From NCBI GenBank assembly GCA_010672825.2, contig JAAHFU020000005.1, positions 62,001 to 126,000 of the forward strand: a stretch of DNA of 64,000 nt, in the 5' to 3' direction. The notes under the pieces are model-generated. The model searched no databases. It worked only from the letters and a program-made list of their open reading frames with translations, and was not told the origin of the DNA. Both the position numbers and the translations under genes were made by a program. Positions 1 through 64,000 of this stretch are shown piece after piece. Numbering within the stretch: position 1 is the first letter of the stretch; each line of letters opens with the position of its first letter. The stretch is from Leptolyngbya sp. SIO1E4. GTDB lineage: Bacteria > Cyanobacteriota > Cyanobacteriia > Phormidesmidales > Phormidesmidaceae.

Positions 1-684
1 CCCTTCTAGGGTGGTTCCAGGGTCAATGCGCACCTCTTCATTGTTCGGGGGCGCGGCCAAGTTGTATTGGTTCCCAGCACTGTCGACGATCACCATACTG
101 TCAACCCGATTCAGCTCAATCGGATTCTTATAGCCATTGGTTACGGTGAGATCGGCCACGATGCTGTTATCAGTAAACGTCAGCCCTGTGAGTTGAGCGG
201 TAGAGCCGTTGGGATGATTGATTTGCAGATCAACCGCTGGTGCTGGGGGTAAATTACTGCGGCTGGCCTGGGAGGGCTGGGCATCAGAGCCGATCGCACT
301 TTGAGCGTCGGCTTCAGAACTTGCTGCTTCAGGCACCGTCTCTTCAGGAACGCTGCCTTCAGAGTCTGCCCCATCAGGAATGGTCTCTACAGCTTCGGAT
401 TCAGAAGTGGAGGGGGAAACGGCGGCTTCTTGAGGAGGGCGCCGGGCGAACAAAAACCAGCCGATCCCCACTAGCCCTAGCAAAGCCATTGACACCATTC
501 CGAACAGAAACCCTCGCAATGCTCCCCCTGACTGGGGTGGAGCTGGGGGCTGATCAGAGTAATAACTCCAGTCGTTACTGGCGGGGCGGGTATTGCCGTT
601 ATGAATGGCGCGATCGGAGATCCCATCTTGGGCAGGCTGGGGAACGTCAGCTTCGTAGGAATTGTGCTCTTTTGGATATGTCAT
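1..684 (-). CDS. Membrane-anchored protein with acidic linker and Ig-like extracellular domain (3' part outside window)
   Basis: The reading frame opens at an ATG (682-684, reverse strand) and stays open to the window edge, giving 228 codons without a stop, so the gene is truncated by the window and not by mutation. The visible order is a polar N-terminus (about 1-52), one strong membrane segment (about 55-78, GFLFGMVSMALLGLVGIGWF), then a Ser/Glu/Ala/Pro-rich linker (about 85-145), then a beta-strand-rich segment with alternating hydrophobic residues (QLTGLTFTDNSIVADLTVTN). That last part resembles the Ig-like beta-sandwich domains of the DUF4352 type, but I cannot assign it. Likely topology is N-terminus in, domain out. 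Function unknown. The long open frames on the plus strand across this stretch are shadows. Confidence 0.7.
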   Translation of the reverse strand, partial: MTYPKEHNSYEADVPQPAQDGISDRAIHNGNTRPASNDWSYYSDQPPAPPQSGGALRGFLFGMVSMALLGLVGIGWFLFARRPPQEAAVSPSTSESEAVETIPDGADSEGSVPEETVPEAASSEADAQSAIGSDAQPSQASRSNLPPAPAVDLQINHPNGSTAQLTGLTFTDNSIVADLTVTNGYKNPIELNRVDSMVIVDSAGNQYNLAAPPNNEEVRIDPGTTLEG

Positions 685-1071
685 AACAGTTTTTTTGAAT
701 GCGGGTTGCAGTGGGTTTAACGAGCATCTTGATCGTCGCTGTAGACTCTCTGTCTTCATTGAGAGAGAGGCAAGTTTAAGGTCAGGTTAATGAGGTGAAT
801 TCCCTCAAAAAATGCTGCAGCGCCGTAATTGAATTAGAGTCAGTCAGACAACACAAAATGTACAGATAGTTGCGATCAGATTAACTTGATCGCAATTGAA
901 AAGATGTCTCAAGAAATGATCATTTTATTTTTGTAGACATAGCAAATTCAAGGCTGTGACCGATACTCCAATGGCGACGAAACCTCTTTTTCGTTATTTT
1001 GAGAACGAGCATTAAAACGCATGAGGCCATCGCCTGGCTTAGAGGCATTCTCACATGGAGGAAACAAAAAA
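685..1071. other. Divergent intergenic region with a 26 bp interrupted palindrome
   Basis: This 387 bp AT-richer gap separates a leftward and a rightward gene, so it should hold both promoters. The one clear structure is the perfect inverted repeat at 870-895. Nothing else coding or RNA-like was recognised. Confidence 0.5.
870..895. promoter_or_regulatory. Perfect inverted repeat, candidate operator
   Basis: TTGCGATCA (870-878) and TGATCGCAA (887-895) are exact reverse complements separated by 8 bp. The 17 bp centre-to-centre spacing and the position between divergent genes fit a dimeric repressor site better than a terminator, since there is no T-run. The arms contain part of the HIP1 octamer, which is abundant in this genome and might explain them by chance. 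Confidence 0.35.
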
Positions 1072-1440
1072 ATGGATTCTGAGAAAGTGCGCTTTCGAGA
1101 CGACATCGTCCATTGCCTGAATCAGGTGGCGCCCGTTAACGCTCGCGCTATGTTTGGCGGCTATGGTCTTTACATTGAAGGGGTGATGTTTGCCTTGATC
1201 GCATACAACACGCTGTACTTCAAAGTGGATGACAGCAACCGGCAAGACTTTGTTGAAGCGGGTATGGGGCCATTCGTCTATGACGGCAAAGGCAAACCTG
1301 TTCAAATGTCTTACTATCAGATTCCAGACGAGGTACTTCACGATGTCACCCGCTTAGCAGCATGGGTAGAGAAGGCCCACAGTGTAGGCCGTCGCGCTAA
1401 GCAAGCGAAATCCCGACGGCGCGCTCGGGTGCAATCGTAG
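1072..1440 (+). CDS. TfoX N-terminal domain family protein
   Basis: A 122-residue protein made of a single TfoX-N domain; the family name comes from the Haemophilus competence regulator, but stand-alone TfoX-N proteins have no established biochemical role. Recognisable pieces are the ARAMFGGYGLYIEG segment near residue 24, the FALIAYNTLYFKVDD strand and the PFVYDGKGKPVQMSYYQIP segment. The C-terminus is basic (RRAKQAKSRRRARVQS), which could contact nucleic acid. The frame is open from an ATG at 1021, but I chose ATG 1072 because GGAGGA (1057-1062) sits 9 bp upstream and homology begins there. Single gene, upstream of a co-directional RNA methyltransferase 120 bp away. Confidence 0.8.
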   Translation: MDSEKVRFRDDIVHCLNQVAPVNARAMFGGYGLYIEGVMFALIAYNTLYFKVDDSNRQDFVEAGMGPFVYDGKGKPVQMSYYQIPDEVLHDVTRLAAWVEKAHSVGRRAKQAKSRRRARVQS

Positions 1441-1562
1441 GTTGTTGGTTGAGTTGGCGTGAAGACTCCTGTGCAGGTGGGAGCCTGGATTAAATAGCGA
1501 TGGGCAAAGCTGCGCCGTATAATCGCAGTCTTGATGATCATTGCTTTATATCGGGTCTATTC

Positions 1563-2342
1563 ATGGTGCGCCCATCCCTTGAACACATTCGAATTGTGCT
1601 GGTGGAGCCTGCAGGGGCTTTGAATGTGGGGTCAGCAGCACGGATTATGGCCAATATGGGGCTGACTCAGCTCGTGCTGGTGAACCCTCACTGTGATCCG
1701 CTGGGAGATGAAGCAAGGCGCATGGCGGTTCACGCGGCAAACTTGCTGACCCAGGCCACGGTGGTGAAGACCTTGCCGGAGGCTTTGACCGGCTGTGTAC
1801 GGGCGATCGCAACCACAGCCCGACCCCGGACCCTAGACGTGCCGTTAGAACTGCCTGAGGTCGCCTTACCCTGGCTTTTGCGAGAACCAGAGACAGAGGT
1901 CGCGACAGCCCTCATCTTTGGCCCAGAAGATCGCGGCTTGAGTAATGAAGAACTCAATTACGCCCAGCGGTTTGTTTGCATTCCCAGTGATGCCGACTAT
2001 CCGTCGTTAAACCTAGCCCAGGCGATCGCCCTCTGCTGTTACGAGCTGGCGCGCACGACCCAACCCAGAGTTCAGGGGCAAGCGGCAGCCGCTTCAACGC
2101 CTGTGCTTGAAACAGCCCCGTTAGAAAAATTAGAGGGGTTTTATCACCATTTAGAGTCGGTTTTGCTCAAAATTGGATATCTTTATCCCCATACTGTCGG
2201 CAGTCGCATGGAGAAATTTCGCCGTTTCTTTTTGCGAGCTGCGCCCACTCAGCAGGAATTAGCTATGCTTAGAGGGATTTTGCGGCAGGTGGAGTGGGCA
2301 CTTAAACAGGCCAGCAATCGTACCCCTGGGGCTGGAGACTGA
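1563..2342 (+). CDS. TrmJ-like SPOUT RNA methyltransferase
   Basis: SAM-dependent RNA 2'-O-methyltransferase of the SpoU/TrmH superfamily, closest in layout to TrmJ (tRNA Cm32/Um32). Family motifs are in order: IRIVLVEPAGALNVGSAAR near residue 10 (motif 1 with the Asn-Val-Gly-Ser and Arg), ALIFGPEDRGLSNEEL in the middle (motif 2), and IPSDADYPSLNLAQAIALCCYEL (motif 3, part of the trefoil knot that binds SAM). A helical C-terminal extension of about 80 residues, as in TrmJ, carries the segment KIGYLYPHTVGSRMEKFRRF. The frame extends upstream to ATG 1500, but the methyltransferase homology starts right after ATG 1563. The exact target (tRNA or rRNA) cannot be told from sequence. Confidence 0.88.
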   Translation: MVRPSLEHIRIVLVEPAGALNVGSAARIMANMGLTQLVLVNPHCDPLGDEARRMAVHAANLLTQATVVKTLPEALTGCVRAIATTARPRTLDVPLELPEVALPWLLREPETEVATALIFGPEDRGLSNEELNYAQRFVCIPSDADYPSLNLAQAIALCCYELARTTQPRVQGQAAAASTPVLETAPLEKLEGFYHHLESVLLKIGYLYPHTVGSRMEKFRRFFLRAAPTQQELAMLRGILRQVEWALKQASNRTPGAGD

Positions 2343-2392
2343 ATCAGCCTCCCATGACGAAACGCGTTGCTGACGCAATAGGATAAAACACG

Positions 2393-4189
2393 ATGGCAGA
2401 GAACAGAAATTCCTCTAACAACGGTCACTCACCGTTTCGTCGATATGTCCCCCCCGCGAGCAACGGTCACCGGACGCAGACTGGGCAAGTTACCCCATTT
2501 CCCCATCGGCCCAGGTCTTCTCCCCAAACCAGGTCTTCTCCCCAAAATCATCAACCCCCGCTCTCTGAGTCATCTCGACGCAGTCGTTCTGTTCGTAACC
2601 GGTGGCGGCAATGGGTCAATGCTTCTACTCCCCCCAACGTTTCTGGAGAGCCCCGTCAACCGCCTCAGCCCGCCTCGGCCCAACCGCCCTCGGCTCAACC
2701 AAGGCCCCCTCGTCAGCCACCAACCCAGGCCGGAGATAGCAAGCCCTCAGCCCCTTTAGAGGGGGTTCAAACTCCCTGGCCTCATCCGTCGCTTCCTCGC
2801 CCCACCGCTTTTACGCAACATTCCCCAGGGCAGCCCATTCAAGGGGGGCGGGGGCGGCCCGTTAAGGTCCCTCCCCCAGGTCAGAGTCCTCGTCCTGGGG
2901 TGGGGGCTCCCTCCCGGCAGCAGCCCTCCCCTGTCTCCAATAAAGTGACGCCCCTGCGGCGTCAGCCCCGGCGACCTGCTTCCAGTGAAGAGACCGTCAT
3001 CAAGGGCCTGCCTCGCCGCGATCGCCATTCCCCCCGTCGCCGCTCTCGACAAGCCCCCCGTCCGGTTCTCTATGGCATTCGTTTACTGATTGTCGGCACG
3101 GGGATTGCTGCCATTACAGGCACCATTCTCTCGACCCTGAATCCAGGCAGAGAGGCGGCGGTTTCAGAGTCTTTGGGGCAGGGGGCAGCGGTGACCACCC
3201 CTCAACCAGGGCGGCGCAATTCATCCGCTTCAGCATTGTCAGCACCGCTCCCCCTGGCCGAAGAGCTGGCCTATCTTGAAACAGATTTAGTGGCCCTGGA
3301 GGCAATGACCCCGGGGTTAACCCAGTTTGTCTTTTTCTATGATCTGGACACGGGTAACTATGTGGATCTCAATGGTACCAGTGCCGTTTCGGCAGCTAGC
3401 ACCATTAAGATGCCAATTTTGGTAGCGTTCTTAGAGGCTGTAGATGCAGGTACCGTGCAGCTAAATCAGGCCATCACCCTCCGAGAAGACATGATTGCGG
3501 GGGGATCTGGCGAGATGCAAACCCATGAAATGGGTCGCCAGTATACGGCGTTAGAGGTGGCCACAGAGATGATCATCAGCAGTGATAACACCGCCACCAA
3601 CCTGATTATCGACCTCTTGGGCGGAACCGAGCGCCTCAACCAACAGTTTCAGGCATGGGGGCTGGAGTCTACCGTGCTCCGCAATCTCCTGCCAGATCTA
3701 GATGGCACCAACACCACCAGCTCGGCTGATTTGGTCAAGCTGATGGCGTTGGTCGATCAAGGGGCGCTGTTGGGGTTGCGATCGCGCGATCGGCTGTTCA
3801 GCATTATGCAGCGCACCTACAACCGCACCTTAATTCCCGACGGCTTGGGCGATGGCGAGGCGGTCGTCTTCAATAAAACCGGTGACATTGGGGCTGCCCT
3901 GGGTGATATTGCCCTGATTGATGCCGCCAACGGCAAACGCTATCTCTTGGGAATTTTGGTTACTCGGCCCCATAATGATGGACGCGCCAACGAGTTAATT
4001 CGGCGGGTGTCCGGGCGCATCCATGAAGAAATGAATCAGCCGGTTAGCCCCCTGGGGGGCGGTGTCCCTTCCGCATCACCGTCTGAGCCCTCCCAAACAG
4101 AGGAGGCCATGCCTAGCGAACCGGACGGAGAAACCTACACTCTGCCTGGCACCGATTCTAACGCCACCCCCGATGTGCCTAGAGGATAG
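2393..4189 (+). CDS. Class A beta-lactamase-fold serine hydrolase with Pro-rich cytoplasmic region
   Basis: A 598-residue protein: a very Pro/Gln/Arg-rich low-complexity N-terminus (1-225), one membrane segment (about 227-247), then a class A beta-lactamase-type domain (about 290-550) expected outside the membrane, and an acidic tail. Catalytic motifs are present: S336-T-I-K339 (SxxK), S397-D-N399 and K495-T-G. The Glu166-containing omega-loop motif of true class A beta-lactamases is not visible (the region reads LPDLDGTNTTSSAD), so deacylation as in a resistance enzyme is doubtful. A penicillin-interacting D,D-peptidase or esterase role in peptidoglycan is more likely. The Pro-rich half could be a protein-interaction or wall-spanning part if the topology is reversed. 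Confidence 0.82.
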   Translation: MAENRNSSNNGHSPFRRYVPPASNGHRTQTGQVTPFPHRPRSSPQTRSSPQNHQPPLSESSRRSRSVRNRWRQWVNASTPPNVSGEPRQPPQPASAQPPSAQPRPPRQPPTQAGDSKPSAPLEGVQTPWPHPSLPRPTAFTQHSPGQPIQGGRGRPVKVPPPGQSPRPGVGAPSRQQPSPVSNKVTPLRRQPRRPASSEETVIKGLPRRDRHSPRRRSRQAPRPVLYGIRLLIVGTGIAAITGTILSTLNPGREAAVSESLGQGAAVTTPQPGRRNSSASALSAPLPLAEELAYLETDLVALEAMTPGLTQFVFFYDLDTGNYVDLNGTSAVSAASTIKMPILVAFLEAVDAGTVQLNQAITLREDMIAGGSGEMQTHEMGRQYTALEVATEMIISSDNTATNLIIDLLGGTERLNQQFQAWGLESTVLRNLLPDLDGTNTTSSADLVKLMALVDQGALLGLRSRDRLFSIMQRTYNRTLIPDGLGDGEAVVFNKTGDIGAALGDIALIDAANGKRYLLGILVTRPHNDGRANELIRRVSGRIHEEMNQPVSPLGGGVPSASPSEPSQTEEAMPSEPDGETYTLPGTDSNATPDVPRG

Positions 4190-4203
4190 GCCTTCTCTAG
4201 GCA
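4176..4203 (+). terminator. Hairpin overlapping the stop of the serine hydrolase gene
   Basis: TGCCTAGAG (4176-4184) pairs perfectly with CTCTAGGCA (4195-4203) across a 10-nt loop. The stop codon lies in the loop. There is only a weak T-rich run after it, so it may be a terminator or an mRNA 3'-end stabiliser. Confidence 0.4.
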
Positions 4204-4285
4204 GCCTTTATGGTGAGTGAACGACCGCTGGGTCAAAACAGGGGCTAGGGTATGGAGTTAGGATGCGTTTACCCAGCCTATGATC
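4201..4285 (-). repeat. Degenerate copy of the TATAGC/CCCTAGACCCC dispersed repeat
   Basis: Read on the reverse strand this gap preserves the order of the intact copies: an AGCCTTT..GAGTGA end, a GGTCAAAACAGGGGCTAGGG core and a CAGCCTATG end, with many substitutions. It is assigned by eye against the intact copies at 20545 and 34941. Confidence 0.45.
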
Positions 4286-4343
4286 TGAGGCTTGACAGGG
4301 TATAAGAGCGCTCAGTCACAAACGAATTGTTTCTCAGAATTCA

Positions 4344-5990
4344 GTGAACGCAGAACACAACCCCCAACCTGACCGGGAGAGCCATAAGCGCCTGCTCATC
4401 CGATTAATCCCCTATATCGGCTTACTGATTTGGACGCTACCCCTGCTCATCCTGAATAGTTCACAGCAGAGCCTGATGGCATTTGACGAGGTGCACTATG
4501 CCAGCCGGGCTCGACTGATGATTGAATCAGAAAACTGGATTAACCCGTGGCTAGAACCACACCATAAAACACCGGGGTATTATTGGCTGGTGGCTGCTTC
4601 ATTTAAAGTCTTTGGGATGACTGAAAACGCAGCCAGATTTCCAAATTTAGTGTCTGGGTTGCTGGCGACTTTCATTCTCTATGAGATAGGTAAATTACTA
4701 TTCAACAACAGAGTTGGATTTCTCGCCGCCCTGATTCTCAGCACCCAGTTTATTTGGACACAATACAGTCGCTTATCTGCCCCTGATATTCCGATGGTTT
4801 TGCTCGTTCTTCTCGGGATATTGTCACTGCTGAAAGCAGAATCTTCGGCTCAAAAAAGATCATGGCATTTTTTAGCTGGCATCAGTTTAGGGCTCGGCTT
4901 TTTTGTCAGAAGCTATGTTTCTTTTTTGCCGATTATTGCGTTGCTGCCCTATCTCGTATTAAACAACCGCAGACATCGGCATCTGAATGATTGGGCCCTC
5001 TACCTGGGGGTTCTCTTTGGGTTCTCTCCCACGGTTCTGTGGCTACTACTCGAATGGACACAGTACCAGGTTCTGAGTTTTCAGCGACTCTTCGATTTCA
5101 CCGTGAGTTTGACCACTAAAGATCGCCATGGGGGCGGCTGGCATTACTATCTGTGGAATGTCCCTTTAAATGCATTTCCCTGGAGTTTATTTGCCCTTGC
5201 AGGCATGGGGCTTGTTTGGCAAAAAACCACGTTCCGGTATCGAATGTTGTGCCTTGGCTACCCGCTATTGCTGCTGCTACAAATCAGTGTAGTGGGGACT
5301 CGAACGCCACGCTATTCACTGGGTCTTTATCCTTTTTTGGCCCTTCATGCAGGCGTTTCGTTGGAGTGGTTACGACAGAGATATTTCCAGAAAGAAGCCT
5401 CTGGAAAACGGGTGATCCAAGGGCTGAGCTATGGCTTCAGTGGGTTAGGAATCATCCTCATCGGTCTGAGTTTTATGCGATCCCCCATCGTGGCTGCCAT
5501 TCCTGATGCTGAGGAATACTTGAGCGATCGCGTGATGTATGCGGTGTTTCTCCTGGGGCTAGCCTGGTTAGGAGCCGCAGTGATCTTTCATTTTCGCAAA
5601 GATTGGAGCGGGGCTCAGTATTGGCTGGCGACGCTGCTGATGGGGCCTTGGTTATTTCTGGCGCTTTTTAGCTCCTCTGGGCTGCTCAGCAACTACAATG
5701 CCGAAATCAAATCCTTTGTGGAACGAGAAGACGTTACCCAGATACTTCAAAACAACTCGGTTCACTTCATCTGGGTAGACAAAGAGTTTGCCAATAAGCG
5801 CTTATTGAATTTCTACACCCCCCACATCGGCCAGTACTATGATGACTTTCAACAGTTTGATCAAAGCGGTTATGTCTGGGCGAAAGTAGAGCCCGAGAAT
5901 TCTGCCTTAATTGAGCAGTGCCAGGCGATCGGGGATGTTCGGGGCTGGAAACTGGTGTATGTTGTCGATACCTGTAATCAGCCTCGATAA
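4344..5990 (+). CDS. ArnT/PMT-type (GT39-like) membrane glycosyltransferase
   Basis: A 548-residue polytopic membrane protein with about 11-13 hydrophobic segments. The first membrane helix (about 19-37) is followed by the loop FDEVHYASRARLM (about 47-59), where the acidic pair matches the conserved first-loop catalytic Asp/Glu of the GT-C fold (ArnT, PMT, Stt3-like). The segment HHKTPGYYWLVAASFKVFG is the usual second signature of dolichyl/undecaprenyl-phosphate-sugar transferases. It should transfer a lipid-linked sugar to lipid A, protein or another acceptor on the periplasmic side. The start is GTG 4344; there is no strong ribosome site. The next gene starts 2 bp after its stop, so the two are translationally linked. 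The sugar and acceptor are unknown. Confidence 0.85.
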   Translation: MNAEHNPQPDRESHKRLLIRLIPYIGLLIWTLPLLILNSSQQSLMAFDEVHYASRARLMIESENWINPWLEPHHKTPGYYWLVAASFKVFGMTENAARFPNLVSGLLATFILYEIGKLLFNNRVGFLAALILSTQFIWTQYSRLSAPDIPMVLLVLLGILSLLKAESSAQKRSWHFLAGISLGLGFFVRSYVSFLPIIALLPYLVLNNRRHRHLNDWALYLGVLFGFSPTVLWLLLEWTQYQVLSFQRLFDFTVSLTTKDRHGGGWHYYLWNVPLNAFPWSLFALAGMGLVWQKTTFRYRMLCLGYPLLLLLQISVVGTRTPRYSLGLYPFLALHAGVSLEWLRQRYFQKEASGKRVIQGLSYGFSGLGIILIGLSFMRSPIVAAIPDAEEYLSDRVMYAVFLLGLAWLGAAVIFHFRKDWSGAQYWLATLLMGPWLFLALFSSSGLLSNYNAEIKSFVEREDVTQILQNNSVHFIWVDKEFANKRLLNFYTPHIGQYYDDFQQFDQSGYVWAKVEPENSALIEQCQAIGDVRGWKLVYVVDTCNQPR

Positions 5991-5992
5991 CG

Positions 5993-6670
5993 ATGCAGCT
6001 TGATGCGGTGGTGCCTTGGGGGCGAACCCTGGAAGAATATCGGCGGATGTTTAACCTGTCAGCGGCAGACCTGGGCCGAAAAATTCTGGGCTGCGGCGAT
6101 GGCCCCGCCAGCTTTAATGCAGAGATGGCGGCGTTAGGACATTCTGTTGTCTCCATTGACCCGATTTATCAATTTTCTGCAGAGCAGATAGAGCAGCGGG
6201 TTCGTGCCACCTATGACCCCATTATTTCCCAGGCGAAGCAAAACGCACATCGCTACGTTTGGACACAGTTCCAAGATGCGGATGGGTTGGGCCAGGCTCG
6301 GCTGGCGGCAATGGAAATTTTTTTGGCGGATTATGAGGTCGGCAAAGCTGCAGGGCGTTACTTAAATCAATCCTTGCCCCAGTTAGCCTTGCCGGAGGAT
6401 GCCTATGACTTGTGTGTGTGTTCTCACTTGCTGTTCTTGTATTCAGAGCAGTTGTCCCTTGATTTTCACCTGAGTTCAATTGACGAACTCCTGCGCGTGG
6501 CGTTAGAGGTTCGTATTTTCCCGTTATTGACCCTCGATTGTGCCCCCTACCCCTATCTGGAGCGCGTCATTCAGGCACTCTCAAGCCGGGGCTTCGGCGT
6601 CTCTGTTGAGCCCGTCAGCTATGAATTTCAGAAAGGGGGAAATCAAATGCTGAAAATCAGGCGAGGGTAA
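5993..6670 (+). CDS. Rossmann-fold SAM-methyltransferase-like protein
   Basis: A 225-residue protein whose ATG lies 2 bp after the stop of the glycosyltransferase, indicating one operon. Near residue 30 it has KILGCGDGPASFNAEMAALG followed by a strand ending in SIDPIYQ, matching methyltransferase motif I (GxGxG-like) and the acidic end of strand beta2 that binds the SAM ribose. Later YDLCVCSHLLFLYSEQLSLD looks like motif IV/post-I, and LLRVALEVRIFPLL like the following helix-strand. No substrate can be read. Coupling to a GT39-type enzyme suggests, as inference only, modification of the same glycan or lipid. Confidence 0.6.
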   Translation: MQLDAVVPWGRTLEEYRRMFNLSAADLGRKILGCGDGPASFNAEMAALGHSVVSIDPIYQFSAEQIEQRVRATYDPIISQAKQNAHRYVWTQFQDADGLGQARLAAMEIFLADYEVGKAAGRYLNQSLPQLALPEDAYDLCVCSHLLFLYSEQLSLDFHLSSIDELLRVALEVRIFPLLTLDCAPYPYLERVIQALSSRGFGVSVEPVSYEFQKGGNQMLKIRRG

Positions 6671-6696
6671 TTTTTTGAGACCCGATCTCCGGCCCG

Positions 6697-6754
6697 ATCC
6701 CCGGTTTTGGGTAAAGCCCTGATGTTGCAATCTTTTCCGGCAGAAACCGGGGAT
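6697..6754. terminator. Bidirectional terminator-like inverted repeat between convergent genes
   Basis: ATCCCCGGTTT (6697-6707) and AAACCGGGGAT (6744-6754) are perfect 11-bp complements with a 36-nt loop, in the 97 bp between two convergent genes. Position and symmetry fit a shared transcript end. Confidence 0.5.
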
Positions 6755-6767
6755 TTAACCCTCCTTG

Positions 6768-7523
6768 TTATTTTTTGGAGGCAGGGCGATCGCCCGCTTC
6801 TGCCCCTTCGCCATACGCAACATTGATCTGCACGCGCTGCTCGTAGAGGCGGTTCATCCATTTAGGGTCGATGCCGAGGTGATACATCACCTTTAACGTC
6901 TGGTTGAGAACTGCCTGGCGATAAACACCGCGACTCTGGAAACGGCGGGCCGAGGTGATCACCGTTCCTGGGAGCATGACGGGTGCCCCATAGCGACCCA
7001 GGCGTTGGCTCAGAACGGTATCTTCAAAAATATCCATATCGGGGACGCCGCCAATTTCCAGCAGCAGCGATCGCCGGGCAAAGATGCAGTGATCGAGATA
7101 CAAAATTCGTGCCGAGCGAGGCCGGACCGTGGTGGAATACCAGGAGGTATATCGCAGCAGCCAATGATCCCAGTCAAACTGATGCCGAAAGCCCCCCCAC
7201 ATCGTTAATGGATCTCGCAAGGCTTTATCCACAAGCGTCAGAGCCTTTTCAGGGGGCAGCAGGGTGGCTGGATGATGTAATAGCACCGCTTCTCCCTGAC
7301 TTGCCTCAATCCCAATGCTTAAGCGTTGAGCGCGGTTTTGCGCTGCAGACTCAATGATCTGGATTTGAGGTACCTGGGTCAACACCTCTAAAGTGCCATC
7401 CTGACTCGGGCTGACCACCGCAATAATTTCTTTCTCACCCCGTTGAGCCAGCAGATTCTCCACAATCTTGGGGAGGTATCCATGGCGCAACTCGTTTAAG
7501 CAGGGCAACACAACTGAAATCAC
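6768..7523 (-). CDS. Family 2 glycosyltransferase (TIGR04283-like)
   Basis: A 251-residue GT-A fold enzyme without membrane segments. The N-terminus MISVVLPCLNE is the typical GT2 start, followed by nucleotide-binding strands (IIAVVSPSQDGT). The acidic metal site, usually DxD, would be expected near LHHPATLLPP, where it is not a clean match (HHP in place of an Asp-x-Asp). The later segment GGVPDMDIFEDTVLSQRLGRYG has the ED motif that supplies the catalytic base. It resembles the small glycosyltransferases often found near arsenosugar or hopanoid-linked genes, but no such neighbours are here. Sugar donor unknown. The start ATG 7523 has no alternative nearby. Confidence 0.78.
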   Translation of the reverse strand: MISVVLPCLNELRHGYLPKIVENLLAQRGEKEIIAVVSPSQDGTLEVLTQVPQIQIIESAAQNRAQRLSIGIEASQGEAVLLHHPATLLPPEKALTLVDKALRDPLTMWGGFRHQFDWDHWLLRYTSWYSTTVRPRSARILYLDHCIFARRSLLLEIGGVPDMDIFEDTVLSQRLGRYGAPVMLPGTVITSARRFQSRGVYRQAVLNQTLKVMYHLGIDPKWMNRLYEQRVQINVAYGEGAEAGDRPASKK

Positions 7524-7667
7524 AATCCACCCTTTCGCGACAACGTGCTCTTTAGAAGTAAAGCTTAAGCAATCCCGGTGTGGAGAGAAAATCGTTTAGG
7601 CTGCAAACCTGAGTATGTTTAACTGAGAACTTCAAGATATTATTGCCCTTTATCTTGCTTTACACCG

Positions 7668-8408
7668 ATGACAACCCTTCAGGTGGAAATTCATCCAGAC
7701 CGCGCTGCCCTCGTGGCACGATCGCTGACGCTGGTGACAGAGCGGATCCGCACTGCGATCACCGAACGGGGCACCTGCGCGCTGGCGCTAGCAGGGGGCA
7801 GCACTCCGAAGCCCTTATACGAAGCCTTAGCACAGGAAGACTTGCCCTGGGCTCAACTGCACATTTTTTGGGGAGATGAGCGCTATGTCCCGGTTGAGCA
7901 CCCAGACAGCAATGCTGGCATGGCCAAAGCAGCCTGGTTAGATCAGGTGCCGATTCCGGCCCAACAGGTGCACATCACGCCGACCCATTTTGCACAGCCA
8001 GCAGAGGCCGCTGCTCAATATGAGCAGACCTTGCGCCAGGCCATGGGCGCTGACTGGCCCTCGTTTGATATCGTCTTGCTAGGCATCGGAGATGACGCCC
8101 ATACGGCTTCGCTGTTTCCCCATACGGCGGCTCTGAAGGTGAGCGATCGCCTAGTCACCGTTGGCGAAAAGTCAGGTGCTCCGCGCATTACCTTTACGGC
8201 ACCCCTGATTAATCAAAGCCGGTGTGTCATATTTTTAGTATCGGGTCACAACAAACAGACCGCGCTCACTCAAATTTTTGCACCCGAGGCATCAGAAGAC
8301 ACTTTTCCGGCTCGTAAAATTCGTCCCCAAGGCGAACTTTGGTGGCTGCTGGACTCAGATGCTGGAGAAGCGGTCTCCTCCCTTGCCGGAGTCAAGATTT
8401 TCTCGTAA
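7668..8408 (+). CDS. pgl: 6-phosphogluconolactonase
   Basis: Hydrolyses 6-phosphogluconolactone to 6-phosphogluconate in the oxidative pentose phosphate pathway, the main dark NADPH source of cyanobacteria. The 246 residues match the usual size. Signature parts are LALAGGSTPKPLYEAL (about 37-52, phosphate-binding), FWGDERYVPVEHPDSNAGM (active-site region with the conserved acidic and Arg residues) and GIGDDAHTASLFPHT (conserved Asp and His). Start ATG 7668 is the first in the frame and fits the family N-terminus. It is a single gene here, not linked to zwf or gnd. A 273 bp gap follows with no recognised feature. Confidence 0.95.
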   Translation: MTTLQVEIHPDRAALVARSLTLVTERIRTAITERGTCALALAGGSTPKPLYEALAQEDLPWAQLHIFWGDERYVPVEHPDSNAGMAKAAWLDQVPIPAQQVHITPTHFAQPAEAAAQYEQTLRQAMGADWPSFDIVLLGIGDDAHTASLFPHTAALKVSDRLVTVGEKSGAPRITFTAPLINQSRCVIFLVSGHNKQTALTQIFAPEASEDTFPARKIRPQGELWWLLDSDAGEAVSSLAGVKIFS

Positions 8409-8681
8409 GGGTCTTTTTAGGTAATTTTTGCATAAGAGCACTGTAACATTGGGTATTCTGCAGGTGACCTGATGAAGGTATGAAAACAGCCTTATCGGGC
8501 AATAAAACAAACATCTGCAGAAATGTGATAGTTGCAGTCAATAATTTGCCTTTTTTGCAACATTTTGCCTGAGGGCAGTCATTTCTTTAACAATTTCCCG
8601 TTTTGGCTCAATACTGCTGTAATACTTTGAACAGGGTTGTAATGCTGTCTTTTATGATGGTCGCAGGATAAAGGTGTCACT

Positions 8682-9503
8682 ATGATCATTTGCCCAAACT
8701 GTAATCATCAAAACCCGGATGGTGCAGTGCAGTGCGAAGCATGTTATACACCTCTTCCTACGTTGGCGAGTTGTCCTAGCTGCGGTGCATCCGTCCAGTC
8801 AGATGCCAGCTTCTGTGGACAATGTGGGTTTGATTTGAGAAGTGTCAAAACGGTTTCTGCACCCGCTCCAGAGGAGGCAACCATTCCAGATGGTGATGTC
8901 ACTTTCTCGGGCGAGTCTGAGCTAGATGATCCCGATCAAGGGGCGATCAACATTCCAGATCTCATCGCACCCGATCCGCTGATAGTCCCAGATTTGGTCT
9001 CTGAAGTCGAAGCTGGTTCATCCCCCGCTGCTCCAACCCCAACGCCTGCGATTAATCCCTTAGAGGCGTCCTCCCCCTCGTCTGTTCCCGTTCCTGCCGG
9101 TCAAGCACAAGCAAATGTAGCAGCGGCAGGTGCACCCGTCCCTGATAGCCGTAGCGAGTCAACTCGGATCCAGGTTAACCAAGCTCGACTCTTCCATGTA
9201 CAGACGAATACGACCCTTGAGCTACCGCCTCAACTAACCCTGATTCACTTGGGTAAACCCAATGATCGGGTTCCTCCGACGATTGATGTATCTGGTTTCC
9301 CCAACTCTGAAATTGTTTCTCGTGTTCATGCCGATATTCGCGTTGAGGGAGACATTTACTATATTGAGGATATCGGTAGTTCTAATGGCACTTATGTTAA
9401 CAACATGCCACTACCCCCTGGTAATCGCCACCGGTTACGCCCTGGAGATCGAGTGGCCCTCGGCAAAGGAGATAAAGTCACGTTTATTTTCCAATCGGCC
9501 TAG
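8682..9503 (+). CDS. Double zinc-ribbon plus FHA domain protein
   Basis: A 273-residue soluble protein. Two treble-clef-like zinc ribbons lie at the N-terminus: CPNCNHQNPDGAVQCEAC (4-21) and CPSCGASVQSDASFCGQC (about 31-48). A disordered Pro/Ala/Asp-rich linker (about 58-160) follows, and a C-terminal FHA domain (about 180-273). FHA landmarks are the NSEIVSRVHADI Ser/Arg/His loop and DIGSSNGTYVNNMPL, which bind phosphothreonine peptides. It is the first gene of a tight three-gene set (two FHA proteins and an LRAT-type protein). Such proteins are known as phospho-signal adaptors; the partner here is unknown. Confidence 0.85.
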   Translation: MIICPNCNHQNPDGAVQCEACYTPLPTLASCPSCGASVQSDASFCGQCGFDLRSVKTVSAPAPEEATIPDGDVTFSGESELDDPDQGAINIPDLIAPDPLIVPDLVSEVEAGSSPAAPTPTPAINPLEASSPSSVPVPAGQAQANVAAAGAPVPDSRSESTRIQVNQARLFHVQTNTTLELPPQLTLIHLGKPNDRVPPTIDVSGFPNSEIVSRVHADIRVEGDIYYIEDIGSSNGTYVNNMPLPPGNRHRLRPGDRVALGKGDKVTFIFQSA

Positions 9504-9571
9504 ATGGTCTACCCTTGGGCCGATTTTAACTATCCCGCACCCTTGCTGATATCCCTGACGGGTTGAGCGAT

Positions 9572-10057
9572 GTGATTACCTTATCGTTACTACATCCCCT
9601 ACATAAAAAGCCAGTGCAACACTGGACATTTGAAAAAGAATCGGTGATCCGCATTGGTCGCTCTACCGAGAACGATGTCGTTTTGTACAGTGCCGTGGTC
9701 TCTCGGCAGCATGTTGAGCTTCGTAAAACAGCTGAATCGGGATGGGAAATTGTCAACCTAGGAACAAATGGCACCTATCTGGAAGGCAAGCGGGTGTCTC
9801 ATGCCCCTGCGAAGGATGGCATCATCATCCGATTGGCAAGGTCGGGGCCAAATATTCAAATTAATATTGGTGGCGACAACAGCGAAGCTGTTAAAGCCCT
9901 GATGCGACTTAGGGAAGAAGCGGCTGCAGCCCAAGTGAAAGAGCCGTTGCGCAATGGGCTGACAACCAAGACTGAAATTTATCCCACCGATGAGATATCG
10001 GCACCCTCCAATCTAGATGACAACACACCGACCTCTGGAAATTCAGGGCAGTTTTGA
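9572..10057 (+). CDS. Single FHA domain protein
   Basis: A 161-residue protein with an FHA domain in its first 100 residues: RIGRSTENDVVLYSAVVSRQ has the Arg, Ser-Arg and following His needed for phosphothreonine binding, and NLGTNGTYLEGKRV supplies the NG-loop. The C-terminal 60 residues are polar and probably disordered. Start codon is uncertain: TTG 9563 and GTG 9572 are in frame and neither has a strong ribosome site; GTG 9572 puts the start directly before the first FHA strand. It lies 68 bp after the zinc-ribbon FHA gene and 32 bp before the LRAT-type gene, so the three are probably co-transcribed. Confidence 0.82.
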   Translation: MITLSLLHPLHKKPVQHWTFEKESVIRIGRSTENDVVLYSAVVSRQHVELRKTAESGWEIVNLGTNGTYLEGKRVSHAPAKDGIIIRLARSGPNIQINIGGDNSEAVKALMRLREEAAAAQVKEPLRNGLTTKTEIYPTDEISAPSNLDDNTPTSGNSGQF

Positions 10058-10089
10058 CCTGACGCCTGGCCACAGTAGGCAATTGATGA

Positions 10090-10779
10090 ATGGCACTTGG
10101 TGATCAAATTTACGCAATGCGGGAAGTCGTGGGCGTGCCGGGAGTATACGAGCATCATGGCATTGACTGCGGCGACAATACCGTTATTCACTATTACAAG
10201 AAAGGTACCCCGACGGTCTCTCGCACCTTGTTGAAAACCTTTGCCCGAGGCGGTCGCATCTTTATTAAAGAACAGCCGATCGCGTTTTTGTCGTCACTGG
10301 TGGTGCAGCGGGCAGAAAGTCGGTTAGGGGAACAAAAGTATGACCTGCTGACCAATAACTGTGAGCATTTTGCGACCTGGTGCAAGACGGGCCACTATGA
10401 AAGCGAGCAACTCATCGGGTTTGGGCTTCACCTCGATCGCTGGAAACTGCCCGAACTCCGCAAGTTAATTGAAGGCACGGCCCGCGATCGCGCGCCAGAA
10501 GAGGCTATCACGCTGTTTCATCAAGCCCTAACAGATATTTCATCCGCCCATCAGCGCTTAAGACGTCAATATCAAGACGCCAAACAGGCTAAGGAAACCT
10601 GGCATCGAGTTGCCCAAGAAGCCTTAAGGCGAGATCGCGAAGATCTGGCAAGAGCTGCGTTACATCGGCAGGTAGCTGCCCAAAAAACAGCCGACAAGCT
10701 TACCCAACAGCTCGCGGAACTGGTCGAGGTGCAGCTTACCTTAGAGCGCAATCGCCGTCTGTCTGAGAGCAAACTCTAG
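10090..10779 (+). CDS. LRAT/NC-domain (NlpC/P60-superfamily) protein with coiled-coil tail
   Basis: A 229-residue protein. Residues 1-110 form an LRAT-like domain, a permuted papain-like fold: GDQIYAMREV..YEHHGIDCG contains the catalytic His (H22/H23), and TNNCEHFATWC contains the nucleophile C91 in the NCEHF box that defines the family. Known members are thiol acyltransferases or phospholipases acting on acyl lipids (LRAT, HRAS-like), or unassigned bacterial proteins. Residues 130-229 are Arg/Ala/Gln/Glu-rich with heptad spacing and look like a long coiled coil. No signal peptide or membrane segment is visible. It is the last gene of the FHA cluster, suggesting its activity is steered by phospho-dependent binding (inference). 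Confidence 0.8.
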   Translation: MALGDQIYAMREVVGVPGVYEHHGIDCGDNTVIHYYKKGTPTVSRTLLKTFARGGRIFIKEQPIAFLSSLVVQRAESRLGEQKYDLLTNNCEHFATWCKTGHYESEQLIGFGLHLDRWKLPELRKLIEGTARDRAPEEAITLFHQALTDISSAHQRLRRQYQDAKQAKETWHRVAQEALRRDREDLARAALHRQVAAQKTADKLTQQLAELVEVQLTLERNRRLSESKL

Positions 10780-10850
10780 CAGATGAATAGAAACGCTTGA
10801 TGAGAGAGCGGTTGCGTTATCTGGACTGTCTTAACACAGATACGGACTGC

Positions 10851-10947
10851 TATAGCGGTATGCAGACTAATCAAGTACACCCTAGACCCCAAACCCTAGA
10901 CCCTGTCTTGGCCAAGATGTACTGGACTCAACTGAACAAAGCCATAT
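10851..10947 (+). repeat. Dispersed TATAGC repeat, intact copy A
   Basis: Begins TATAGCGGTATGCAG, has the core ACACCCTAGACCCCAAACCC, and ends ACTCAACTGAACAAAGCCATA. It shares nearly all positions with copies at 18563, 20545, 13754 (reverse) and 34941 (reverse). An apparent open frame across it (10797-11090) is not a gene. Confidence 0.85.
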
Positions 10948-11125
10948 ATCCGAATGCAAACTGGGATATATCGCAAAAGGACCATCCGCCCTTTCCGGAT
11001 TTGGTTAACTTCCAGCTGGATTCTTACTGTACTTGGCAAAAATCATTACCCGACCAAGTCTACAGCTCAGAGTTTCAGGCCAGGCGTTAGTGCCGAGTGC
11101 CCTTTATCATTTCTTGGAGTTTTCC

Positions 11126-11914
11126 ATGGCCAGACATATTTGCCGGATGCCTTGGGCACCGGTGTTGCTGGGCTTGACTCTGGTTAGTCTCTTAAGTGCC
11201 TGTCAAACCACGAGTTCTGACCCCGCAGAAACAGCGACATCACCGGATGCCCCGAGCGCGATCACTGAGGAAGCGGAGATTCCGCAGACCGTTCCAGATA
11301 CAGAGGCTGACGCGATCGTCAGCGCAGTTGAATCCTTGCCCGTTTGGGTGCAGCCTCTGGCAACCCAAGAAGAGCAGCCTGCTATACCAGGAACCTCTAT
11401 GACCTACGGCGACGCTATCCGTACTGAAGGAGAGGGCCTGGTTCAGGTGGATTTAGCCAATGGACAGGCTTTTCGTATTGGTGGAGATGCGCGCCTCGTG
11501 TTGCAACCAGACAATCGCCTCAATTTTGAGACTGGAGAAATGTTGACCTGGGTGGAGCCTGGTCGGCAAGTACCCACTGAAATTGTCACCCCAGCCGGAA
11601 TTGCCGGGCTCAGGGGCACGACGCTGTTTATCGCTATCCCCCCCACTGGTGACGGCGAGGTTCTCTTTCTCTCCTGGGAAGGAACGATTCGCCTCCAGGT
11701 GGCAGAGGGGGCAGAAGAAATCGTGCTGCAATCTGGGGAAGCGTTGCAAGTGCGGCCGGGCGATCGCGATGTGGCTGCCCTACGTAGCCGAGTGCGTCGT
11801 CTGGGGCGGCAGGAAATCCGTCAGCGCCGCCGTAAAAGTCGCTTGTTGAACCGTTTCCAGCAGCCATTGCCTACCGAGGCCCAAATTGAGGCAACCCTAG
11901 AATCTGCTCCTTAG
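11126..11914 (+). CDS. FecR-domain lipoprotein
   Basis: A 262-residue exported protein. The signal peptide ends in a lipobox LLSAC with C26 as the lipidated residue. After an acidic linker comes a FecR-type beta-helical domain (about 85-210): FRIGGDARLVLQPDNRLNFE, then GEMLTWVEPGRQ, then TPAGIAGLRGTTLFIAIP, where the Pro-Ala-Gly-x-x-Gly-x-Arg-Gly-Thr pattern is the FecR hallmark. The C-terminus is strongly basic. In cyanobacteria such stand-alone FecR proteins are usually not tied to iron sigma factors, and none is near. The frame is open from 11033, but ATG 11126 has GGAG (11116-11119) 6 bp upstream and directly precedes the signal peptide. Confidence 0.8.
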   Translation: MARHICRMPWAPVLLGLTLVSLLSACQTTSSDPAETATSPDAPSAITEEAEIPQTVPDTEADAIVSAVESLPVWVQPLATQEEQPAIPGTSMTYGDAIRTEGEGLVQVDLANGQAFRIGGDARLVLQPDNRLNFETGEMLTWVEPGRQVPTEIVTPAGIAGLRGTTLFIAIPPTGDGEVLFLSWEGTIRLQVAEGAEEIVLQSGEALQVRPGDRDVAALRSRVRRLGRQEIRQRRRKSRLLNRFQQPLPTEAQIEATLESAP

Positions 11915-12473
11915 CGGTAGCAAAGTCAGCAGAATCAATACAGCCTTTTTTAGCTGAGTGAGGTATATCCTGGTCGCAATAGGGGCTAGGGTCTGGGGTT
12001 TGGGGTCTAATGCGAGTACTTCATCAGAGTGAGAAACGCTGTAAAAGGCTCGCTAAGAGGACGGTGGAGTGATCTGAACTGTCTCAACACGAACGTGTAC
12101 TGCGGTGCGGTCAAGTCGAACTAGTCCGTAGGGACAGCAAACAGAATTTTCCATTTACCCCCTTTGTCTCCCCCAGTGGGGGGCAAAGCTGCCTCCCCAC
12201 TGGGGCTACTGCTTATGCATAATCCCAATTCTCCAAAGCAGCACTACACATCGCCACCCCACCGCCTGCGGCACCTCCCCTTGCCAAGGGGAGGTTGGGA
12301 GGGGTTTGATCTGTAGCTTTAGAAACGAGAACTGGCATGACTCCGCCTTACTAAAGGAGAGAACTGGGTGTCCCTCTTGCGTTTGGCGCAGCCTGCCCGG
12401 AGGGCTTAGGAGGGATTAAGGGAGGTGATCCCGCATGTCTACGCATCAAGCGAGATGGGGGTACTAGCGAAGC
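11915..12473. other. 559 bp intergenic region rich in short repeats
   Basis: No gene is supported. It contains a degenerate dispersed repeat (11939-12028), a CTCCCCCAGTGGGGGG-type palindromic stretch around 12168-12210, and CCTCCCCTTGCCAAGGGGAGG around 12275-12297 (9-bp arms). The latter two are of the GC-rich interspersed-palindrome kind common between cyanobacterial genes. The convergent ends of the FecR and gap1 genes mean terminators must lie here. Confidence 0.5.
11939..12028 (-). repeat. Degenerate dispersed TATAGC repeat
   Basis: On the reverse orientation it follows the intact copies: TACAGCCTTTTTTAGCTGAG at the left end, then ATCCTGGTCGCAATAGGGGC and GGTTTGGGGTCTAATG in the core. 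The right end has decayed. Confidence 0.55.
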
Positions 12474-13973
<1,500 letters not shown>

Positions 13974-16900
13974 ATGTTTGCTCGATTCCATCGCTATCTT
14001 CATCGCCAACCCGTCAGACTACCGCTGAGCGCCGTGTTAACGGTTCCCTTCGTGTTCCAAACTGTGGTAGCGGTCGGATTAATCGGGTGGTTGTCTTGGA
14101 GCAATGGGCGCAAAAGCGTTGATCGGCTGGCCATTGAGTTAAGTTCTCAGATCACCGCCCGCATTCAGTATCGGGTTCAGAGCCACTTGGCCACACCTTA
14201 TCGCCTCAACCAGATGTTTGAAGCGGCGATCGCGAGCGGAACCCTGGATGTTGACAATGACCGTGCCCTCCAAAATTTCTTTTGGCACCAGGTGCAGCTC
14301 ACCCAATTGGGGACAACATTGGCTTACAGCAGTCGATTGGGGGAAGTCGTGGGCATTCACAAAAATAGCGACGGAGAGTTTCTCCAGCTATTGCAGACTG
14401 AAGCCACTGACTTTCACTGGAATGTGTATCTGCTGGATGCGGCTGGGCAACCCACAGACCTGGTCAGGAGTTTTGACCGCTCTCACCAGCGTTATCGCCC
14501 CTGGCATGAAGCGGCTCAACAACACGCCCAACCGACCTGGAGTCCTATCTTTCAAGCCCAGACTTTTCCCTCCCTGGTGATGACGGCGGCTCATCCCCTA
14601 TTCGAGCCAGACGGCCAGCTAAAAGGCGTTTTAGGTGTCACGATTCCCCTATCCCAACTCACCCAATTCCTGCACGAGTTCACCATTAGCGCTTCAGGGC
14701 AGGCGTTTATCATGGAGCGGTCTGGTCAACTGGTGGCGACATCGGGGCAGCAATCGCCGCTGATGGTGGCTGACAAGGAGCCCAGTCGCGTGCCTGCGAT
14801 CGCCAGTCAAGATCCGTTAATTCGGGCCTCTGCCAGGCATTTGCTAGAACGGTTTACCCAGTTCAGTCAAATTGAGGAGACCGCCTGTTTAGCAGTACAG
14901 ATTGAGAACCAGCGGCACCTGATTGCAGCGACCCCCTTTACCGATGAGCAAGGATTAGACTGGCTCATCGTCGTCGTGATTCCTGAGGCTGACTTCACCG
15001 CAGAAATCCAGGCAAATACGCGGGAAACGATTGTGCTATGCGCGATCGCCCTGTTGATTGCCCTGGCAGTGGGCTCTTACACCAGTCAATGGATTGGCCA
15101 AACCGTCTTTCGACTCCAAACAGCTGCCAGGCGCATTGCTCAAGGTCAGTTTCAACAGAGCGTTGCCCCCAATCCCATCACGGAACTTGATGGGCTGGCT
15201 GGCTCCTTTAATCACATGGCAGAGCAGCTGCAGCAATCCTTTGCTGAACTACACGCTTTGAATGCAGCCCTCTCTGAGAGTGAAAGTCGTCTCAAGCAGT
15301 TTTTTGAGGCATTGCCTGTAGGGGTGGCGGTTCACCGTCCCGATGGGGCTATCGCTTATTTCAATCAGGCGGCTAGACAGCTGTTGGGTAAAAATATGCC
15401 TGGGGCCAGGGCTGACACTCCCTTGACGGACTATCCAGTCTATCGGGCTGGCACCAATCAACTCTACCCCGCCGAAGAGTTGCCAGCATTGCGGGCGCTG
15501 CGGGGCGAGACACTCATCATCGAGGATGTCGAAATCCATCACTCTGACCAAGTCATCTCGCTGGGTGTAAGAGCCACCCCCATTTTTGACGGAGAGGGCC
15601 AGATTGCCTATGCCGTGGTTGTTTTTGAGGATATCACTGCCCGTAAACAGGCCAAAAAGCTGCTAACCGATTACAACCGAACGCTGTCAGCCCAGGTGGC
15701 TGAGCGCACTGAAGCACTGCGTCACAGTGAAGCCACTAAACAAGCCATTCTCAGCGGCATCCCCGACTTACTCATCCGGATTAGAGCCGATGGCAAATAC
15801 CTCAACTTTTTAAGTAATGGGGAGGTTCCCTTAGCCGTCAATGGCCATGAAGCCGAGCACTTAGATATTTACAAACTGGTGGATATCTATGAGATCACGC
15901 CTCACGATCTGGCCGAACAGCGAATGCACTATGTCCGACAAGCGATCGCGACGGGGGTGCGGCAAATCTACGAATACGACTTTGAGCTGGAGGGAAAAAT
16001 CCGCCATGAAGAAGCGCGGATTGTTAAGACCGGTGAGGATGAAGCCCTCGTCATAGTACGGGACATCACCGATCGCAAACAGGCAGAGAAGGCTCAAGAA
16101 GAGTCGCTGTCGCTCCTAATAGCCACTCTGGAGTCAACGGCTGAAGGAATCTTGGCAGTGACGCAACAGGGAAAGGTTTTAGCCTACAACCAGAAATTTC
16201 TGCAGATGTGGAATCTGCCGATGTCCCTAGTGGCTCCTAACAGTAGTCCTGCGGAGCGCTTTCAACGACTGGCCGACCAGACGTTAGATCCGGCTGGTTT
16301 CAAAGCCAGAGTGATAGAACTGCTGAATCAAACCCCTGACGTGGAGGCATTAGAGCTGATCGCCATGCAGGATGGTCGGATTTTGGAGCGCTACACCCAG
16401 CCCCAGCGCCTGGGTGATCGCATCGTTGGTCGCATTTGGACCTATCGGGATGTGACCGCTGACAGGCAGGCGGCGACGGCTCTACAGGCTGCTAATCAAG
16501 AACTCGAACGCCTCGCGAATTTAGACGGGCTCACCCAGGTGGCCAATCGCCGCTACTTGAATACCTATCTGGCCCAAGAATGGCGGCGGCTGGCCCGCGA
16601 GCAGCAGCCATTCTCGCTGATTTTGTTCGATGTGGATTTTTTCAAGCGCTATAACGACTACTACGGCCACCCAGCCGGAGACGACTGTTTGATTCGGGTT
16701 GCACGAGCTGCGCAGCAAACCATTAAGCGACCCGCGGATTTGGTGGCTCGGTATGGAGGCGAAGAGTTTGCCATTGTTTTGCCAAATACCCATCTGCAGG
16801 GAGCTGCCGCGATCGCCCAACACCTGCAAATGGCGCTGCAGCATCTACAGATTGACCACCTTCAGTCAGAGGTCAGCCCTTTCGTGACCGTTAGCTTGGG

Positions 16901-17048
16901 GGTTGCCTGTCAGCTTCCGACACCAGGAACGGCTGCCGAGCGCCTGGTCTGGGAGGCCGACGTTGCTCTGTACCGAGCCAAGCGACGGGGACGCAATCGA
17001 TGCTGCCTCTATCAGCCGGATACCGAGCCGCCTTTTTCAGCTGTGTAA
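13974..17048 (+). CDS. dCache-HAMP-PAS-PAS-PAS-GGDEF diguanylate cyclase
   Basis: A 1024-residue membrane sensor that should make cyclic di-GMP from two GTP. Order: membrane helix 1 (about 18-42), a large periplasmic dCache-like sensor (about 45-345), helix 2 (about 350-370, VLCAIALLIALAVGSY), HAMP (about 371-425, containing TAARRIAQGQFQQ), a short coiled coil, three PAS domains (about 440-560, 590-710, 715-830), and GGDEF (about 845-1010). The active-site loop reads GGEEF (928-932), and RPAD five residues before it is the inhibitory I-site, so product feedback is expected. DVDFFKRYND supplies the metal and base-binding residues. The domain seems fully active by motif. ATG 13974 and TTG 13968 are both possible starts. 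Confidence 0.92.
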   Translation: MFARFHRYLHRQPVRLPLSAVLTVPFVFQTVVAVGLIGWLSWSNGRKSVDRLAIELSSQITARIQYRVQSHLATPYRLNQMFEAAIASGTLDVDNDRALQNFFWHQVQLTQLGTTLAYSSRLGEVVGIHKNSDGEFLQLLQTEATDFHWNVYLLDAAGQPTDLVRSFDRSHQRYRPWHEAAQQHAQPTWSPIFQAQTFPSLVMTAAHPLFEPDGQLKGVLGVTIPLSQLTQFLHEFTISASGQAFIMERSGQLVATSGQQSPLMVADKEPSRVPAIASQDPLIRASARHLLERFTQFSQIEETACLAVQIENQRHLIAATPFTDEQGLDWLIVVVIPEADFTAEIQANTRETIVLCAIALLIALAVGSYTSQWIGQTVFRLQTAARRIAQGQFQQSVAPNPITELDGLAGSFNHMAEQLQQSFAELHALNAALSESESRLKQFFEALPVGVAVHRPDGAIAYFNQAARQLLGKNMPGARADTPLTDYPVYRAGTNQLYPAEELPALRALRGETLIIEDVEIHHSDQVISLGVRATPIFDGEGQIAYAVVVFEDITARKQAKKLLTDYNRTLSAQVAERTEALRHSEATKQAILSGIPDLLIRIRADGKYLNFLSNGEVPLAVNGHEAEHLDIYKLVDIYEITPHDLAEQRMHYVRQAIATGVRQIYEYDFELEGKIRHEEARIVKTGEDEALVIVRDITDRKQAEKAQEESLSLLIATLESTAEGILAVTQQGKVLAYNQKFLQMWNLPMSLVAPNSSPAERFQRLADQTLDPAGFKARVIELLNQTPDVEALELIAMQDGRILERYTQPQRLGDRIVGRIWTYRDVTADRQAATALQAANQELERLANLDGLTQVANRRYLNTYLAQEWRRLAREQQPFSLILFDVDFFKRYNDYYGHPAGDDCLIRVARAAQQTIKRPADLVARYGGEEFAIVLPNTHLQGAAAIAQHLQMALQHLQIDHLQSEVSPFVTVSLGVACQLPTPGTAAERLVWEADVALYRAKRRGRNRCCLYQPDTEPPFSAV

Positions 17049-17139
17049 TACCGGTTCTCAGTTGGTCACCTCACCGCCTGCGGCTGTGATCTGGCATGAT
17101 CAGAGCGCAGGCATTAATCCCAACTGAGGCGCAGCGATC

Positions 17140-18546
17140 ATGCTTTGTTCAGAGTCCCTGTTGCAGATGAAACCCTTTCAGGCACTACCTCCTGAACAAT
17201 TAGACTGGATCTGCGATCGCGCTGAACATGTGCAGTTGAGCCCTGGCCAAGTCCTTGTACGCGAGGGCGAGCGGCCCCTTGGCTTCTTCATTCAGCTCAG
17301 CGGTCAAATCACCGTCAGCCGTCGCGGCAACGGCGTAGATATGCCGATTGGTCGCCACGAAAGCCCCTCCTTTTTTGGAGAAGTTCAGGTTCTCACGGAA
17401 GATTTGGTGCCGGTTACCCTAACGGCCGATACTAAAACCGATCTCTATCGGCTCAACTGCGTTGACTTTCTGGAGGTGCTTCACGGCTGCCGCGAATTTG
17501 AAAAAGACATTTTTCGCACTGTGAGCAGGCGTTTGCGCGGCCTGGAGTCCTTTATTCAAAATCGAGAAAAGATGGCTGCGTTAGGCACCCTCGCTGCTGG
17601 TTTGGCCCATGAACTCAACAACCCTGCGGCGGCTCTGGTGCGTGTCCTCAAGGACTTCAAACCCGCCATCATAGAACTTCAGCGCATGAACCTGGTGTAC
17701 GGCCAGCAGCAGGTGGACGAGGCCCATACCGAAGAATGGGTGGCACTGCGAGATCGTGGGTTTGAGGCGATCGCAAACCCCCAAAATGACCCGCTGGCCC
17801 AGGGCGATCGCGAAGATGCCCTCACCGACTGGCTAGAGGACTACGGCGTGAAAGATGCCTGGAAGCTAGCCGAACCGCTGGCTGCTGGTGAGGTAGAGCC
17901 CGCCACCCTAGATGCCTTGATGGAGCGCTGGCGCGACAACCCCACCGAACTGCGAGACATGGGGCTGCGCTGGTTGGCACTGTCCTTGGATGTGATGGGC
18001 ATGATCCGCAATGGATTGGATGGGGCTGAACGCATCTCGACCCTGGTGCAATCGATGAAGTCCTATGCCTATATGGATCGGGCAGCCCAACAGCAGATCA
18101 ACATTCACGATGGCATTGAAGATACGCTGCGCCTGTTTGCCTTTAAGCTAAAGCACGGCATTCAAATCAAGCGGTTCTATGAGCCAGACCTCCCCACTAT
18201 CATGGCGTTTGGCAGTGAGCTCAACCAGGTGTGGACGAATTTGATCGACAATGCGATCGATGCCCTCACCGAAAGCCCCCCGGCTAACGCCTCGCCCCAA
18301 ATCATCATTCGGGCTTGCCAAAAGGGCGATCGCCTCCGCGTTGAAATCGAAGACAACGGGCCTGGCATTCCCCCCGATGTGCAAAATCGCATTCTAGAAC
18401 CCTTTTTTACCACCAAGCCCATGGGCAAAGGCTCTGGCCTTGGGCTCGATGTAGTGCGGCGGATTGTAGAAAATCGCCATAGCGGCAGCCTTATGGTGGA
18501 ATCAGTACCAGGGCGCACCTGCTTTGCAGTGTTACTCCCCCTTTAA
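17140..18546 (+). CDS. Cyclic-nucleotide-binding-domain sensor histidine kinase
   Basis: A 468-residue soluble kinase without membrane segments. Residues about 10-130 form a cNMP-binding (CNB) barrel (PLGFFIQLSGQITVS..SFFGEVQVL). The phosphate-binding cassette keeps Gly-Glu but reads VPVTLTADT where cAMP binders have the Arg-Ala/Thr pair, so nucleotide binding is doubtful. The H-box LAAGLAHELNNPAA has the phospho-acceptor H157; the ATPase part has the N-box (N367, NLIDNAID), DNGPGI (405-410) and GKGSGLGLDVV. No receiver domain is attached and no response regulator is adjacent, so the partner lies elsewhere. It follows the diguanylate cyclase gene by 91 bp on the same strand. Confidence 0.9.
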   Translation: MLCSESLLQMKPFQALPPEQLDWICDRAEHVQLSPGQVLVREGERPLGFFIQLSGQITVSRRGNGVDMPIGRHESPSFFGEVQVLTEDLVPVTLTADTKTDLYRLNCVDFLEVLHGCREFEKDIFRTVSRRLRGLESFIQNREKMAALGTLAAGLAHELNNPAAALVRVLKDFKPAIIELQRMNLVYGQQQVDEAHTEEWVALRDRGFEAIANPQNDPLAQGDREDALTDWLEDYGVKDAWKLAEPLAAGEVEPATLDALMERWRDNPTELRDMGLRWLALSLDVMGMIRNGLDGAERISTLVQSMKSYAYMDRAAQQQINIHDGIEDTLRLFAFKLKHGIQIKRFYEPDLPTIMAFGSELNQVWTNLIDNAIDALTESPPANASPQIIIRACQKGDRLRVEIEDNGPGIPPDVQNRILEPFFTTKPMGKGSGLGLDVVRRIVENRHSGSLMVESVPGRTCFAVLLPL

Positions 18547-18562
18547 GGAACTGCAATTTAGA

Positions 18563-18672
18563 TATAGCGGTATGCAGGCTAATCAAGTACACCCTAGACC
18601 CCAAACCCTAGACCCCAAACCCTAGACCCTACCTCGGCCAAGATGTACCGGACTCAACTGAACAGAGCCATA
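18563..18672 (+). repeat. Dispersed TATAGC repeat, intact copy B with core expansion
   Basis: Same ends as the other copies (TATAGCGGTATGCAGGC and CTGAACAGAGCCATA), but the CCCTAGACCCCAAA unit of the core is duplicated once more, making it 110 bp instead of about 96. Confidence 0.85.
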
Positions 18673-18689
18673 AAGCACACCCCTGCCCC

Positions 18690-20504
18690 TTACGGCTCTA
18701 CCATCGTCAATTCAGGTAAATTCCACAGGGCAAACGGTCGCACAACGCCTGAATATCTCACCCCTTCGATTTTGTTGCGCACGGCTCCGAGATTGAGTGG
18801 ATTCACCAGATAAAGGAAGGGTAAATACTCTTGGGTGAGGCGCTGGCTTTCGACATAGAGTTCATATCGTTTTTCCGGGTCAATCTCTTGTGCAGCCTGG
18901 ATATAGATGTTCGCAATTTCCTTTTCCCAATCAGCTGCTTCCCACCCTTCCAGGGGTTCTTGACCTGGCAAGGCGTTCTGGTTAAACGCATGAAGAGAAC
19001 CATCCAGTAGCCAGACAACAGCGCCGCCGTTGGGCTCTAGGCTAGCCGTGAGACCAAGGATATGGGCTTCCCACTCCAAACTATCGCCCAGTCTAGTCAC
19101 CAGCGCATTAAAGCTAATGGGCTGAAAGTCAACCTGCATCCCAATTCTGGCCAGGTCTTGTTTAATTTGAGCGCCGATCGCCTCCCGAATTTTATTGCCG
19201 GAATTTGTAATCAGCGTAAAACGCACGCGATTGCCCTCAGCATCTAGCAACTGCCCGGCTGCGTTGTACTGAAACCCATCTTGTTCTAGCAGCTCTCTGG
19301 CCCTATCGGGATCATAGTCATAGGTAGGAATGTCCTCCTCAGGCCGCGCATAGAAAGGGCTCTGCACCGGTATCGGAGACACTTGAGGCTCCCCTAATCC
19401 CTGGAAAATGTTGTTGATCATCGTGGGGCGATCGATAGCGTAAGAGACCGCTTGGCGAAACGCCACCGAGTTAAACCACCGGGATTTGATCGGGTCAACC
19501 AAGGGTCGACCGTTCCGGCTGGCTTTGTTGAGGTTGAAGCTCAGGAACGAGGTTCCAAGGGCGGGACCGCCCTCATGAATGGTAAAGTCTCCTCGATCTT
19601 CTTCCCGTTTCATTAAGGCAAATTCGTCTGGCCCCACGCCAATGACGTCCAGCCCCCCAGAGCGAAACTGCAAGAACTGGTTATCGCTAGATTCAATCAC
19701 CTGCCAGATCAGTTCTTGGATGTAAGGCTGCCGGTTGCCCTCGTCATCTTTTTGCCAGTAATAAGGATTTTTCTCAAAGACAATGCGCTGACTCGGTAGG
19801 TATTGCTTAAGCCGATAGGGGCCATTGCACACAATATCAGCGGGAGGCGTGCCGGTCGTCCAAACAGACAGAAACTGCGGATCCCCATTGCTGTCTAGGG
19901 TGGTTACCGTGTCTTGAAGAATATGAGCGGGCAGGATTGCGAGCGCGGTGCTTCTGACGAAGGGGGCAAAGGGCTCCGGTAGGTTGAACTGCACCCGGCG
20001 ATCGTCCAGCTTAATCACTTCGGGCAGTAATCCATCTTGACCAATCCGCAGAACGTCGCGGGAAGGGGCTGGAATCACCTCGTTCAACGTGACATCGCGA
20101 TAGGTAAAAATGACATCATCGATGGTTAAAGGCTCACCATCTGACCACTGCAAGCCTTCCCGTAGGGTAAACACAAAGGTTTTGCCATCTTCTGAAACGG
20201 TCCAAGACTCTGCCAGTCCTGGTATCACGTCACCAGTCTCACCATCCAGCGTCGTTAACCCCTCAAAGGTGTAAAGAAAGATATTGGGATATTCCTGATT
20301 GAGTGTCGGGTTAAAGGTTTTGGGATCGCTGAGAGAGCTGAAGACAATGCGAGAGGTGGTCGCTTCAGCCGTCGTGAACTGGGAGGGATTGCAGGCGGTA
20401 AGGGCGATCGCGCTGACCGCCACCATCAGCAACAGCAGACCTCGTTTGCTCAGCCGTCGGGCTGCGGCGATCGCAGCCTCAAAATGACATCTCCATCGAT
20501 GCAT
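18690..20504 (-). CDS. Family 5 ABC-transporter substrate-binding lipoprotein (peptide/nickel type)
   Basis: A 604-residue lipoprotein of the SBP_bac_5 (DppA/OppA) family. The signal peptide ends in the lipobox ALTAC with C38. The mature part starts with LSDPKTFNPTLNQEYPN and GLAESWTVSEDGKTFVFTLR, the usual first strands. VAFRQAVSYAIDRPTMINNIF is the family signature in the middle. It would deliver peptides or another small ligand to a permease, but no permease or ATPase gene is near, so these must be elsewhere. The gene is bracketed by two same-direction copies of the dispersed repeat (18563 and 20545). Confidence 0.9.
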   Translation of the reverse strand: MHRWRCHFEAAIAAARRLSKRGLLLLMVAVSAIALTACNPSQFTTAEATTSRIVFSSLSDPKTFNPTLNQEYPNIFLYTFEGLTTLDGETGDVIPGLAESWTVSEDGKTFVFTLREGLQWSDGEPLTIDDVIFTYRDVTLNEVIPAPSRDVLRIGQDGLLPEVIKLDDRRVQFNLPEPFAPFVRSTALAILPAHILQDTVTTLDSNGDPQFLSVWTTGTPPADIVCNGPYRLKQYLPSQRIVFEKNPYYWQKDDEGNRQPYIQELIWQVIESSDNQFLQFRSGGLDVIGVGPDEFALMKREEDRGDFTIHEGGPALGTSFLSFNLNKASRNGRPLVDPIKSRWFNSVAFRQAVSYAIDRPTMINNIFQGLGEPQVSPIPVQSPFYARPEEDIPTYDYDPDRARELLEQDGFQYNAAGQLLDAEGNRVRFTLITNSGNKIREAIGAQIKQDLARIGMQVDFQPISFNALVTRLGDSLEWEAHILGLTASLEPNGGAVVWLLDGSLHAFNQNALPGQEPLEGWEAADWEKEIANIYIQAAQEIDPEKRYELYVESQRLTQEYLPFLYLVNPLNLGAVRNKIEGVRYSGVVRPFALWNLPELTMVEP

Positions 20505-20544
20505 GGTGTTATGACCGTTCCACTTTGTCGGACATTATCGCAAC

Positions 20545-20640
20545 TATAGCGGTATGCAGGCTAATCAAGCACACCCTAGACCCCAAACCCTAGACCCTGT
20601 CCTGACCCAGATGTACTGGACTCAACTGAACAAGGCTATA
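20545..20640 (+). repeat. Dispersed TATAGC repeat, intact copy C
   Basis: 96 bp from TATAGCGGTATGCAGGC to CTCAACTGAACAAGGCTATA. The outer 6 bp at each end are exact inverted repeats (TATAGC/GCTATA), and the outer 15 bp match imperfectly. Confidence 0.88.
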
Positions 20641-20777
20641 TTGCTCGCCATGCCTACTGGGATGAGGAGAAAGGGTGGATGGGAGGAAGGGGTGGATGGG
20701 TACAGCGCATCTCTCGTCACCCCTCCCTTCCTCTGCCGTAAACGTTCCCTGCCTACCGCACCGCCTCGGTAAACCTG

Positions 20778-23700
20778 CTAGGTAGGGGGCTTTCTCAAGC
20801 GAGGATTACTCGGGGGTGGCGGTGGGGTATGGGGCGGGGGTTTTTTCTCCACTGGGGTCTCTGAGGGCAGGTTAAAGCTATCGGGTGAATCTCCAGGGAT
20901 GCCCTTTAGGGCTTCTAAAACCTCTGGGGGAACGCCCGCCAGCGCCACGTCAACCCCGGAATCGTCGGGCTGATCAGGGGTAGCAGCGGTTTCTGGCGCT
21001 GATAATTGAGGCGGGCGGGGCGGGGGTGGCGGGGGTTTCACGACTGTCGCTCGGGGGGGCGGCGGCGGCACCGTTACCTCAGGTGAAACCTCTGCTTCAG
21101 GCTCTGAATCGGGGATATCACTCTCTTCAGCCGCCTCAACGGTAACTGCACCGACGCTGGCAGCTTCCTCAGTGCTCGGCAGGGTAGACTGATCTGCCAA
21201 AATATCGTTGACCTCCGGCGGCACCTCAATGGGTGGGGTTGCTGCCGCCCGTGGGTCTGGGCTATCGGGCTCTTCTGGGAGATACTCCACCGCCTGTAAA
21301 AGTTCACTCGGAATTTCAGACTCGATGGGAGGAGGGGGCGTTGGGGCGATCGCCGCTGCCTCAGCCGGTTCTGGAGTCGGCGGTGCGGCTTGAGCAGGAG
21401 GCGTCGGCTGATCAGCGATTTCGGGGAAAGGCGGGATGACATCCTGAAACTCAGGGGGGACATCCTCCTCGGGTTCAAAGGTAGCGGGAGGCGGCTCAGG
21501 AGAGGGCTGCTCGTCTACAGTATCGAGGGGGAATTCGTCCGCATCCAGGGGAAACTCATCGGCATTCAGGGGGAATTCGTCCGCATCCAGGGGAAACTCG
21601 TCATCGGTTGTCGCTACCCCTGGGGCGGCGGCTTCTGGCTCTGGCGTGACCGGCTCTGGCATGATCGGCTCCGACTCTGGCACCGCCGCTTCTAGCGTTA
21701 CCTCCTCGGGGGGCAGAACCTCGGGGGTGATCTCCCCGGCCTCTTCCTCTGGGATGGTCTCCTCAGGGGTGAGAACCTCAGGGGTCAGCACGTCTGAAGC
21801 CGCGGAGTGCGCGGTTTCTCCCTTCGCGATCGGGGCAATTAGATCCAGGGGGATACTCCCGTCTTCCCCCCCCAGCTCCTGAGCTTGGGCAAAGCAAGTA
21901 CGCGCTTCCGCATCGCGCCCCATTTTTTGCAATGCATCCCCTTTGCCCTGCCAAGTGGCCGCAATATTGGGATTCAGCTCGATAGCTTTGTCAAAACAGA
22001 AGATGGCTTCATCTAAACGACCGGTTTCTGCCATTAAATGGCCTTTGCTGATCCACGCGACAATTTCGTTAGGATCCATCTCTAAAGCGCGGTTACAGTT
22101 TTGCAGCGCCTCATCCGATCGCCCCAAGTGCAATAATGTTGCCCCGCGTCGGGACAAAGCCTGAGCAATGACAGCCCCTGCGCCGACCAAACCGACTCCT
22201 GCTGCTGAGGCCTTGAGGCGTTCTAAATCAGCAGATTCGATCGCAGTGCTGAAGGCATTCAGTGCCTCAGAGTGGCGATTGGCTTTGGCCAGGGTTACCC
22301 CCTCTGCTAAAGCCTGTCGGGCTTTGCCCAGGTTGGTATCGAGAGAAACGGACGCTTCTTCAGGGGTGAGCCCTGCGACTCTGCCACCGGTTGGCGGCAG
22401 GTCAGTGTCTGTGCCTCCAGGCAAGGCCCCGGCGACTTCATCTTCATCAAAATCGTCTTCCTCATCATCCTGCCAACTGCGCAACAGCCCTAACAGCAAC
22501 AGGGCTAACACCGCGATCGGAATCATCCAGAGGGTTTGCGGCGGCAGTTGTTGCAGCCGTTGCCAGAGATTCAGCAACTCAGGGGGCAGGGCAAAGGGGG
22601 CAGCTTCCTCAGGCTGATCGGCAGCCTCTGAGTCAGGGGCTGGTAAGCGTTGCCCAGTCCGATCTCGAATTTGGGGCGTCTCTCCAGCGCTGACAACCAG
22701 GCGTTCTCCATCGGGGGTAAACGCTAAATCATCAATTGCAGCGCCGATATCAGTGATCGGGGCCGCAGCGGTTGTCCCATCACCCGCCAGCAGCTGCAGC
22801 GAGCCGGTTTCATCTCCAACCGCAAGGCTAGTGCCATCCGGATTGGCCGCCAAGGCCGTGACCGGCCCCGATGCCTGACTGGGCTCGCCCACCGCTGCCC
22901 CTGTGGCATCCCACTGTCGTACCGTACCGTCTACCCCGCCAGAGGCAAAGCTGCCATCAGGTTTGACCGCCAGGGTTTGAACCGCCCCTTCATGGCCGCC
23001 AATGGGCTCTCCCTTAGGGGTGGCATCAGCCGTGTTCCACTGGCGAATAGTCCCGTCTTTGGAAGCGGTAATGAGCGTTTGTCCATCTGGGGTTAGGGCC
23101 ATATCCCGCACGGTATCTTCATGGCCACTGATGGGTTCGCCCACGGGATTACCTGTGTCATCCCAGCGCTGTAGGGTGCCGCTGGTGCTAGCGCTAATAA
23201 AGGTGCCATCGGGCTGCACAACCAGGCTGGTAACCGGCCCATTGCCCCCATTGATAGGATCACCGATGGGGGTGCCCACAGCGTCCCAGAATCGAATCGT
23301 GCCATCAGCACCACCACTGATGAGTCGCTGCCCATCTGGGCTGAAGGCCAAGGCAGTAATCGGGCCAGTGTGAGCGTCTACCGGATCCCCTGATGAGGTG
23401 CCATCAGCGTTCCAGAAATTGAGGCGACCCGCCCGAGTACCCGTCACAAACCCTTCGCCATTGGGGCGCATCGCCGCGACATGGTCGGGCAACTCCGCCG
23501 CGGCGACATCAGCCGCTTCAGCCGCTTTGGCCTGAGCCACTGCAGCTTGCCCCTCAGGGTTCGTGGCAAAGGCCAAAAAGGCTTCTATTGCCATGGGTAA
23601 CGGCGTCGTTACCTGATAGACAAAGTTGCGAGGTTGAGAATAGGGATAGCGGGGGTCATCGGGCAAGGTCCCGTGCATGGGGAGTACCCGCACGTTGTCT

Positions 23701-24602
23701 TGGTCGAGTACCTGACTGGCGATCGCATAGCTGATGCCGTTATTTCCCAGGGCATCCACCACTTCAGCAGTGCTGTCATTGGGGAGCTGCACGACATCGC
23801 CTCCCGTTGTCAGATCTCCGCCAAAGAGTTCGTAATCTCCCAGAGCTCGTCGCGTATCGCTGGTAACGGGGCGATCAATCAGTCGAATCGGCAAGTCTGG
23901 CCCGCCAATTTGATTCCAGTTCGTAATTTCGCCACGAAAAATTTGGACAAACGTCGCTGAGTCGACATTGCCCTGGAAGGGATTATCTTGACTGACAATG
24001 AGGGCAATTTTTTCTCGGCTAACTGACACTGCCGTCAGCCCCTGAGCCTCTTCTTCGTCTGTCAGAGGGCGCGCAATTGCAGCCAGATCAGCGGTTCCTG
24101 TCTGCAGGTTTTGGAGAGCAACGTCAGTAGGCTGCTCAACCAGATTGACAGTTGCCCCAACATAGCTTTGCTGAAAGCGCTCTAAGAGCGTGCGGGTAAT
24201 CACCGCCATGCTAGAGGACCCCTCAATGCTGAGGACAGTGCCTTCTGGCAAACTTTCAGGCAAGTTGAAGGTGGGCGTCAGTTCTGGCGGGACTTCTCCT
24301 CCGGGAGCTGGGGCTGGCGGTACCGGTTCAGACTCATCCGCAGGCTCCGCAGGCTCCGCAGGGGGCTCGTTCGGTGCCTCGGTTTCTGCCGCAGGAGGCT
24401 CTGCCGCAGGAGGGGGCGCTTCCTCCTCTGGCTCTGGAGTGGGGGCCGCCTCAGGGGGGGGCTCAGGTGAGACAGGATCAGAGGAATCAGGATTCACTTG
24501 TGCTAGCCACCACCAGGTTTGTGGCCGTGCCATTGCTGGAGGTGCCATGCAGGCTACCAACAACAACAAAACGAGTAATGACCGATTCCGTAGCTTAACC
24601 AT
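20778..24602 (-). CDS. PBP-like domain, seven-blade WD40, membrane segment, TPR fusion protein
   Basis: A 1274-residue protein with an unusual domain order. Signal peptide or anchor (1-24), Pro/Glu-rich linker (38-110), a periplasmic phosphate-binding-like domain (about 118-355; SIEGSSSMAVITRTLLERF is the PstS-type ligand-loop start, and ITNWNQIGGPDLPIR a family signature), seven WD40 blades (about 373-655), one membrane helix (691-709), TPR repeats (about 765-920; EALQNCNRALEMDPNEIVAW), and a 330-residue Pro/Glu/Ala-rich tail containing four near-identical DEFPL(D/N)A units. The sensor half would be outside and the TPR half inside. Start ATG 24602 has GAGGAG 9 bp upstream; the frame extends to 24647. 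No pst genes are adjacent. Confidence 0.85.
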   Translation of the reverse strand: MVKLRNRSLLVLLLLVACMAPPAMARPQTWWWLAQVNPDSSDPVSPEPPPEAAPTPEPEEEAPPPAAEPPAAETEAPNEPPAEPAEPADESEPVPPAPAPGGEVPPELTPTFNLPESLPEGTVLSIEGSSSMAVITRTLLERFQQSYVGATVNLVEQPTDVALQNLQTGTADLAAIARPLTDEEEAQGLTAVSVSREKIALIVSQDNPFQGNVDSATFVQIFRGEITNWNQIGGPDLPIRLIDRPVTSDTRRALGDYELFGGDLTTGGDVVQLPNDSTAEVVDALGNNGISYAIASQVLDQDNVRVLPMHGTLPDDPRYPYSQPRNFVYQVTTPLPMAIEAFLAFATNPEGQAAVAQAKAAEAADVAAAELPDHVAAMRPNGEGFVTGTRAGRLNFWNADGTSSGDPVDAHTGPITALAFSPDGQRLISGGADGTIRFWDAVGTPIGDPINGGNGPVTSLVVQPDGTFISASTSGTLQRWDDTGNPVGEPISGHEDTVRDMALTPDGQTLITASKDGTIRQWNTADATPKGEPIGGHEGAVQTLAVKPDGSFASGGVDGTVRQWDATGAAVGEPSQASGPVTALAANPDGTSLAVGDETGSLQLLAGDGTTAAAPITDIGAAIDDLAFTPDGERLVVSAGETPQIRDRTGQRLPAPDSEAADQPEEAAPFALPPELLNLWQRLQQLPPQTLWMIPIAVLALLLLGLLRSWQDDEEDDFDEDEVAGALPGGTDTDLPPTGGRVAGLTPEEASVSLDTNLGKARQALAEGVTLAKANRHSEALNAFSTAIESADLERLKASAAGVGLVGAGAVIAQALSRRGATLLHLGRSDEALQNCNRALEMDPNEIVAWISKGHLMAETGRLDEAIFCFDKAIELNPNIAATWQGKGDALQKMGRDAEARTCFAQAQELGGEDGSIPLDLIAPIAKGETAHSAASDVLTPEVLTPEETIPEEEAGEITPEVLPPEEVTLEAAVPESEPIMPEPVTPEPEAAAPGVATTDDEFPLDADEFPLNADEFPLDADEFPLDTVDEQPSPEPPPATFEPEEDVPPEFQDVIPPFPEIADQPTPPAQAAPPTPEPAEAAAIAPTPPPPIESEIPSELLQAVEYLPEEPDSPDPRAAATPPIEVPPEVNDILADQSTLPSTEEAASVGAVTVEAAEESDIPDSEPEAEVSPEVTVPPPPPRATVVKPPPPPPRPPQLSAPETAATPDQPDDSGVDVALAGVPPEVLEALKGIPGDSPDSFNLPSETPVEKKPPPHTPPPPPSNPRLRKPPT

Positions 24603-24790
24603 TCCGGGCAGCTCCTCACCAGCGACCTTACGGTTGTCTAGTAACAATACGATTTTCCGATAAGGATACTAAGGATATCGGAATTAGAACGCCTGTAATT
24701 GCAATCTTTCTATGCATTCTTAAGAGATTAGGCTAATTTGAGAGCGCAGGTAGACACCCAAGCAAGCGATTTAAGGGGGCAACGGAGACT

Positions 24791-25450
24791 ATGGCGACCG
24801 TTCGCACAGGCGACAGGCTAGCGATTGCCTCCCTGATAGGGCTGATGAGTCTAGGCGCCGCCGCACCGGCGATCGCGCAGCCTATAGAGTCCTCTGACTC
24901 TGTTTCTGAAGAAACAGTGCCCTATTTGCGCCCGCCCGCGTCTTGCCCCAGTGAAATCGAACCGCTCATGGCCGGGCTACTGCGGGATCTGCCGGGTTAC
25001 GCCAACCGCGTAGCCCATCGCAGCCTGGGCCTGAATGAAGAGGTTGCCGGGTTCGGCACCATCCTGGTGGCCGGTCGGGCGGAATTTGACCCGCTCGACA
25101 TCTCCACCCTGACCTTTAGTGAAGGTACTGCCGCCTCGCCAGAAACGATTCAACAGGTTTTTTTCACCACCCTCGAACGGCAATATACGGCCACCCAGTT
25201 CGTTCAACTTGAGCAGTATCACTGGCTATTTCTGACGGCAGCGGAGGACGGCTGGCGCTTGGCGCTGATGTTTTCTCGCGTTGCCGCCGATGAGACCCTG
25301 GCCCGTCCCCCCACTCCCCCCCGAGAAACCAGTGAGGGCATTATCGGTCAGGCCGTGCGGCTTTGGCTCAGAGACTGTCGGGCGGGGGCCATATACCCGG
25401 TTGAACCGGTTGAAGAAGCCACCGTAGAGGAATCGACCACAGGGCGATAG
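24791..25450 (+). CDS. Secreted protein of unknown function
   Basis: A 219-residue protein with a clear signal peptide (about 1-33, [19 protein letters not shown]). The mature part has two Cys residues ([12 protein letters not shown] and LRDCRAGA) that could form a disulfide, and a strand-rich centre ending in [21 protein letters not shown] do not recognise a family with confidence; similar small exported proteins of this kind exist in cyanobacteria. ATG 24791 has GGAG close upstream. Its last 103 bp overlap the 3' end of cofH on the other strand. Confidence 0.72.
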
Positions 25451-26565
25451 AGCGTATCTCGCTGCTGGTAAGGGCGACCCAAAGCGGTGATCGCCTGCTG
25501 CAGCTCTCTGACGCTCATACAGGTTCCCCCTTGCGCCCCGGCCATGGTGGTGATGTGCTCTTCCATCAGGGTGCCGCCAATGTCATTACAGCCCCAGCGC
25601 AGGGCTTCTGCTGCCCCTGCCAGACCCAACTTGACCCAGCTGGGCTGATGGTTTGGAATCCAATTGCCCAGGTAGAGGCGGGCGATCGCCGTTAAATGCA
25701 AAACAGCCTGCAGCACAGGCTGATCGCGACCGACCCGACGGCGCAAAGACTTGGGGGCATCTTGTCCGACAAAGGGCAACAAAATAAATTCCGTAATGCG
25801 GGCAGGTGCTTTGTGGGCCACGGCTCGCTGCTGTAACCTCCGTAAGCGATCCATATGCAGAATTTGCTGCTGAGGGGTTTCGATATGCCCACACAGCAGA
25901 GTGCTGGTGGTCGAAACCCCGAGCTGGTGGGCTAAGCCAACAATGTCGATCCAGGTTTCGGTATTGATTTTCTCAGGGCATAAAACCCGACGCACCTCAT
26001 CATCGAGCACTTCGGCAGCAGTGCCTGGCAGTGACCCCACCCCCGCTGATTGCAGCGCCGTAATCACCTGACGATAGCTGAGGCCATCTTCTCGGGCAAT
26101 GAACTGCACCTCTTGGGGTGAAAACGCGTGTAAGTGTAAGTCGGGGAACCTGACTTTGAGGTTGCGCAGCAGCTGTTGATAGTACTTGAGGCTGCTGCCA
26201 TCAACTTTGGCTGTGGGGTTAAGGCCCCCCTGCATACAAATCTCGGTAGCGCCCTGGGCCACCGCCTCAGTGGCCTTTTCCACCATGGCCCCCCAGTCTA
26301 ACCAAAAGGCACCCGCCTGCCCGTCATCTCGCCGAAACGCACAAAAGCTACAGTGCTGTTCACAAATGTTGGTGAAGTTAAGGTTGCGGTTAATTACGTA
26401 GGTGACCGTGTCCCCGACCTGCTGCTGTCGTCGGATATCAGCAGCGTCGCGAATGGCCGCGATCGCGCCTGCATCTTGTTGCAACAGCAACTGAACTCCA
26501 TCCGTTGGGGTGAGATCTATTCCGGCCAAGGCACGCTCTAAAATAGCGTCTAAAGGGTGAGTCAT
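25348..26565 (-). CDS. cofH: CofH, 5-amino-6-(D-ribitylamino)uracil-L-tyrosine 4-hydroxyphenyl transferase
   Basis: A radical-SAM enzyme that, with CofG, makes the deazaflavin FO (8-HDF) used by cyanobacterial photolyases. The cluster-binding motif CEQHCSFC (C68, C72, C75) with the following AFRRDD is specific to the CofG/CofH/MqnC group, and [20 protein letters not shown] and [18 protein letters not shown] place it as CofH. The enzyme should end near residue 378 ([13 protein letters not shown]); the last ~25 residues are Ser/Thr-rich, read through the antisense of the neighbour, and have no family counterpart that I know. CofG is not in the window. Start ATG 26565. Confidence 0.9.
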
Positions 26566-26756
26566 AGGTTATTGAGCGCGTTCCGTGTACTGCCTCTATT
26601 GTGAACGAGGGGCCTCATTTAACCCGAAAATTGGGAACTCAATCATGCCAAAATCCAGAAATGCGGAGGCTCAAGAGAACTACCTGACCTCGGCACTTCA
26701 CGAAAGCTTTATGGGGTCAGGGTGAAAATTCGCACTGCCCACGCCTAACCTCCCTA

Positions 26757-26803
26757 GAAATAACGATATAACCCTTATATAGGGGCTTCGTACCCGTTAT
26801 TTC
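26757..26803. promoter_or_regulatory. Inverted repeat in the leader of the GT25-like gene
   Basis: GAAATAACG (26757-26765) and CGTTATTTC (26795-26803) are perfect complements, ending 19 bp before the ATG at 26823. The enclosed 29 bp contains ACCCTTATATAGGGG, a nested partial hairpin. It could fold over the start region of the mRNA or be an operator. Confidence 0.35.
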
Positions 26804-26822
26804 CTCTGATGGCTCCGCAAAC

Positions 26823-27701
26823 ATGATCTCCCTTGACACCCAACCAGTGACTGGCAAGCAGCGCTCTCAGCGGTTAATTGACCACATCGGGCAAACCTTT
26901 ATCCTGGCCTGCCGAGAAGAGACCACGGCCCTGGAGCAGGCCCTCAGCCACTCTGGATTAGCGTGCGAAGTTTTGCGGCAGCAACCCCGCCCCGACTATG
27001 CCGATTACTCGCGGAGCTTTTTGTGCTTGCTGAATCATCGCCGTGCCTGGGAACTCGCGAGCCGTGCCGCAAAGCCGACGCTGATTGTAGAAGCCGATTT
27101 TGTCCCGGTGCAAAACTTTGGCCAACTGCCCATTTCCTTTACCCCAGATAACCCCAACCTGGGTATTGCCTGGCTCTATACCTGTGCCCCTCAGGTGTAT
27201 CGCATCATTGAGGGGGGCTATGCCACTGGCTACTCCACGTCCATGGTGGCCTACGTTATCTCTCCTAAAAGTGCTCGATTTTTGATGCAGATGGCAGATG
27301 GGGTGGCTGCCGATCCGGGACCGCGTGAATATACCCCGTGGGATTCGGGCTTAGACTACAGCCTGCGCGATCATGGGTTTGTCAACTATGTTCCGTTTCG
27401 CAACTATGGTGAGCATGGTGGGCTGCCTAACCCAGAGCATCGTCAAAACAAGCTGAGCCCGACTCACCGAGCGGATGTACTCTACGGACCGCTCAGCTTT
27501 CAGCCATTTTATGCACGAGCAAAGGGGGTGGGTCAGCCCCGCCTAGGACAGTACCTGCGGGGGCGCTTTTACGGTCGGGTGAAGGGGCTAGGACGGCTGC
27601 TGCTCGGGAAATATTTGCGCGTTCCGGTGTTGAAGTCAGCGGAACATCCACTGCCGTTGGCCTGGTTTGCCCTGCGGCGTCAGTTTACACTCTGGCTTTA
27701 G
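26823..27701 (+). CDS. GT25-like glycosyltransferase
   Basis: A 292-residue protein resembling LPS family 25 glycosyltransferases. RAWELASRAAKPTLIVEADFVP (about 76-97) contains the acidic ExD motif typical of GT25 metal sites, and ATGYSTSMVAYVISPKSARFL matches the family's YxxGTxxYLISxxxA pattern. TPWDSGLDYSLRDHG corresponds to the later PxD motif. The C-terminal 70 residues are basic and hydrophobic (GRFYGRVKGLGRLLLGKYL), possibly for membrane contact. Sugar and acceptor are unknown, and no LPS cluster is adjacent. Start ATG 26823 is the first in frame. Confidence 0.72.
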   Translation: MISLDTQPVTGKQRSQRLIDHIGQTFILACREETTALEQALSHSGLACEVLRQQPRPDYADYSRSFLCLLNHRRAWELASRAAKPTLIVEADFVPVQNFGQLPISFTPDNPNLGIAWLYTCAPQVYRIIEGGYATGYSTSMVAYVISPKSARFLMQMADGVAADPGPREYTPWDSGLDYSLRDHGFVNYVPFRNYGEHGGLPNPEHRQNKLSPTHRADVLYGPLSFQPFYARAKGVGQPRLGQYLRGRFYGRVKGLGRLLLGKYLRVPVLKSAEHPLPLAWFALRRQFTLWL

Positions 27702-27771
27702 GCTGCTCAGGGGCGCGATCGTGCCGCCTATCGTCTCCTGTTATGACCAGACTCACGGCCCTCAGCCTAAA
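27697..27771. terminator. Inverted repeat enclosing both stop codons of convergent genes
   Basis: TTTAGGCTG (27697-27705) and CAGCCTAAA (27763-27771) pair perfectly across 57 nt. The arms overlap the stop codons of the rightward GT25-like gene and the leftward cyclase gene. Long loop, no T-run; a shared 3' structure is possible. Confidence 0.3.
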
Positions 27772-29290
27772 CGCTGTGCCGTCGGTCGATTAGCCAGTAG
27801 CTTTCCATCTGCCCCCGCCCCTTGACTGCGATGGTGCCCCGGCGTTCAAAAATAAATCGACCCCTGAGGCGTCTGTAAACCTCAGGGGTTACCTGTATGC
27901 GAGCGGGCACCCCCGTCGTTTCCATGCGGCTGGCAATATTGACCGTGTCTCCCCACAGGTCATAGGCAAATTTGCGCATGCCAATAACCCCGGCGATCAC
28001 CGATCCCGTATTGATGCCGATGCGCAACTGAAAGGCAGTGCCGTCTGGGCGCACAAACGTATCCATAGCCTGCTGCATGTCTAAGGCCATCAGCGCCACG
28101 GCATCTGCATGATCAGGCCGGGCAACAGGCAAGCCTCCTGCTGCCATGTAGGCATCGCCTATGGTTTTGATCTTCTCTAACCCATGGCGCTCTGCCAGGC
28201 GATCAAACGTAGAGAACACATCATTGAGGAGGCACACGAGTTGCTTGGGGCTCATTTGCCCAGAAGCGGCGGTGAATTCGACCAAATCGGCAAAAAGCAC
28301 CGTCACCTCGTCAAAACTTTCAGCGATGGTGCGAGCGCCAGATTTTAGACGCGTGGCAATTTGATAGGGCAAGATATTGACCAGCAGGCGATCCGCTTGC
28401 CGCCGTTGATGGCGCAACTCCATCTCAATACGACGGCGCTCAGTCGTATCATGAACGATGCCTTCGTAGTACAAAAAGTGACTGTCTGCGTCGTAGACCT
28501 TCCGAATGGTTTCGCTGATCCAGATTTTAGTCCCATCTTTTCGATAGACTTCAGACTCTGCATCCACAATTTTTTCGTACTGTTGCAGATAAACCGCCAA
28601 TTCATCTCGGCGTTTGGGCTGAACGTAAAGCTGTTTCCCAATATCTGTAATGCTCTGGATTAAGTCGTCCGGTGAGTCATAGCCATAGGTTTGCGCCAAA
28701 GCCGGGTTAACACTAATGTAACGGCCTGCTTCCGTGGCTTGAAAAATCCCTTCTGTGGCATTTTCAAAAATTCTGCGGTATTTTGCTTCCGTTTGTCGGA
28801 GGGCATTTTCTACTTGCTTACGTTCCCGAACTTCTTGCAGCAGGAGTGCATTTTGATGACTCAGCTGCTGCCGACGCCGATAGCCATCCAATTGATACTG
28901 AATGCGAGCCACCACTTCATCTCGATGAAAGGGTGGACTCAAATAGTCACTGGCACCAGCATCAAAGGCTTGAGCAATTTGATGAGGGACGCGATCGCCC
29001 ACCATAATGACGGGAATATCTCGCGTGAGGCGGGTTTCTTTAAGGATTTGACACAGCCCATAACCATCTGTCGCAAGCAGAGGAATTCCAATGATGACAA
29101 GGTCAATTGTGTGTTCTCTAAAATAGGTCTGATGCTCGTCTAGAGACGCGACATCGTTAATACTGTAGTCACAATCTCTTAACACCTCAGAGAGAGATTG
29201 AAGGGCTAAATGTTCATTATGAACCATGAGCAACGTGTGCTCATTTCCCTTACTGACATGCAAATTTAATGGCTCGGCCCGGCTGCTCAA
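27767..29290 (-). CDS. REC-like, PAS, class III adenylate cyclase
   Basis: A 507-residue cytoplasmic enzyme expected to make cAMP. Residues 18-135 have a receiver fold, but the phospho-acceptor position reads DLVIIGIP with G68 in place of Asp, so it cannot be phosphorylated normally. A PAS domain follows (about 165-285), then the linker NILPYQIATRL typical of cyanobacterial cyclases, and the cyclase domain (325-505). Metal-binding D335 (FADLVEF) and D379, adenine-selecting K375 (KTIGD) and D444 (YDLWGD), and transition-state N451 and R455 are all present, so it should be active and adenine-specific. The start is TTG 29290; ATG at residue 22 is possible but would clip the receiver. Confidence 0.88.
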   Translation of the reverse strand: MSSRAEPLNLHVSKGNEHTLLMVHNEHLALQSLSEVLRDCDYSINDVASLDEHQTYFREHTIDLVIIGIPLLATDGYGLCQILKETRLTRDIPVIMVGDRVPHQIAQAFDAGASDYLSPPFHRDEVVARIQYQLDGYRRRQQLSHQNALLLQEVRERKQVENALRQTEAKYRRIFENATEGIFQATEAGRYISVNPALAQTYGYDSPDDLIQSITDIGKQLYVQPKRRDELAVYLQQYEKIVDAESEVYRKDGTKIWISETIRKVYDADSHFLYYEGIVHDTTERRRIEMELRHQRRQADRLLVNILPYQIATRLKSGARTIAESFDEVTVLFADLVEFTAASGQMSPKQLVCLLNDVFSTFDRLAERHGLEKIKTIGDAYMAAGGLPVARPDHADAVALMALDMQQAMDTFVRPDGTAFQLRIGINTGSVIAGVIGMRKFAYDLWGDTVNIASRMETTGVPARIQVTPEVYRRLRGRFIFERRGTIAVKGRGQMESYWLIDRRHSV

Positions 29291-29313
29291 GGTTAGCTAT
29301 CCTTCATGGATTC

Positions 29314-29347
29314 CACGACACGTCACTCAACACGACACGTCACTCAA
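29314..29347. repeat. Tandem 17 bp direct repeat
   Basis: CACGACACGTCACTCAA occurs twice without spacer (29314-29330, 29331-29347), about 25-55 bp upstream of the cyclase start. It contains ACACGT, so it could be a duplicated protein-binding site or a replication slippage product. Confidence 0.6.
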
Positions 29348-29636
29348 CAGGAAGCAACGTTGAATGGGTTGCCATACCCCTATATTGCCTCGACTCCCCC
29401 TATTTTGCATCGACGGTAGACATTACCGAGTGTTAACGACGTAATTCAAACAAAATCACACCCTGACGCCTGATCGAAGCAAATTGCACCCTTTTATTCC
29501 AACTATCCAACTATGAGTATGAGCAATTTTTGAGAGCAGAATAACAACTTCATCGCCCTTCATCGAGTCATTCTAAGTCCGGTTTACGTAACCGTCATCG
29601 GATATCATCGATTTCCACTCGAATCGTGTCCCAACA

Positions 29637-29658
29637 CTTTAGGTGTCTGTACCTAAAG
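29637..29658. promoter_or_regulatory. Short inverted repeat downstream of sir
   Basis: CTTTAGGT and ACCTAAAG form a perfect 8-bp stem with a 6-nt loop. It lies next to the stronger 29685 hairpin. Confidence 0.3.
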
Positions 29659-29684
29659 TTGGAGGGGGTCTATAGATAAGGTTA

Positions 29685-29708
29685 CCCAGCAACGATTCCG
29701 TTGCTGGG
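29685..29708 (-). terminator. Terminator-like hairpin of sir
   Basis: CCCAGCAACG and CGTTGCTGGG are perfect 10-bp complements with a 4-nt loop, 27 bp beyond the sir stop in the direction of transcription. The following T-run is weak. Confidence 0.5.
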
Positions 29709-29734
29709 ATCCTTTGTAAAGATTGCTGAGATAT

Positions 29735-31690
29735 TTACGGATTTACCTGATCATCTGATGCATTCTTCGCAAGGTAAGCCTGAATCGCATCCGCCGTAAT
29801 TTGTGACATTGGACGCCCCTCCCGCTCAGCCGTTTGTTTTAGCAATGCATAGGTCTCACCGTAGATACCAATGCGATGACGCTGATCTTTTTTCCGGGCC
29901 TTGTAAGTGGCTGGATCATAGCTGTCAGAAAATTGTCGGAGGGCATCAAAGCCGACGCGATCGCAAAAGTCACCAAAGCTTTCTGCGGCTTTCCGCCGGT
30001 CTCGGAAATAAATGAACAGGGGTTCTAGGCCTGTTTCCAACTCATTAACCTTGAGCCGCTCCACAAAAGGACGCGCAAGCCGGGTCTGATTGGGGGAGCC
30101 CCCTAGCCAAATTTGGTAGCTTTCGGGAGCGCTCCCGACAAACCCCAGTTCGGCCATGTAGGGGCGAGCACACCCATTGGGGCAGCCCGTCATCCGCACC
30201 ACAAAATGCTCGTTTTGGAGCCCGAGCTTATTCAGCAGCGATCGCAGCCGCCCCAATATGTCGGGAATCACCCGCTCTGATTCGGTAATGGCCAGGCCGC
30301 AGGTCGGCAAAGCCGGACAGGCCATTGCATAGCGCACTAGGGGCTCAATCTCAGCGGGCTCAATCACGCCATGGCTCGTCAAAATATCCTGAATGGCGGC
30401 CTTATCTTCAGGCTTAATTTCATAGAGCACGATGCTCTGATTGGCCGTAATCCGCATCGGCACCTGAAAACGCTGAACAATTTCCTTGAGGGCCGTTTTC
30501 AGCTTTAGGGTGCCGTTGTCATAGATGCGGCCATTGTCTACATTGACCCCAACAAACCACTGGCCATCGCCCTGCTCGTGCCAGCCGAGATAGTCTTCAA
30601 ACTGCCAGGCTGGCAGCGGTTGGTAAGGCTGCAGCGGTTTGCCCAAGTAGCTTTCTACCTGATGGCGGAACTTATCAACACCCCAGTCATTCAGGAGATA
30701 TTTCATCCGAGCATGGCGACGATTGAAGCGATCGCCATAATCCCGCTGGGTGGCCACAATCGCCTTCATCACATCGTAGACATCGGCTTTATCCACATAG
30801 CCAATTTCATCTGCTACCCGGGCAAAGGTTTCTTCTTTATTGTGGGTGCGCCCCATGCCGCCCCCGGCCAAAATGTTGAACCCTTGCAGGTCACCCGCTT
30901 CATCGGTGATTACCACCAGGGTGACATCCTGGGTATACACATCCACAGAGTTGTCGCCCGGCACCGTCACCGCCACCTTAAATTTCCGGGGCATGTAGTG
31001 GGTGCCGTAGATGGGCTCCTGACTGTTGTGGACAATGGTGCCGTTGCCGTTACGCTGCCGGGCTGCCACCACATCAGGATGCTCTTCGACCGTGACGGCC
31101 TTTTCTCCCTCTAACCAGATCTCGTAATAGGCTTCGGTTTGGGGGCGCAGCAGGTCGGCAATCTGATCGGCGTACTGCCGCGCCAACAGGTACTCTGGTT
31201 TGCGCTTAAAAGGGGCCGGGGGGGCCATGACATTGCGATTGAGGTCGCCACAGGCCCCCAAGGTAGAGCCCAAATTGCGAATAATCGTGGCGATCGTGGC
31301 CCTCAAGTTTTGCTTCAAGATGCCATGGAGTTGAATGCCTTGGCGAGTCGTGGCCCGCAGGTTGCCATAGCCATAGCGATCGCTGAGATCATTCAAAGCC
31401 AGATACAGTTCTGGGGGAATAAACCCACCCGGATTTCGAGTCCGCAACATCATGCGGTAGTCTTTCTCCTGGCCCTTAACCCGATTATCACGGTTGTCCT
31501 GCTGATAAGAGCCATGAAACTTTAAAATCTGCACCGCTGCTTCAGAGAAGTGAGTCGTCTCCTCCTGCAGCTCGCTTGCAAGCGGTTCTCGCAAGAAGTT
31601 ACTACGTTCCTTAATCCCTTCAAGTTTAGAGACCTTTTTCACAGAATCTTCTGCGGGGGAATAGCCTGGCCGGATCGGGGTCTGCACCAT
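29735..31690 (-). CDS. sir: Ferredoxin-sulfite reductase with extra C-terminal ribbon-helix-helix-like segment
   Basis: Reduces sulfite to sulfide with six electrons from ferredoxin, using a coupled siroheme and [4Fe-4S] cluster. 651 residues. The cluster ligands are CPALPTC and CPNGC in [12 protein letters not shown] and [17 protein letters not shown]; the siroheme-binding basic residues [12 protein letters not shown] and [12 protein letters not shown] are present. The two-fold repeated ferritin-like/NiR half pattern is complete. The last ~45 residues (604-643, [20 protein letters not shown] onward) look like a CopG/MetJ ribbon-helix-helix DNA-binding unit appended to the enzyme. ATG 31690 is chosen over the upstream frame start 31768 because the family N-terminus begins there. 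Confidence 0.94.
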
Positions 31691-32246
31691 AAGACGCCTG
31701 AGATGGAATAGCAATGAACAGGATGCGAAATTGCCGAGCACATCGCTGTGCTCAGCCTTACCCACCACTTAAACTCAAATGATTGTACGGTAAATCGGTC
31801 GGGATTGTGGTGAATAAGGTTAATCTTAACACTGGATCCGCACTTGTGAAACCAATTCAGGGGCATCTAAGGCAATAGCAAAAAGGGTGGCCCTCTGCAG
31901 ATGCAGCGCTGATAAAAACACGTAAACTCAATGTATCTAAACGAATTAAAAGCTACAGTAAATTCCCCTTGATACCGGTGGAGTTGCCCTTCGGTTTTCG
32001 CTAAGTTGAGTGGCAGATCCTCACATGCTCAAGGGTTTCACCGCACAACTGCATTGGGGGAATTGTTTGGTGAATAAAGTTAAATCTGATGCAAGAAACG
32101 TAAAGGATTCCAGCCCTTCTTAAGCGAGATCTCAGATAATGAATCTTAGTTTTACAGGCGTTTACAAGGCTTGGCGCTGCAGGTTCCAACATGATCTCTG
32201 TCATCCATAGGCAGGATGACGTGCATTGAATTAGGCTCCGTAGACA
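31691..32246. promoter_or_regulatory. Divergent sir promoter region with a repeated 20-bp box
   Basis: A 556 bp gap between divergent genes. Two similar boxes occur, TGGTGAATAAGGTTAATCT (31808-31826) and TGGTGAATAAAGTTAAATCT (32068-32087), 260 bp apart in the same direction. They could be paired sites for a regulator of sulfur assimilation (inference). No NtcA-type GTAN8TAC site was seen. Confidence 0.35.
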
Positions 32247-33254
32247 ATGATGGATTCATCCGGGAAACCCGTATCTATTACGACACATCAAATCCCTGTA
32301 GATACGAAGACGCAAGCGTTTTATCAAGCATGGGCACAGCGATACGGTGACTCCATAAACCGAGAGGCAGGCCCCCGGTTTATGGGAGACGAACGTAAAG
32401 CAGTGGCAGAGACCCTGCACCAGGCACTACGCCGGGTAAGCGCTGAAGCTTGGGTAAAGACGGAAGCCCTGATTGCCAAAGAGGTGGTTCGTCATCAAAT
32501 TAACGCTGACTATATTGATCCCTGGTCAATTTCACAGGATGTTTGCCAGGTTTATGATCTGACGTTGCAGCAATATGCCAAGGGCATTCAGGCTGAACGC
32601 TTTGCCGTTGATATCGCGCGCCAGATCGGGCGCATTCGCCATGGCTACACGGCTCAAGATCCTCGGGTGCTTGGGTTTGTTAGTATGCAGTTCCACTACA
32701 CCGGGCAACTGCTTTTAGGCTGTACGCCTCCCCATTATCAGCCTGATTTAGAACGTTACTTCAAAGCGATTGACGATCACCTTTACCTACCGCTACAGCG
32801 AGCCTACACCGCAGCTGCGACCTACGCCTACCATGCCTTAGAGTTAAAGGCCCTGCGGCGTTTAATTCCTGCCAGTAGCGCGATCGCCTATAAAGTGGTC
32901 ACCCAGGTGTTAACGGCCTTTCCCCATTACCACTCCTGGAGCGGGCCACTGGATTCAGCCCTGGTGCAGGCATCAAGCGTGCGCGACGTTGAAATGTTCC
33001 AGGCTTATTTATGGGTGTGTGTGCTAGAAGGCAACGCAATTGCCGTACAGCAGGAGCTGTTTCCGCTCTGTGTGATGCTCTACCCCGTCTTGAACGTGCG
33101 CTGGGAGTTAGTCAACTACATGCTCTTGTTGCTGGAGCATGAACTCGGACGACGACTAGAGCCGTCCCAATGGAAGCCGTTTAAGTCCCATTTAGAAGCC
33201 TTGAAGGGCATGTTTTCAGCGACTGTATTTCCGAATCAGTATGGGTTTGCCTGA
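32247..33254 (+). CDS. Conserved-looking helical protein of unknown function
   Basis: A 335-residue soluble protein, almost all helical, with no signal peptide or membrane helix. Features are an N-terminal acidic/amphipathic part, VYDLTLQQYAKGIQAERFAVD, LGFVSMQFHYTGQLLLGCTPP, and many Tyr/His residues (YFKAIDDHLYLPLQRAYTAAATYAYHALE). I cannot assign a family. Codon use and HIP1 content look native. It starts at ATG 32247 (a second ATG follows directly) and ends 2 bp from the convergent phosphoesterase gene. Its divergent neighbour is sulfite reductase. Confidence 0.7.
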   Translation: MMDSSGKPVSITTHQIPVDTKTQAFYQAWAQRYGDSINREAGPRFMGDERKAVAETLHQALRRVSAEAWVKTEALIAKEVVRHQINADYIDPWSISQDVCQVYDLTLQQYAKGIQAERFAVDIARQIGRIRHGYTAQDPRVLGFVSMQFHYTGQLLLGCTPPHYQPDLERYFKAIDDHLYLPLQRAYTAAATYAYHALELKALRRLIPASSAIAYKVVTQVLTAFPHYHSWSGPLDSALVQASSVRDVEMFQAYLWVCVLEGNAIAVQQELFPLCVMLYPVLNVRWELVNYMLLLLEHELGRRLEPSQWKPFKSHLEALKGMFSATVFPNQYGFA

Positions 33255-33256
33255 GG

Positions 33257-34648
33257 TCACAGGAGGAGTGGGGCAAATTCAGAACGTTGCCAGCAGCCTT
33301 GATACCGCTCTGCAATCAACGGACGAATGACAAACTGGGGGCGATCGCCCCCATGCACATCAATTCGGACAAACGAATAAGGCCATCGCGTATGGGGGGA
33401 GTCTCCCTGCCGCCCCAGAAAGATTTGTGACTTAGCCACCACACGCGAATCAACACCAATATCTTCTGAGACGGTGGTGAAGTTGGGATGCTGGGGCCGT
33501 AGCCTGGCGCCACTGCCGCCACAAATAATCCAGTTCAGATGGCTATCGGCATGGCCGGTGTCTACAGTTTGCAGATATTCAAAACAGTGGGCATGGCCGC
33601 TCAGCACCAGGTTGACCATCGGTTCAGGGGGAGATGTGCCCAACTGCTTGACCACGGCATCTAACACCCACCGCAAATGTCGGCGCGAAGATAAACAGGC
33701 GCGATCGCCGATTTTTGTGACCTCAGTGACATAGGGAGGGTGATGAAAGTAGAGGATCCGTCCCCGCACCTGAGGGGTGCTTAAGGAAGCCAGCAGGCGA
33801 TCGCGGAGCCAGAAAAGCTGCTCCCAGTCTAGATCGGCGGGCAGATCTGACCCTGGTTGAGCGGCGGCTAACACCTTAGCTCCGTCAACCTCCACCGGGT
33901 GGTTAAACGTGCTGGAATCCAGCCCAAAGAAGTCAATGCCCCCATAGCGAAACTGATAGTAGCGATTGGGCAGGCGCGTAAACTCTCTGGGTTGATAGGT
34001 TAAGCTGCGCCCACTGTCTGTCTCTGTGGTGTAGTGCTGCGCTAAATAGTCAGATAGCTGGCCGTTAGGCACATCCTTGAGATAGTCCAGAAAGGCCCGT
34101 GCATAGGTATCGCCAGAAGCCGACCCTCGTAGACTGACGTTGGTGGTGACAGGGACTTTAAAGAACTGTCGCAAAGGCTGAACCGCTGCCACCATCAAGC
34201 CGTAGGGAAACGGTAGGTTGTAATAATCATGGTTGCCAGGCACTGCCAGAAACGGTTTTTGAAACACCAGGTTGCGATAGCTCAAGGCTTCTGGAAAATC
34301 TCCCCCGACTAGCCATTCCCGATAGGGGGCGATGAAATTAGCCGGGTACTGCTCTGGCGCCCCCATTTGATACACCACATCACCGGTGTGCAGTAAAAAG
34401 CGGCAGCCCTCCATGTGGGTCGCCAGATATTCCGCCACTTCCCGCTGGGGGTGGTCATGGGGCTGGGGGCCAAACCCACTGTCCCCAATCACAACAAATG
34501 AAAAGGCTGGCGTTTCAGCCAGCCCATCTGCAATACTCAATCGGGTTTGATCAATCCCCTGATCTAGAATCTGTCGAGTTCCCCAACGAACCCGCGATCG
34601 CATCTTACGAATTTTGGTCGAAATCGGGGGGTCTAGCAGTAATCCCAT
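33257..34648 (-). CDS. Calcineurin-like metallophosphoesterase
   Basis: A 463-residue metallophosphoesterase. The metal-binding blocks are in order: VVIGDSGFG (about 52-60), LLHTGDVVYQMG, AVPGNHDYYNLP, and VLSGHAHCFEYLQ, giving the Asp, Asn and His ligands of the two-metal centre. FHHPPYVT adds the second conserved His. It lacks a signal peptide, so a cytoplasmic location is likely. Substrate cannot be told (purple-acid-phosphatase-like or phosphodiesterase). Its stop is 2 bp from that of the convergent unknown gene. Confidence 0.85.
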   Translation of the reverse strand: MGLLLDPPISTKIRKMRSRVRWGTRQILDQGIDQTRLSIADGLAETPAFSFVVIGDSGFGPQPHDHPQREVAEYLATHMEGCRFLLHTGDVVYQMGAPEQYPANFIAPYREWLVGGDFPEALSYRNLVFQKPFLAVPGNHDYYNLPFPYGLMVAAVQPLRQFFKVPVTTNVSLRGSASGDTYARAFLDYLKDVPNGQLSDYLAQHYTTETDSGRSLTYQPREFTRLPNRYYQFRYGGIDFFGLDSSTFNHPVEVDGAKVLAAAQPGSDLPADLDWEQLFWLRDRLLASLSTPQVRGRILYFHHPPYVTEVTKIGDRACLSSRRHLRWVLDAVVKQLGTSPPEPMVNLVLSGHAHCFEYLQTVDTGHADSHLNWIICGGSGARLRPQHPNFTTVSEDIGVDSRVVAKSQIFLGRQGDSPHTRWPYSFVRIDVHGGDRPQFVIRPLIAERYQGCWQRSEFAPLLL

Positions 34649-35129
34649 AGGTTTGTGAGGTGACGCTCACTAGCAATTTAGCCGGGCTCGGGAGCGATCG
34701 CCAAGGGGAAAATAGTAGACCGCTTGCACGAATAAAATAAGGCCCTCTCCTGTCCCCCAGAATTGATACTGCTGGCGAAATATTTCGCAAACTTGCGAAC
34801 TTACTGGAAGCCCCCTAAATCCCCCAATGCTGGGGGCCTCGGAAACCTTGATGCCACTGCCAATGTTTCTAACTGTTGATTTCGCCATTGGTATCAGAAT
34901 TTGGGGATACAGGGGGCCAATGCGTAAGTCCTAATCAATTTATAGCCTTGTTCAGTTGAGTCCAGTACATCCAGGCCAAGACAGGGTCTAGGGTTTGGGG
35001 TCTAGGGTGTGCTTGATTAGCCTGCATACTGCTATAGATGTGCCTTGCTGACATCTACAGCGGGCAACACGCTACAGATTCCTGGAGCCGCAACCCGGTG
35101 ATCCTGAGAGAACTTTATAATCGTTAACG
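34649..35129. other. 481 bp intergenic region between divergent genes, one dispersed repeat
   Basis: Holds the intact repeat at 34941-35036 and a CCCCCAATGCTGGGGG hairpin near 34828, of the interspersed GC-rich type. No gene recognised; the antisense open frames of 61-72 codons here have no family features. Confidence 0.5.
34941..35036 (-). repeat. Dispersed TATAGC repeat, intact copy E
   Basis: 96 bp, reverse orientation, from TATAGCCTTGTTCAGTTGAG to GCCTGCATACTGCTATA, with GGTCTAGGGTTTGGGGTCT core. Nearly identical to copy C. Confidence 0.88.
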
Positions 35130-36626
35130 TTGCCGACGGAGTCATCGTTGCTGGAGTTTTTGTCTTTTTCAATCCCCCTTGGGTTCGACACTGCCGTTTC
35201 AAGCCTTGATCGGTTTTTTAACCTGAGTGTTGATTTTTTAGAACGCACGCTGTTCTTCAGTATTGGGGGGCTACCGCTGGTCATTTTGTGGCTGTTGCTA
35301 GGGGCGACCTACTTTACCCTGCGGATGGGGTTCATCAATATTCGAGCCTTTAAACACGCCATTGATGTCACGCTCGGTCGCTATGACGACCCGGATGAAC
35401 CCGGGGAAGTGAATCACTTTCAGGCGATTGCCACGGCCCTTTCCGCCACAGTCGGGCTGGGCAACATTGCTGGCGTTGCGATCGCCATTCAGCTCGGAGG
35501 CCCTGGAGCAGTTGTGTGGATGACCTTGGCCGGCTTTTTAGGCATGTCCAGCAAGTTTGTGGAATGTACCCTGGCCCAGCAATACCGCACCTTCAGACCC
35601 GATGGCACCGTGGCCGGAGGGCCCATGTACTACTTGTCTCAAGGGTTCGAAAAGTTAGGGCTAAAATCCCTGGGGCAAGGGTTAGCGGTTTGCTTCGCCG
35701 TCTTTTGCGCGATTGGGGCCTTAGGCGGCGGCAATATGTTTCAGGCGAACCAAGCCCAGGCTGCGATCGCCCACATTTTCCCGATGGTTGACCAGTATGT
35801 TTGGGTCTATGGGCTGGGGCTTTCGCTGCTCGTGGGCTTGGTGATTATCGGCGGCATTCAGCGTATCGGCGCTGTGGCGGGGGCCATCGTGCCAACCATG
35901 GCGAGTCTCTACATGCTGTCAGGGCTGTGGGTCGTGATGGTTCACCTGACGGATGTTCCTGCCGCCGTTGCGCTAATAACCCGCGAAGCTTGGGCTCCCC
36001 AGGCCGTTGGGGGAGGGCTGGTTGGGGTATTGGTGCAGGGCATCCGCCGGGGACTGTTTTCCAACGCGGCCGGGATTGGGTCGGCGGCGATCGCCCATGC
36101 CGTAACCCGCACCAAAGAACCCGTTCGCGAAGGCATCGTAGCGTCCTTAGAACCCTTTATTGATACGATTTTAATTTGCAATATTACGGCCCTGGTCTGC
36201 GTCATTACCAATGCCTACCAAACTGCCCCCGAGTCAGCCCTCGGGTTTGAACTCGTGGCCACGGCCTTTAGTGACGTCATGGCAGGGTTCCCCGTCTTGC
36301 TCACCTTTGCGGTGTGCCTGTTTGCCTTCTCAACCATCATTTCTTGGGCCTACTACGGGGAACAGTGCTGGCGCTATCTGACAGGCGATCGCCTACCCAT
36401 CCTGTATCGCATCGTATATGTCGGGGCTACTTTTGTCGGGTCGGTTACTCAGCCCAGTGCCGTGCTGACTTTCAGCGACATGATGATGTTTGCCATTGCC
36501 ATCCCGAACCTGTTTGGCTGTATGGTGCTCTCTAACCAGGTGGCACGCGCTTTACAGGACTATTGGCAGCGCTTAACGTCTGGCCAGATGCCCAGGCATG
36601 GGGTCAAGCTATTGGACAATCCTTAA
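35130..36626 (+). CDS. Alanine/glycine:cation symporter (AGCS family)
   Basis: A 498-residue membrane carrier with about 10-11 helices, expected to import alanine or glycine with Na+ across the inner membrane. Family motifs are ATALSATVGLGNIAGVAIAI and GGPGAVVWMTLAGFLGMSSKFVECTLAQ, then GGPMYYLSQG, and GIRRGLFSNAAGIGSAAIAHA in the second half. The start is TTG 35130 by frame; the first helix begins after about residue 45, so another near start cannot be excluded. Single gene. Confidence 0.9.
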   Translation: MPTESSLLEFLSFSIPLGFDTAVSSLDRFFNLSVDFLERTLFFSIGGLPLVILWLLLGATYFTLRMGFINIRAFKHAIDVTLGRYDDPDEPGEVNHFQAIATALSATVGLGNIAGVAIAIQLGGPGAVVWMTLAGFLGMSSKFVECTLAQQYRTFRPDGTVAGGPMYYLSQGFEKLGLKSLGQGLAVCFAVFCAIGALGGGNMFQANQAQAAIAHIFPMVDQYVWVYGLGLSLLVGLVIIGGIQRIGAVAGAIVPTMASLYMLSGLWVVMVHLTDVPAAVALITREAWAPQAVGGGLVGVLVQGIRRGLFSNAAGIGSAAIAHAVTRTKEPVREGIVASLEPFIDTILICNITALVCVITNAYQTAPESALGFELVATAFSDVMAGFPVLLTFAVCLFAFSTIISWAYYGEQCWRYLTGDRLPILYRIVYVGATFVGSVTQPSAVLTFSDMMMFAIAIPNLFGCMVLSNQVARALQDYWQRLTSGQMPRHGVKLLDNP

Positions 36627-37148
36627 GACGCCGAGCGATCGCCCGTTGGCAAAAGAAATCGTGTTGCGAATCCTGAGATGGAGGAACCAAAAGATAGCGC
36701 AATCAAAGGTCTCTGGCTAGCCAGGAGATTGCGAACCCTTTGGGGATAGGGAGGGGCGCTTGCCTCCTTTGAGCCTCAGAATATCGAAAAGTTTCTCAGC
36801 GATAATTCGGTTTTGAACACCCATTTGATCAGGGATTTTCCAACCTTTAAACGCACGGGTTCGGTTGCCTAAACCCATGCAGCGGGAAACCGAATCCATC
36901 ACCGAAACAGAGAAATCGGCCCTTCATAGCCCATAAAGAACCTACCATAATCTTGTCGAATAGGAATCAACCTCAGAAATTGCCATAGTAAACAAATATT
37001 ATTCAGATTTGGTTTTCATCGCAGCTGTCTGAAGATTTGGATCCCGGTAAGTGTGAGGTTATATGAACAGAGAAACGCGATCTCTTTTTCCTGACTGCAC
37101 AATAACCCTATCGAGGATGATCCCAGCTGTCATTATTGAACCGGTGTT
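36627..37148. other. 522 bp intergenic region, nothing recognised
   Basis: Lies between two rightward genes. Only short antisense open frames without family resemblance (for example 36717-36902) were seen. It must hold the promoter of the TetR gene. Confidence 0.4.
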
Positions 37149-37778
37149 ATGGTCACCCATTACAAAACCCCGCTTTCAGGCGCGGAAAATGAAACTGAAG
37201 CCCGCATCTTAAAAGCTGCCCAGCGTCTGTTTGCCCGACGCGGATATGGCGGTACAACAACCCGAGATTTGGCCCAGGCGGCAGAAGTCGCAGAGGGGAC
37301 ACTCTTTCGACATTTTGAGAGCAAAAAAGCCATCTTGGTGCGGGTGGCGACGGAAGGCTGGGTTGAAATCTTGACAGATTTACTCACGGAGTTGAGTGAA
37401 ATGGCTAGCTATAAGGCGATCGGTCAGGTCATGCGCCGCCGCATGGGAAATTTTTCCCATAATGCTGACCTGATGCGGGTTTGCTTTATGGAAGCTCAGT
37501 TTCATCCTGAATTGCGAGAGCAGGTGCAAGGGGAAGTGATCGCCAAAATGACCGATGTTGCTGAGGCGTTCTTTCAAACTGCGATGGATCGAGGCATCTA
37601 CCGTCCCATGAACCCACGGGTTGTGGCGCGCATCTTTTTAGGCATGTTTACCATCGCAGGCTTCAGTCAATCGACCCTGGGAGACGAAGCCGGATCGCCC
37701 GGAGCCATGCGAGATCTTGCCGAAGGCCTCACGGATATTTTCCTCAACGGCGTGTTAGTTGAGCGAGAGGAGCATTAA
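37149..37778 (+). CDS. TetR/AcrR family transcriptional regulator
   Basis: A 209-residue repressor type. The N-terminal helix-turn-helix reads ARILKAAQRLFARRGYGGTT and EVAEGTLFRHFESKKAILVRV, with the recognition helix containing the GTLFRHF signature. Residues 60-200 are the ligand-binding, dimerising helical domain with the segment MRRRMGNFSHNADLMRVCFM. The ligand is unknown. The next gene is co-directional 93 bp later, and a leftward pair (SGNH-like protein, P450) follows; it may control itself and these neighbours (inference). Confidence 0.9.
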   Translation: MVTHYKTPLSGAENETEARILKAAQRLFARRGYGGTTTRDLAQAAEVAEGTLFRHFESKKAILVRVATEGWVEILTDLLTELSEMASYKAIGQVMRRRMGNFSHNADLMRVCFMEAQFHPELREQVQGEVIAKMTDVAEAFFQTAMDRGIYRPMNPRVVARIFLGMFTIAGFSQSTLGDEAGSPGAMRDLAEGLTDIFLNGVLVEREEH

Positions 37779-37871
37779 ACCCAAGCAAGCAGGGATTCCC
37801 TCTGCCCTGATTCCCCCTATCTCCCCCTCCCCCCTCTACAATCAAATCAGCCCAGCGATTCGGAGAGGGGT

Positions 37872-38132
37872 ATGGCTGACTATTCACTGATGTATGAGGA
37901 GGATCATTTTGTCCTGCTCATTCCTGGAGAAGAAGAGGAAATTTTGACGGCAGAGGAACTGCTGGCACGGCTGACAACCCTGCTAGGCGATCGCCAAGAT
38001 AGCCTCCCCTATGATGTAGCCAAGTTTCCCACAGCGGCAGAGCAGGCTAAATATCTCATCAACACGGCCTGCGACTTTGAGCTACAGCCAGGTCGTACGA
38101 TGCAGTGGTACGCCATTCGCCTGGAAAAATAA
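37872..38132 (+). CDS. CRR7-like small protein
   Basis: An 86-residue soluble protein close in length and pattern to the cyanobacterial/plastid chlororespiratory reduction 7 family, which supports assembly or stability of the photosynthetic NDH-1 complex. Signature parts are MYEEDHFVLL at the start, ILTAEELLARLTTLL in the middle, and the C-terminal GRTMQWYAIRLEK. It is acidic. The ATG 37872 follows GGAGAGGGG. The assignment is by recall of the family and not by search. Its stop is 7 bp from the stop of the convergent SGNH-like gene. Confidence 0.68.
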   Translation: MADYSLMYEEDHFVLLIPGEEEEILTAEELLARLTTLLGDRQDSLPYDVAKFPTAAEQAKYLINTACDFELQPGRTMQWYAIRLEK

Positions 38133-38139
38133 ACATGGC

Positions 38140-39432
38140 TTACTCGTCTTCAGCCGCTTCTGTGGCCTCCTCCCCGTCTGGAGACAACACATCCCAGGGG
38201 ATGGTTGTATCTTCAGCCAGTTGGATAGCAATTTGAGCCGCCCCAATCTGGTTGAGGTGACTAGGGTCTGCAAAAAAGTGATTTTGCGTCGGCCACTGTT
38301 GCAGCAGATCAATCACCGTAAACTCTCCCAGGGTGGCTTCCCGTTGAAGATATTGCTGGAACTGTTGCTCGTAGCTGAGGCGAGTTTCGTCCAGGTAGTC
38401 GCTGCTGAGGGGCAGATTGACAAATATCAGGGGGATTTCGATTTCTCGGGCAAAGGCCGCGATCGCCCTCAAAGAAGAGGTTTGCACGCCTTCTAAATCA
38501 AAGGCTCCATAGGATGAATCGTAGCGTCCAGCGACGCGAGGAAACGTCTGGTAATACACCTCAGGGTCAAAAACATCCGCCACTGCTAAAAACCCATAAC
38601 CATTGATGGCCGTAATCGGGATGGGGTCAGCTTTAGCACTGTCCTCAGCAGCTTCGCCATCGACCCAGTCCATCGCAGGCAAATCCCCGGCTTCTAATGC
38701 CCCATAGCCAGGGGATTCCAAAATTGTGGCAAAGGTGCGATCGACCCGGGCGCTGTTAAATGAGCGCGACCCCCCTGCCCAAATAATCATGCGCGGCATT
38801 TGTTCAGGGGTGAGCAGTCGCCGCAAAATGAAGCTCACCACTTGAGCCGTGGCTCCATTCACCGCAAAGGTATAAACCCGCATCGCTTCTAGCCCCTGTT
38901 GGGATAAGCGCTGCTGCAAAATCTGGGGGTTGATGCCCTGCAGCGCCCGCGAGCTGCCAATCACCATCACATCCGGGGGGCCAAACGTCGCGATGTATGA
39001 CAAATAAATGCCCAGCTGCTCATCAAAAACCTTGCTGCCTAAGGTCGGGAATACAGCAGGCGCTCCTGTTTCTTCGGCCTGCTGCTGGGCAATCGTTTGA
39101 TTGGCTAAATATTCGCGAGCTTTACGTTGGGCAAACACTCGCTGCGGGCTGTCTGGAGGCACCGCCTGAAGGGCCTGAATAGCGGCGGCCCAGTCTGCCG
39201 CGACGGCGCTCCAGTCGTCAGAGGTGCTGGCAGATTGGGCTAACTCTGCAGCGGCCATTGCTGCCGCAAACGCCTCATCTAAGTGAGGAGCCTCCGTCAC
39301 GGTGGCAGGGGTATCTTCAGAGGCTGGCTGCTTTGCGGGCGGTGGCGTGGCTGCGTGTGTAAGCCCCTTGACGCTCCACCAGAGGACTAAACCCACAAGC
39401 GCCCAAGTCCAGTGACGATCCTGCTTTTTCAT
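38140..39432 (-). CDS. Exported SGNH-hydrolase-like (DUF1574-type) protein
   Basis: A 430-residue protein with an N-terminal membrane anchor or signal peptide (about 10-28, WALVGLVLWWSVKGLTHA) and an Ala/Thr/Pro-rich linker. The central and C-terminal part has SGNH-type blocks: VMVIGSSRALQGI (the GSSR segment carrying the potential nucleophile Ser), IIWAGGSRSF, then FFADPSHLNQIGA, whose Asp-x-x-His is the catalytic dyad. It resembles AlgX/AlgJ-like O-acetyltransferase-related SGNH proteins of exopolysaccharide modification. Substrate is unknown. It lies next to a P450 gene, both leftward, 66 bp apart. Confidence 0.75.
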   Translation of the reverse strand: MKKQDRHWTWALVGLVLWWSVKGLTHAATPPPAKQPASEDTPATVTEAPHLDEAFAAAMAAAELAQSASTSDDWSAVAADWAAAIQALQAVPPDSPQRVFAQRKAREYLANQTIAQQQAEETGAPAVFPTLGSKVFDEQLGIYLSYIATFGPPDVMVIGSSRALQGINPQILQQRLSQQGLEAMRVYTFAVNGATAQVVSFILRRLLTPEQMPRMIIWAGGSRSFNSARVDRTFATILESPGYGALEAGDLPAMDWVDGEAAEDSAKADPIPITAINGYGFLAVADVFDPEVYYQTFPRVAGRYDSSYGAFDLEGVQTSSLRAIAAFAREIEIPLIFVNLPLSSDYLDETRLSYEQQFQQYLQREATLGEFTVIDLLQQWPTQNHFFADPSHLNQIGAAQIAIQLAEDTTIPWDVLSPDGEEATEAAEDE

Positions 39433-39498
39433 GACCTCTACATTGATTTTCTGAAGCTGCCATCTCCAGTATCGGTCACACAGTCACAATCGTTGGAA

Positions 39499-40866
39499 TT
39501 AGACCAAAACAGGGCGTGTAATTGCGCGTTGCCCCTGAAACACCATCTCCACCCCACCTTTCATACCCAAGGTGATTCCCCGACGCTCGGGCTGCACGGG
39601 GCGATCGCTGGCAAGGGTTAAATCGTAGTGGGTTAAGAGGGTGCCCAACACAATTTTGAGTTCATACATTGCCAGGGCTGCCCCAACACAGCGACGAGCC
39701 CCCGCGCCAAACGGCATAAACTCAAATGCAGAGTACTGTCGTTCTAAAAAGCGTTCAGGACGAAACTCATGGGGCTGAGGATACAGATCCTCTCGCCGGT
39801 GTAAAAGATAAATGCACCCCACCAATCGGGCCTCTGGTGGAATCGAGTAGCCTTGCAGTTCGATCGCCTGGTGAGTTTGGCGGGCAAAGGTAAGCATGCC
39901 CACAGGATAAATTCGCAAGGTCTCATTGCACACCGCGTTGAGATAGGGCAGTTTGGTCAGGGCGATCGCATCCTCGCTGGCGTTCGCATCCTGAATTTCC
40001 TGCCGAACCTTGCCTCTAACGTCAGGATACTGGTGAGACCAGTACAGACTCCAGGCTAGGGCCGTCGCCGTTGTTTCATGGCCAGCGACCAGCAACGTCA
40101 TCAGTTCGTCCCGCAGTTCCTCGTCACTCAGGCCATGACCGGCTTCATCCCGCGTCAGCAGCAGTAAAGACAAAATATCGGCCCGGTCAGTATCCATCGA
40201 GGCTCGCCGTTCGCGGATTTCAGCGTACAGCAAGTCATCAATTTCTTGAGAAATCTCGGCTAACTTAGCCCCTGGGCTCCATTTCCCGACGTTTGTTTGC
40301 AAAATCGGAAAAAAGATCAAAATCGAAGCGATCGGACTACTGAGCATATCGAGCCGCTGGGCCAGCAAAGTTTCTAAGCGACGGCAGCGGTCTCCTTCAT
40401 GGAGACCAAACACCGCCTGCAAAATCACCCGCATGGTGATTTTTTGCATCAAATCCCGTGCCCGAAACCGCTGCCCAACACTCATTTCTGCCATCAGAGA
40501 CAGAGTGATATCGCGAATGAGATCGGCATAAACTTTCAACCGTTCCCCGTGGAAAGGCGGCATGATTAACTTGCGCCGCTGCCGATGCGTTTCGCCACTG
40601 AGCAAAGCGATCGAATGCTTGCCCAACAAGGAAATCAGGATTTTGTTCGTATCTCCAGGAGCGCTAATAGCCTCTCCCGTGTCCTGAGTCAGCATTTGCT
40701 TAAGGGCGTCAGGATGATGCACAAATATCCAGTCAAGCACGCCCCAGCGGGCAAAAAACAAGTCGCCACAGCGCTGGAAATTGGTTTCCATGTAGTCCAA
40801 CGGTCGGAAGATCCAGTTGGCAAGCTGCACGAAAGGAAGGGTCTTGGGTTGAGGAATAGTTCGCAT
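39499..40866 (-). CDS. Cytochrome P450, CYP110-like
   Basis: A 455-residue soluble heme monooxygenase. Oxygen-binding I-helix TLLVAGHETTATALAWSLYW, K-helix ETLRIYP (ExxR), and heme loop FGAGARRCVGAALAMYE with the Cys ligand of heme are all in place. The sequence resembles the CYP110 family of cyanobacteria, which oxidise fatty acids or terpenoids. There is no redox partner gene nearby, so cellular ferredoxin is probably used. Start ATG 40866. It precedes the SGNH-like gene on the same strand and could be co-transcribed. Confidence 0.92.
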   Translation of the reverse strand: MRTIPQPKTLPFVQLANWIFRPLDYMETNFQRCGDLFFARWGVLDWIFVHHPDALKQMLTQDTGEAISAPGDTNKILISLLGKHSIALLSGETHRQRRKLIMPPFHGERLKVYADLIRDITLSLMAEMSVGQRFRARDLMQKITMRVILQAVFGLHEGDRCRRLETLLAQRLDMLSSPIASILIFFPILQTNVGKWSPGAKLAEISQEIDDLLYAEIRERRASMDTDRADILSLLLLTRDEAGHGLSDEELRDELMTLLVAGHETTATALAWSLYWSHQYPDVRGKVRQEIQDANASEDAIALTKLPYLNAVCNETLRIYPVGMLTFARQTHQAIELQGYSIPPEARLVGCIYLLHRREDLYPQPHEFRPERFLERQYSAFEFMPFGAGARRCVGAALAMYELKIVLGTLLTHYDLTLASDRPVQPERRGITLGMKGGVEMVFQGQRAITRPVLV

Positions 40867-41023
40867 AACGAACGAAGAGCACTACTAGCGCTTAGCTTAA
40901 CAAGTCATAACCAGAGTGAGGGATTTAGTCCAGGTGGGGCATCCTGCGGCAGAGCCTCTATCCCGCGATGGAAACCCGGTTCCCCTCAACTTCCAGCTGT
41001 TGCTTTAGAAACAAGAACGGGTA

Positions 41024-41878
41024 TTAGTTTTGGGAGCCGAACGGGGTCTCTAAAAAAGTCGCGACCGCCTGATTCAGTGCCTCAGGTTCAACCAGGTGGG
41101 GCCAGTGATTCCCCGGGATGGGGGTCATTGTGAGCTGGGTTAAATATTGCCGATAAGGCTTAAGTTGAAAGTCAGTGCGATTCAGCCCTTGTTTGGGCAG
41201 CAGCACGCATGTCGGTGTGGCGATCGCCTCGGTTAACCCTGCCAATTGCAGCGTATCTTGAAAGACGCCATTGCGAGCCGCGATCGCAAACTTGCTGCCC
41301 CAGCCCCCTTCTAGTTTACGTTCCATCCCCGCTTTGAAAACCGCTTCCTGCAGGGCACTCCAGCCGCGATATTGCTTCAAGGTGCGGGCAACGGCCACCG
41401 CTGCCTCGTAACTCGGAAATGGCCCCATGACTTTCAAAAAGGGCAAGGTGCGATACAGCAGTGGTAGGGTGGGGCGAAATAGCCCCGGCAGTCGATTCAC
41501 AAAAAACGGATCGACCAGCACTAAACGGCGAATGCGCTGCGGCTGTTGCCGCGCCCACAGAAGGGCAATTTTTGCAGCCCAGGAATGGGCCACAACATCC
41601 ACCTGCTCTAAGGTGAGGTGCTGGGCCAGTGCTTCTAAATCGGCAGCCAGCATCCGAGAATCATAGTCTGTCTCAGGGGGTTTGCTGCTCTCCCCATGAC
41701 CGCGCAAATCGGGGGCAATGCAACGGTAGCGATCGCTCAAACTCTCTGCCAAGCTCTGCCACACCAACCCATGGTCTGCCAGCCCATGCAGCAGCAACAC
41801 GGGTTGACCCTGCCCCCAGTCTCGATAAGCCAGCTGCAGGTCGTTCGCCAGTGAAAGCATTTGGGGTGAGGGCGGCAT
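41024..41878 (-). CDS. Alpha/beta hydrolase
   Basis: A 284-residue alpha/beta-fold hydrolase. LLLHGLADHGLVWQSLA is the oxyanion-hole HG motif, APDLRGHGESSKP the following turn, and VVAHSWAAKIALLWA the nucleophile elbow with Ser (A-H-S-W-A in place of the more common GHSMG). GNHWPHLVEPEAL supplies the catalytic His. The cap region (about 125-210) is helical and variable. No substrate can be read. Leftward, with 158 bp to the P450 gene. Confidence 0.88.
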   Translation of the reverse strand: MPPSPQMLSLANDLQLAYRDWGQGQPVLLLHGLADHGLVWQSLAESLSDRYRCIAPDLRGHGESSKPPETDYDSRMLAADLEALAQHLTLEQVDVVAHSWAAKIALLWARQQPQRIRRLVLVDPFFVNRLPGLFRPTLPLLYRTLPFLKVMGPFPSYEAAVAVARTLKQYRGWSALQEAVFKAGMERKLEGGWGSKFAIAARNGVFQDTLQLAGLTEAIATPTCVLLPKQGLNRTDFQLKPYRQYLTQLTMTPIPGNHWPHLVEPEALNQAVATFLETPFGSQN

Positions 41879-41935
41879 AGGCAGTTCAGAGGCTCTAGGT
41901 AACGCAATGCCTATGCTAGAGCAAAGCGCTATCAG

Positions 41936-42178
41936 CTATACCGATTCAGCGATAATTTTGGCATTCAGCAGGGTGAAGATTCGATCCAGCTCTAGAATTC
42001 CAGTGAGTTCTACTGCTTCATCGGTGGTTAGGGTAGATTCTCGTTTTCTCTCATTTAATGTTTCCAATCGTGTTTGTAAGGCTTCACTGAATTTGAATAG
42101 GTAGAGTCCTTTAACGGTCTGCATCTGAATGCCGGCATCAATAAATGAGGATGGTTGAATCATGAGTTGTGCATTCAT
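41936..42178 (-). CDS. Small hypothetical protein
   Basis: An 80-residue protein without recognised family. It has the segment QTVKGLYLFKFSEALQTRLE and a Leu/Glu-rich helical second half (TLTTDEAVELTGILELDRIFTLLNAKI). The frame begins with TTG 42196, but ATG 42178 with AGG 8 bp upstream is better. It is divergent from the NACHT gene, so the 183 bp between them holds both promoters. Confidence 0.55.
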   Translation of the reverse strand: MNAQLMIQPSSFIDAGIQMQTVKGLYLFKFSEALQTRLETLNERKRESTLTTDEAVELTGILELDRIFTLLNAKIIAESV

Positions 42179-42361
42179 CGCTGACCTCGCAATCAATGAT
42201 CAGTTGGGGTTTGTCTTAAGCCTCTTCGTATTTTCTAGTGTGGACACTTGGTGGAAAAAAGGATAACCGGCTGCGCTATCACCCATTGCATACCGACCCA
42301 CTGGTTCTAAAACACAGCGATATAGTTGTAGCAACTCACTACACTCACCGTCCTGAAAGTC

Positions 42362-45300
42362 ATGGTGTTAGACATTCTTGCTGCGATCGGTTTGAAGGAA
42401 ACGGGCGGTTACGTTGCCAAAGAAGTCTTACTGCCGCTCCTGCAAGGCAGTCTGGAAGACTACACCCAGGACTTTTTCAAGGGCTGTGTGACGGATGTGG
42501 TGGGGTTGGCGAGCCAAGCGCCTGTGCAAAAGGCGATGGGTGAGGCGCTGAAAACGTTTGTTGAGCTAGTGGAGGAAGAGCTGAAATTTCAGGGCTGCAC
42601 CGGGGCAGAGATTCGTGATTTTTATGAAGTGCCGCTGCGCCAGTTGATGAAAGACGCCGATGTGAAGGCGACCTTGGGACGAGCGTTTGAACCAGATTGC
42701 CGCAGTATTGAGGCCGAGGTGCTGACGCTGCAGTGGCAAGCATTGGACTTGCGAACCCTGCCCGACGAGTTTGACTGGTCGCAAATCGGCAAACAGTATG
42801 TGCGGGCCGTGAAAGGCATTTTGCGGGGGTCTGCTGAACTACGAGACTTGCTGAAGCTGCACAACCAGGAAGCCATGCGCCAGGGCATTGAGGAACTGGT
42901 AGGCATTCCCCCTGATTTTGATTTGCGCAAGTATCAGGAAACCTTGCGGGAGCAGTACGGCAATCTGAAGCTGGAATCACTGGACACCACAGGTTATGCC
43001 TACAACGACTTGAAGCTGTGGCGCATGTTCATTCCTCAAGATGTGCGGACGTGCCAGGAATTTAACCCCAAGGTGTACGAAATCCCCAAGGAGAAGCTAA
43101 AGGAGCTGCAGCAGCGGGGGGAACTGGATGCGGAAGCCCTGGAAGCAGCACAGATTGAAGCCTACCGCAAGACCTATGTGGAGCAGCCGATCCAAACTGT
43201 GCTGGAGGTGATTGGCCGCACTGCGGGGAGGGGGCAGCGCAGTCGTCCGGTGGCGGACTATGCCGTGGTACTGGGAGATCCAGGATCGGGGAAGTCGACG
43301 CTGCTGCAGTATGTGGCGTTGCAGTGGGCCGAACAGCCCATCCGCGATCTGAAGGAACTGGCCCAGCGACCGCTGCCGCTGCTGATTGAATTGCGTAAGT
43401 ATGCCCGCGATCGCCATGACCAAAAATGCAGCAGCATGGTGGCCTATTTGCACCAGGGGGATATTGCCTGTCGGCTGAATCAGCAACGACTCCATGAGGT
43501 GCTGACGGCAGGGAATGCCATTGCCTTGTTTGATGGCATTGATGAGGTGTTTGACCCGAAACTGCGGGAAGTGGTGGTAACGGATATTCACCGCTTTACC
43601 AACAATTACCCCCAGGTGCAGACGGTGGTGACGTCGCGGTGGCTGGGGTACAAGGCCCAAACCTTGCGGGATGCGGGATTTCAGCACTACATGCTGCAAG
43701 ACCTGACGGATGAGCAGATTACAGACTTTATTGAGCGGTGGCACGACCAGACGTTTCTGGAAGGGGCAGACAAGGTACGTAAGCGGGGGCGGCTACACAA
43801 GGCGATTCGCGAGTCGAAGGCGATTCGGGAGTTGGCGGGGAATCCACTGCTGCTGACGATGATGGCGATTTTGAACCGCAATCAAGAGCTACCGAGGGAT
43901 CGACCGGAGCTGTATAGCCAGGCCTCGCGGGTGTTGTTGCACCAGTGGGACGTGGAGAGGAATTTGGTTGAGCAGCGGTTAGATCCGGTGACGATTGACT
44001 ATCGGGACAAACAGGCGATGCTGCGCCAGGTGGCGTTTCACATGCAGTCGGGCGAGGCGGGACTGGCCGGAAACATCATCAGCGCCCAAGACCTGGAAAG
44101 CATTTTGACGGACTATTTGAAATCCATTGATGTGGAGCAGCCGCGAGATGTAGCCCGGCGGATGATTCGTCAACTGCGGGAACGGAATTTTATCTTGTGT
44201 TACCTCGGGGCGGAAAATTACGCATTTGTGCATCGCACATTTTTAGAGTTTTTTGCGGCGTGGGCCTTTGTTTGGGAGTTTAAGGAAACTCAGACAATTC
44301 AGTTTGAAGAATTACGAGATCAGACATTTGGGGCTCACTGGCAGGAAGAAAGTTGGCAGGAGGTGCTGCGGCTGATTGCGGGAATGATTGAGGCCAAATT
44401 TGTAGGCAATCTGATCACGTTTTTGCTCGACCAGAAGGTTGACAAAGAAAAGTTTGCCGATGGAAATAACAATCTTGAACGTGAGGGACTCAGCAATTTA
44501 CTCTTAGCTGCGAACTGCCTGTCAGAAGTTCGCAATCGCAAAGAGCTTTCCCCCATAGCAAATCAACTTTTTCAAGCACTGAAGGCTGAAGCCGAAGATC
44601 AATATCCCTACACCTTAGACCAGGGTGCTTCGGAAGCCCTGATTGGGGTTATTGTCGGTGCTTGGCGAGAGCACATTGATTTACTGCCTCTCCTTAAGAG
44701 CTGGATTAATGTTGATCCCAGTTCTTACATTCCAGAGTCATCTGTGGCTGCGATCGCCCAAAACTGGGTTACTTCATTTGACACTTTACCTTGGCTCAAG
44801 ACGCGGGCCCAAGAAGACGAGGATAAAGATGTTCGGATGGCGGCGGTGCAGGCGTTAGCCAAAGGGTGGAAAACCGACCCCGATACCTTGCCCATCCTCA
44901 AGACGCGGGTCCAAGAAGACGAGGATAACTTTGTTCGGATGGTGGCCGTGCAGGAGTTAGCCAAAGGGTGGAAAACCGACCCCGATACCTTGCCCATCCT
45001 CAAGACGTGGGTCCAAGAAGACGAGGATAACTTTGTTCGGATGGTGGCCGTGCAGGAGTTAGCCAAAGGGTGGAAAACCGACCCTGATACCTTGCCCTGG
45101 CTCAAGACGCGGGCCCAAGAAGACGAGGATAACTTTGTTCGGAGGGCGGCGGTGCAGGAGTTAGCCAAAGGGTGGAAAACCGACCCCGATACCTTGCCCT
45201 GGCTCAAGACGCGGGCCCAAGAAGACGAGGATAACGTTGTTCGGATGGCGGCGGTGCAGGAGTTAGCCAAAGGGTGGAAAACCGACCCCGATACCTTGCC

Positions 45301-46831
45301 CTGGCTCAAGACGCGGGCCCAAGAAGACGAGGATAAAGATGTTCGGATGGCGGCAGTAGAAGCTTTAGCCAAAGGGTGGAAAACCGACCCCGATACCTTG
45401 CCCTGGCTCAAGACGCGGGCCCAAGAAGACGAGGATAAAGATGTTCGGATGGCGGCAGTAGAAGCTTTAGCCAAAGGGTGGAAAACCGACCCCGATACCT
45501 TGCCCTGGCTCAAGACGCGGGCCCAAGAAGACGAGGATAAAGATGTTCGGATGGCGGCGGTGCAGGAGTTAGCCAAAGGGTGGAAAACCGACCCCGATAC
45601 CTTGCCCATTCTCAAGACGCGGGCCCAAGAAGACGACAATTACGCTGTTCGGAGGGCGGCGGTGCAGGAGTTAGCCAAAGGGTGGAAAACCGACCCCGAT
45701 ACCTTGCCCATTCTCAAGACGCGGGCCCAAGAAGACGAGGATAACTTTGTTCGGAGGGCGGCGGTGCAGGAGTTAGCCAAAGGGTGGAAAACCGACCCCG
45801 ATACCTTGCCCTGGCTCAAGACGCGGGCCCAAGAAGACGACAATTACGCTGTTCGGATGGCGGCGGTGCAGGAGTTAGCCAAAGGGTGGAAAACCGACCC
45901 CGATACCTTGCCCTGGCTCAAGACGCGGGCCCAAGAAGACGAGGATAAAGATGTTCGGGTGGCGGCAGTAGAAGCTTTAGCCAAAGGGTGGAAAACCGAC
46001 CCCGATACCTTGCCCTGGCTCAAGACGCGGGCCCAAGAAGACGAGGATAAAGATGTTCGGATGGCGGCAGTAGAAGCTTTAGCCAAAGGGTGGAAAACCG
46101 ACCCCGATACCTTGCCCTGGCTCAAGACGCGGGCCCAAGAAGACGAGGATAAAGATGTTCGGATGGCGGCGGTGCAGGAGTTAGCCAAAGGGTGGAAAAC
46201 CGACCCCGATACCTTGCCCATTCTCAAGACGTGGGCCCAAGAAGACGACAATTACGCTGTTCGGAGGGCGGCGGTGCAGGAGTTAGCCAAAGGGTGGAAA
46301 ACCGACCCCGATACCTTGCCCATTCTCAAGACGCGGGCCCAAGAAGACGAGGATAACTTTGTTCGGAGGGCGGCGGTGCAGGAGTTAGCCAAAGGGTGGA
46401 AAACCGACCCCGATACCTTGCCCATTCTCAAGACGCGGGCCCAAGAAGACGAGGATAAAGATGTTCGGATGGCGGCAGTAGAAGCTTTAGCCAAAGGGTG
46501 GAAAACCGACCCCGATACCTTGCCCTGGCTCAAGACGCGAGCCCAAGAAGACGACAATAGTGATGTTCGGAGAGTGGCGCTGCAGGAGTTAGCTGATAAC
46601 TGGATAAAAACACCTGGAGTATTAGGTTTCCTGGTTTCCTGCTTTCTGAATGATTCAGCCTTACAACCTGAAGAACTAAAGGGCCTTGAGCGTCTTGAAG
46701 TTTTGAAAAAGTTACTGCAGGAAAACGATGTACCTGAGGTGCAAAAGCTAGAAATTCTGCAAGACCGTGCCCAAAACGACAGTGACGAACAGCTTAGGAA
46801 GTGGGCGGAGAAGCAGATAGAGGAATTATGA
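42362..46831 (+). CDS. NACHT NTPase with a 17-unit HEAT-like repeat array (NLR-like)
   Basis: A 1489-residue STAND/NLR-type protein. Residues 1-280 form an all-helical N-terminal region of no recognised effector family. The NACHT ATPase (about 290-620) has Walker A GDPGSGKST (305-313), Walker B IALFDGIDE (387-395), and downstream GNPLLLTMMAILNRNQELP plus the winged-helix-like part FVHRTFLEFFAAWAFVWEF. A helical linker follows, then from residue 832 to 1409 seventeen 34-residue HEAT/armadillo-like repeats of the form LAKGWKTDPDTLP..LKT, with one degenerate repeat before and after. The C-terminus is charged and helical. NACHT proteins with repeat sensors act as phage-defence or signalling switches in bacteria; that role here is inference. 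Confidence 0.88.
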   Translation: MVLDILAAIGLKETGGYVAKEVLLPLLQGSLEDYTQDFFKGCVTDVVGLASQAPVQKAMGEALKTFVELVEEELKFQGCTGAEIRDFYEVPLRQLMKDADVKATLGRAFEPDCRSIEAEVLTLQWQALDLRTLPDEFDWSQIGKQYVRAVKGILRGSAELRDLLKLHNQEAMRQGIEELVGIPPDFDLRKYQETLREQYGNLKLESLDTTGYAYNDLKLWRMFIPQDVRTCQEFNPKVYEIPKEKLKELQQRGELDAEALEAAQIEAYRKTYVEQPIQTVLEVIGRTAGRGQRSRPVADYAVVLGDPGSGKSTLLQYVALQWAEQPIRDLKELAQRPLPLLIELRKYARDRHDQKCSSMVAYLHQGDIACRLNQQRLHEVLTAGNAIALFDGIDEVFDPKLREVVVTDIHRFTNNYPQVQTVVTSRWLGYKAQTLRDAGFQHYMLQDLTDEQITDFIERWHDQTFLEGADKVRKRGRLHKAIRESKAIRELAGNPLLLTMMAILNRNQELPRDRPELYSQASRVLLHQWDVERNLVEQRLDPVTIDYRDKQAMLRQVAFHMQSGEAGLAGNIISAQDLESILTDYLKSIDVEQPRDVARRMIRQLRERNFILCYLGAENYAFVHRTFLEFFAAWAFVWEFKETQTIQFEELRDQTFGAHWQEESWQEVLRLIAGMIEAKFVGNLITFLLDQKVDKEKFADGNNNLEREGLSNLLLAANCLSEVRNRKELSPIANQLFQALKAEAEDQYPYTLDQGASEALIGVIVGAWREHIDLLPLLKSWINVDPSSYIPESSVAAIAQNWVTSFDTLPWLKTRAQEDEDKDVRMAAVQALAKGWKTDPDTLPILKTRVQEDEDNFVRMVAVQELAKGWKTDPDTLPILKTWVQEDEDNFVRMVAVQELAKGWKTDPDTLPWLKTRAQEDEDNFVRRAAVQELAKGWKTDPDTLPWLKTRAQEDEDNVVRMAAVQELAKGWKTDPDTLPWLKTRAQEDEDKDVRMAAVEALAKGWKTDPDTLPWLKTRAQEDEDKDVRMAAVEALAKGWKTDPDTLPWLKTRAQEDEDKDVRMAAVQELAKGWKTDPDTLPILKTRAQEDDNYAVRRAAVQELAKGWKTDPDTLPILKTRAQEDEDNFVRRAAVQELAKGWKTDPDTLPWLKTRAQEDDNYAVRMAAVQELAKGWKTDPDTLPWLKTRAQEDEDKDVRVAAVEALAKGWKTDPDTLPWLKTRAQEDEDKDVRMAAVEALAKGWKTDPDTLPWLKTRAQEDEDKDVRMAAVQELAKGWKTDPDTLPILKTWAQEDDNYAVRRAAVQELAKGWKTDPDTLPILKTRAQEDEDNFVRRAAVQELAKGWKTDPDTLPILKTRAQEDEDKDVRMAAVEALAKGWKTDPDTLPWLKTRAQEDDNSDVRRVALQELADNWIKTPGVLGFLVSCFLNDSALQPEELKGLERLEVLKKLLQENDVPEVQKLEILQDRAQNDSDEQLRKWAEKQIEEL
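44855..46588 (+). repeat. Tandem array of 17 x 102 bp HEAT-like units
   Basis: Period 102 bp (34 codons), verified by spacing of the GTTAGCCAAAGGGTGG landmark (44854, 44956 and on to 46588). Units are nearly identical at DNA level except at a few codons: W/I at unit position 14, R/W at 18, A/V at 19, the loop at 22-26 (EDEDKD, DDNYA, EDNF, EDNV and DNSD forms), M/R/V at 29, and QE/EA/QA at the end. The antisense strand stays open over long parts of it; those frames are not genes. Confidence 0.97.
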
Positions 46832-46884
46832 GTTACGAGTTACGAGTTATAAAACGTCAGTTAGTGATTGATGAGTGAAGTTTG

Positions 46885-46962
46885 GGCATCAAAAAAAACT
46901 GCCAGCTTTGGAAAGAAAATCCTTCTCACCCAAGCCTAGAGTTTAAGAAAATCAACAATAAA
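46885..46962 (+). pseudogene. Fragment resembling a RelE/ParE-type toxin
   Basis: The frame starting near 46885 reads KKNCQLWKENPSHPSLEFKK, then NAAN-type unrelated sequence. This short block matches, by recall, the KNYxLWKxNPxHPSLxFKK helix-strand of cyanobacterial RelE-superfamily mRNA-interferase toxins. The N-terminal and C-terminal halves (including the RALG-type active-site strand) are missing and no antitoxin is seen. It is a remnant between the NACHT gene and rnpB. Confidence 0.45.
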
Positions 46963-47118
46963 TTAAACATCCTAGAAGCTGCAAAGCTTGGTGCGTATCT
47001 TGCCAGCTTCCTGCTCATCGTAATCCTCACGGCACAGCGAACCAGCACCGTTGTAGCGTGTGTTGAGGAACGAAACCCACAGTTTCAAATGGTTTGCATA
47101 CTAGACTATTGATGAGGA

Positions 47119-47541
47119 AAGAGTCAGCGAGGCGATTACAGGTTGGCCCGTTCAGCCTGAGGAAAGTCCGGGCTCCCGAAAGACCAAACTTGCTGGATAA
47201 CGCCCAGTGCGGGTGACCGTGAGGATAGTGCCACAGAAACATACCGCCGATGTGATTTGTGATTGACGATTTTAGGGGTTGGATTGAATCCAAAATCCAA
47301 AATCCAAAATCCAAAATTTCACAGGTAAGGGTGCAAAGGTGCGGTAAGAGCGCACCAGCAGCATCGAGAGGTGCTGGCTCGGTAAACCCCGGTTGGGAGC
47401 AAGGTCGCAGGGGTTATGGTTGGTCTTTTTCCAGCCCCGCTTTTGGTGTACCGCAAGAGGCGTCTGGTAACAGCCGTCCCAGATAGATAATCGCCCTCCT
47501 GGGTTTCCAGGAGAACAGAACCCGGCTTATGTCTGGCTCTT
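47119..47541 (+). ncRNA. rnpB: RNase P RNA
   Basis: The catalytic RNA of RNase P, which cuts 5' leaders from tRNA precursors. It is recognised from the cyanobacterial conserved blocks: GAGGAAAGTCCGGGCTCC, GGATAACGCCCAGTGCGGGT, GACCGTGAGGATAGTGCCAC, AGAAACATACCGCC, GGTAAGAGCGCACCAGCAGC, and the 3' ACAGAACCCGGCTTATGT. The ends are set by the P1 helix AAGAGTCAG (47119) with CTGGCTCTT (ending 47541), one G-U pair. An extra hairpin loop between the CATACCGCC and GGGTGCGGTAAGAGCG blocks carries a heptamer repeat. The boundaries may be off by a few bases. Confidence 0.95.
47287..47317 (+). repeat. AATCCAA heptamer tandem repeat inside rnpB
   Basis: Four full AATCCAA copies (47287-47314) plus a partial AAT. 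Their place, in the variable P12-type arm of RNase P RNA, is where short tandem heptamer repeats (STRR) are known in some filamentous cyanobacteria. Confidence 0.85.
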
Positions 47542-47553
47542 CCCTTATTTTCA

Positions 47554-47620
47554 ATAGCGTTGTTCTGTTGAGTTTAGGAGATCTCGGTCAAGACGGGGTT
47601 TAGGGTCTGGGGTGTACTTT
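47554..47620 (-). repeat. Truncated dispersed TATAGC repeat
   Basis: Reverse orientation: ATAGCGTTGTTCTGTTGAG at the left, ATCTCGGTCAAGACGGGGTT and AGGGTCTGGGGTGTAC in the core, but the GCATACCGC end is missing. It lies 12 bp after rnpB. Confidence 0.55.
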
Positions 47621-47819
47621 TGCCCTCTGCCTGCCTGCCCAAAACGTGACCTGTAACGTCCCCATGAGATTTTCTGCCCTCTGCCTTCTCCTAAGAAACA
47701 CAATCTAATCGATGCTCAAAACCTGAGATTGTCGCCAGACAAACGACAATTGTGTTTCTTCCATTTCTAACGGGCAGCGTCAGCGCTCGTTAATAGCTGC
47801 CTTCTGCCTTACACAAATC

Positions 47820-48758
47820 TCATCCCTTAAGGCTATCCATCGCATGACGCAGATGCCCTTCATGCTGCTCTAGGCAGCGTTCAGCCTCAGCGATCGCTAA
47901 CTCACCCCAGTGCATGAGCAGCGCCACCTTGACCCGCTGTCCACTGTTATCCAGCAAATCTGCAGCCGCTTCTCGGGTCAGGTCTGTTAGGTCACACAGC
48001 ATGCGAATGGCGCGATCGCGGAGCTTCGTATTCGTCACCGACACATCCACCATGCGATTACCATAGACCTTGCCCAGCTGCACCATCGCCCCGGTGGACA
48101 GAATATTCAGGGCCATTTTGGTCACGGTGCCGGCTTTCAGGCGGGTAGACCCTGCGAGAATTTCCGGGCCAACGAGCAGGCGAATATCCACGTCATAATC
48201 CACAGGCACCTGATCCCCAGGGACACAGGCGATAAAAATAGTGGTGGCTCCGCGCTGCTGGGCAGCTTTGAGCGCCCCATGAACGTAAGGGGTCGTTCCC
48301 CCGGCGGTGATCCCCACCACCACATCGTGTTCATGGATATGACGCCCATGGATGGCGATCGCCCCATCATCGGCAATATCTTCTAGACCTTCAGAACTCC
48401 GCACCAGCGCCCCGGCCCCCCCAGCAATCAGGCCCTGCACCTGTTCTGGTGCGGTGCAAAACGTGGGAGGGCACTCCGCTGCATCTAGCACCCCTAGCCG
48501 ACCGCTGGTTCCAGCCCCGACATAAAACAGTCGGCCCCCATGCCGCATCGCCGTCGCCGTCACCGAGATCGCCTCAGCTAACGCTTCCCGTGCCGCCGCG
48601 ATCGCCGCCAGCGTTTTTTGGTCTTCCTGATTCACCAAATCCACAAAGGCAAGGGGGGGCAGCTGATCAAGACATTGACTAGCAGGATTCACCTGCTCCG
48701 TTAGCAAATGTCCTCGATCCCCTGAATCGCCGGGCAACGACGCAGTCGATGATGTCAT
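47820..48758 (-). CDS. murQ: N-acetylmuramic acid 6-phosphate etherase
   Basis: Cleaves the lactyl ether of MurNAc-6-phosphate in peptidoglycan recycling, giving GlcNAc-6-P and lactate. The 312 residues form a SIS-type fold: GRLFYVGAGTSGRLGVLDAAECPPTF is the sugar-phosphate-binding signature (seen in two parts), and DVVVGITAGGTTPYVHGAL and GSTRLKAGTVTKMALNILST complete it. The Glu in GAGTSGRLGVLDAAE is the acid-base residue in the family. The start ATG 48758 is the first in frame. Downstream of the DUF3110 gene by 15 bp on the same strand. Confidence 0.95.
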   Translation of the reverse strand: MTSSTASLPGDSGDRGHLLTEQVNPASQCLDQLPPLAFVDLVNQEDQKTLAAIAAAREALAEAISVTATAMRHGGRLFYVGAGTSGRLGVLDAAECPPTFCTAPEQVQGLIAGGAGALVRSSEGLEDIADDGAIAIHGRHIHEHDVVVGITAGGTTPYVHGALKAAQQRGATTIFIACVPGDQVPVDYDVDIRLLVGPEILAGSTRLKAGTVTKMALNILSTGAMVQLGKVYGNRMVDVSVTNTKLRDRAIRMLCDLTDLTREAAADLLDNSGQRVKVALLMHWGELAIAEAERCLEQHEGHLRHAMDSLKG

Positions 48759-48773
48759 GGCACTCTCTCCTGA

Positions 48774-49163
48774 TTAAAGCAACCCCTCAAGCCGACGACG
48801 AATATCATCCAGCTCTTCATTCGAAAGCCGCGATTCGTCCGCCGTTGGCGGTTCTTCGCCATCGTAGGTGCCGTCCGCCTTCCAATCGGTTTTATCCACA
48901 TTGTCATCGGGAGGCATCACGAGCGCCCCGGCGGGAATCCGTTTGCAATCAAATCCTGCACCCTGGCAGAACTCTTCAATTTCTTTTTCGTCAAAACCTT
49001 CTACTGTCGGTGTGGGAAAATCCTGTGCTTCGAGCATCAGCCCAAATCGGGTCGCATCATCTTCGCTCTCGAACATGAGAACGGTGTTGCGCCCGCCCGC
49101 TTGCAGCGAATGGATACCTTCGTTGTCGGTACCTGCGTTAAACAACAGCGCGTAGACCTGCAT
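48774..49163 (-). CDS. DUF3110 family protein
   Basis: A 129-residue acidic protein typical of cyanobacteria and plastid-bearing lineages. The DUF3110 part begins MQVYALLFNAGTDNEGIHSL and continues through VLMFESEDDATRFGLMLEAQDFPTP and EEFCQGAGFDCKRI. No function is established. The frame is open from 49214, but the family begins at ATG 49163. Its stop is 15 bp upstream of murQ, so the two are probably co-transcribed. Confidence 0.82.
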   Translation of the reverse strand: MQVYALLFNAGTDNEGIHSLQAGGRNTVLMFESEDDATRFGLMLEAQDFPTPTVEGFDEKEIEEFCQGAGFDCKRIPAGALVMPPDDNVDKTDWKADGTYDGEEPPTADESRLSNEELDDIRRRLEGLL

Positions 49164-49310
49164 TCTCTTACCCGTAACCATCGATTTTAAGTATCTTAAT
49201 TGCAGCCAGGTCATTCAGTGGAGAGTCAGCTTAATTTTGATAGCAATTCGGTGTAACGGGTGCTCCAACTTCCCAATTTTCAGTATGGTCTTTATGGCGG
49301 TGTTGAATTC

Positions 49311-49328
49311 CCCACCCCCAGGGGTGGG
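49311..49328 (+). promoter_or_regulatory. GC hairpin in the tamB leader
   Basis: CCCACCCC (49311-49318) and GGGGTGGG (49321-49328) pair perfectly around CA, 33 bp before the tamB ATG. It may affect mRNA stability or translation. Confidence 0.35.
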
Positions 49329-49361
49329 CCAAGGCTAGAAAATAAAGGTGTGTAGGGATCC

Positions 49362-52300
49362 ATGAGTAACGCGCCACCAGAGGAGCAAGCACCATCCGGA
49401 ACGACGAATAATCGCCGTCGTATTTGGGCTACCACAGGGCTGACGTTAGGGGCGCTTGCGACCCTGGCAGCAGTGGGTGGAGCTTGGTGGGCTTGGGTTT
49501 TCGTCAATGAGCGGCTGTCTCCCTGGGTGTCAGAGCTGCTGACCGAATCCCTTGATCGGCCCGTTTCTTTAGGAGAGGTTGAGCGGGTTTCTCTCACAGG
49601 CATCCAATTCGGCCCCTCGGCCATGCCCCCCACGGAGGCCGACCCCGATACGCTGTATGTCGAGTCTATTCAGGTTCGCTTTAACCCACTACAGCTGCTG
49701 CGCAGGCGAATTAGCCCTCGAATTAACTTAATTGGGGCCCAGGCATACATCGCCCAGGATGAAGATGACCAATGGCTAGACGTCGAGATTGACCTTGAAG
49801 AGGACGAAGATAGAGATCCGTTCATTCAGGTAGATCCGGTGATTGGCATCGAGGACAGTGAAGTCGCCTTGCTGCCTTACCTGGGGGAAGATGAGACCCC
49901 CTTGCCCCTCACCATCGGCAGCATTAATGGCCGGGTTGGCCTGGAAAAGATAGACGTTAATGACCCCCGCAACCCAGACACCCGCTTGGAGGCCCAAGAG
50001 ATTGATCTGGAAATCACGGCATCCCCAGAAAATGCTGGAACCTTGATCGTCAATGGCGTCATCCAAACCTTAGACTATGGCGAAGACACGCCCGCAAGCC
50101 CTCTCGATACGGTAGATGCGAACCTCGCTGTTCAGGCCCAGCAGCTAGACTTGGCCGTCCTTGCACCAGTCATCCTCGCGAGCCTGCCCCAAGATGTGCC
50201 CCTCACGGTCACGACAGGAACCCTCAATGGCAATCTTGAAGCAGACTTAACCCCCCAAGAAGCACCCCAAATTACGGGCACAGCCAGGCTCGATGAGGGG
50301 GCGATCGCCGTCGATGGCCTGCCCAAAACCATCGACGACATTAGTGCTCAAGCCCGTTTTCAGGGCAATCGCGTGGCGTTAGAAAATGTCACTGCCGCCT
50401 ATGCCAACATTTCCGCCAGGGCAGGCGGCCTCATTGATACCCGCAACGGGTATGACCTATCGGGGGAAATTGCCCCCTTTGAGCTGTCAGAACTGGTCGA
50501 AGAACTCGAAATCGATCTGCCCGTTGCAGCAGAGGGAACGTTTAGGGCCGAAGCAACCATGACGGGACCGCTGGCCGACCCTAAAGTGACTGGCCAGCTA
50601 TTGTCGACCGATGTCGTCACCATTGACCGGGTTCAGTTTGCCAACCTGGTCACTGAGCTCATTTATACCCCGGCAGAACTGATTCTCTCGTCCCTAGAAA
50701 TTGAGCCCCTGGATGGGGGCAGCCTAACGGGTTCGGGTACCTACCGTTTCTCGGACCCGGCAGAACTCTCTTTACAGCTTGAAGGGCGCGATCTCCCTGC
50801 TGACGCCATTGGGCGGGCCTACGGGCTGCCCGACAATATCACCCTGGGGGCCGTCGCCCTAGACGCTGACGTATCTGGCCCCTTAGATGATTTAAGTGGG
50901 CTGATTAGTTGGCAAGCTCCAGGCGGCACGATTCCGAGTCGCGGCACGGCGGAAGTCGTCGCCAGCACTGTCCGCATCCGCGAGGCCATTGCTGAGGTGG
51001 CTGGCGGCACCGTTTCAGGGACCGGCACCCTGGCCCAGGGAGACTGGGATGTGAATCTCATTGCACAAGGCATCCAGCTAGGGGTCTTTGACCAGTCTTT
51101 ACAGGGGGGGATCGCGAGCGGCAATGTGCAGCTGGCGGGTAGTTTAGACGACCTGAGCCTGCGCGGCATTCGGGGTAACGGCGATATCACCACGTCCCTG
51201 CGGGGAGGAACCTTCAATAGCCAAATTGCCCTGGCCGACGGTAACTGGGATGCAGATGTTCAAACGCGCAACTTCCCCGTGGGTCAGTTTCTACCCGGGG
51301 TGCCCATCACGGGGGTGACTGCTGATGCTCGTCTTTCAGGCAACATCGATAACCTGACCCTGGCGGCCATTCGTGGGGAGGGTACCGTATCCGCGGCGAT
51401 CGCAGGGGGAACCGTCACCAGCGATATCCAGCTGGAGAATGGCTTTTGGCAGGCCAGTGGCGAAGGCAGCAGCCTGCAGCTGGCTCAACTGGTTCCCGAG
51501 TTACAGGGCACGGGGGGCGGCACCTTTCAGCTGGCCGGGAGCCTTGATAACCTGACGCCTGCAGGCATTCGCGGTCGAGCCAATCTGGTGCTCTCCGATG
51601 GCTTAGCCACGGCAGCCAGCCTGTCGCCCCAGCTAGCGCGATCGCGATCGCCCCTTACGGCCAGCCTGGAGTGGGATGGGCAGCAGATTCAAGTCGATAG
51701 CCTGGAAACTGCTGGGCTGTTCGCCAGTGGCACCATTACGCCTCGACTCTCCGGCCCCGGTGCGCCCAGTATTGCCGCCGTCGATTTAGCCCTCTCGGCG
51801 AGAGATTATGCCCTGTCGGCCCTGCCGGTTGCCTTCCCCCCGGCACTGGCCCTGACTGGACAAGCCACATTTGATGGCCGTCTCACCGGCACCCCGGATG
51901 ACCTCAACCTGGTGGGGAGTCTGCAGCTAGCGAACCTGGCCCTGAACGACCTGATTTTTGATCCACTTCTGGCTGGGGATGTGCAATTTTCCAGCCAGGA
52001 GGGGTTAGCGGTTTCCTTACTGGGGCAGCAAGATGAAATCAGCGTTAACTATGACCTCCCCTCTCGACAGGTAAACTTCCGGGTGCAGGCTTCAGATGCG
52101 ATCGCCACGGGAGAAACCGAAGGCGATTTACTGCAGACCCAGCTATACAATTTCCCGATCTCTGCCCTGAATATTCCACCGGCTGATTCATCCCCCTATG
52201 GCGCTCTGCGTGGGGAGGTCACCTTCGCCACTGCCGCCATTAATTTGAGAGATTTCACCACCGTCGGACAGCTAGATGTCAGAGATCTGGGCTGGGGCTA

Positions 52301-54959
52301 CCTCAGCGTTGACCGAGTTTTTGGTGGGTTTAACTACGCCAACGGCGTAGCGGCCTTAAACAATGGCGAAATTCGCATGGCCGATACAGACGCTCGGGGA
52401 GAGGTGATCGCAACTCGCATTTACGATTTCTCAGGACGCTATGGGTTCAACCAGACACCTCAGATTCAGGCCACGGTCTCAACAGAGGCAGGGGAACTGC
52501 GAGATATTCTAAAGGTTTTGAAAATCACCGAACTGGCTGATTTTCAGCGGGGCTTTATCCCCGACGACGGCTTTATTCCGGATTCCCAAGCCGAAGCCGA
52601 AGCGGCCTTGGCAACCACCCCAGCGGGTAACCCCAATGCCACACTGTTGAATCAGCTGCGGCGTCTCGCTGAAATTCGTGAACTGGAGGATCAAGAAGCC
52701 CGAGAAACGCAAACCGCCACCCTGCCTCCCCTGAGCGATCTGCAGGGCACCTTTAGGGGCCAGGTCGACTTTGCCGCCACCCTACCTGACGACATTACCG
52801 CTCGGTTTGATATCGAAGGGCAATCCTGGACGTGGGGACCTGACTATCGGGCTGATGCTGTGCTGGCGCGAGGTAGCTACGACAATGGCTTAGTTTCCTT
52901 TGCACCCCTCCGCTTCCGATCCGCAATCGGAGAAGAGCCTGCATACATTGACCTGGCCGGACAGTTCTCCCTCGATCCTGAGGATCAACAAAACCGAGTC
53001 ATGGAATTGGAGGTGGTCAATCTACCCGCCGATAGAATTCCCATTGACACGATTCCGGGGCTTGCCAATGCCCCCTTGGACATTGGCGGTAAGCTGCATG
53101 GCACTGCTACTCTGAGCGGGCGGTTAGCAGACCCCAACGTTGCTGGCAGTTTCCAACTGGTGGAAGGAACGTTGAACCGCAATCCGATCCAACGGTTCAA
53201 CGTAGATCTGGAATACAGAGAAGCTCGTCTGGGGTTAGATGCTGAACTTGAGCTCATTAATTCTGATGATCCCCTGACCCTATCGGCTCAAGTTCCCTAT
53301 CGGCTGCCCTTTGTGGAGCGATCGCCCTCCCGCAATGACTTCTTCGTCAACGCAGATGTTAAAGACGAAGGGTTTGCCCTGCTTAATCTGTTAACCCGAC
53401 AAGTTGCCTGGGAGGCGGGGGAAGGGGAGGCCATTTTGAGACTGGCCGGAACGTGGGATGAAGGGACATTTCCTGCGATCGATCGATTTGATGGGTTAGT
53501 CCTGCTGCGGGAAGCCACCCTTGCCTTTGAAGCCTTACCCACCTCCATGACCAATGTCACTGGGCAAATTCGGTTAGATCCCCTGACCCTGTCTATTGTG
53601 GTCGATCGCCTGACCGGGCAGTTCAGCGACGGAGAACTCAGCGCCCAAGGCAGTTTCCCGCTATTCTCACCCCTCCCAGACATCGACGCGGCGAACGGGG
53701 CGGTGGCTGAAACCGGCGAACAGACTCCCCCAGACCTTGCCGAAGCAGACACGTCTCCCGAGGAGGCGAACCCAGAAGGGGCGGATCCAGAAGGGGCGGA
53801 TCCAGAAGGAACAGACCCAGAAGGGGCTGAAACACCAGCATCCCCCGCGATCCAACCGATTACTCAGAGGCCCCTTGCCCTGGATCTGAGCAATATAGAC
53901 CTGAACCTGAAAGGTCTATACAGCGGTCAGGTCAACGGTCAGGTGATTGTAGGCGGCAGTGCCGCATTCGGACCGGAGTTAACGGGGGAAATTGAACTCT
54001 CCCGGGGTACGATCACCATTCCAGAGAGCGGCGACACGACCCAACCCACCGCCGTAAATGGGAGTGCGGAGGCAGGGACGCCTGTCCGGTTCTCTGATCT
54101 CCGCATTGTGCTCGACAGAAATATTCGCATTGTGCAAGGGGGGCTGCTAGACGTCAGAGGGCGAGGCGGTCTGAGCCTGAACGGAACCTTGTCAGATCCT
54201 CGGCCATTTGGCAGAGTCCTGCTACCGTCCGGTAGAGTCGGTCTGTTTGCAGTGTCCTTAAGATTGGCCGGTGAGAATGACCGAGCAGAGTTTCGAGGAA
54301 ACTTTGACCCGATCCTCGATGTCACCCTGCAAACGTCTATTCCAGAAGCCGCCAGCGGTGGGATTCTGCCGACAACCAGCCCATTTCCTCAAAATGAAAT
54401 ACCCGATAACGCCATTGAGGACTTAGGCCTGACTCAGCAAGGCAACCGCTTAGTGCGCATTAATGCTCGCTATACGGGTCGCGTTAGTGAACTTTCAGAC
54501 CTCACCACCGATCGCAGAAACTTAGAACTCACCAGTTCTCCGGTGCGTTCTGAAAGTGAACTCATTACGCTGTTGAGCGGCAATGTCATCGGTGCCTTAG
54601 GGGCATTGGAAAGTGGAGACTTTGTCTTAGAGCAATTCGCAACCTTTGCCGGAGCGGCCCTTTTAGGAACAATTCGAGATTTTCTAGGGGATACGATTCC
54701 CCTGAGTGAATTCCGCATCTTCCAGGTGACCGAAAGCTCTGGAGAAGTCAACGAATCACAAGAGATCGGGGGAGAGATCGGATTTGACGTCACCTCAAAT
54801 ATCTCAGTCTCAGTCCTGAAGGTGCTGACAAACGATACCCCCTTCCAGTTCAACGTTCGTTATCGCATCAGCGATCAGTTTACGCTGCGGGGCACCACCA
54901 GCTTTGAAGACTTCCAAGACCGCACAGGGGTATTGCTAGAGTATGAAACGCGATTCTAA
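49362..54959 (+). CDS. tamB: TamB/DUF490 family envelope protein
   Basis: A 1865-residue AsmA-like protein that bridges inner and outer membrane; relatives move lipids or help outer-membrane protein assembly. One N-terminal membrane helix (about 21-47), then a long beta-taco of repeated ~75-residue units (for example GSLDNLTPAGIRGRANLV and GNIDNLTLAAIRGEGTV), and the conserved TamB C-terminal domain (about 1480-1865; GRGGLSLNGTLSDPRPFGR, LELTSSPVRSESELITLLSG and ALLGTIRDFLGDTIPLSEFR). It ends in the aromatic YETRF, as outer-membrane contact proteins do. A DPEGA low-complexity repeat interrupts it near 53766-53830. TamA is not adjacent. Confidence 0.93.
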   Translation: MSNAPPEEQAPSGTTNNRRRIWATTGLTLGALATLAAVGGAWWAWVFVNERLSPWVSELLTESLDRPVSLGEVERVSLTGIQFGPSAMPPTEADPDTLYVESIQVRFNPLQLLRRRISPRINLIGAQAYIAQDEDDQWLDVEIDLEEDEDRDPFIQVDPVIGIEDSEVALLPYLGEDETPLPLTIGSINGRVGLEKIDVNDPRNPDTRLEAQEIDLEITASPENAGTLIVNGVIQTLDYGEDTPASPLDTVDANLAVQAQQLDLAVLAPVILASLPQDVPLTVTTGTLNGNLEADLTPQEAPQITGTARLDEGAIAVDGLPKTIDDISAQARFQGNRVALENVTAAYANISARAGGLIDTRNGYDLSGEIAPFELSELVEELEIDLPVAAEGTFRAEATMTGPLADPKVTGQLLSTDVVTIDRVQFANLVTELIYTPAELILSSLEIEPLDGGSLTGSGTYRFSDPAELSLQLEGRDLPADAIGRAYGLPDNITLGAVALDADVSGPLDDLSGLISWQAPGGTIPSRGTAEVVASTVRIREAIAEVAGGTVSGTGTLAQGDWDVNLIAQGIQLGVFDQSLQGGIASGNVQLAGSLDDLSLRGIRGNGDITTSLRGGTFNSQIALADGNWDADVQTRNFPVGQFLPGVPITGVTADARLSGNIDNLTLAAIRGEGTVSAAIAGGTVTSDIQLENGFWQASGEGSSLQLAQLVPELQGTGGGTFQLAGSLDNLTPAGIRGRANLVLSDGLATAASLSPQLARSRSPLTASLEWDGQQIQVDSLETAGLFASGTITPRLSGPGAPSIAAVDLALSARDYALSALPVAFPPALALTGQATFDGRLTGTPDDLNLVGSLQLANLALNDLIFDPLLAGDVQFSSQEGLAVSLLGQQDEISVNYDLPSRQVNFRVQASDAIATGETEGDLLQTQLYNFPISALNIPPADSSPYGALRGEVTFATAAINLRDFTTVGQLDVRDLGWGYLSVDRVFGGFNYANGVAALNNGEIRMADTDARGEVIATRIYDFSGRYGFNQTPQIQATVSTEAGELRDILKVLKITELADFQRGFIPDDGFIPDSQAEAEAALATTPAGNPNATLLNQLRRLAEIRELEDQEARETQTATLPPLSDLQGTFRGQVDFAATLPDDITARFDIEGQSWTWGPDYRADAVLARGSYDNGLVSFAPLRFRSAIGEEPAYIDLAGQFSLDPEDQQNRVMELEVVNLPADRIPIDTIPGLANAPLDIGGKLHGTATLSGRLADPNVAGSFQLVEGTLNRNPIQRFNVDLEYREARLGLDAELELINSDDPLTLSAQVPYRLPFVERSPSRNDFFVNADVKDEGFALLNLLTRQVAWEAGEGEAILRLAGTWDEGTFPAIDRFDGLVLLREATLAFEALPTSMTNVTGQIRLDPLTLSIVVDRLTGQFSDGELSAQGSFPLFSPLPDIDAANGAVAETGEQTPPDLAEADTSPEEANPEGADPEGADPEGTDPEGAETPASPAIQPITQRPLALDLSNIDLNLKGLYSGQVNGQVIVGGSAAFGPELTGEIELSRGTITIPESGDTTQPTAVNGSAEAGTPVRFSDLRIVLDRNIRIVQGGLLDVRGRGGLSLNGTLSDPRPFGRVLLPSGRVGLFAVSLRLAGENDRAEFRGNFDPILDVTLQTSIPEAASGGILPTTSPFPQNEIPDNAIEDLGLTQQGNRLVRINARYTGRVSELSDLTTDRRNLELTSSPVRSESELITLLSGNVIGALGALESGDFVLEQFATFAGAALLGTIRDFLGDTIPLSEFRIFQVTESSGEVNESQEIGGEIGFDVTSNISVSVLKVLTNDTPFQFNVRYRISDQFTLRGTTSFEDFQDRTGVLLEYETRF

Positions 54960-54990
54960 GCGATCCTAAAGAGATGCCTATGAACAACAG

Positions 54991-55623
54991 ATGCCTATGA
55001 AACCCCAGCCAGATGAGATCTCACCCCCCGTACCGCCCTCATCAAACGGGGAAGCGGCCACGACTGAAGCAGCCCCCACTACTTTCTGGCGAAAGGCTCT
55101 AGCTAGCCAGGGGAGCAATATCCGCATTTTGGCGATCGCGATTGTGATTGCCGTATTGATGCGCCTCTTTGTGGCAGAGCCTCGCTTTATTCCGTCCAAC
55201 TCAATGGAGCCAACCCTTCACATTGGCGATCGCCTGTTGGTCGAAAAAGTTTCCTATCGCTTTCATCCTCCCCAACCAGGAGACATTATTGTGTTTCAGC
55301 CCCCGCCTCAGCTGCGGGAATACGGCTATACCGGAAAACAAGCCTTCATTAAACGGGTTATTGCGACCCCTGGCGAAACGGTCACCGTGATGAATCACCA
55401 ATTGTTTGTAGACGGCATCCCCCCCCAAGAACCTTACATTCTGGAACCGCCCAACTATGAAATGATTCCCGTTACTGTTCCCCCCAACACCGTATTTGTC
55501 ATGGGAGACAACCGCAACGACAGCAACGACTCCCATGTATGGGGCTTTCTGCCGCAGGCCAACATTATTGGCTCAGCGCGGTTCCGCTTTTGGCCCCTTT
55601 CCCGATTTGGGCAAGTTTCTTAG
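54991..55623 (+). CDS. lepB: Signal peptidase I
   Basis: Membrane-bound serine protease that removes signal peptides. 210 residues: one membrane helix (about 45-65, ILAIAIVIAVLMRLFV), then the catalytic SNSMEPTL with S71, KRVIATPGE with the general base K121, and GDNRNDSNDSHVWGFL (box E). ATG 54991 and ATG 54997 are both usable. Upstream, GATGCCTATGAA occurs twice 17 bp apart. It follows tamB by 31 bp on the same strand. Confidence 0.95.
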   Translation: MPMKPQPDEISPPVPPSSNGEAATTEAAPTTFWRKALASQGSNIRILAIAIVIAVLMRLFVAEPRFIPSNSMEPTLHIGDRLLVEKVSYRFHPPQPGDIIVFQPPPQLREYGYTGKQAFIKRVIATPGETVTVMNHQLFVDGIPPQEPYILEPPNYEMIPVTVPPNTVFVMGDNRNDSNDSHVWGFLPQANIIGSARFRFWPLSRFGQVS

Positions 55624-55628
55624 AAAAG

Positions 55629-55651
55629 TGGGTTTAGGGTCTGGGGTCTGG
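55629..55651 (-). repeat. Core fragment of the dispersed repeat
   Basis: GGGTTTAGGGTCTGGGGTCTGG at the convergent gap after lepB has the core of the TATAGC repeat on the reverse strand without its ends. Short enough to be coincidental. Confidence 0.35.
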
Positions 55652-55727
55652 CAAATCTTCCCTAACTCCCGATTTCCCAACCCTCTTCTCTCGCCTACTG
55701 CAATCCCTCACCGCCGGCCTCAACCGA

Positions 55728-56303
55728 CTAAACACGCAAATAATGCATCCAACAGGCTGTTTGCTCTGGGTTCAGCCTTAAGCGATGATGAAAATCCGCC
55801 CAGTTAGCAAAGGGCGATCGCCGACGCTCGTTCAAAATGCGTTCCAACAAAGCGGCAGACACTCCGGGTAATGCTTGCAGTTGAGCCACTGTAGCTTGAT
55901 TAACGTGGACTGGGGCGAGGGCCACAGGGCTCACAGGATCGTAATAACAAAACTGCAAGAGGGGCTGCAGAGGCATTAAGCGGCCGCAGGGAATGCCCAA
56001 AGCAGCGGCAATATCTTCAATGCAGTGAAAGGATACGCCACTTTGGCTCAGGGTCGTTAGCGTTCGAGCCTGATGAATGGAAATGCCCGGAAGACGCAGC
56101 CAATCATCGACGGTTGCTTGGTTCACATCAATCTGAATCCCTAAGGCAGCGGCAATCGGAACCTCTTCTAACGAGTGCAAGCGACCTAGCGGATCACGCT
56201 GCAGGCGATCGCGGGCAGGATGAAGCCGTCGTTGCCAAGATTGCACACTCCAATGGGTTAATCGGCGCAGCGTTTGCAGAAAAAACCAAGATTTGTCAGA
56301 CAT
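55728..56303 (-). CDS. ComEA-like double helix-hairpin-helix protein
   Basis: A 191-residue protein with two helix-hairpin-helix units: VNQATVDDWLRLPGISIHQA and VNQATVAQLQALPGVSAALL, with VNQAT starts typical of ComEA. HhH pairs bind DNA non-specifically. There is no membrane anchor or signal peptide, which separates it from true competence ComEA. The N-terminal 40 residues are basic (WQRRLHPARDRLQRDPLGR). Leftward; its stop lies 104 bp from the signal peptidase stop. Confidence 0.82.
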   Translation of the reverse strand: MSDKSWFFLQTLRRLTHWSVQSWQRRLHPARDRLQRDPLGRLHSLEEVPIAAALGIQIDVNQATVDDWLRLPGISIHQARTLTTLSQSGVSFHCIEDIAAALGIPCGRLMPLQPLLQFCYYDPVSPVALAPVHVNQATVAQLQALPGVSAALLERILNERRRSPFANWADFHHRLRLNPEQTACWMHYLRV

Positions 56304-56358
56304 ATCAACTTATGGGGAACAGTCTCTTCCTGAGAAACAGTCTCTTTACTTAGCGGGG

Positions 56359-56793
56359 TTAGCTCAGCTTATCTAATAGACTGCGCCGATTTTGCTCAAA
56401 CTCGGATTCAGAAATCAGACCTTCTTGACGCAGTTGCTCTAATTCCCGGAGAGCAGTTGCAATGGCTTGAGTCTGTTGTGAGGCCACAAGGCCTTCCTGA
56501 AGCGGTGATTTGGCTGAAGTTAAACCCAATCGCCCCCCCTGGCGATAACGAAGCAGATACCATACCCCCTCGATCGCACAGGCAATTCTGGGAATCTGTG
56601 TCCACCCCAACAGAAGATATACGCCGCCCCAGACAGGCTGCCCTAAATAAAACTTATGCAGCCCCGTTAGCGGCACCGGCAGGGGATTGAGTGCACCTGT
56701 AAATGCCAGGGCAGCCGCGATCGCCCATTGCCTGGAAGCCCTGGCATCAAGCGCATTCCCATGATTGATAGATGGAGCCTGACCACCCGTCAT
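56359..56793 (-). CDS. TM2 plus SHOCT domain protein
   Basis: A 144-residue membrane protein. TM2 domain (about 22-85): LTGLHKFYLGQPVWGGVYLL carries the Gly-x-His-x-Phe-Tyr-Leu-Gly signature between two membrane helices. The C-terminal 30 residues form a SHOCT helical motif (ALRELEQLRQEGLISESEFEQNRRSLLDKL). Such proteins are of unknown function. Leftward, downstream of it lies the HhH gene. Confidence 0.85.
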   Translation of the reverse strand: MTGGQAPSINHGNALDARASRQWAIAAALAFTGALNPLPVPLTGLHKFYLGQPVWGGVYLLLGWTQIPRIACAIEGVWYLLRYRQGGRLGLTSAKSPLQEGLVASQQTQAIATALRELEQLRQEGLISESEFEQNRRSLLDKLS

Positions 56794-57213
56794 GCCGACC
56801 TCTAATAATCCTGTCGCCCTAGATTAACCCAAGAGAAAGCAAGGAGACGCAATGATTTACCGAAACCTTACTCAAGAGAAGTTCGCCTAGCGGTACAGTA
56901 TATTTCGGGACGTGAAGCTTCTAGCTATCACCAAAGAAGCAGACTAAACTCATAGCAATATGTGTAGTCATCCTATAGATACCGTCGCTTACGTCAGAAA
57001 AGATACAGGCTATCTGCGTAAATGTACAGATGAAATCTTCCTGTTGTCTACAGCCTCCCAACATCTTGTTTCCTACGCTGATTATTTGAAGAAATGAGCG
57101 AGCGTCAGCAAACTAACTCTTCCCTACTGTATTCCTGTTCTAGGGTCTCTTTTCCTAGATCTTCTCAGTCATAATTTGCATATTTGTGTTCTTGCTGCAC
57201 CAGGCTGGTTTGC
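56794..57213. other. 420 bp intergenic region between divergent genes
   Basis: Contains both promoters. A 12-codon open frame with AAGGAG in front (56852-56890) was seen but is too short to call. No RNA or repeat recognised. Confidence 0.45.
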
Positions 57214-58176
57214 ATGACTTCTTCTGCGTTTCCTTCTGACTGGATCAAAAAATTTTCCGACCCTTATGCCATCTTAGGAGTCTCAGTCACTGCTGACGAA
57301 CGCCGTATTGCAAAACGCTATCGACAAGTCGCTAAGCAGCTACACCCCGATCAGCAGCTCAATGCAGACGAAGTTGTCCGCGAGTTTGCAGGTCAAATTC
57401 TGACTCGTTTAGTGAACCCCGCCTACCAGCGCATTAAACAAGACAAAGGTCGATTAGAAACCTTAGCAACGCTTCGATTTAAGGTGCGTCGCCTGAGCAG
57501 AGAGCAAAAACTGATCGCTCGCATCCCCGCTGCTAAACAGTTGATGGAGGCTGACGAAGCTGCAGTCGATATTCTCTACGAAAAAGCGCTGTCCGATCTC
57601 TCAGAGACACAATATGTTTCTGCTGATGAATTTGCCAAACAAACTGCTGCTATCTCAGAACTCAACCTTATTTATTTGCGATGCAAAATGGGCGACCCCG
57701 TTATTCGTGAAAAGCGAACCGGGCTCGTTTCCGCAGGCACCATTCAACAACCCCCACCGGTTTCGCCCCCACCGGCTACCACAACGGTGTCCTCGACAGG
57801 GCCGCCGGTGGGCGAGTCCACCCAGATCAGTTATGCCCAACGCCACATTAACCGTGCTAAAGCTTACATTACAAACAAAAGCTACCCTCAAGCCATTAAA
57901 GAACTGAGAGATGCCGTTCGGATTGAACCCGATAACAGTAACTACCATGCAATGCTAGGGCAAGCCTACCTGCTACAAAAAATGGGGGGTATGGCCAAAG
58001 TTCATCTCCGCCAAGCACTGAAACTTGACCCTAACAACGCGGTTGCTCTCAAATATGCTAGGAAACTTGAAATCAACCTAGATGAGTTAACGAATCGTCC
58101 AGAAAAGAATGGAAATGGACACCGTAAAGGGGGAGGGTTATTTAAGTTCTTTTCTCGGAAGCAGTCTACGAAGTAG
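57214..58176 (+). CDS. J-domain and TPR protein
   Basis: A 320-residue co-chaperone-like protein. The J domain (about 15-75, AILGVSVTADERRIAKRYRQ) has the HPD motif at 44-46, which stimulates Hsp70 ATPase. A helical region follows, then a Pro/Thr linker with PPPVSPPPATTT, then two to three TPR repeats (about 215-290; YPQAIKELRDAVRIEPDNSN and MAKVHLRQALKLDPNNAVAL). The C-terminus is basic (GLFKFFSRKQSTK). The frame extends to TTG 57184, but ATG 57214 fits best. Single gene. Confidence 0.88.
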   Translation: MTSSAFPSDWIKKFSDPYAILGVSVTADERRIAKRYRQVAKQLHPDQQLNADEVVREFAGQILTRLVNPAYQRIKQDKGRLETLATLRFKVRRLSREQKLIARIPAAKQLMEADEAAVDILYEKALSDLSETQYVSADEFAKQTAAISELNLIYLRCKMGDPVIREKRTGLVSAGTIQQPPPVSPPPATTTVSSTGPPVGESTQISYAQRHINRAKAYITNKSYPQAIKELRDAVRIEPDNSNYHAMLGQAYLLQKMGGMAKVHLRQALKLDPNNAVALKYARKLEINLDELTNRPEKNGNGHRKGGGLFKFFSRKQSTK

Positions 58177-58391
58177 GGTTATCTCACCTTTGCGGATGCA
58201 AAAGATCTCCGTAGCGTGTAAGTACGATGGTTATTATCAGCATCGTTAAAAATGTTCATTCTTTGGAATACTGACGATTAACCATTGCGTAACCTGTATG
58301 GAATTACCAAAGAATTCTTTGAAAAGCTGTTTTAGCGTCTTTGAGTAACGAAGTCATAGAATAGAGAGTGATAATAAGAGAGTGATAACAA

Positions 58392-58706
58392 ATGGGATTT
58401 TTTGATTCTGAGGTTGTTCAACAAGAAGCCATGAAGCTATTTCAGGATTATCAAAACCTGATGCAACTGGGTAATAGCTACGGCAAGTTTGATCGAGAGG
58501 GCAAGAAACTCTATATCGGGCAGATGGAAGCCATGATGGACCGCTATCGCATTTTTATGAAGCGGTTTGAACTCTCTGATGATTTCATGGCGAAAATGAC
58601 CGTTGAACAGCTTAAAACTCAACTAAACCAGTTTGGGGTAACTCCTCAGCAAATGTTTGAACAAATGAACCAAACCCTAGAGCGAATGAAGGCTGAGATT
58701 GAGTAG
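58392..58706 (+). CDS. DUF1825 family protein
   Basis: A 104-residue helical protein found across cyanobacteria. It begins MGFFDSEVVQQEAMKLFQDY and has RYRIFMKRFELSDDFMAKMT and MNQTLERMKAEI, which define the family. No biochemical role is known. Single gene, convergent with pth. Confidence 0.85.
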   Translation: MGFFDSEVVQQEAMKLFQDYQNLMQLGNSYGKFDREGKKLYIGQMEAMMDRYRIFMKRFELSDDFMAKMTVEQLKTQLNQFGVTPQQMFEQMNQTLERMKAEIE

Positions 58707-58775
58707 CCGGAAGTATCCCCTATCGTTTCAATCCTTAAGGGATAGCTCCATCGTTCTGCCATAGATCTGAATTAG

Positions 58776-59399
58776 CTATTGGGGTGAGGCAACCCTCCCG
58801 TTGAAAACGCTCATGGCCTTTTCAGTGCCCTGTAGTAGAGCGGTTTCAACCGCATCAACCGCCCAGTCGAGCGCTGTCATGGCTAGGGGCTTTTCATCTG
58901 GTGCAAACTTACCCAACACATGGGAAACGACTGCGCGATCGCGATCGCTGCCATCTTTATCAGTGCTGCCAATCCCAATGCGCAAACGAGGAAAGTCTTG
59001 CGTACCTAAGTGCGAGATGATTGATTTCATGCCATTGTGTCCCCCTGCCGACCCTGAAGGACGCAGTCTCAGACGACCTAATGGCAGATCCATGTCATCA
59101 TAGACAACCAGCACCGATGCAGGCTCAAATTTATACCAGTCCAATACCGCTCGTACGGATTGTCCTGATCGATTCATAAAAGTCTGGGGCTTCAGCAACG
59201 CAACTTTGTGGCCAGCCATAGCTCTGCCATCACCATACACCCCCTTAAACCGTCGATTTTCGCTCAGAGGGATATGCCAGCGGCGACACAAAGCATCCAC
59301 AACATCAAACCCGACATTGTGGCGCGTCTTGGCATACTGTTCTCCTGGATTCCCCAATCCAACAATCAGCCGCAAGGGAACCGATAACACATCTGTCAT
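58776..59399 (-). CDS. pth: Peptidyl-tRNA hydrolase
   Basis: Releases tRNA from stalled peptidyl-tRNA. 207 residues. GLGNPGEQYAKTRHNVGFD contains N17 and the catalytic H27, and LVVYDDMDLPLGRLRLRPSGSAGGHNGMKS contains the conserved Asp and Asn-Gly (seen in two parts). The frame is open to 59492, but the family starts at ATG 59399. It follows tatA by 19 bp and is probably in the same operon. Confidence 0.95.
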   Translation of the reverse strand: MTDVLSVPLRLIVGLGNPGEQYAKTRHNVGFDVVDALCRRWHIPLSENRRFKGVYGDGRAMAGHKVALLKPQTFMNRSGQSVRAVLDWYKFEPASVLVVYDDMDLPLGRLRLRPSGSAGGHNGMKSIISHLGTQDFPRLRIGIGSTDKDGSDRDRAVVSHVLGKFAPDEKPLAMTALDWAVDAVETALLQGTEKAMSVFNGRVASPQ

Positions 59400-59418
59400 G
59401 GCGCTTGTTGAAAAGTCC

Positions 59419-59787
59419 TTAAGCAGCCTGAGTATCTTCTGAAGACGGGGGGGCTTCAGTCTGAGACGTCTCCGCTTTCGGCTCTTCAACAACCGTCTCT
59501 GCCGTCACGACCCCTTCTTCCTGAGGGGCATCTGCCTCCTGACGGGGGGAAAGAGCCTTCGGTTCAGGACGCTCGATAGAAGCCTTCATGGGCTCAGTTA
59601 TCGATTTCTGAATTTGCTCCGCCTCTTTCTTAAATTCTGTCTCAAATTCCTGCTGCGCCTTCTTAAAACTACCCAGTGCCTGGGCCAAGCTGCGCCCAAT
59701 TTCAGGCAGCTTCTTAGGGCCAAAAACTAGCAGCGCTAACACCAGAATCAGCGCCATCTCTGGAAGCCCAACACCAAAAATGTTCAC
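59419..59787 (-). CDS. tatA: Twin-arginine translocase TatA/Hcf106-type subunit
   Basis: Forms the pore part of the Tat pathway in thylakoid and plasma membranes. 122 residues: one membrane helix (LPEMALILVLALLVFGPKKL), the FGPKKLPEIGR hinge and an amphipathic helix (LAQALGSFKKAQQEFETEFK), then an acidic Pro-rich tail. The start is GTG 59787 with GGAGGG just upstream; the longer open frame to 59910 is not used. Confidence 0.9.
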   Translation of the reverse strand: MNIFGVGLPEMALILVLALLVFGPKKLPEIGRSLAQALGSFKKAQQEFETEFKKEAEQIQKSITEPMKASIERPEPKALSPRQEADAPQEEGVVTAETVVEEPKAETSQTEAPPSSEDTQAA

Positions 59788-59878
59788 AACGCCCTCCGAA
59801 ACATCACGAACGCAGCCCACAGATAGCCTACTGCATTCAGTCACAGCTCTGCTGATGAACAGCAGCCTTAAACAATAA

Positions 59879-59908
59879 GGGGGCAGAAGATTGCAATCTT
59901 CTGCCCCC
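59879..59908 (-). terminator. 30 bp perfect palindrome, psbH terminator
   Basis: GGGGGCAGAAGATT-GC-AATCTTCTGCCCCC is an exact palindrome. Reading leftward it lies 25 bp beyond the psbH stop and is followed by CTTATTGTTT, so a Rho-independent-type end separating psbH from tatA is likely. Confidence 0.7.
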
Positions 59909-59933
59909 ACAGTATAGGGCTCAAAAACCGGTG

Positions 59934-60137
59934 TTAATTGCCCAAGCTACGCCAATCTACATCAACACTTTCGAGCAGAAGCGAAGAGTTATAAAGCTGC
60001 AGAATAATCAACAAGAAAACAAGAAACAGAGCCATGAAAACTGCCATGAGAGGAGTTGTCCCCCAACCAGGAGAAACCTTTCCATACTCAGAATTCAAAG
60101 GCTTGAGCAAGTTACTTAGTCGCGTCTGTTGTGCCAT
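59934..60137 (-). CDS. psbH: Photosystem II protein PsbH
   Basis: Small thylakoid subunit (67 residues) needed for photosystem II assembly and repair. It starts [19 protein letters not shown], has the single helix [18 protein letters not shown], and ends [12 protein letters not shown]. It lacks the phosphorylatable extended N-terminus of plants. ATG 60137 fits; the frame extends to 60161. Divergent from psbN with 74 bp between. Confidence 0.97.
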
Positions 60138-60211
60138 GGATTCCCTAAACGTATACGCCACTTTATAATCCGTAATATTATAAGATTACGACAACTTACT
60201 AGAAATCTCTC

Positions 60212-60343
60212 ATGCAGCCTGCAACAGTTCTTATTATTTCTGTGGCGATCGTCGTCATTGCCTTTACTGCCTACGCTGTTTACACAGCCTTTGGTCCCCC
60301 TGCCAAGCAACTGACCGATCCGTTTGAAGAACACGAAGATTAG
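60212..60343 (+). CDS. psbN: PsbN, photosystem II assembly factor
   Basis: A 43-residue membrane protein: MQPATVLIISVAIVVIAFTA then YAVYTAFGPPAKQLTDPFEE and HED. The N-terminal helix and the GPPAKQLTDPFEEHED end are diagnostic. PsbN assists assembly of photosystem II and is not a core subunit. The opposite-strand arrangement with psbH is the usual cyanobacterial and plastid layout. Confidence 0.96.
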   Translation: MQPATVLIISVAIVVIAFTAYAVYTAFGPPAKQLTDPFEEHED

Positions 60344-60483
60344 CGCCCCTTAAGCTCCCTGCTAAGCATTGCGAACTTTAAGGCACTAGATTGACAAACC
60401 TTATGGCAGCCCAGCACAACGCACAGCGCTCGGCTGATCTGTCATAGGTGCTTCTGCTGCTGAAAAGTTTGTTATAGTAGTAT

Positions 60484-60518
60484 GCCTGCGAAAAGCGAAA
60501 GCTCGCTATTTCGCAGGC
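60484..60518 (+). promoter_or_regulatory. Long hairpin in the rpsP leader
   Basis: GCCTGCGAAAAGCGA (60484-60498) pairs with TCGCT-A-TTTCGCAGGC (60503-60518) around AAGC, 15 pairs with one bulged A. TTATAGT (60471-60477) just before it could be a -10 element, placing the hairpin at the transcript's 5' end, 47 bp before the rpsP ATG. Confidence 0.55.
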
Positions 60519-60564
60519 GGTTGCTCTTTCAGTCACTTAGAGTCAGTAGACATCTGAAATATCC

Positions 60565-60819
60565 ATGATTAAGTTGCGATTGAAGCGTTTTGGGAAGAAG
60601 CGGGAGGTTAGCTACCGCATTGTGGCAATGCAGAGCACCAGTCGGCGAGATGGTCGCCCCTTAGAGGAGCTGGGTTACTACAATCCCCGAACTGATGAAA
60701 CTCGCTTAGAAGTGCCAGCAATTGTGCGTCGTCTTCAGCAAGGTGCCCAGCCCACCGACACAGTGCGGCACATTTTAGAGAAGGCCAATGTATATGAGCA
60801 GCTTAAATCCGAGTCCTAG
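60565..60819 (+). CDS. rpsP: 30S ribosomal protein S16
   Basis: Small-subunit ribosomal protein of 84 residues. [39 protein letters not shown] and [20 protein letters not shown] match the family. It heads rpsP-khpA-phoH, with 41 bp to khpA. Confidence 0.97.
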
Positions 60820-60860
60820 CGCGTATCGGGTGTAATGTTGCTGATGTGAGGGTGACAGAT

Positions 60861-61211
60861 ATGGCTGCAGAAGCTGACTACGAAGGGCTTATTCGCTTTC
60901 TGATGACCCCTTTCCTGGACTCGCCAGACGAGCTCAAAACTGACTTTGAACAACTCAGTGGTCATGACAAAATTTGGCTGCGAGTTGCCTTCTCCTCAGA
61001 AGATCGAGGTCGTATGTTTGGGCGAGGGGGGCGCAATATTCAGGCGATCCGCACGGTTTTACGGGCCACTGCTGCCCTATATGGACAAAGATCTTCCCTT
61101 GACGTTTATGGTGAATCCTCCGGTCAGGGCCGTTCTGGTTCAGGAGACGGCAATTCAACCGGGGGGCACCGCCGCCGTGGTGGTGGCGGTAGACGCCCTA
61201 GCCGCCATTAA
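60861..61211 (+). CDS. khpA: KH-domain RNA-binding protein KhpA
   Basis: A 116-residue KH-domain protein (YlqC/KhpA family). The KH signature is GRGGRNIQAIRTVLRAT with the GxxG loop at 54-57. KhpA binds small RNAs and mRNA in other bacteria. Here the C-terminal 30 residues (GESSGQGRSGSGDGNSTGGH plus RRRGGGGRRPSRH) form a Gly/Arg-rich tail, unusual for the short family. ATG 60861 is preferred; GTG 60846 is in frame. Confidence 0.9.
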   Translation: MAAEADYEGLIRFLMTPFLDSPDELKTDFEQLSGHDKIWLRVAFSSEDRGRMFGRGGRNIQAIRTVLRATAALYGQRSSLDVYGESSGQGRSGSGDGNSTGGHRRRGGGGRRPSRH

Positions 61212-61241
61212 CCCGTGACTTAGTAGCTGGAAAGCCAGTGC

Positions 61242-62198
61242 ATGGAGCAAACCGCTCAAATTGATCTGCATTCTACTGAGAGTGCGATCGCGCTCTCAGG
61301 TTATCAGGATGAAAACCTAAAACTTCTGTCCCAGCAGACAGGGGCTTCGGTCGTTCTGCGGGGGCAGGAAGTACTTGTTTCTGGGACTGAAACAGCCGTT
61401 GGCCTTGTAGAAAAGATTATTGCGGCCCTAGAGCCTTTGTGGTGCAAAGGCGGCACCGTTAATCGTGCTGATATTTTAACGGCCCGCCATGCCCTCAATA
61501 CCCATCAGTTGGATGAGCTGAAAGCCATCCAGAGTGAGATGGTAACCCGCACCCGTCGAGGCGAAGTGGTGCGAGCAAAAACCTTTCGTCAACGTCAATA
61601 TATTCAAGCCCTGAAACAGAGTGATCTGATATTCTGCTCTGGCCCTGCAGGCACGGGGAAGACCTTTTTAGCTACGATGGTGGGCGCCCAGGCCCTGATG
61701 AATAATGAATATGAGCGCCTGATCTTGACTCGCCCTGCCGTTGAAGCGGGGGAGCGCTTAGGCTTTTTACCGGGGGATTTGCAGCAAAAGGTTAATCCCT
61801 ATTTACGTCCCCTTTATGATGCCCTGCATGAACTGATCGACCCTGAGAAAATTCCTAGTTTGATGGAGCGTGGCGTGATTGAGGTAGCTCCACTCGCCTA
61901 TATGCGGGGTCGTACCCTGAATAATGCCTTTGTCATTCTGGATGAGGCCCAAAATACAACCCCCGCCCAGATGAAAATGGTGTTAACTCGTTTAGGCTTT
62001 CGCTCCCGCATGGTGGTCACCGGGGATACCACTCAAACCGACTTAGCCCCCAACCAGTCTTCAGGGCTGGCTGTCGCCCAGAAAATTTTGGCTGCTGTTG
62101 AGGGCATCGCATTTTGTAAGCTAACCCAGGCTGATGTTGTGCGTCACCCAATGGTGCAGCGGATTGTAGCTGCGTATGAAAAATATGAAGCCCAGTAA
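61242..62198 (+). CDS. phoH: PhoH-like ATPase
   Basis: A 318-residue nucleotide-binding protein of the PhoH family, a probable RNA helicase-related ATPase. Walker A GPAGTGKT (134-141), Walker B VILDEAQN (about 231-238) and TGDTTQTDLAPNQSSGLAVA are present. The first 110 residues carry a KH-like/PIN-free N-terminal domain. It starts 30 bp after khpA, and rpsP-khpA-phoH looks like one operon. Confidence 0.95.
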   Translation: MEQTAQIDLHSTESAIALSGYQDENLKLLSQQTGASVVLRGQEVLVSGTETAVGLVEKIIAALEPLWCKGGTVNRADILTARHALNTHQLDELKAIQSEMVTRTRRGEVVRAKTFRQRQYIQALKQSDLIFCSGPAGTGKTFLATMVGAQALMNNEYERLILTRPAVEAGERLGFLPGDLQQKVNPYLRPLYDALHELIDPEKIPSLMERGVIEVAPLAYMRGRTLNNAFVILDEAQNTTPAQMKMVLTRLGFRSRMVVTGDTTQTDLAPNQSSGLAVAQKILAAVEGIAFCKLTQADVVRHPMVQRIVAAYEKYEAQ

Positions 62199-62220
62199 GA
62201 GGGCCTCAAAGCTGGGCTTC
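62187..62220 (+). terminator. Hairpin overlapping the phoH stop
   Basis: GAAGCCCAG (62187-62195) and CTGGGCTTC (62212-62220) pair perfectly; the stop codon is the first triplet of the loop. It probably ends the rpsP operon. Confidence 0.5.
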
Positions 62221-62263
62221 GAACAGGGGTTTATGCAGGCAAATTAGCCGGCACCGAGCAAAA

Positions 62264-64000
62264 CTACACGGCCAAGGGCGTTTCTGCTTTAATGGCTCCC
62301 AGGGCTCCAGAATAGACCAGCCCTCGGCGAGTATCCAGCGTTAAAATCGTGCCGTCACGGATGGTTTCTGTGGCATTCTTAACCCCCACAATGACAGGAA
62401 TACCCAGCCGTAAGCCAATGATAGCCGCATGGCCTGTCAGGCTATCGTCTTCGGTTACGATCCCGCCAGCCCGACGAATCGCATCCACAAAATCTGCACT
62501 GGTTCGAGGCACGACCAAAATTTCTCCCGGGTTGAAGTTCGCCACATCTAACCCGGTATGGGCAACGCGGGCACGACCACTCACAGAACCTGTGCCAATG
62601 CCCACTCCATGCCCTAAAACAGCCGTCACAATGTCAACTTTAATGAGATCCGTTGAGCCCGAAACCCCCTGCAGGGTTCCAGCAGTCATAACCACTAAAT
62701 CCCCCTCTCGCAAAAACCCTTTTTCTTGGGCCACATTCATCGCTGATTGAAACGTCTGGCTGGCCGAAGGTAAATCGAGAACAACGAGGGGGCGTACTCC
62801 CCAGGCTAACTGCAGCTGCCGCGAAACTTCTACATCGGGGGTCACCGCCAAGATAGGAGTCTTGGGGCGAAACTTGGAGACGTTGCGAGCGGTTGCCCCT
62901 GTTTTGGTCAGGGTCATAATCGCGGATGCATTCAGCTGAGACGCAATCCGCGCGACAGCTTGGCTAATAGCATTCGGAATGGAGCGCGGCGACCCCACCA
63001 TATCATCGACTTCACGGGCGGCTTTTTTTTCCTGCTCTGTGCGCAAGGCAATGCGGGCCATGGTGGCCACAGCCTCAACAGGATACTTACCGACAGCCGT
63101 CTCGTTCGACAGCATCACGGCATCGGTGCCGTCCAAAATTGCGTTCGCAACGTCTGAGACTTCTGCACGGGTAGGGCGGGGATTGCTAGCCATGCTGTCG
63201 AGCATCTGGGTTGCCGTGATGACGGGAATCCCCAAGCGATTAGCGGTAGAAATCAGTCGCTTTTGTAAAATCGGGACTTCTTCGGCAGGCAGTTCAACAC
63301 CCAGGTCGCCCCGCGCCACCATCACCCCATCCGAGAGGGATAAGATTGCATCCATCTGCTCGATCGCTTCGTGTTTCTCAATCTTCACGATCACAGGGAT
63401 ACGCTTCCCCGCATCTGCAATCAGCTCTTTGATTTCTAAGACATCTTGGGGATTCCGAACAAAGCTGAGCGCAATCCAATCAACCCCCTGGTTGAGACCA
63501 AAGACGAGGTCTTTGCGATCCTTTTCCGTTAACGCCTTAATGGACAGGTAAACCCCTGGAAAGTTAACGCCCTTGTTGTTGGACAGCACCCCACCCACAA
63601 CGACGCGGCAATACAGATCCCCCTTGTCCCGATCAACGGAGTCCACCCTCATCTCCACCCGTCCGTCATCTAGCAAAATCGTGGAGCCAACGGGCACCTC
63701 ATGGGCTAACGGCTCATAGGTGACAGCACTGATGGTTTGCGTGCCGGGTACTGAGCGACTCGTCAGGGTAAATTGATCGCCTTTGTTGAGATGAATTGAG
63801 CCTTCTTCAAAACGCCCCAGGCGGATCTTTGGCCCCTGTAAATCCTGCAGAATTCCGACAGGCTGATTGAGCTCAAAAGAAATTTGCCGAATCAGCCGAA
63901 TGCTGCGCTGGTGATCGTCGTGGGTACCATGGGAAAAGTTCAGCCGCAGCGTCGTTGCCCCTGCCTCGATCAGCGATCGCAACACATCGGCATCTTGGGT
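62264..64000 (-). CDS. pyk: Pyruvate kinase with C-terminal swivel domain (5' end outside window)
   Basis: Makes ATP and pyruvate from phosphoenolpyruvate. 578 residues are visible and the frame stays open to the edge, so the N-terminus is cut by the window. Signatures: LRLNFSHGTHDDHQ, ILQDLQGPKIRLG, the active-site VPVIVKIEKHEAIEQMDAIL and VMVARGDLGVELP, and VITATQMLDSM. The last ~90 residues (GIGTGSVSGRARVAHTG to EDDSLTGHAAIIGLRLGIPV) form a PEP-utilising-enzyme mobile domain whose His carries phosphate in relatives; this extra domain is typical for the cyanobacterial and Bacillus forms. Confidence 0.95.
   Translation of the reverse strand, partial: TQDADVLRSLIEAGATTLRLNFSHGTHDDHQRSIRLIRQISFELNQPVGILQDLQGPKIRLGRFEEGSIHLNKGDQFTLTSRSVPGTQTISAVTYEPLAHEVPVGSTILLDDGRVEMRVDSVDRDKGDLYCRVVVGGVLSNNKGVNFPGVYLSIKALTEKDRKDLVFGLNQGVDWIALSFVRNPQDVLEIKELIADAGKRIPVIVKIEKHEAIEQMDAILSLSDGVMVARGDLGVELPAEEVPILQKRLISTANRLGIPVITATQMLDSMASNPRPTRAEVSDVANAILDGTDAVMLSNETAVGKYPVEAVATMARIALRTEQEKKAAREVDDMVGSPRSIPNAISQAVARIASQLNASAIMTLTKTGATARNVSKFRPKTPILAVTPDVEVSRQLQLAWGVRPLVVLDLPSASQTFQSAMNVAQEKGFLREGDLVVMTAGTLQGVSGSTDLIKVDIVTAVLGHGVGIGTGSVSGRARVAHTGLDVANFNPGEILVVPRTSADFVDAIRRAGGIVTEDDSLTGHAAIIGLRLGIPVIVGVKNATETIRDGTILTLDTRRGLVYSGALGAIKAETPLAV

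Follow-up and report, generated by a model that had tools for sequence, protein, structure and literature searches.

The repeat at 20545-20640 and its copies in the window

What kind of element is the 96-bp sequence at positions 20545-20640, which recurs in the Leptolyngbya sp. SIO1E4 DNA analyzed here: a mobile element, a small RNA or a tandem-repeat array bordered by chance by similar flanks? The stretch analyzed (the window) comprises 64 kb (C5:62001-126000) of a genome of 8.22 Mb in 12 contigs. A first-pass annotation had taken the repeats for miniature inverted-repeat transposable elements (MITEs). Our analyses support this reading, and neither RNA folding nor copy number nor conservation of the ends, each of which could have told against it, did so. 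We put at roughly 0.93 the probability that the repeats form a MITE family of the IS630/Tc1-mariner superfamily which is mobilized in trans by a transposase of the lineage here called IS-X, or by an IS630 transposase with like ends.

Starting from the copy at 20545, an iterated nucleotide profile recovered the eight copies proposed for the window, five intact and three degenerate, and at E values up to 1 found no ninth in the window. Six are full-length and two are degenerate and truncated at an end. The copy at 20545-20640 lies on the plus strand, belongs to subfamily A and has the ends TATAGC...GCTATA. Its heptamer core (20574-20597, plus strand) is CCCTAGA CCCCAAA CCCTAGA CCC, which reads GGG N4 GGG N3 GGGG N4 GGG on the opposite strand and thus constitutes a G-quadruplex motif. 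Two further intact copies of subfamily A, at 13754-13849 and 34941-35036, are on the minus strand. The intact copy at 10851-10946 (plus strand) has GCCATA as its right end and the one at 18563-18672 (plus strand) carries a core expanded by one 14-bp unit pair. The divergent full-length copy at 11940-12043 (minus strand) belongs to subfamily D (TACAGCGTTTCTCACTCTGATGAAG...) and its ends resemble those of another IS630 lineage. Both truncated copies, at 4206-4279 and, left-truncated, at 47554-47631, are on the minus strand; the latter adjoins the RNase P RNA gene (Rfam RF00010; 47120-47544) and begins 10 bp downstream of it. Both ends are bordered by TA in five of the six full-length copies, the exception being 13754-13849, where GA replaces TA on one side.

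The copies had been said to lie between genes only; this is so for seven of the eight when ORFs of at least 80 aa are considered, but the copy at 10851 lies inside a 98-aa ORF (10797-11090), which is probably spurious. That the window is free of transposase genes holds for the IS630 type, since none of the 21 DDE_3 (IS630-type) matches of the genome is on contig C5. The window also contains a 102-bp unit repeated 18 times in tandem (44678-46711), corresponding to 34-aa repeats within the ORF at 42362-46831 on the plus strand.

Copy number, subfamilies and element structure

Profile searches of C1:1-1,600,000 together with the window gave 223 matches, of which 124 are full length. In C1:1-1,600,000, 184 merged copies (E up to 0.001) make up 1.0% of the sequence and occur in both orientations (103 plus, 81 minus), as had been noted for the window. 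A 400-kb sample from elsewhere in the genome, counted with a simpler merging rule than the 1.6 Mb, contained 23 copies, or 58 per Mb. An 18-base core pattern (up to 2 mismatches) matched the whole genome 193 times, 64 of these within C1:1-1,600,000, and its reversed control 0 times. Extrapolation from the density of C1:1-1,600,000 to about 950 copies was discarded as too high, given the sparser 400-kb sample and the share of core-pattern matches there (64/193), and a stratified estimate for the whole genome amounts to 569 copies (bootstrap 405-749). The additional copies that the MITE reading calls for therefore exist. When pairs of ends were sought with a profile trained on the ends of the MITE family and of the IS relatives described below, 120 non-overlapping pairs were found in the 1.6 Mb, compared with 0 in one simulated sequence. 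With a modal length of 96 bp (88 of the 124 full copies) and the estimated copy number, the repeat is short, non-coding and multi-copy, as is typical of MITEs.

At least four subfamilies can be distinguished by eye, A (GTATGCAGGCTAATCAAG), B (GTGTGCATTTGGATCAAG), C (GTATGCAGGCTGATCAAG) and D (GCGTTTCTCACTCTGATGAAG). TATAGC...GCTATA, initially described for all copies, is the prevailing form of the ends, but the variants TACAGC, TATCGC and GCCATA also occur. Instead of the approximately 15 bp first given, the terminal inverted repeat extends over about 30 bp and is imperfect, with 17-21 of 30 positions identical depending on the subfamily (A-D), and both ends carry an AGTACA-like box at offset 24-29. 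From left to right, the element consists of an end, a heptamer array, typically the one given above for the copy at 20545, a spacer of about 13 bp and the other end. A four-run G-quadruplex motif is present on the minus strand of the array in 88 of the 124 full copies and on the plus strand in 0 of 124.

The proposed combination of recent spread and a long history agrees with the divergence among copies. An identical twin over 88 bp exists for 15 of 61 subfamily-A copies and, going by identical twins alone, some copying would have been recent; the diverged subfamilies and the relatives in other genera and families fit a long history.

Insertion at TA and empty sites

The conservation of the ends extends to the target. 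TA is present on both sides in 88 of the 124 full copies and missing on one or both sides in 36, many diverged copies among them. Three bases ahead of the left TA, A is present in 60/124 (p ~5e-9), and T is present three bases past the right TA in 61/124 (p ~1e-9); G adjacent to the left TA or C adjacent to the right one is rare (7/124 each; p 7e-9), so that the preferred target is palindromic.

To find uninterrupted counterparts, flanks were joined and searched for in the 1.6 Mb, in the window and at other loci, which also gave many self-matches and matches to other repeats; nine within-genome alignments were chosen by hand from the joined-flank matches. Four of the nine are clean empty sites, with no gap at the junction and TA in the partner (C1:1297094, 438529, 166308 and 142964). 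The alignment for C1:110405 is free of gaps as well and its aligned partner has TC, another copy of that repeat having TA. Elsewhere on C1, TA is missing at 56183, gaps occur at the junctions of 1380417 and 74161, and the alignment for 525933 is ambiguous. At C1:654609-654704 (locus L097), a MITE splits the repeat GTTTCAATCCCCTTGCGGGGAATTAGGTGATTGCGAC of a CRISPR array, and in the other units the second half is unbroken and contains a single TA. The target-site duplication that the first-pass annotation proposed to look for is thus TA, and sites with a single TA persist in the genome.

In three of the nine alignments (1297094, 110405 and 438529), the heptamer MITE had landed in a second MITE-like family. 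Members of this IS630-type family, at C1:281376-281470, near 492012 and near 711110, have TACAGC ends and a GGTACA inner box and lack a heptamer core. At locus L049 (about 1766-1897), an IS630 fragment of a different type has a MITE with an expanded core at its broken end.

Small size, intergenic sites and high copy number would equally suit repeats of the REP/ERIC/SDR type that spread by another route, such as RAYT-dependent or IS200/IS605 single-strand transposition. For single-strand transposition by HUH enzymes, however, TA duplication, a palindromic TA target and a match to IS630 ends are unexpected. TA is duplicated at the clean sites, no fold of the single-stranded DNA exceeded that of shuffled sequences, and the combination of subterminal hairpins and no target duplication that marks IS200/IS605-type elements was not what we found. 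We consider such a route extremely unlikely.

Placement relative to genes and RNA folding

With genes approximated by ORFs of 100 aa or more, we assessed 140 near-full copies. ORF overlap was below 20% in 130 of them, as compared to 14.8% of random 96-mers, 6 lay to at least 80% within ORFs and 4 were intermediate. Excision of the copy restored an ORF of 120 aa or more in 7/140 cases, whereas 555 of 1000 random sites are read through. Among the 130 intergenic copies, 56 are in convergent gaps (18.7% expected by gap length, p 2e-10) and 15 in divergent gaps (30% expected, p 1e-6), the expected shares being derived from gaps of at least 100 bp. This intergenic and convergent bias probably arises because harmful insertions have been removed by selection.

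The enrichment in convergent gaps would also fit a terminator, and hence the view that the repeat serves between genes as a functional small RNA or as a regulatory element (a terminator, sRNA or attenuator). The minus-strand RNA of the copy at 20545 indeed folded slightly better than shuffled sequences (z -1.69), but the other seven of the eight single folds, obtained for two copies, had z values from -1.19 to +1.14. RNAalifold predicted 0 pairs on both strands for an alignment of 28 diverse copies, so that no conserved RNA fold emerged. This alignment comprised 23 of 40 diverse copies of the genome and 5 copies of Oscillatoria sp. CS-180 (G022); among the 17 representatives left out are the shorter copies and several that are strongly diverged. 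At gathering thresholds, Rfam models had no match over the repeats, the RNase P RNA being their sole match in the window. The empty sites with a single TA point to insertion, and this, like the occurrence in both orientations, argues against an RNA element, which we therefore regard as very unlikely.

IS-X, a putative parent element

A transposase-coding relative with similar ends, which the first reading had suggested looking for, exists elsewhere in the genome, but it is represented by two copies, both broken. These IS-X copies lie at L043:503-2033 and at C1:2002287-2005144 (across loci L041 and L042). The element encodes a C-terminal DDE_3 domain (E 4e-32) and an N-terminal HTH_32 domain (E 1.5e-10), and a stop in the reading frame of the HTH part is common to both copies. 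The copy in L043 exceeds its relatives in length by about 500 bp and includes an ORF of foreign appearance; the ends of the copy on C1 are 2.86 kb apart and its 3' part is interrupted.

Of 63 genomes belonging to the same family, 17 contain matches to a DDE piece of IS-X (E up to 1e-40), the own genome being one of them. In G022 (locus L154) and in Leptolyngbya sp. SIOISBB (G039, L153), the IS-X transposase is encoded by two ORFs that meet at an A9G run; in Filamentous cyanobacterium CCT1 (G050, L152), a fused frame of 315 aa has A8G. Read from these sequences, the difference suggests that the two-ORF form may be expressed by programmed slippage. An end scan, in which one locus was counted twice and TATAGC on the 5' side received a bonus, yielded 31 rows; in 27 of them TATAGC or TACAGC starts both of the IS ends found, and most of the 27 also show a GTACA-like box around offset 25.

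For a quantitative comparison of ends, the 24 bases after TATAGC were used, with 1252 other TATAGC/TACAGC sites of C1 as the null. Between the left MITE end and the own IS-X 3' end, 19 (subfamily A), 18 (B) and 17 (C) of 24 positions agree, as compared to a null with a mean of 6 and a maximum of 14-15. The match of the right MITE end to the 5' end of the own IS-X is modest, with 10-12/24 for A-C and a null maximum of 13-14; with the IS-X of G022, the right end shares 12-15/24. Subfamily D fits the IS630 at locus L172 of genome G014 at 19/24 on the left and 17/24 on the right, and IS-X at 11-13 on the left, but its null maximum is higher (21 left, 17 right of 24), which makes this match less exclusive. 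Other repeats with those ends in C1 are probably the reason for the high null. For the MITE of genome G006, the best partner over both ends is the IS630 of G016, a genome of the same genus, with 15 and 17 of 24 positions shared. We also considered three further IS630 groups as helpers, the L039, L041 and L051 types of the own genome, and set them aside, as they reached at most 12/24 with A-D.

The MITE therefore shares its ends with IS630 elements, strongly on the left and more weakly on the right, and inserts at TA, as expected for an IS630 derivative. IS-X is the likely parent of the family, and the pattern of end matches is what would be expected if MITE subfamilies track different helper transposases.

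We propose that the MITE is acted on in trans by an IS-X-type DDE transposase, or by an IS630 transposase of the same end specificity, which would bind both imperfect 30-bp ends (TATAGCGGT.TGCA....ATCAAG.ACA and its counterpart). The counterpart of the left MITE end would be the 3' end of IS-X; that of the right MITE end would, with less clarity, be the 5' end. The 96-bp element would be cut out and pasted at a TA, which would be duplicated. Selection would then remove most copies in genes and between divergent genes, those outside genes would persist and drift neutrally, and the heptamer core would travel as a passenger, with units expanding and contracting as in other tandem repeats.

Heptamer arrays inside and outside the MITE

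The core had been called telomere-like and G-rich. It is a heptamer array of a kind known in cyanobacteria, but no link to telomeres was seen. Arrays reach 20 units in a partial copy at C1:439872 and shrink to two C-runs in the copies at 438529 and 76074 (C1), which retain their ends.

In the 1.6 Mb of C1, 197 arrays of at least three units were found, as compared to 21, 20 and 36 in second-order Markov controls. Arrays within repeat matches amount to 129/197 (at least three units), 105/122 (at least four) and 11/24 (at least five), the last fraction being low since a MITE with a long array is cut into separate matches by the profile; when flanks were read by eye, 7 of the 17 outside arrays of at least four units proved to be expanded-array MITEs. 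Four units are the mode (98 of the 122 arrays of at least four units), which can follow from the copying of one element. Counted inside versus outside the repeat on C1, CCCCAAA occurs 121/12 times, CCCCAGA 24/11 times and CCCTAGA 174/1 times.

In other genomes, arrays and MITE ends are largely separate. At 20 arrays of G039, picked from listed places with a preference for CCCTATT/CCCTGTT units, one MITE end was found (L293); this genome also has a dense cluster of CCCTATT/CCCTGTT arrays at C1:7.21-7.28 Mb. Among 22 distinct Nostoc-type CCCCAGT/CCCCAAT arrays from genomes of the class, inspection by eye revealed MITE ends at none, two of the arrays having flanks cut by contig ends. Given these samples from G039 and of the Nostoc type, we discarded a link between heptamer arrays and MITEs as a general rule. 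The idea of a host dialect shared by MITEs and free arrays holds in part: G039 uses the same units in both, and so does C1 for CCCCAAA and CCCCAGA, but not for CCCTAGA. Heptamer arrays thus exist without MITEs; in the present genome, a MITE carrying an array has multiplied.

Such widespread arrays, mostly lacking MITE ends in the samples read, lend some color to the notion that the core is an ordinary short tandemly repeated repetitive (STRR) sequence placed by chance between conserved flanks. A heptameric STRR is a 7-bp array devoid of conserved flanks, and here conserved 30-bp ends border the core. As most C1 arrays of at least four units fall within repeat matches and the copies with two C-runs still have their ends, we give this notion next to no credence.

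The distribution of the family beyond the genome was surveyed with a sequence-only model, R1, built from the same 28 copies (23 own, 5 of G022) with the core included. Because R1 contains the C-runs, it overstates the fractions of loci with arrays, and the uniform orientation of the arrays is unusable as evidence. Matches were obtained in 12 of 63 family genomes (E up to 0.001), with at least 66 each in the own genome, G022 and G006, 21 in G062, 4 in G039 and 1 or 2 in the others, and in 12 of 242 genomes of a class sample (E up to 1e-5), the own genome and G022 included. At least three C-runs in 7-nt phase are present at 13/28 family loci and 11/15 class loci, numbers subject to the bias just mentioned, from about a dozen genera including the own. 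The array units differ: CCCTAGA/CCCCAAA in the own genome, CCCTATT/CCCTGCT in G022, CCCTGTT/CCCTATT in G039, CCCTATA/CCCTACA in G006, CCCCACA in G185 and CCCTATG in G176.

That unit letters vary by genome and that CCC and the 7-nt phase persist at many loci would be in accord with a functional array, in which a G-quadruplex or i-motif aids transposition or array exchange and sources with C-runs of period 7 win; the G-quadruplex motif retained in most full copies points the same way. Variants common to at least three copies are rarer in the core (4/48 positions versus 25/120 elsewhere), but the difference is not significant (p 0.07), and private substitutions are equally frequent in the core (16/1920 base cells) and elsewhere (49/4800; p 0.58). 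Raw substitution rates 1.5-5x lower in the core of A and B had seemed to indicate constraint on the core. As private substitutions are equal and the deficit of shared variants was non-significant throughout (p 0.07 to 0.18), no selection on the core is claimed, and fewer shared core variants are at most a hint of constraint on source elements. Ends of this kind also border MITE-like elements that have no array, namely the second family of C1 described above and loci of G014, G016, G054, G068, G069, G007 and G094. At the G022 loci counted, three C-runs are found in 4/8 and two in 1/8, and the survey model, which includes the core, favors matches that bear arrays. Moreover, the near-confinement of CCCTAGA to arrays in or near the repeat argues against free exchange with outside arrays. 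We thus hold a functional array to be unlikely, and favor the core as a passenger of the MITE. The farther-reaching proposal that an old cyanobacterial MITE lineage uses a G-quadruplex heptamer array as a working part that aids its movement is more doubtful still, because arrays outside the repeat hardly ever contain CCCTAGA, the commonest unit of the MITE. If it were true, some of the G-rich heptamer arrays in cyanobacterial genomes that lack an explanation could have originated from such MITEs.

Discussion

Among the closest parallels in the literature available to us is ISY100, an IS630 element of Synechocystis PCC 6803 that duplicates TA and for which 30 bp of each end suffice for movement (PMC2170065). 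Our repeat resembles it in the TA target, the 2-bp duplication and the short imperfect terminal repeats, and the related IS-X in its DDE and HTH domains (PMC2170065). Unlike ISY100, the MITE is 96 bp long, lacks a transposase gene and has a heptamer array inside; the two were compared by description and not by end sequence.

Anabaena sp. 90 harbors 147 MITEs, of type II, which are reported to have no similarity to the ends of its IS elements (PMC3542288). These are likewise small, mostly intergenic and numerous and have inverted-repeat ends, but in the present case an IS with similar ends was found, again in a comparison by description (PMC3542288). Nezha is another cyanobacterial MITE. Among MITEs with a tandem-repeat interior, BrickBuilt of Porphyromonas gingivalis has a core of 23-nt units and 19 copies in strain ATCC 33277, and is described as always intergenic (PMC4596501). 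In contrast to this element of another phylum, the heptamer MITE has 7-nt C-run units, a far larger estimated copy number (about 569) and IS630-like ends (PMC4596501). MITEs have also been reported for Thiomargarita (PMC4853749).

A heptamer-cored or quadruplex-cored MITE of cyanobacteria was not found in the literature as covered by titles and the openings of abstracts, with few subscription journals among the sources. ERIC elements have ends and hosts that differ from those of the heptamer MITE, and are not known to contain a heptamer core. They resemble it in being bacterial MITEs of high copy number, with 30 to 711 copies according to a review (PMC10969869). The G-quadruplex heptamers of Xanthomonas and Nostoc are G-rich and intergenic like those of our family, show the same preference for four units and are of open function; in the parts of the report available to us, they are not described as parts of mobile elements (PMC4692102). 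The mechanism proposed here is ordinary for such DNA; the heptamer-array core, any function of which would be hypothetical, is the unusual part.

For this genome, the family offers a concrete route to abundant four-unit G-quadruplex heptamers, in which a founder would be copied by transposition and selection on each array would not be required. This caution applies to the present genome, as, in our samples, the Nostoc-type arrays and nearly all arrays of Leptolyngbya sp. SIOISBB are outside MITEs. More broadly, we describe an abundant bacterial MITE family that is tied to a likely IS630 parent and whose subfamily ends fit different IS630 lineages, so that the tracking of transposases by MITE ends can be studied within one cyanobacterial family.
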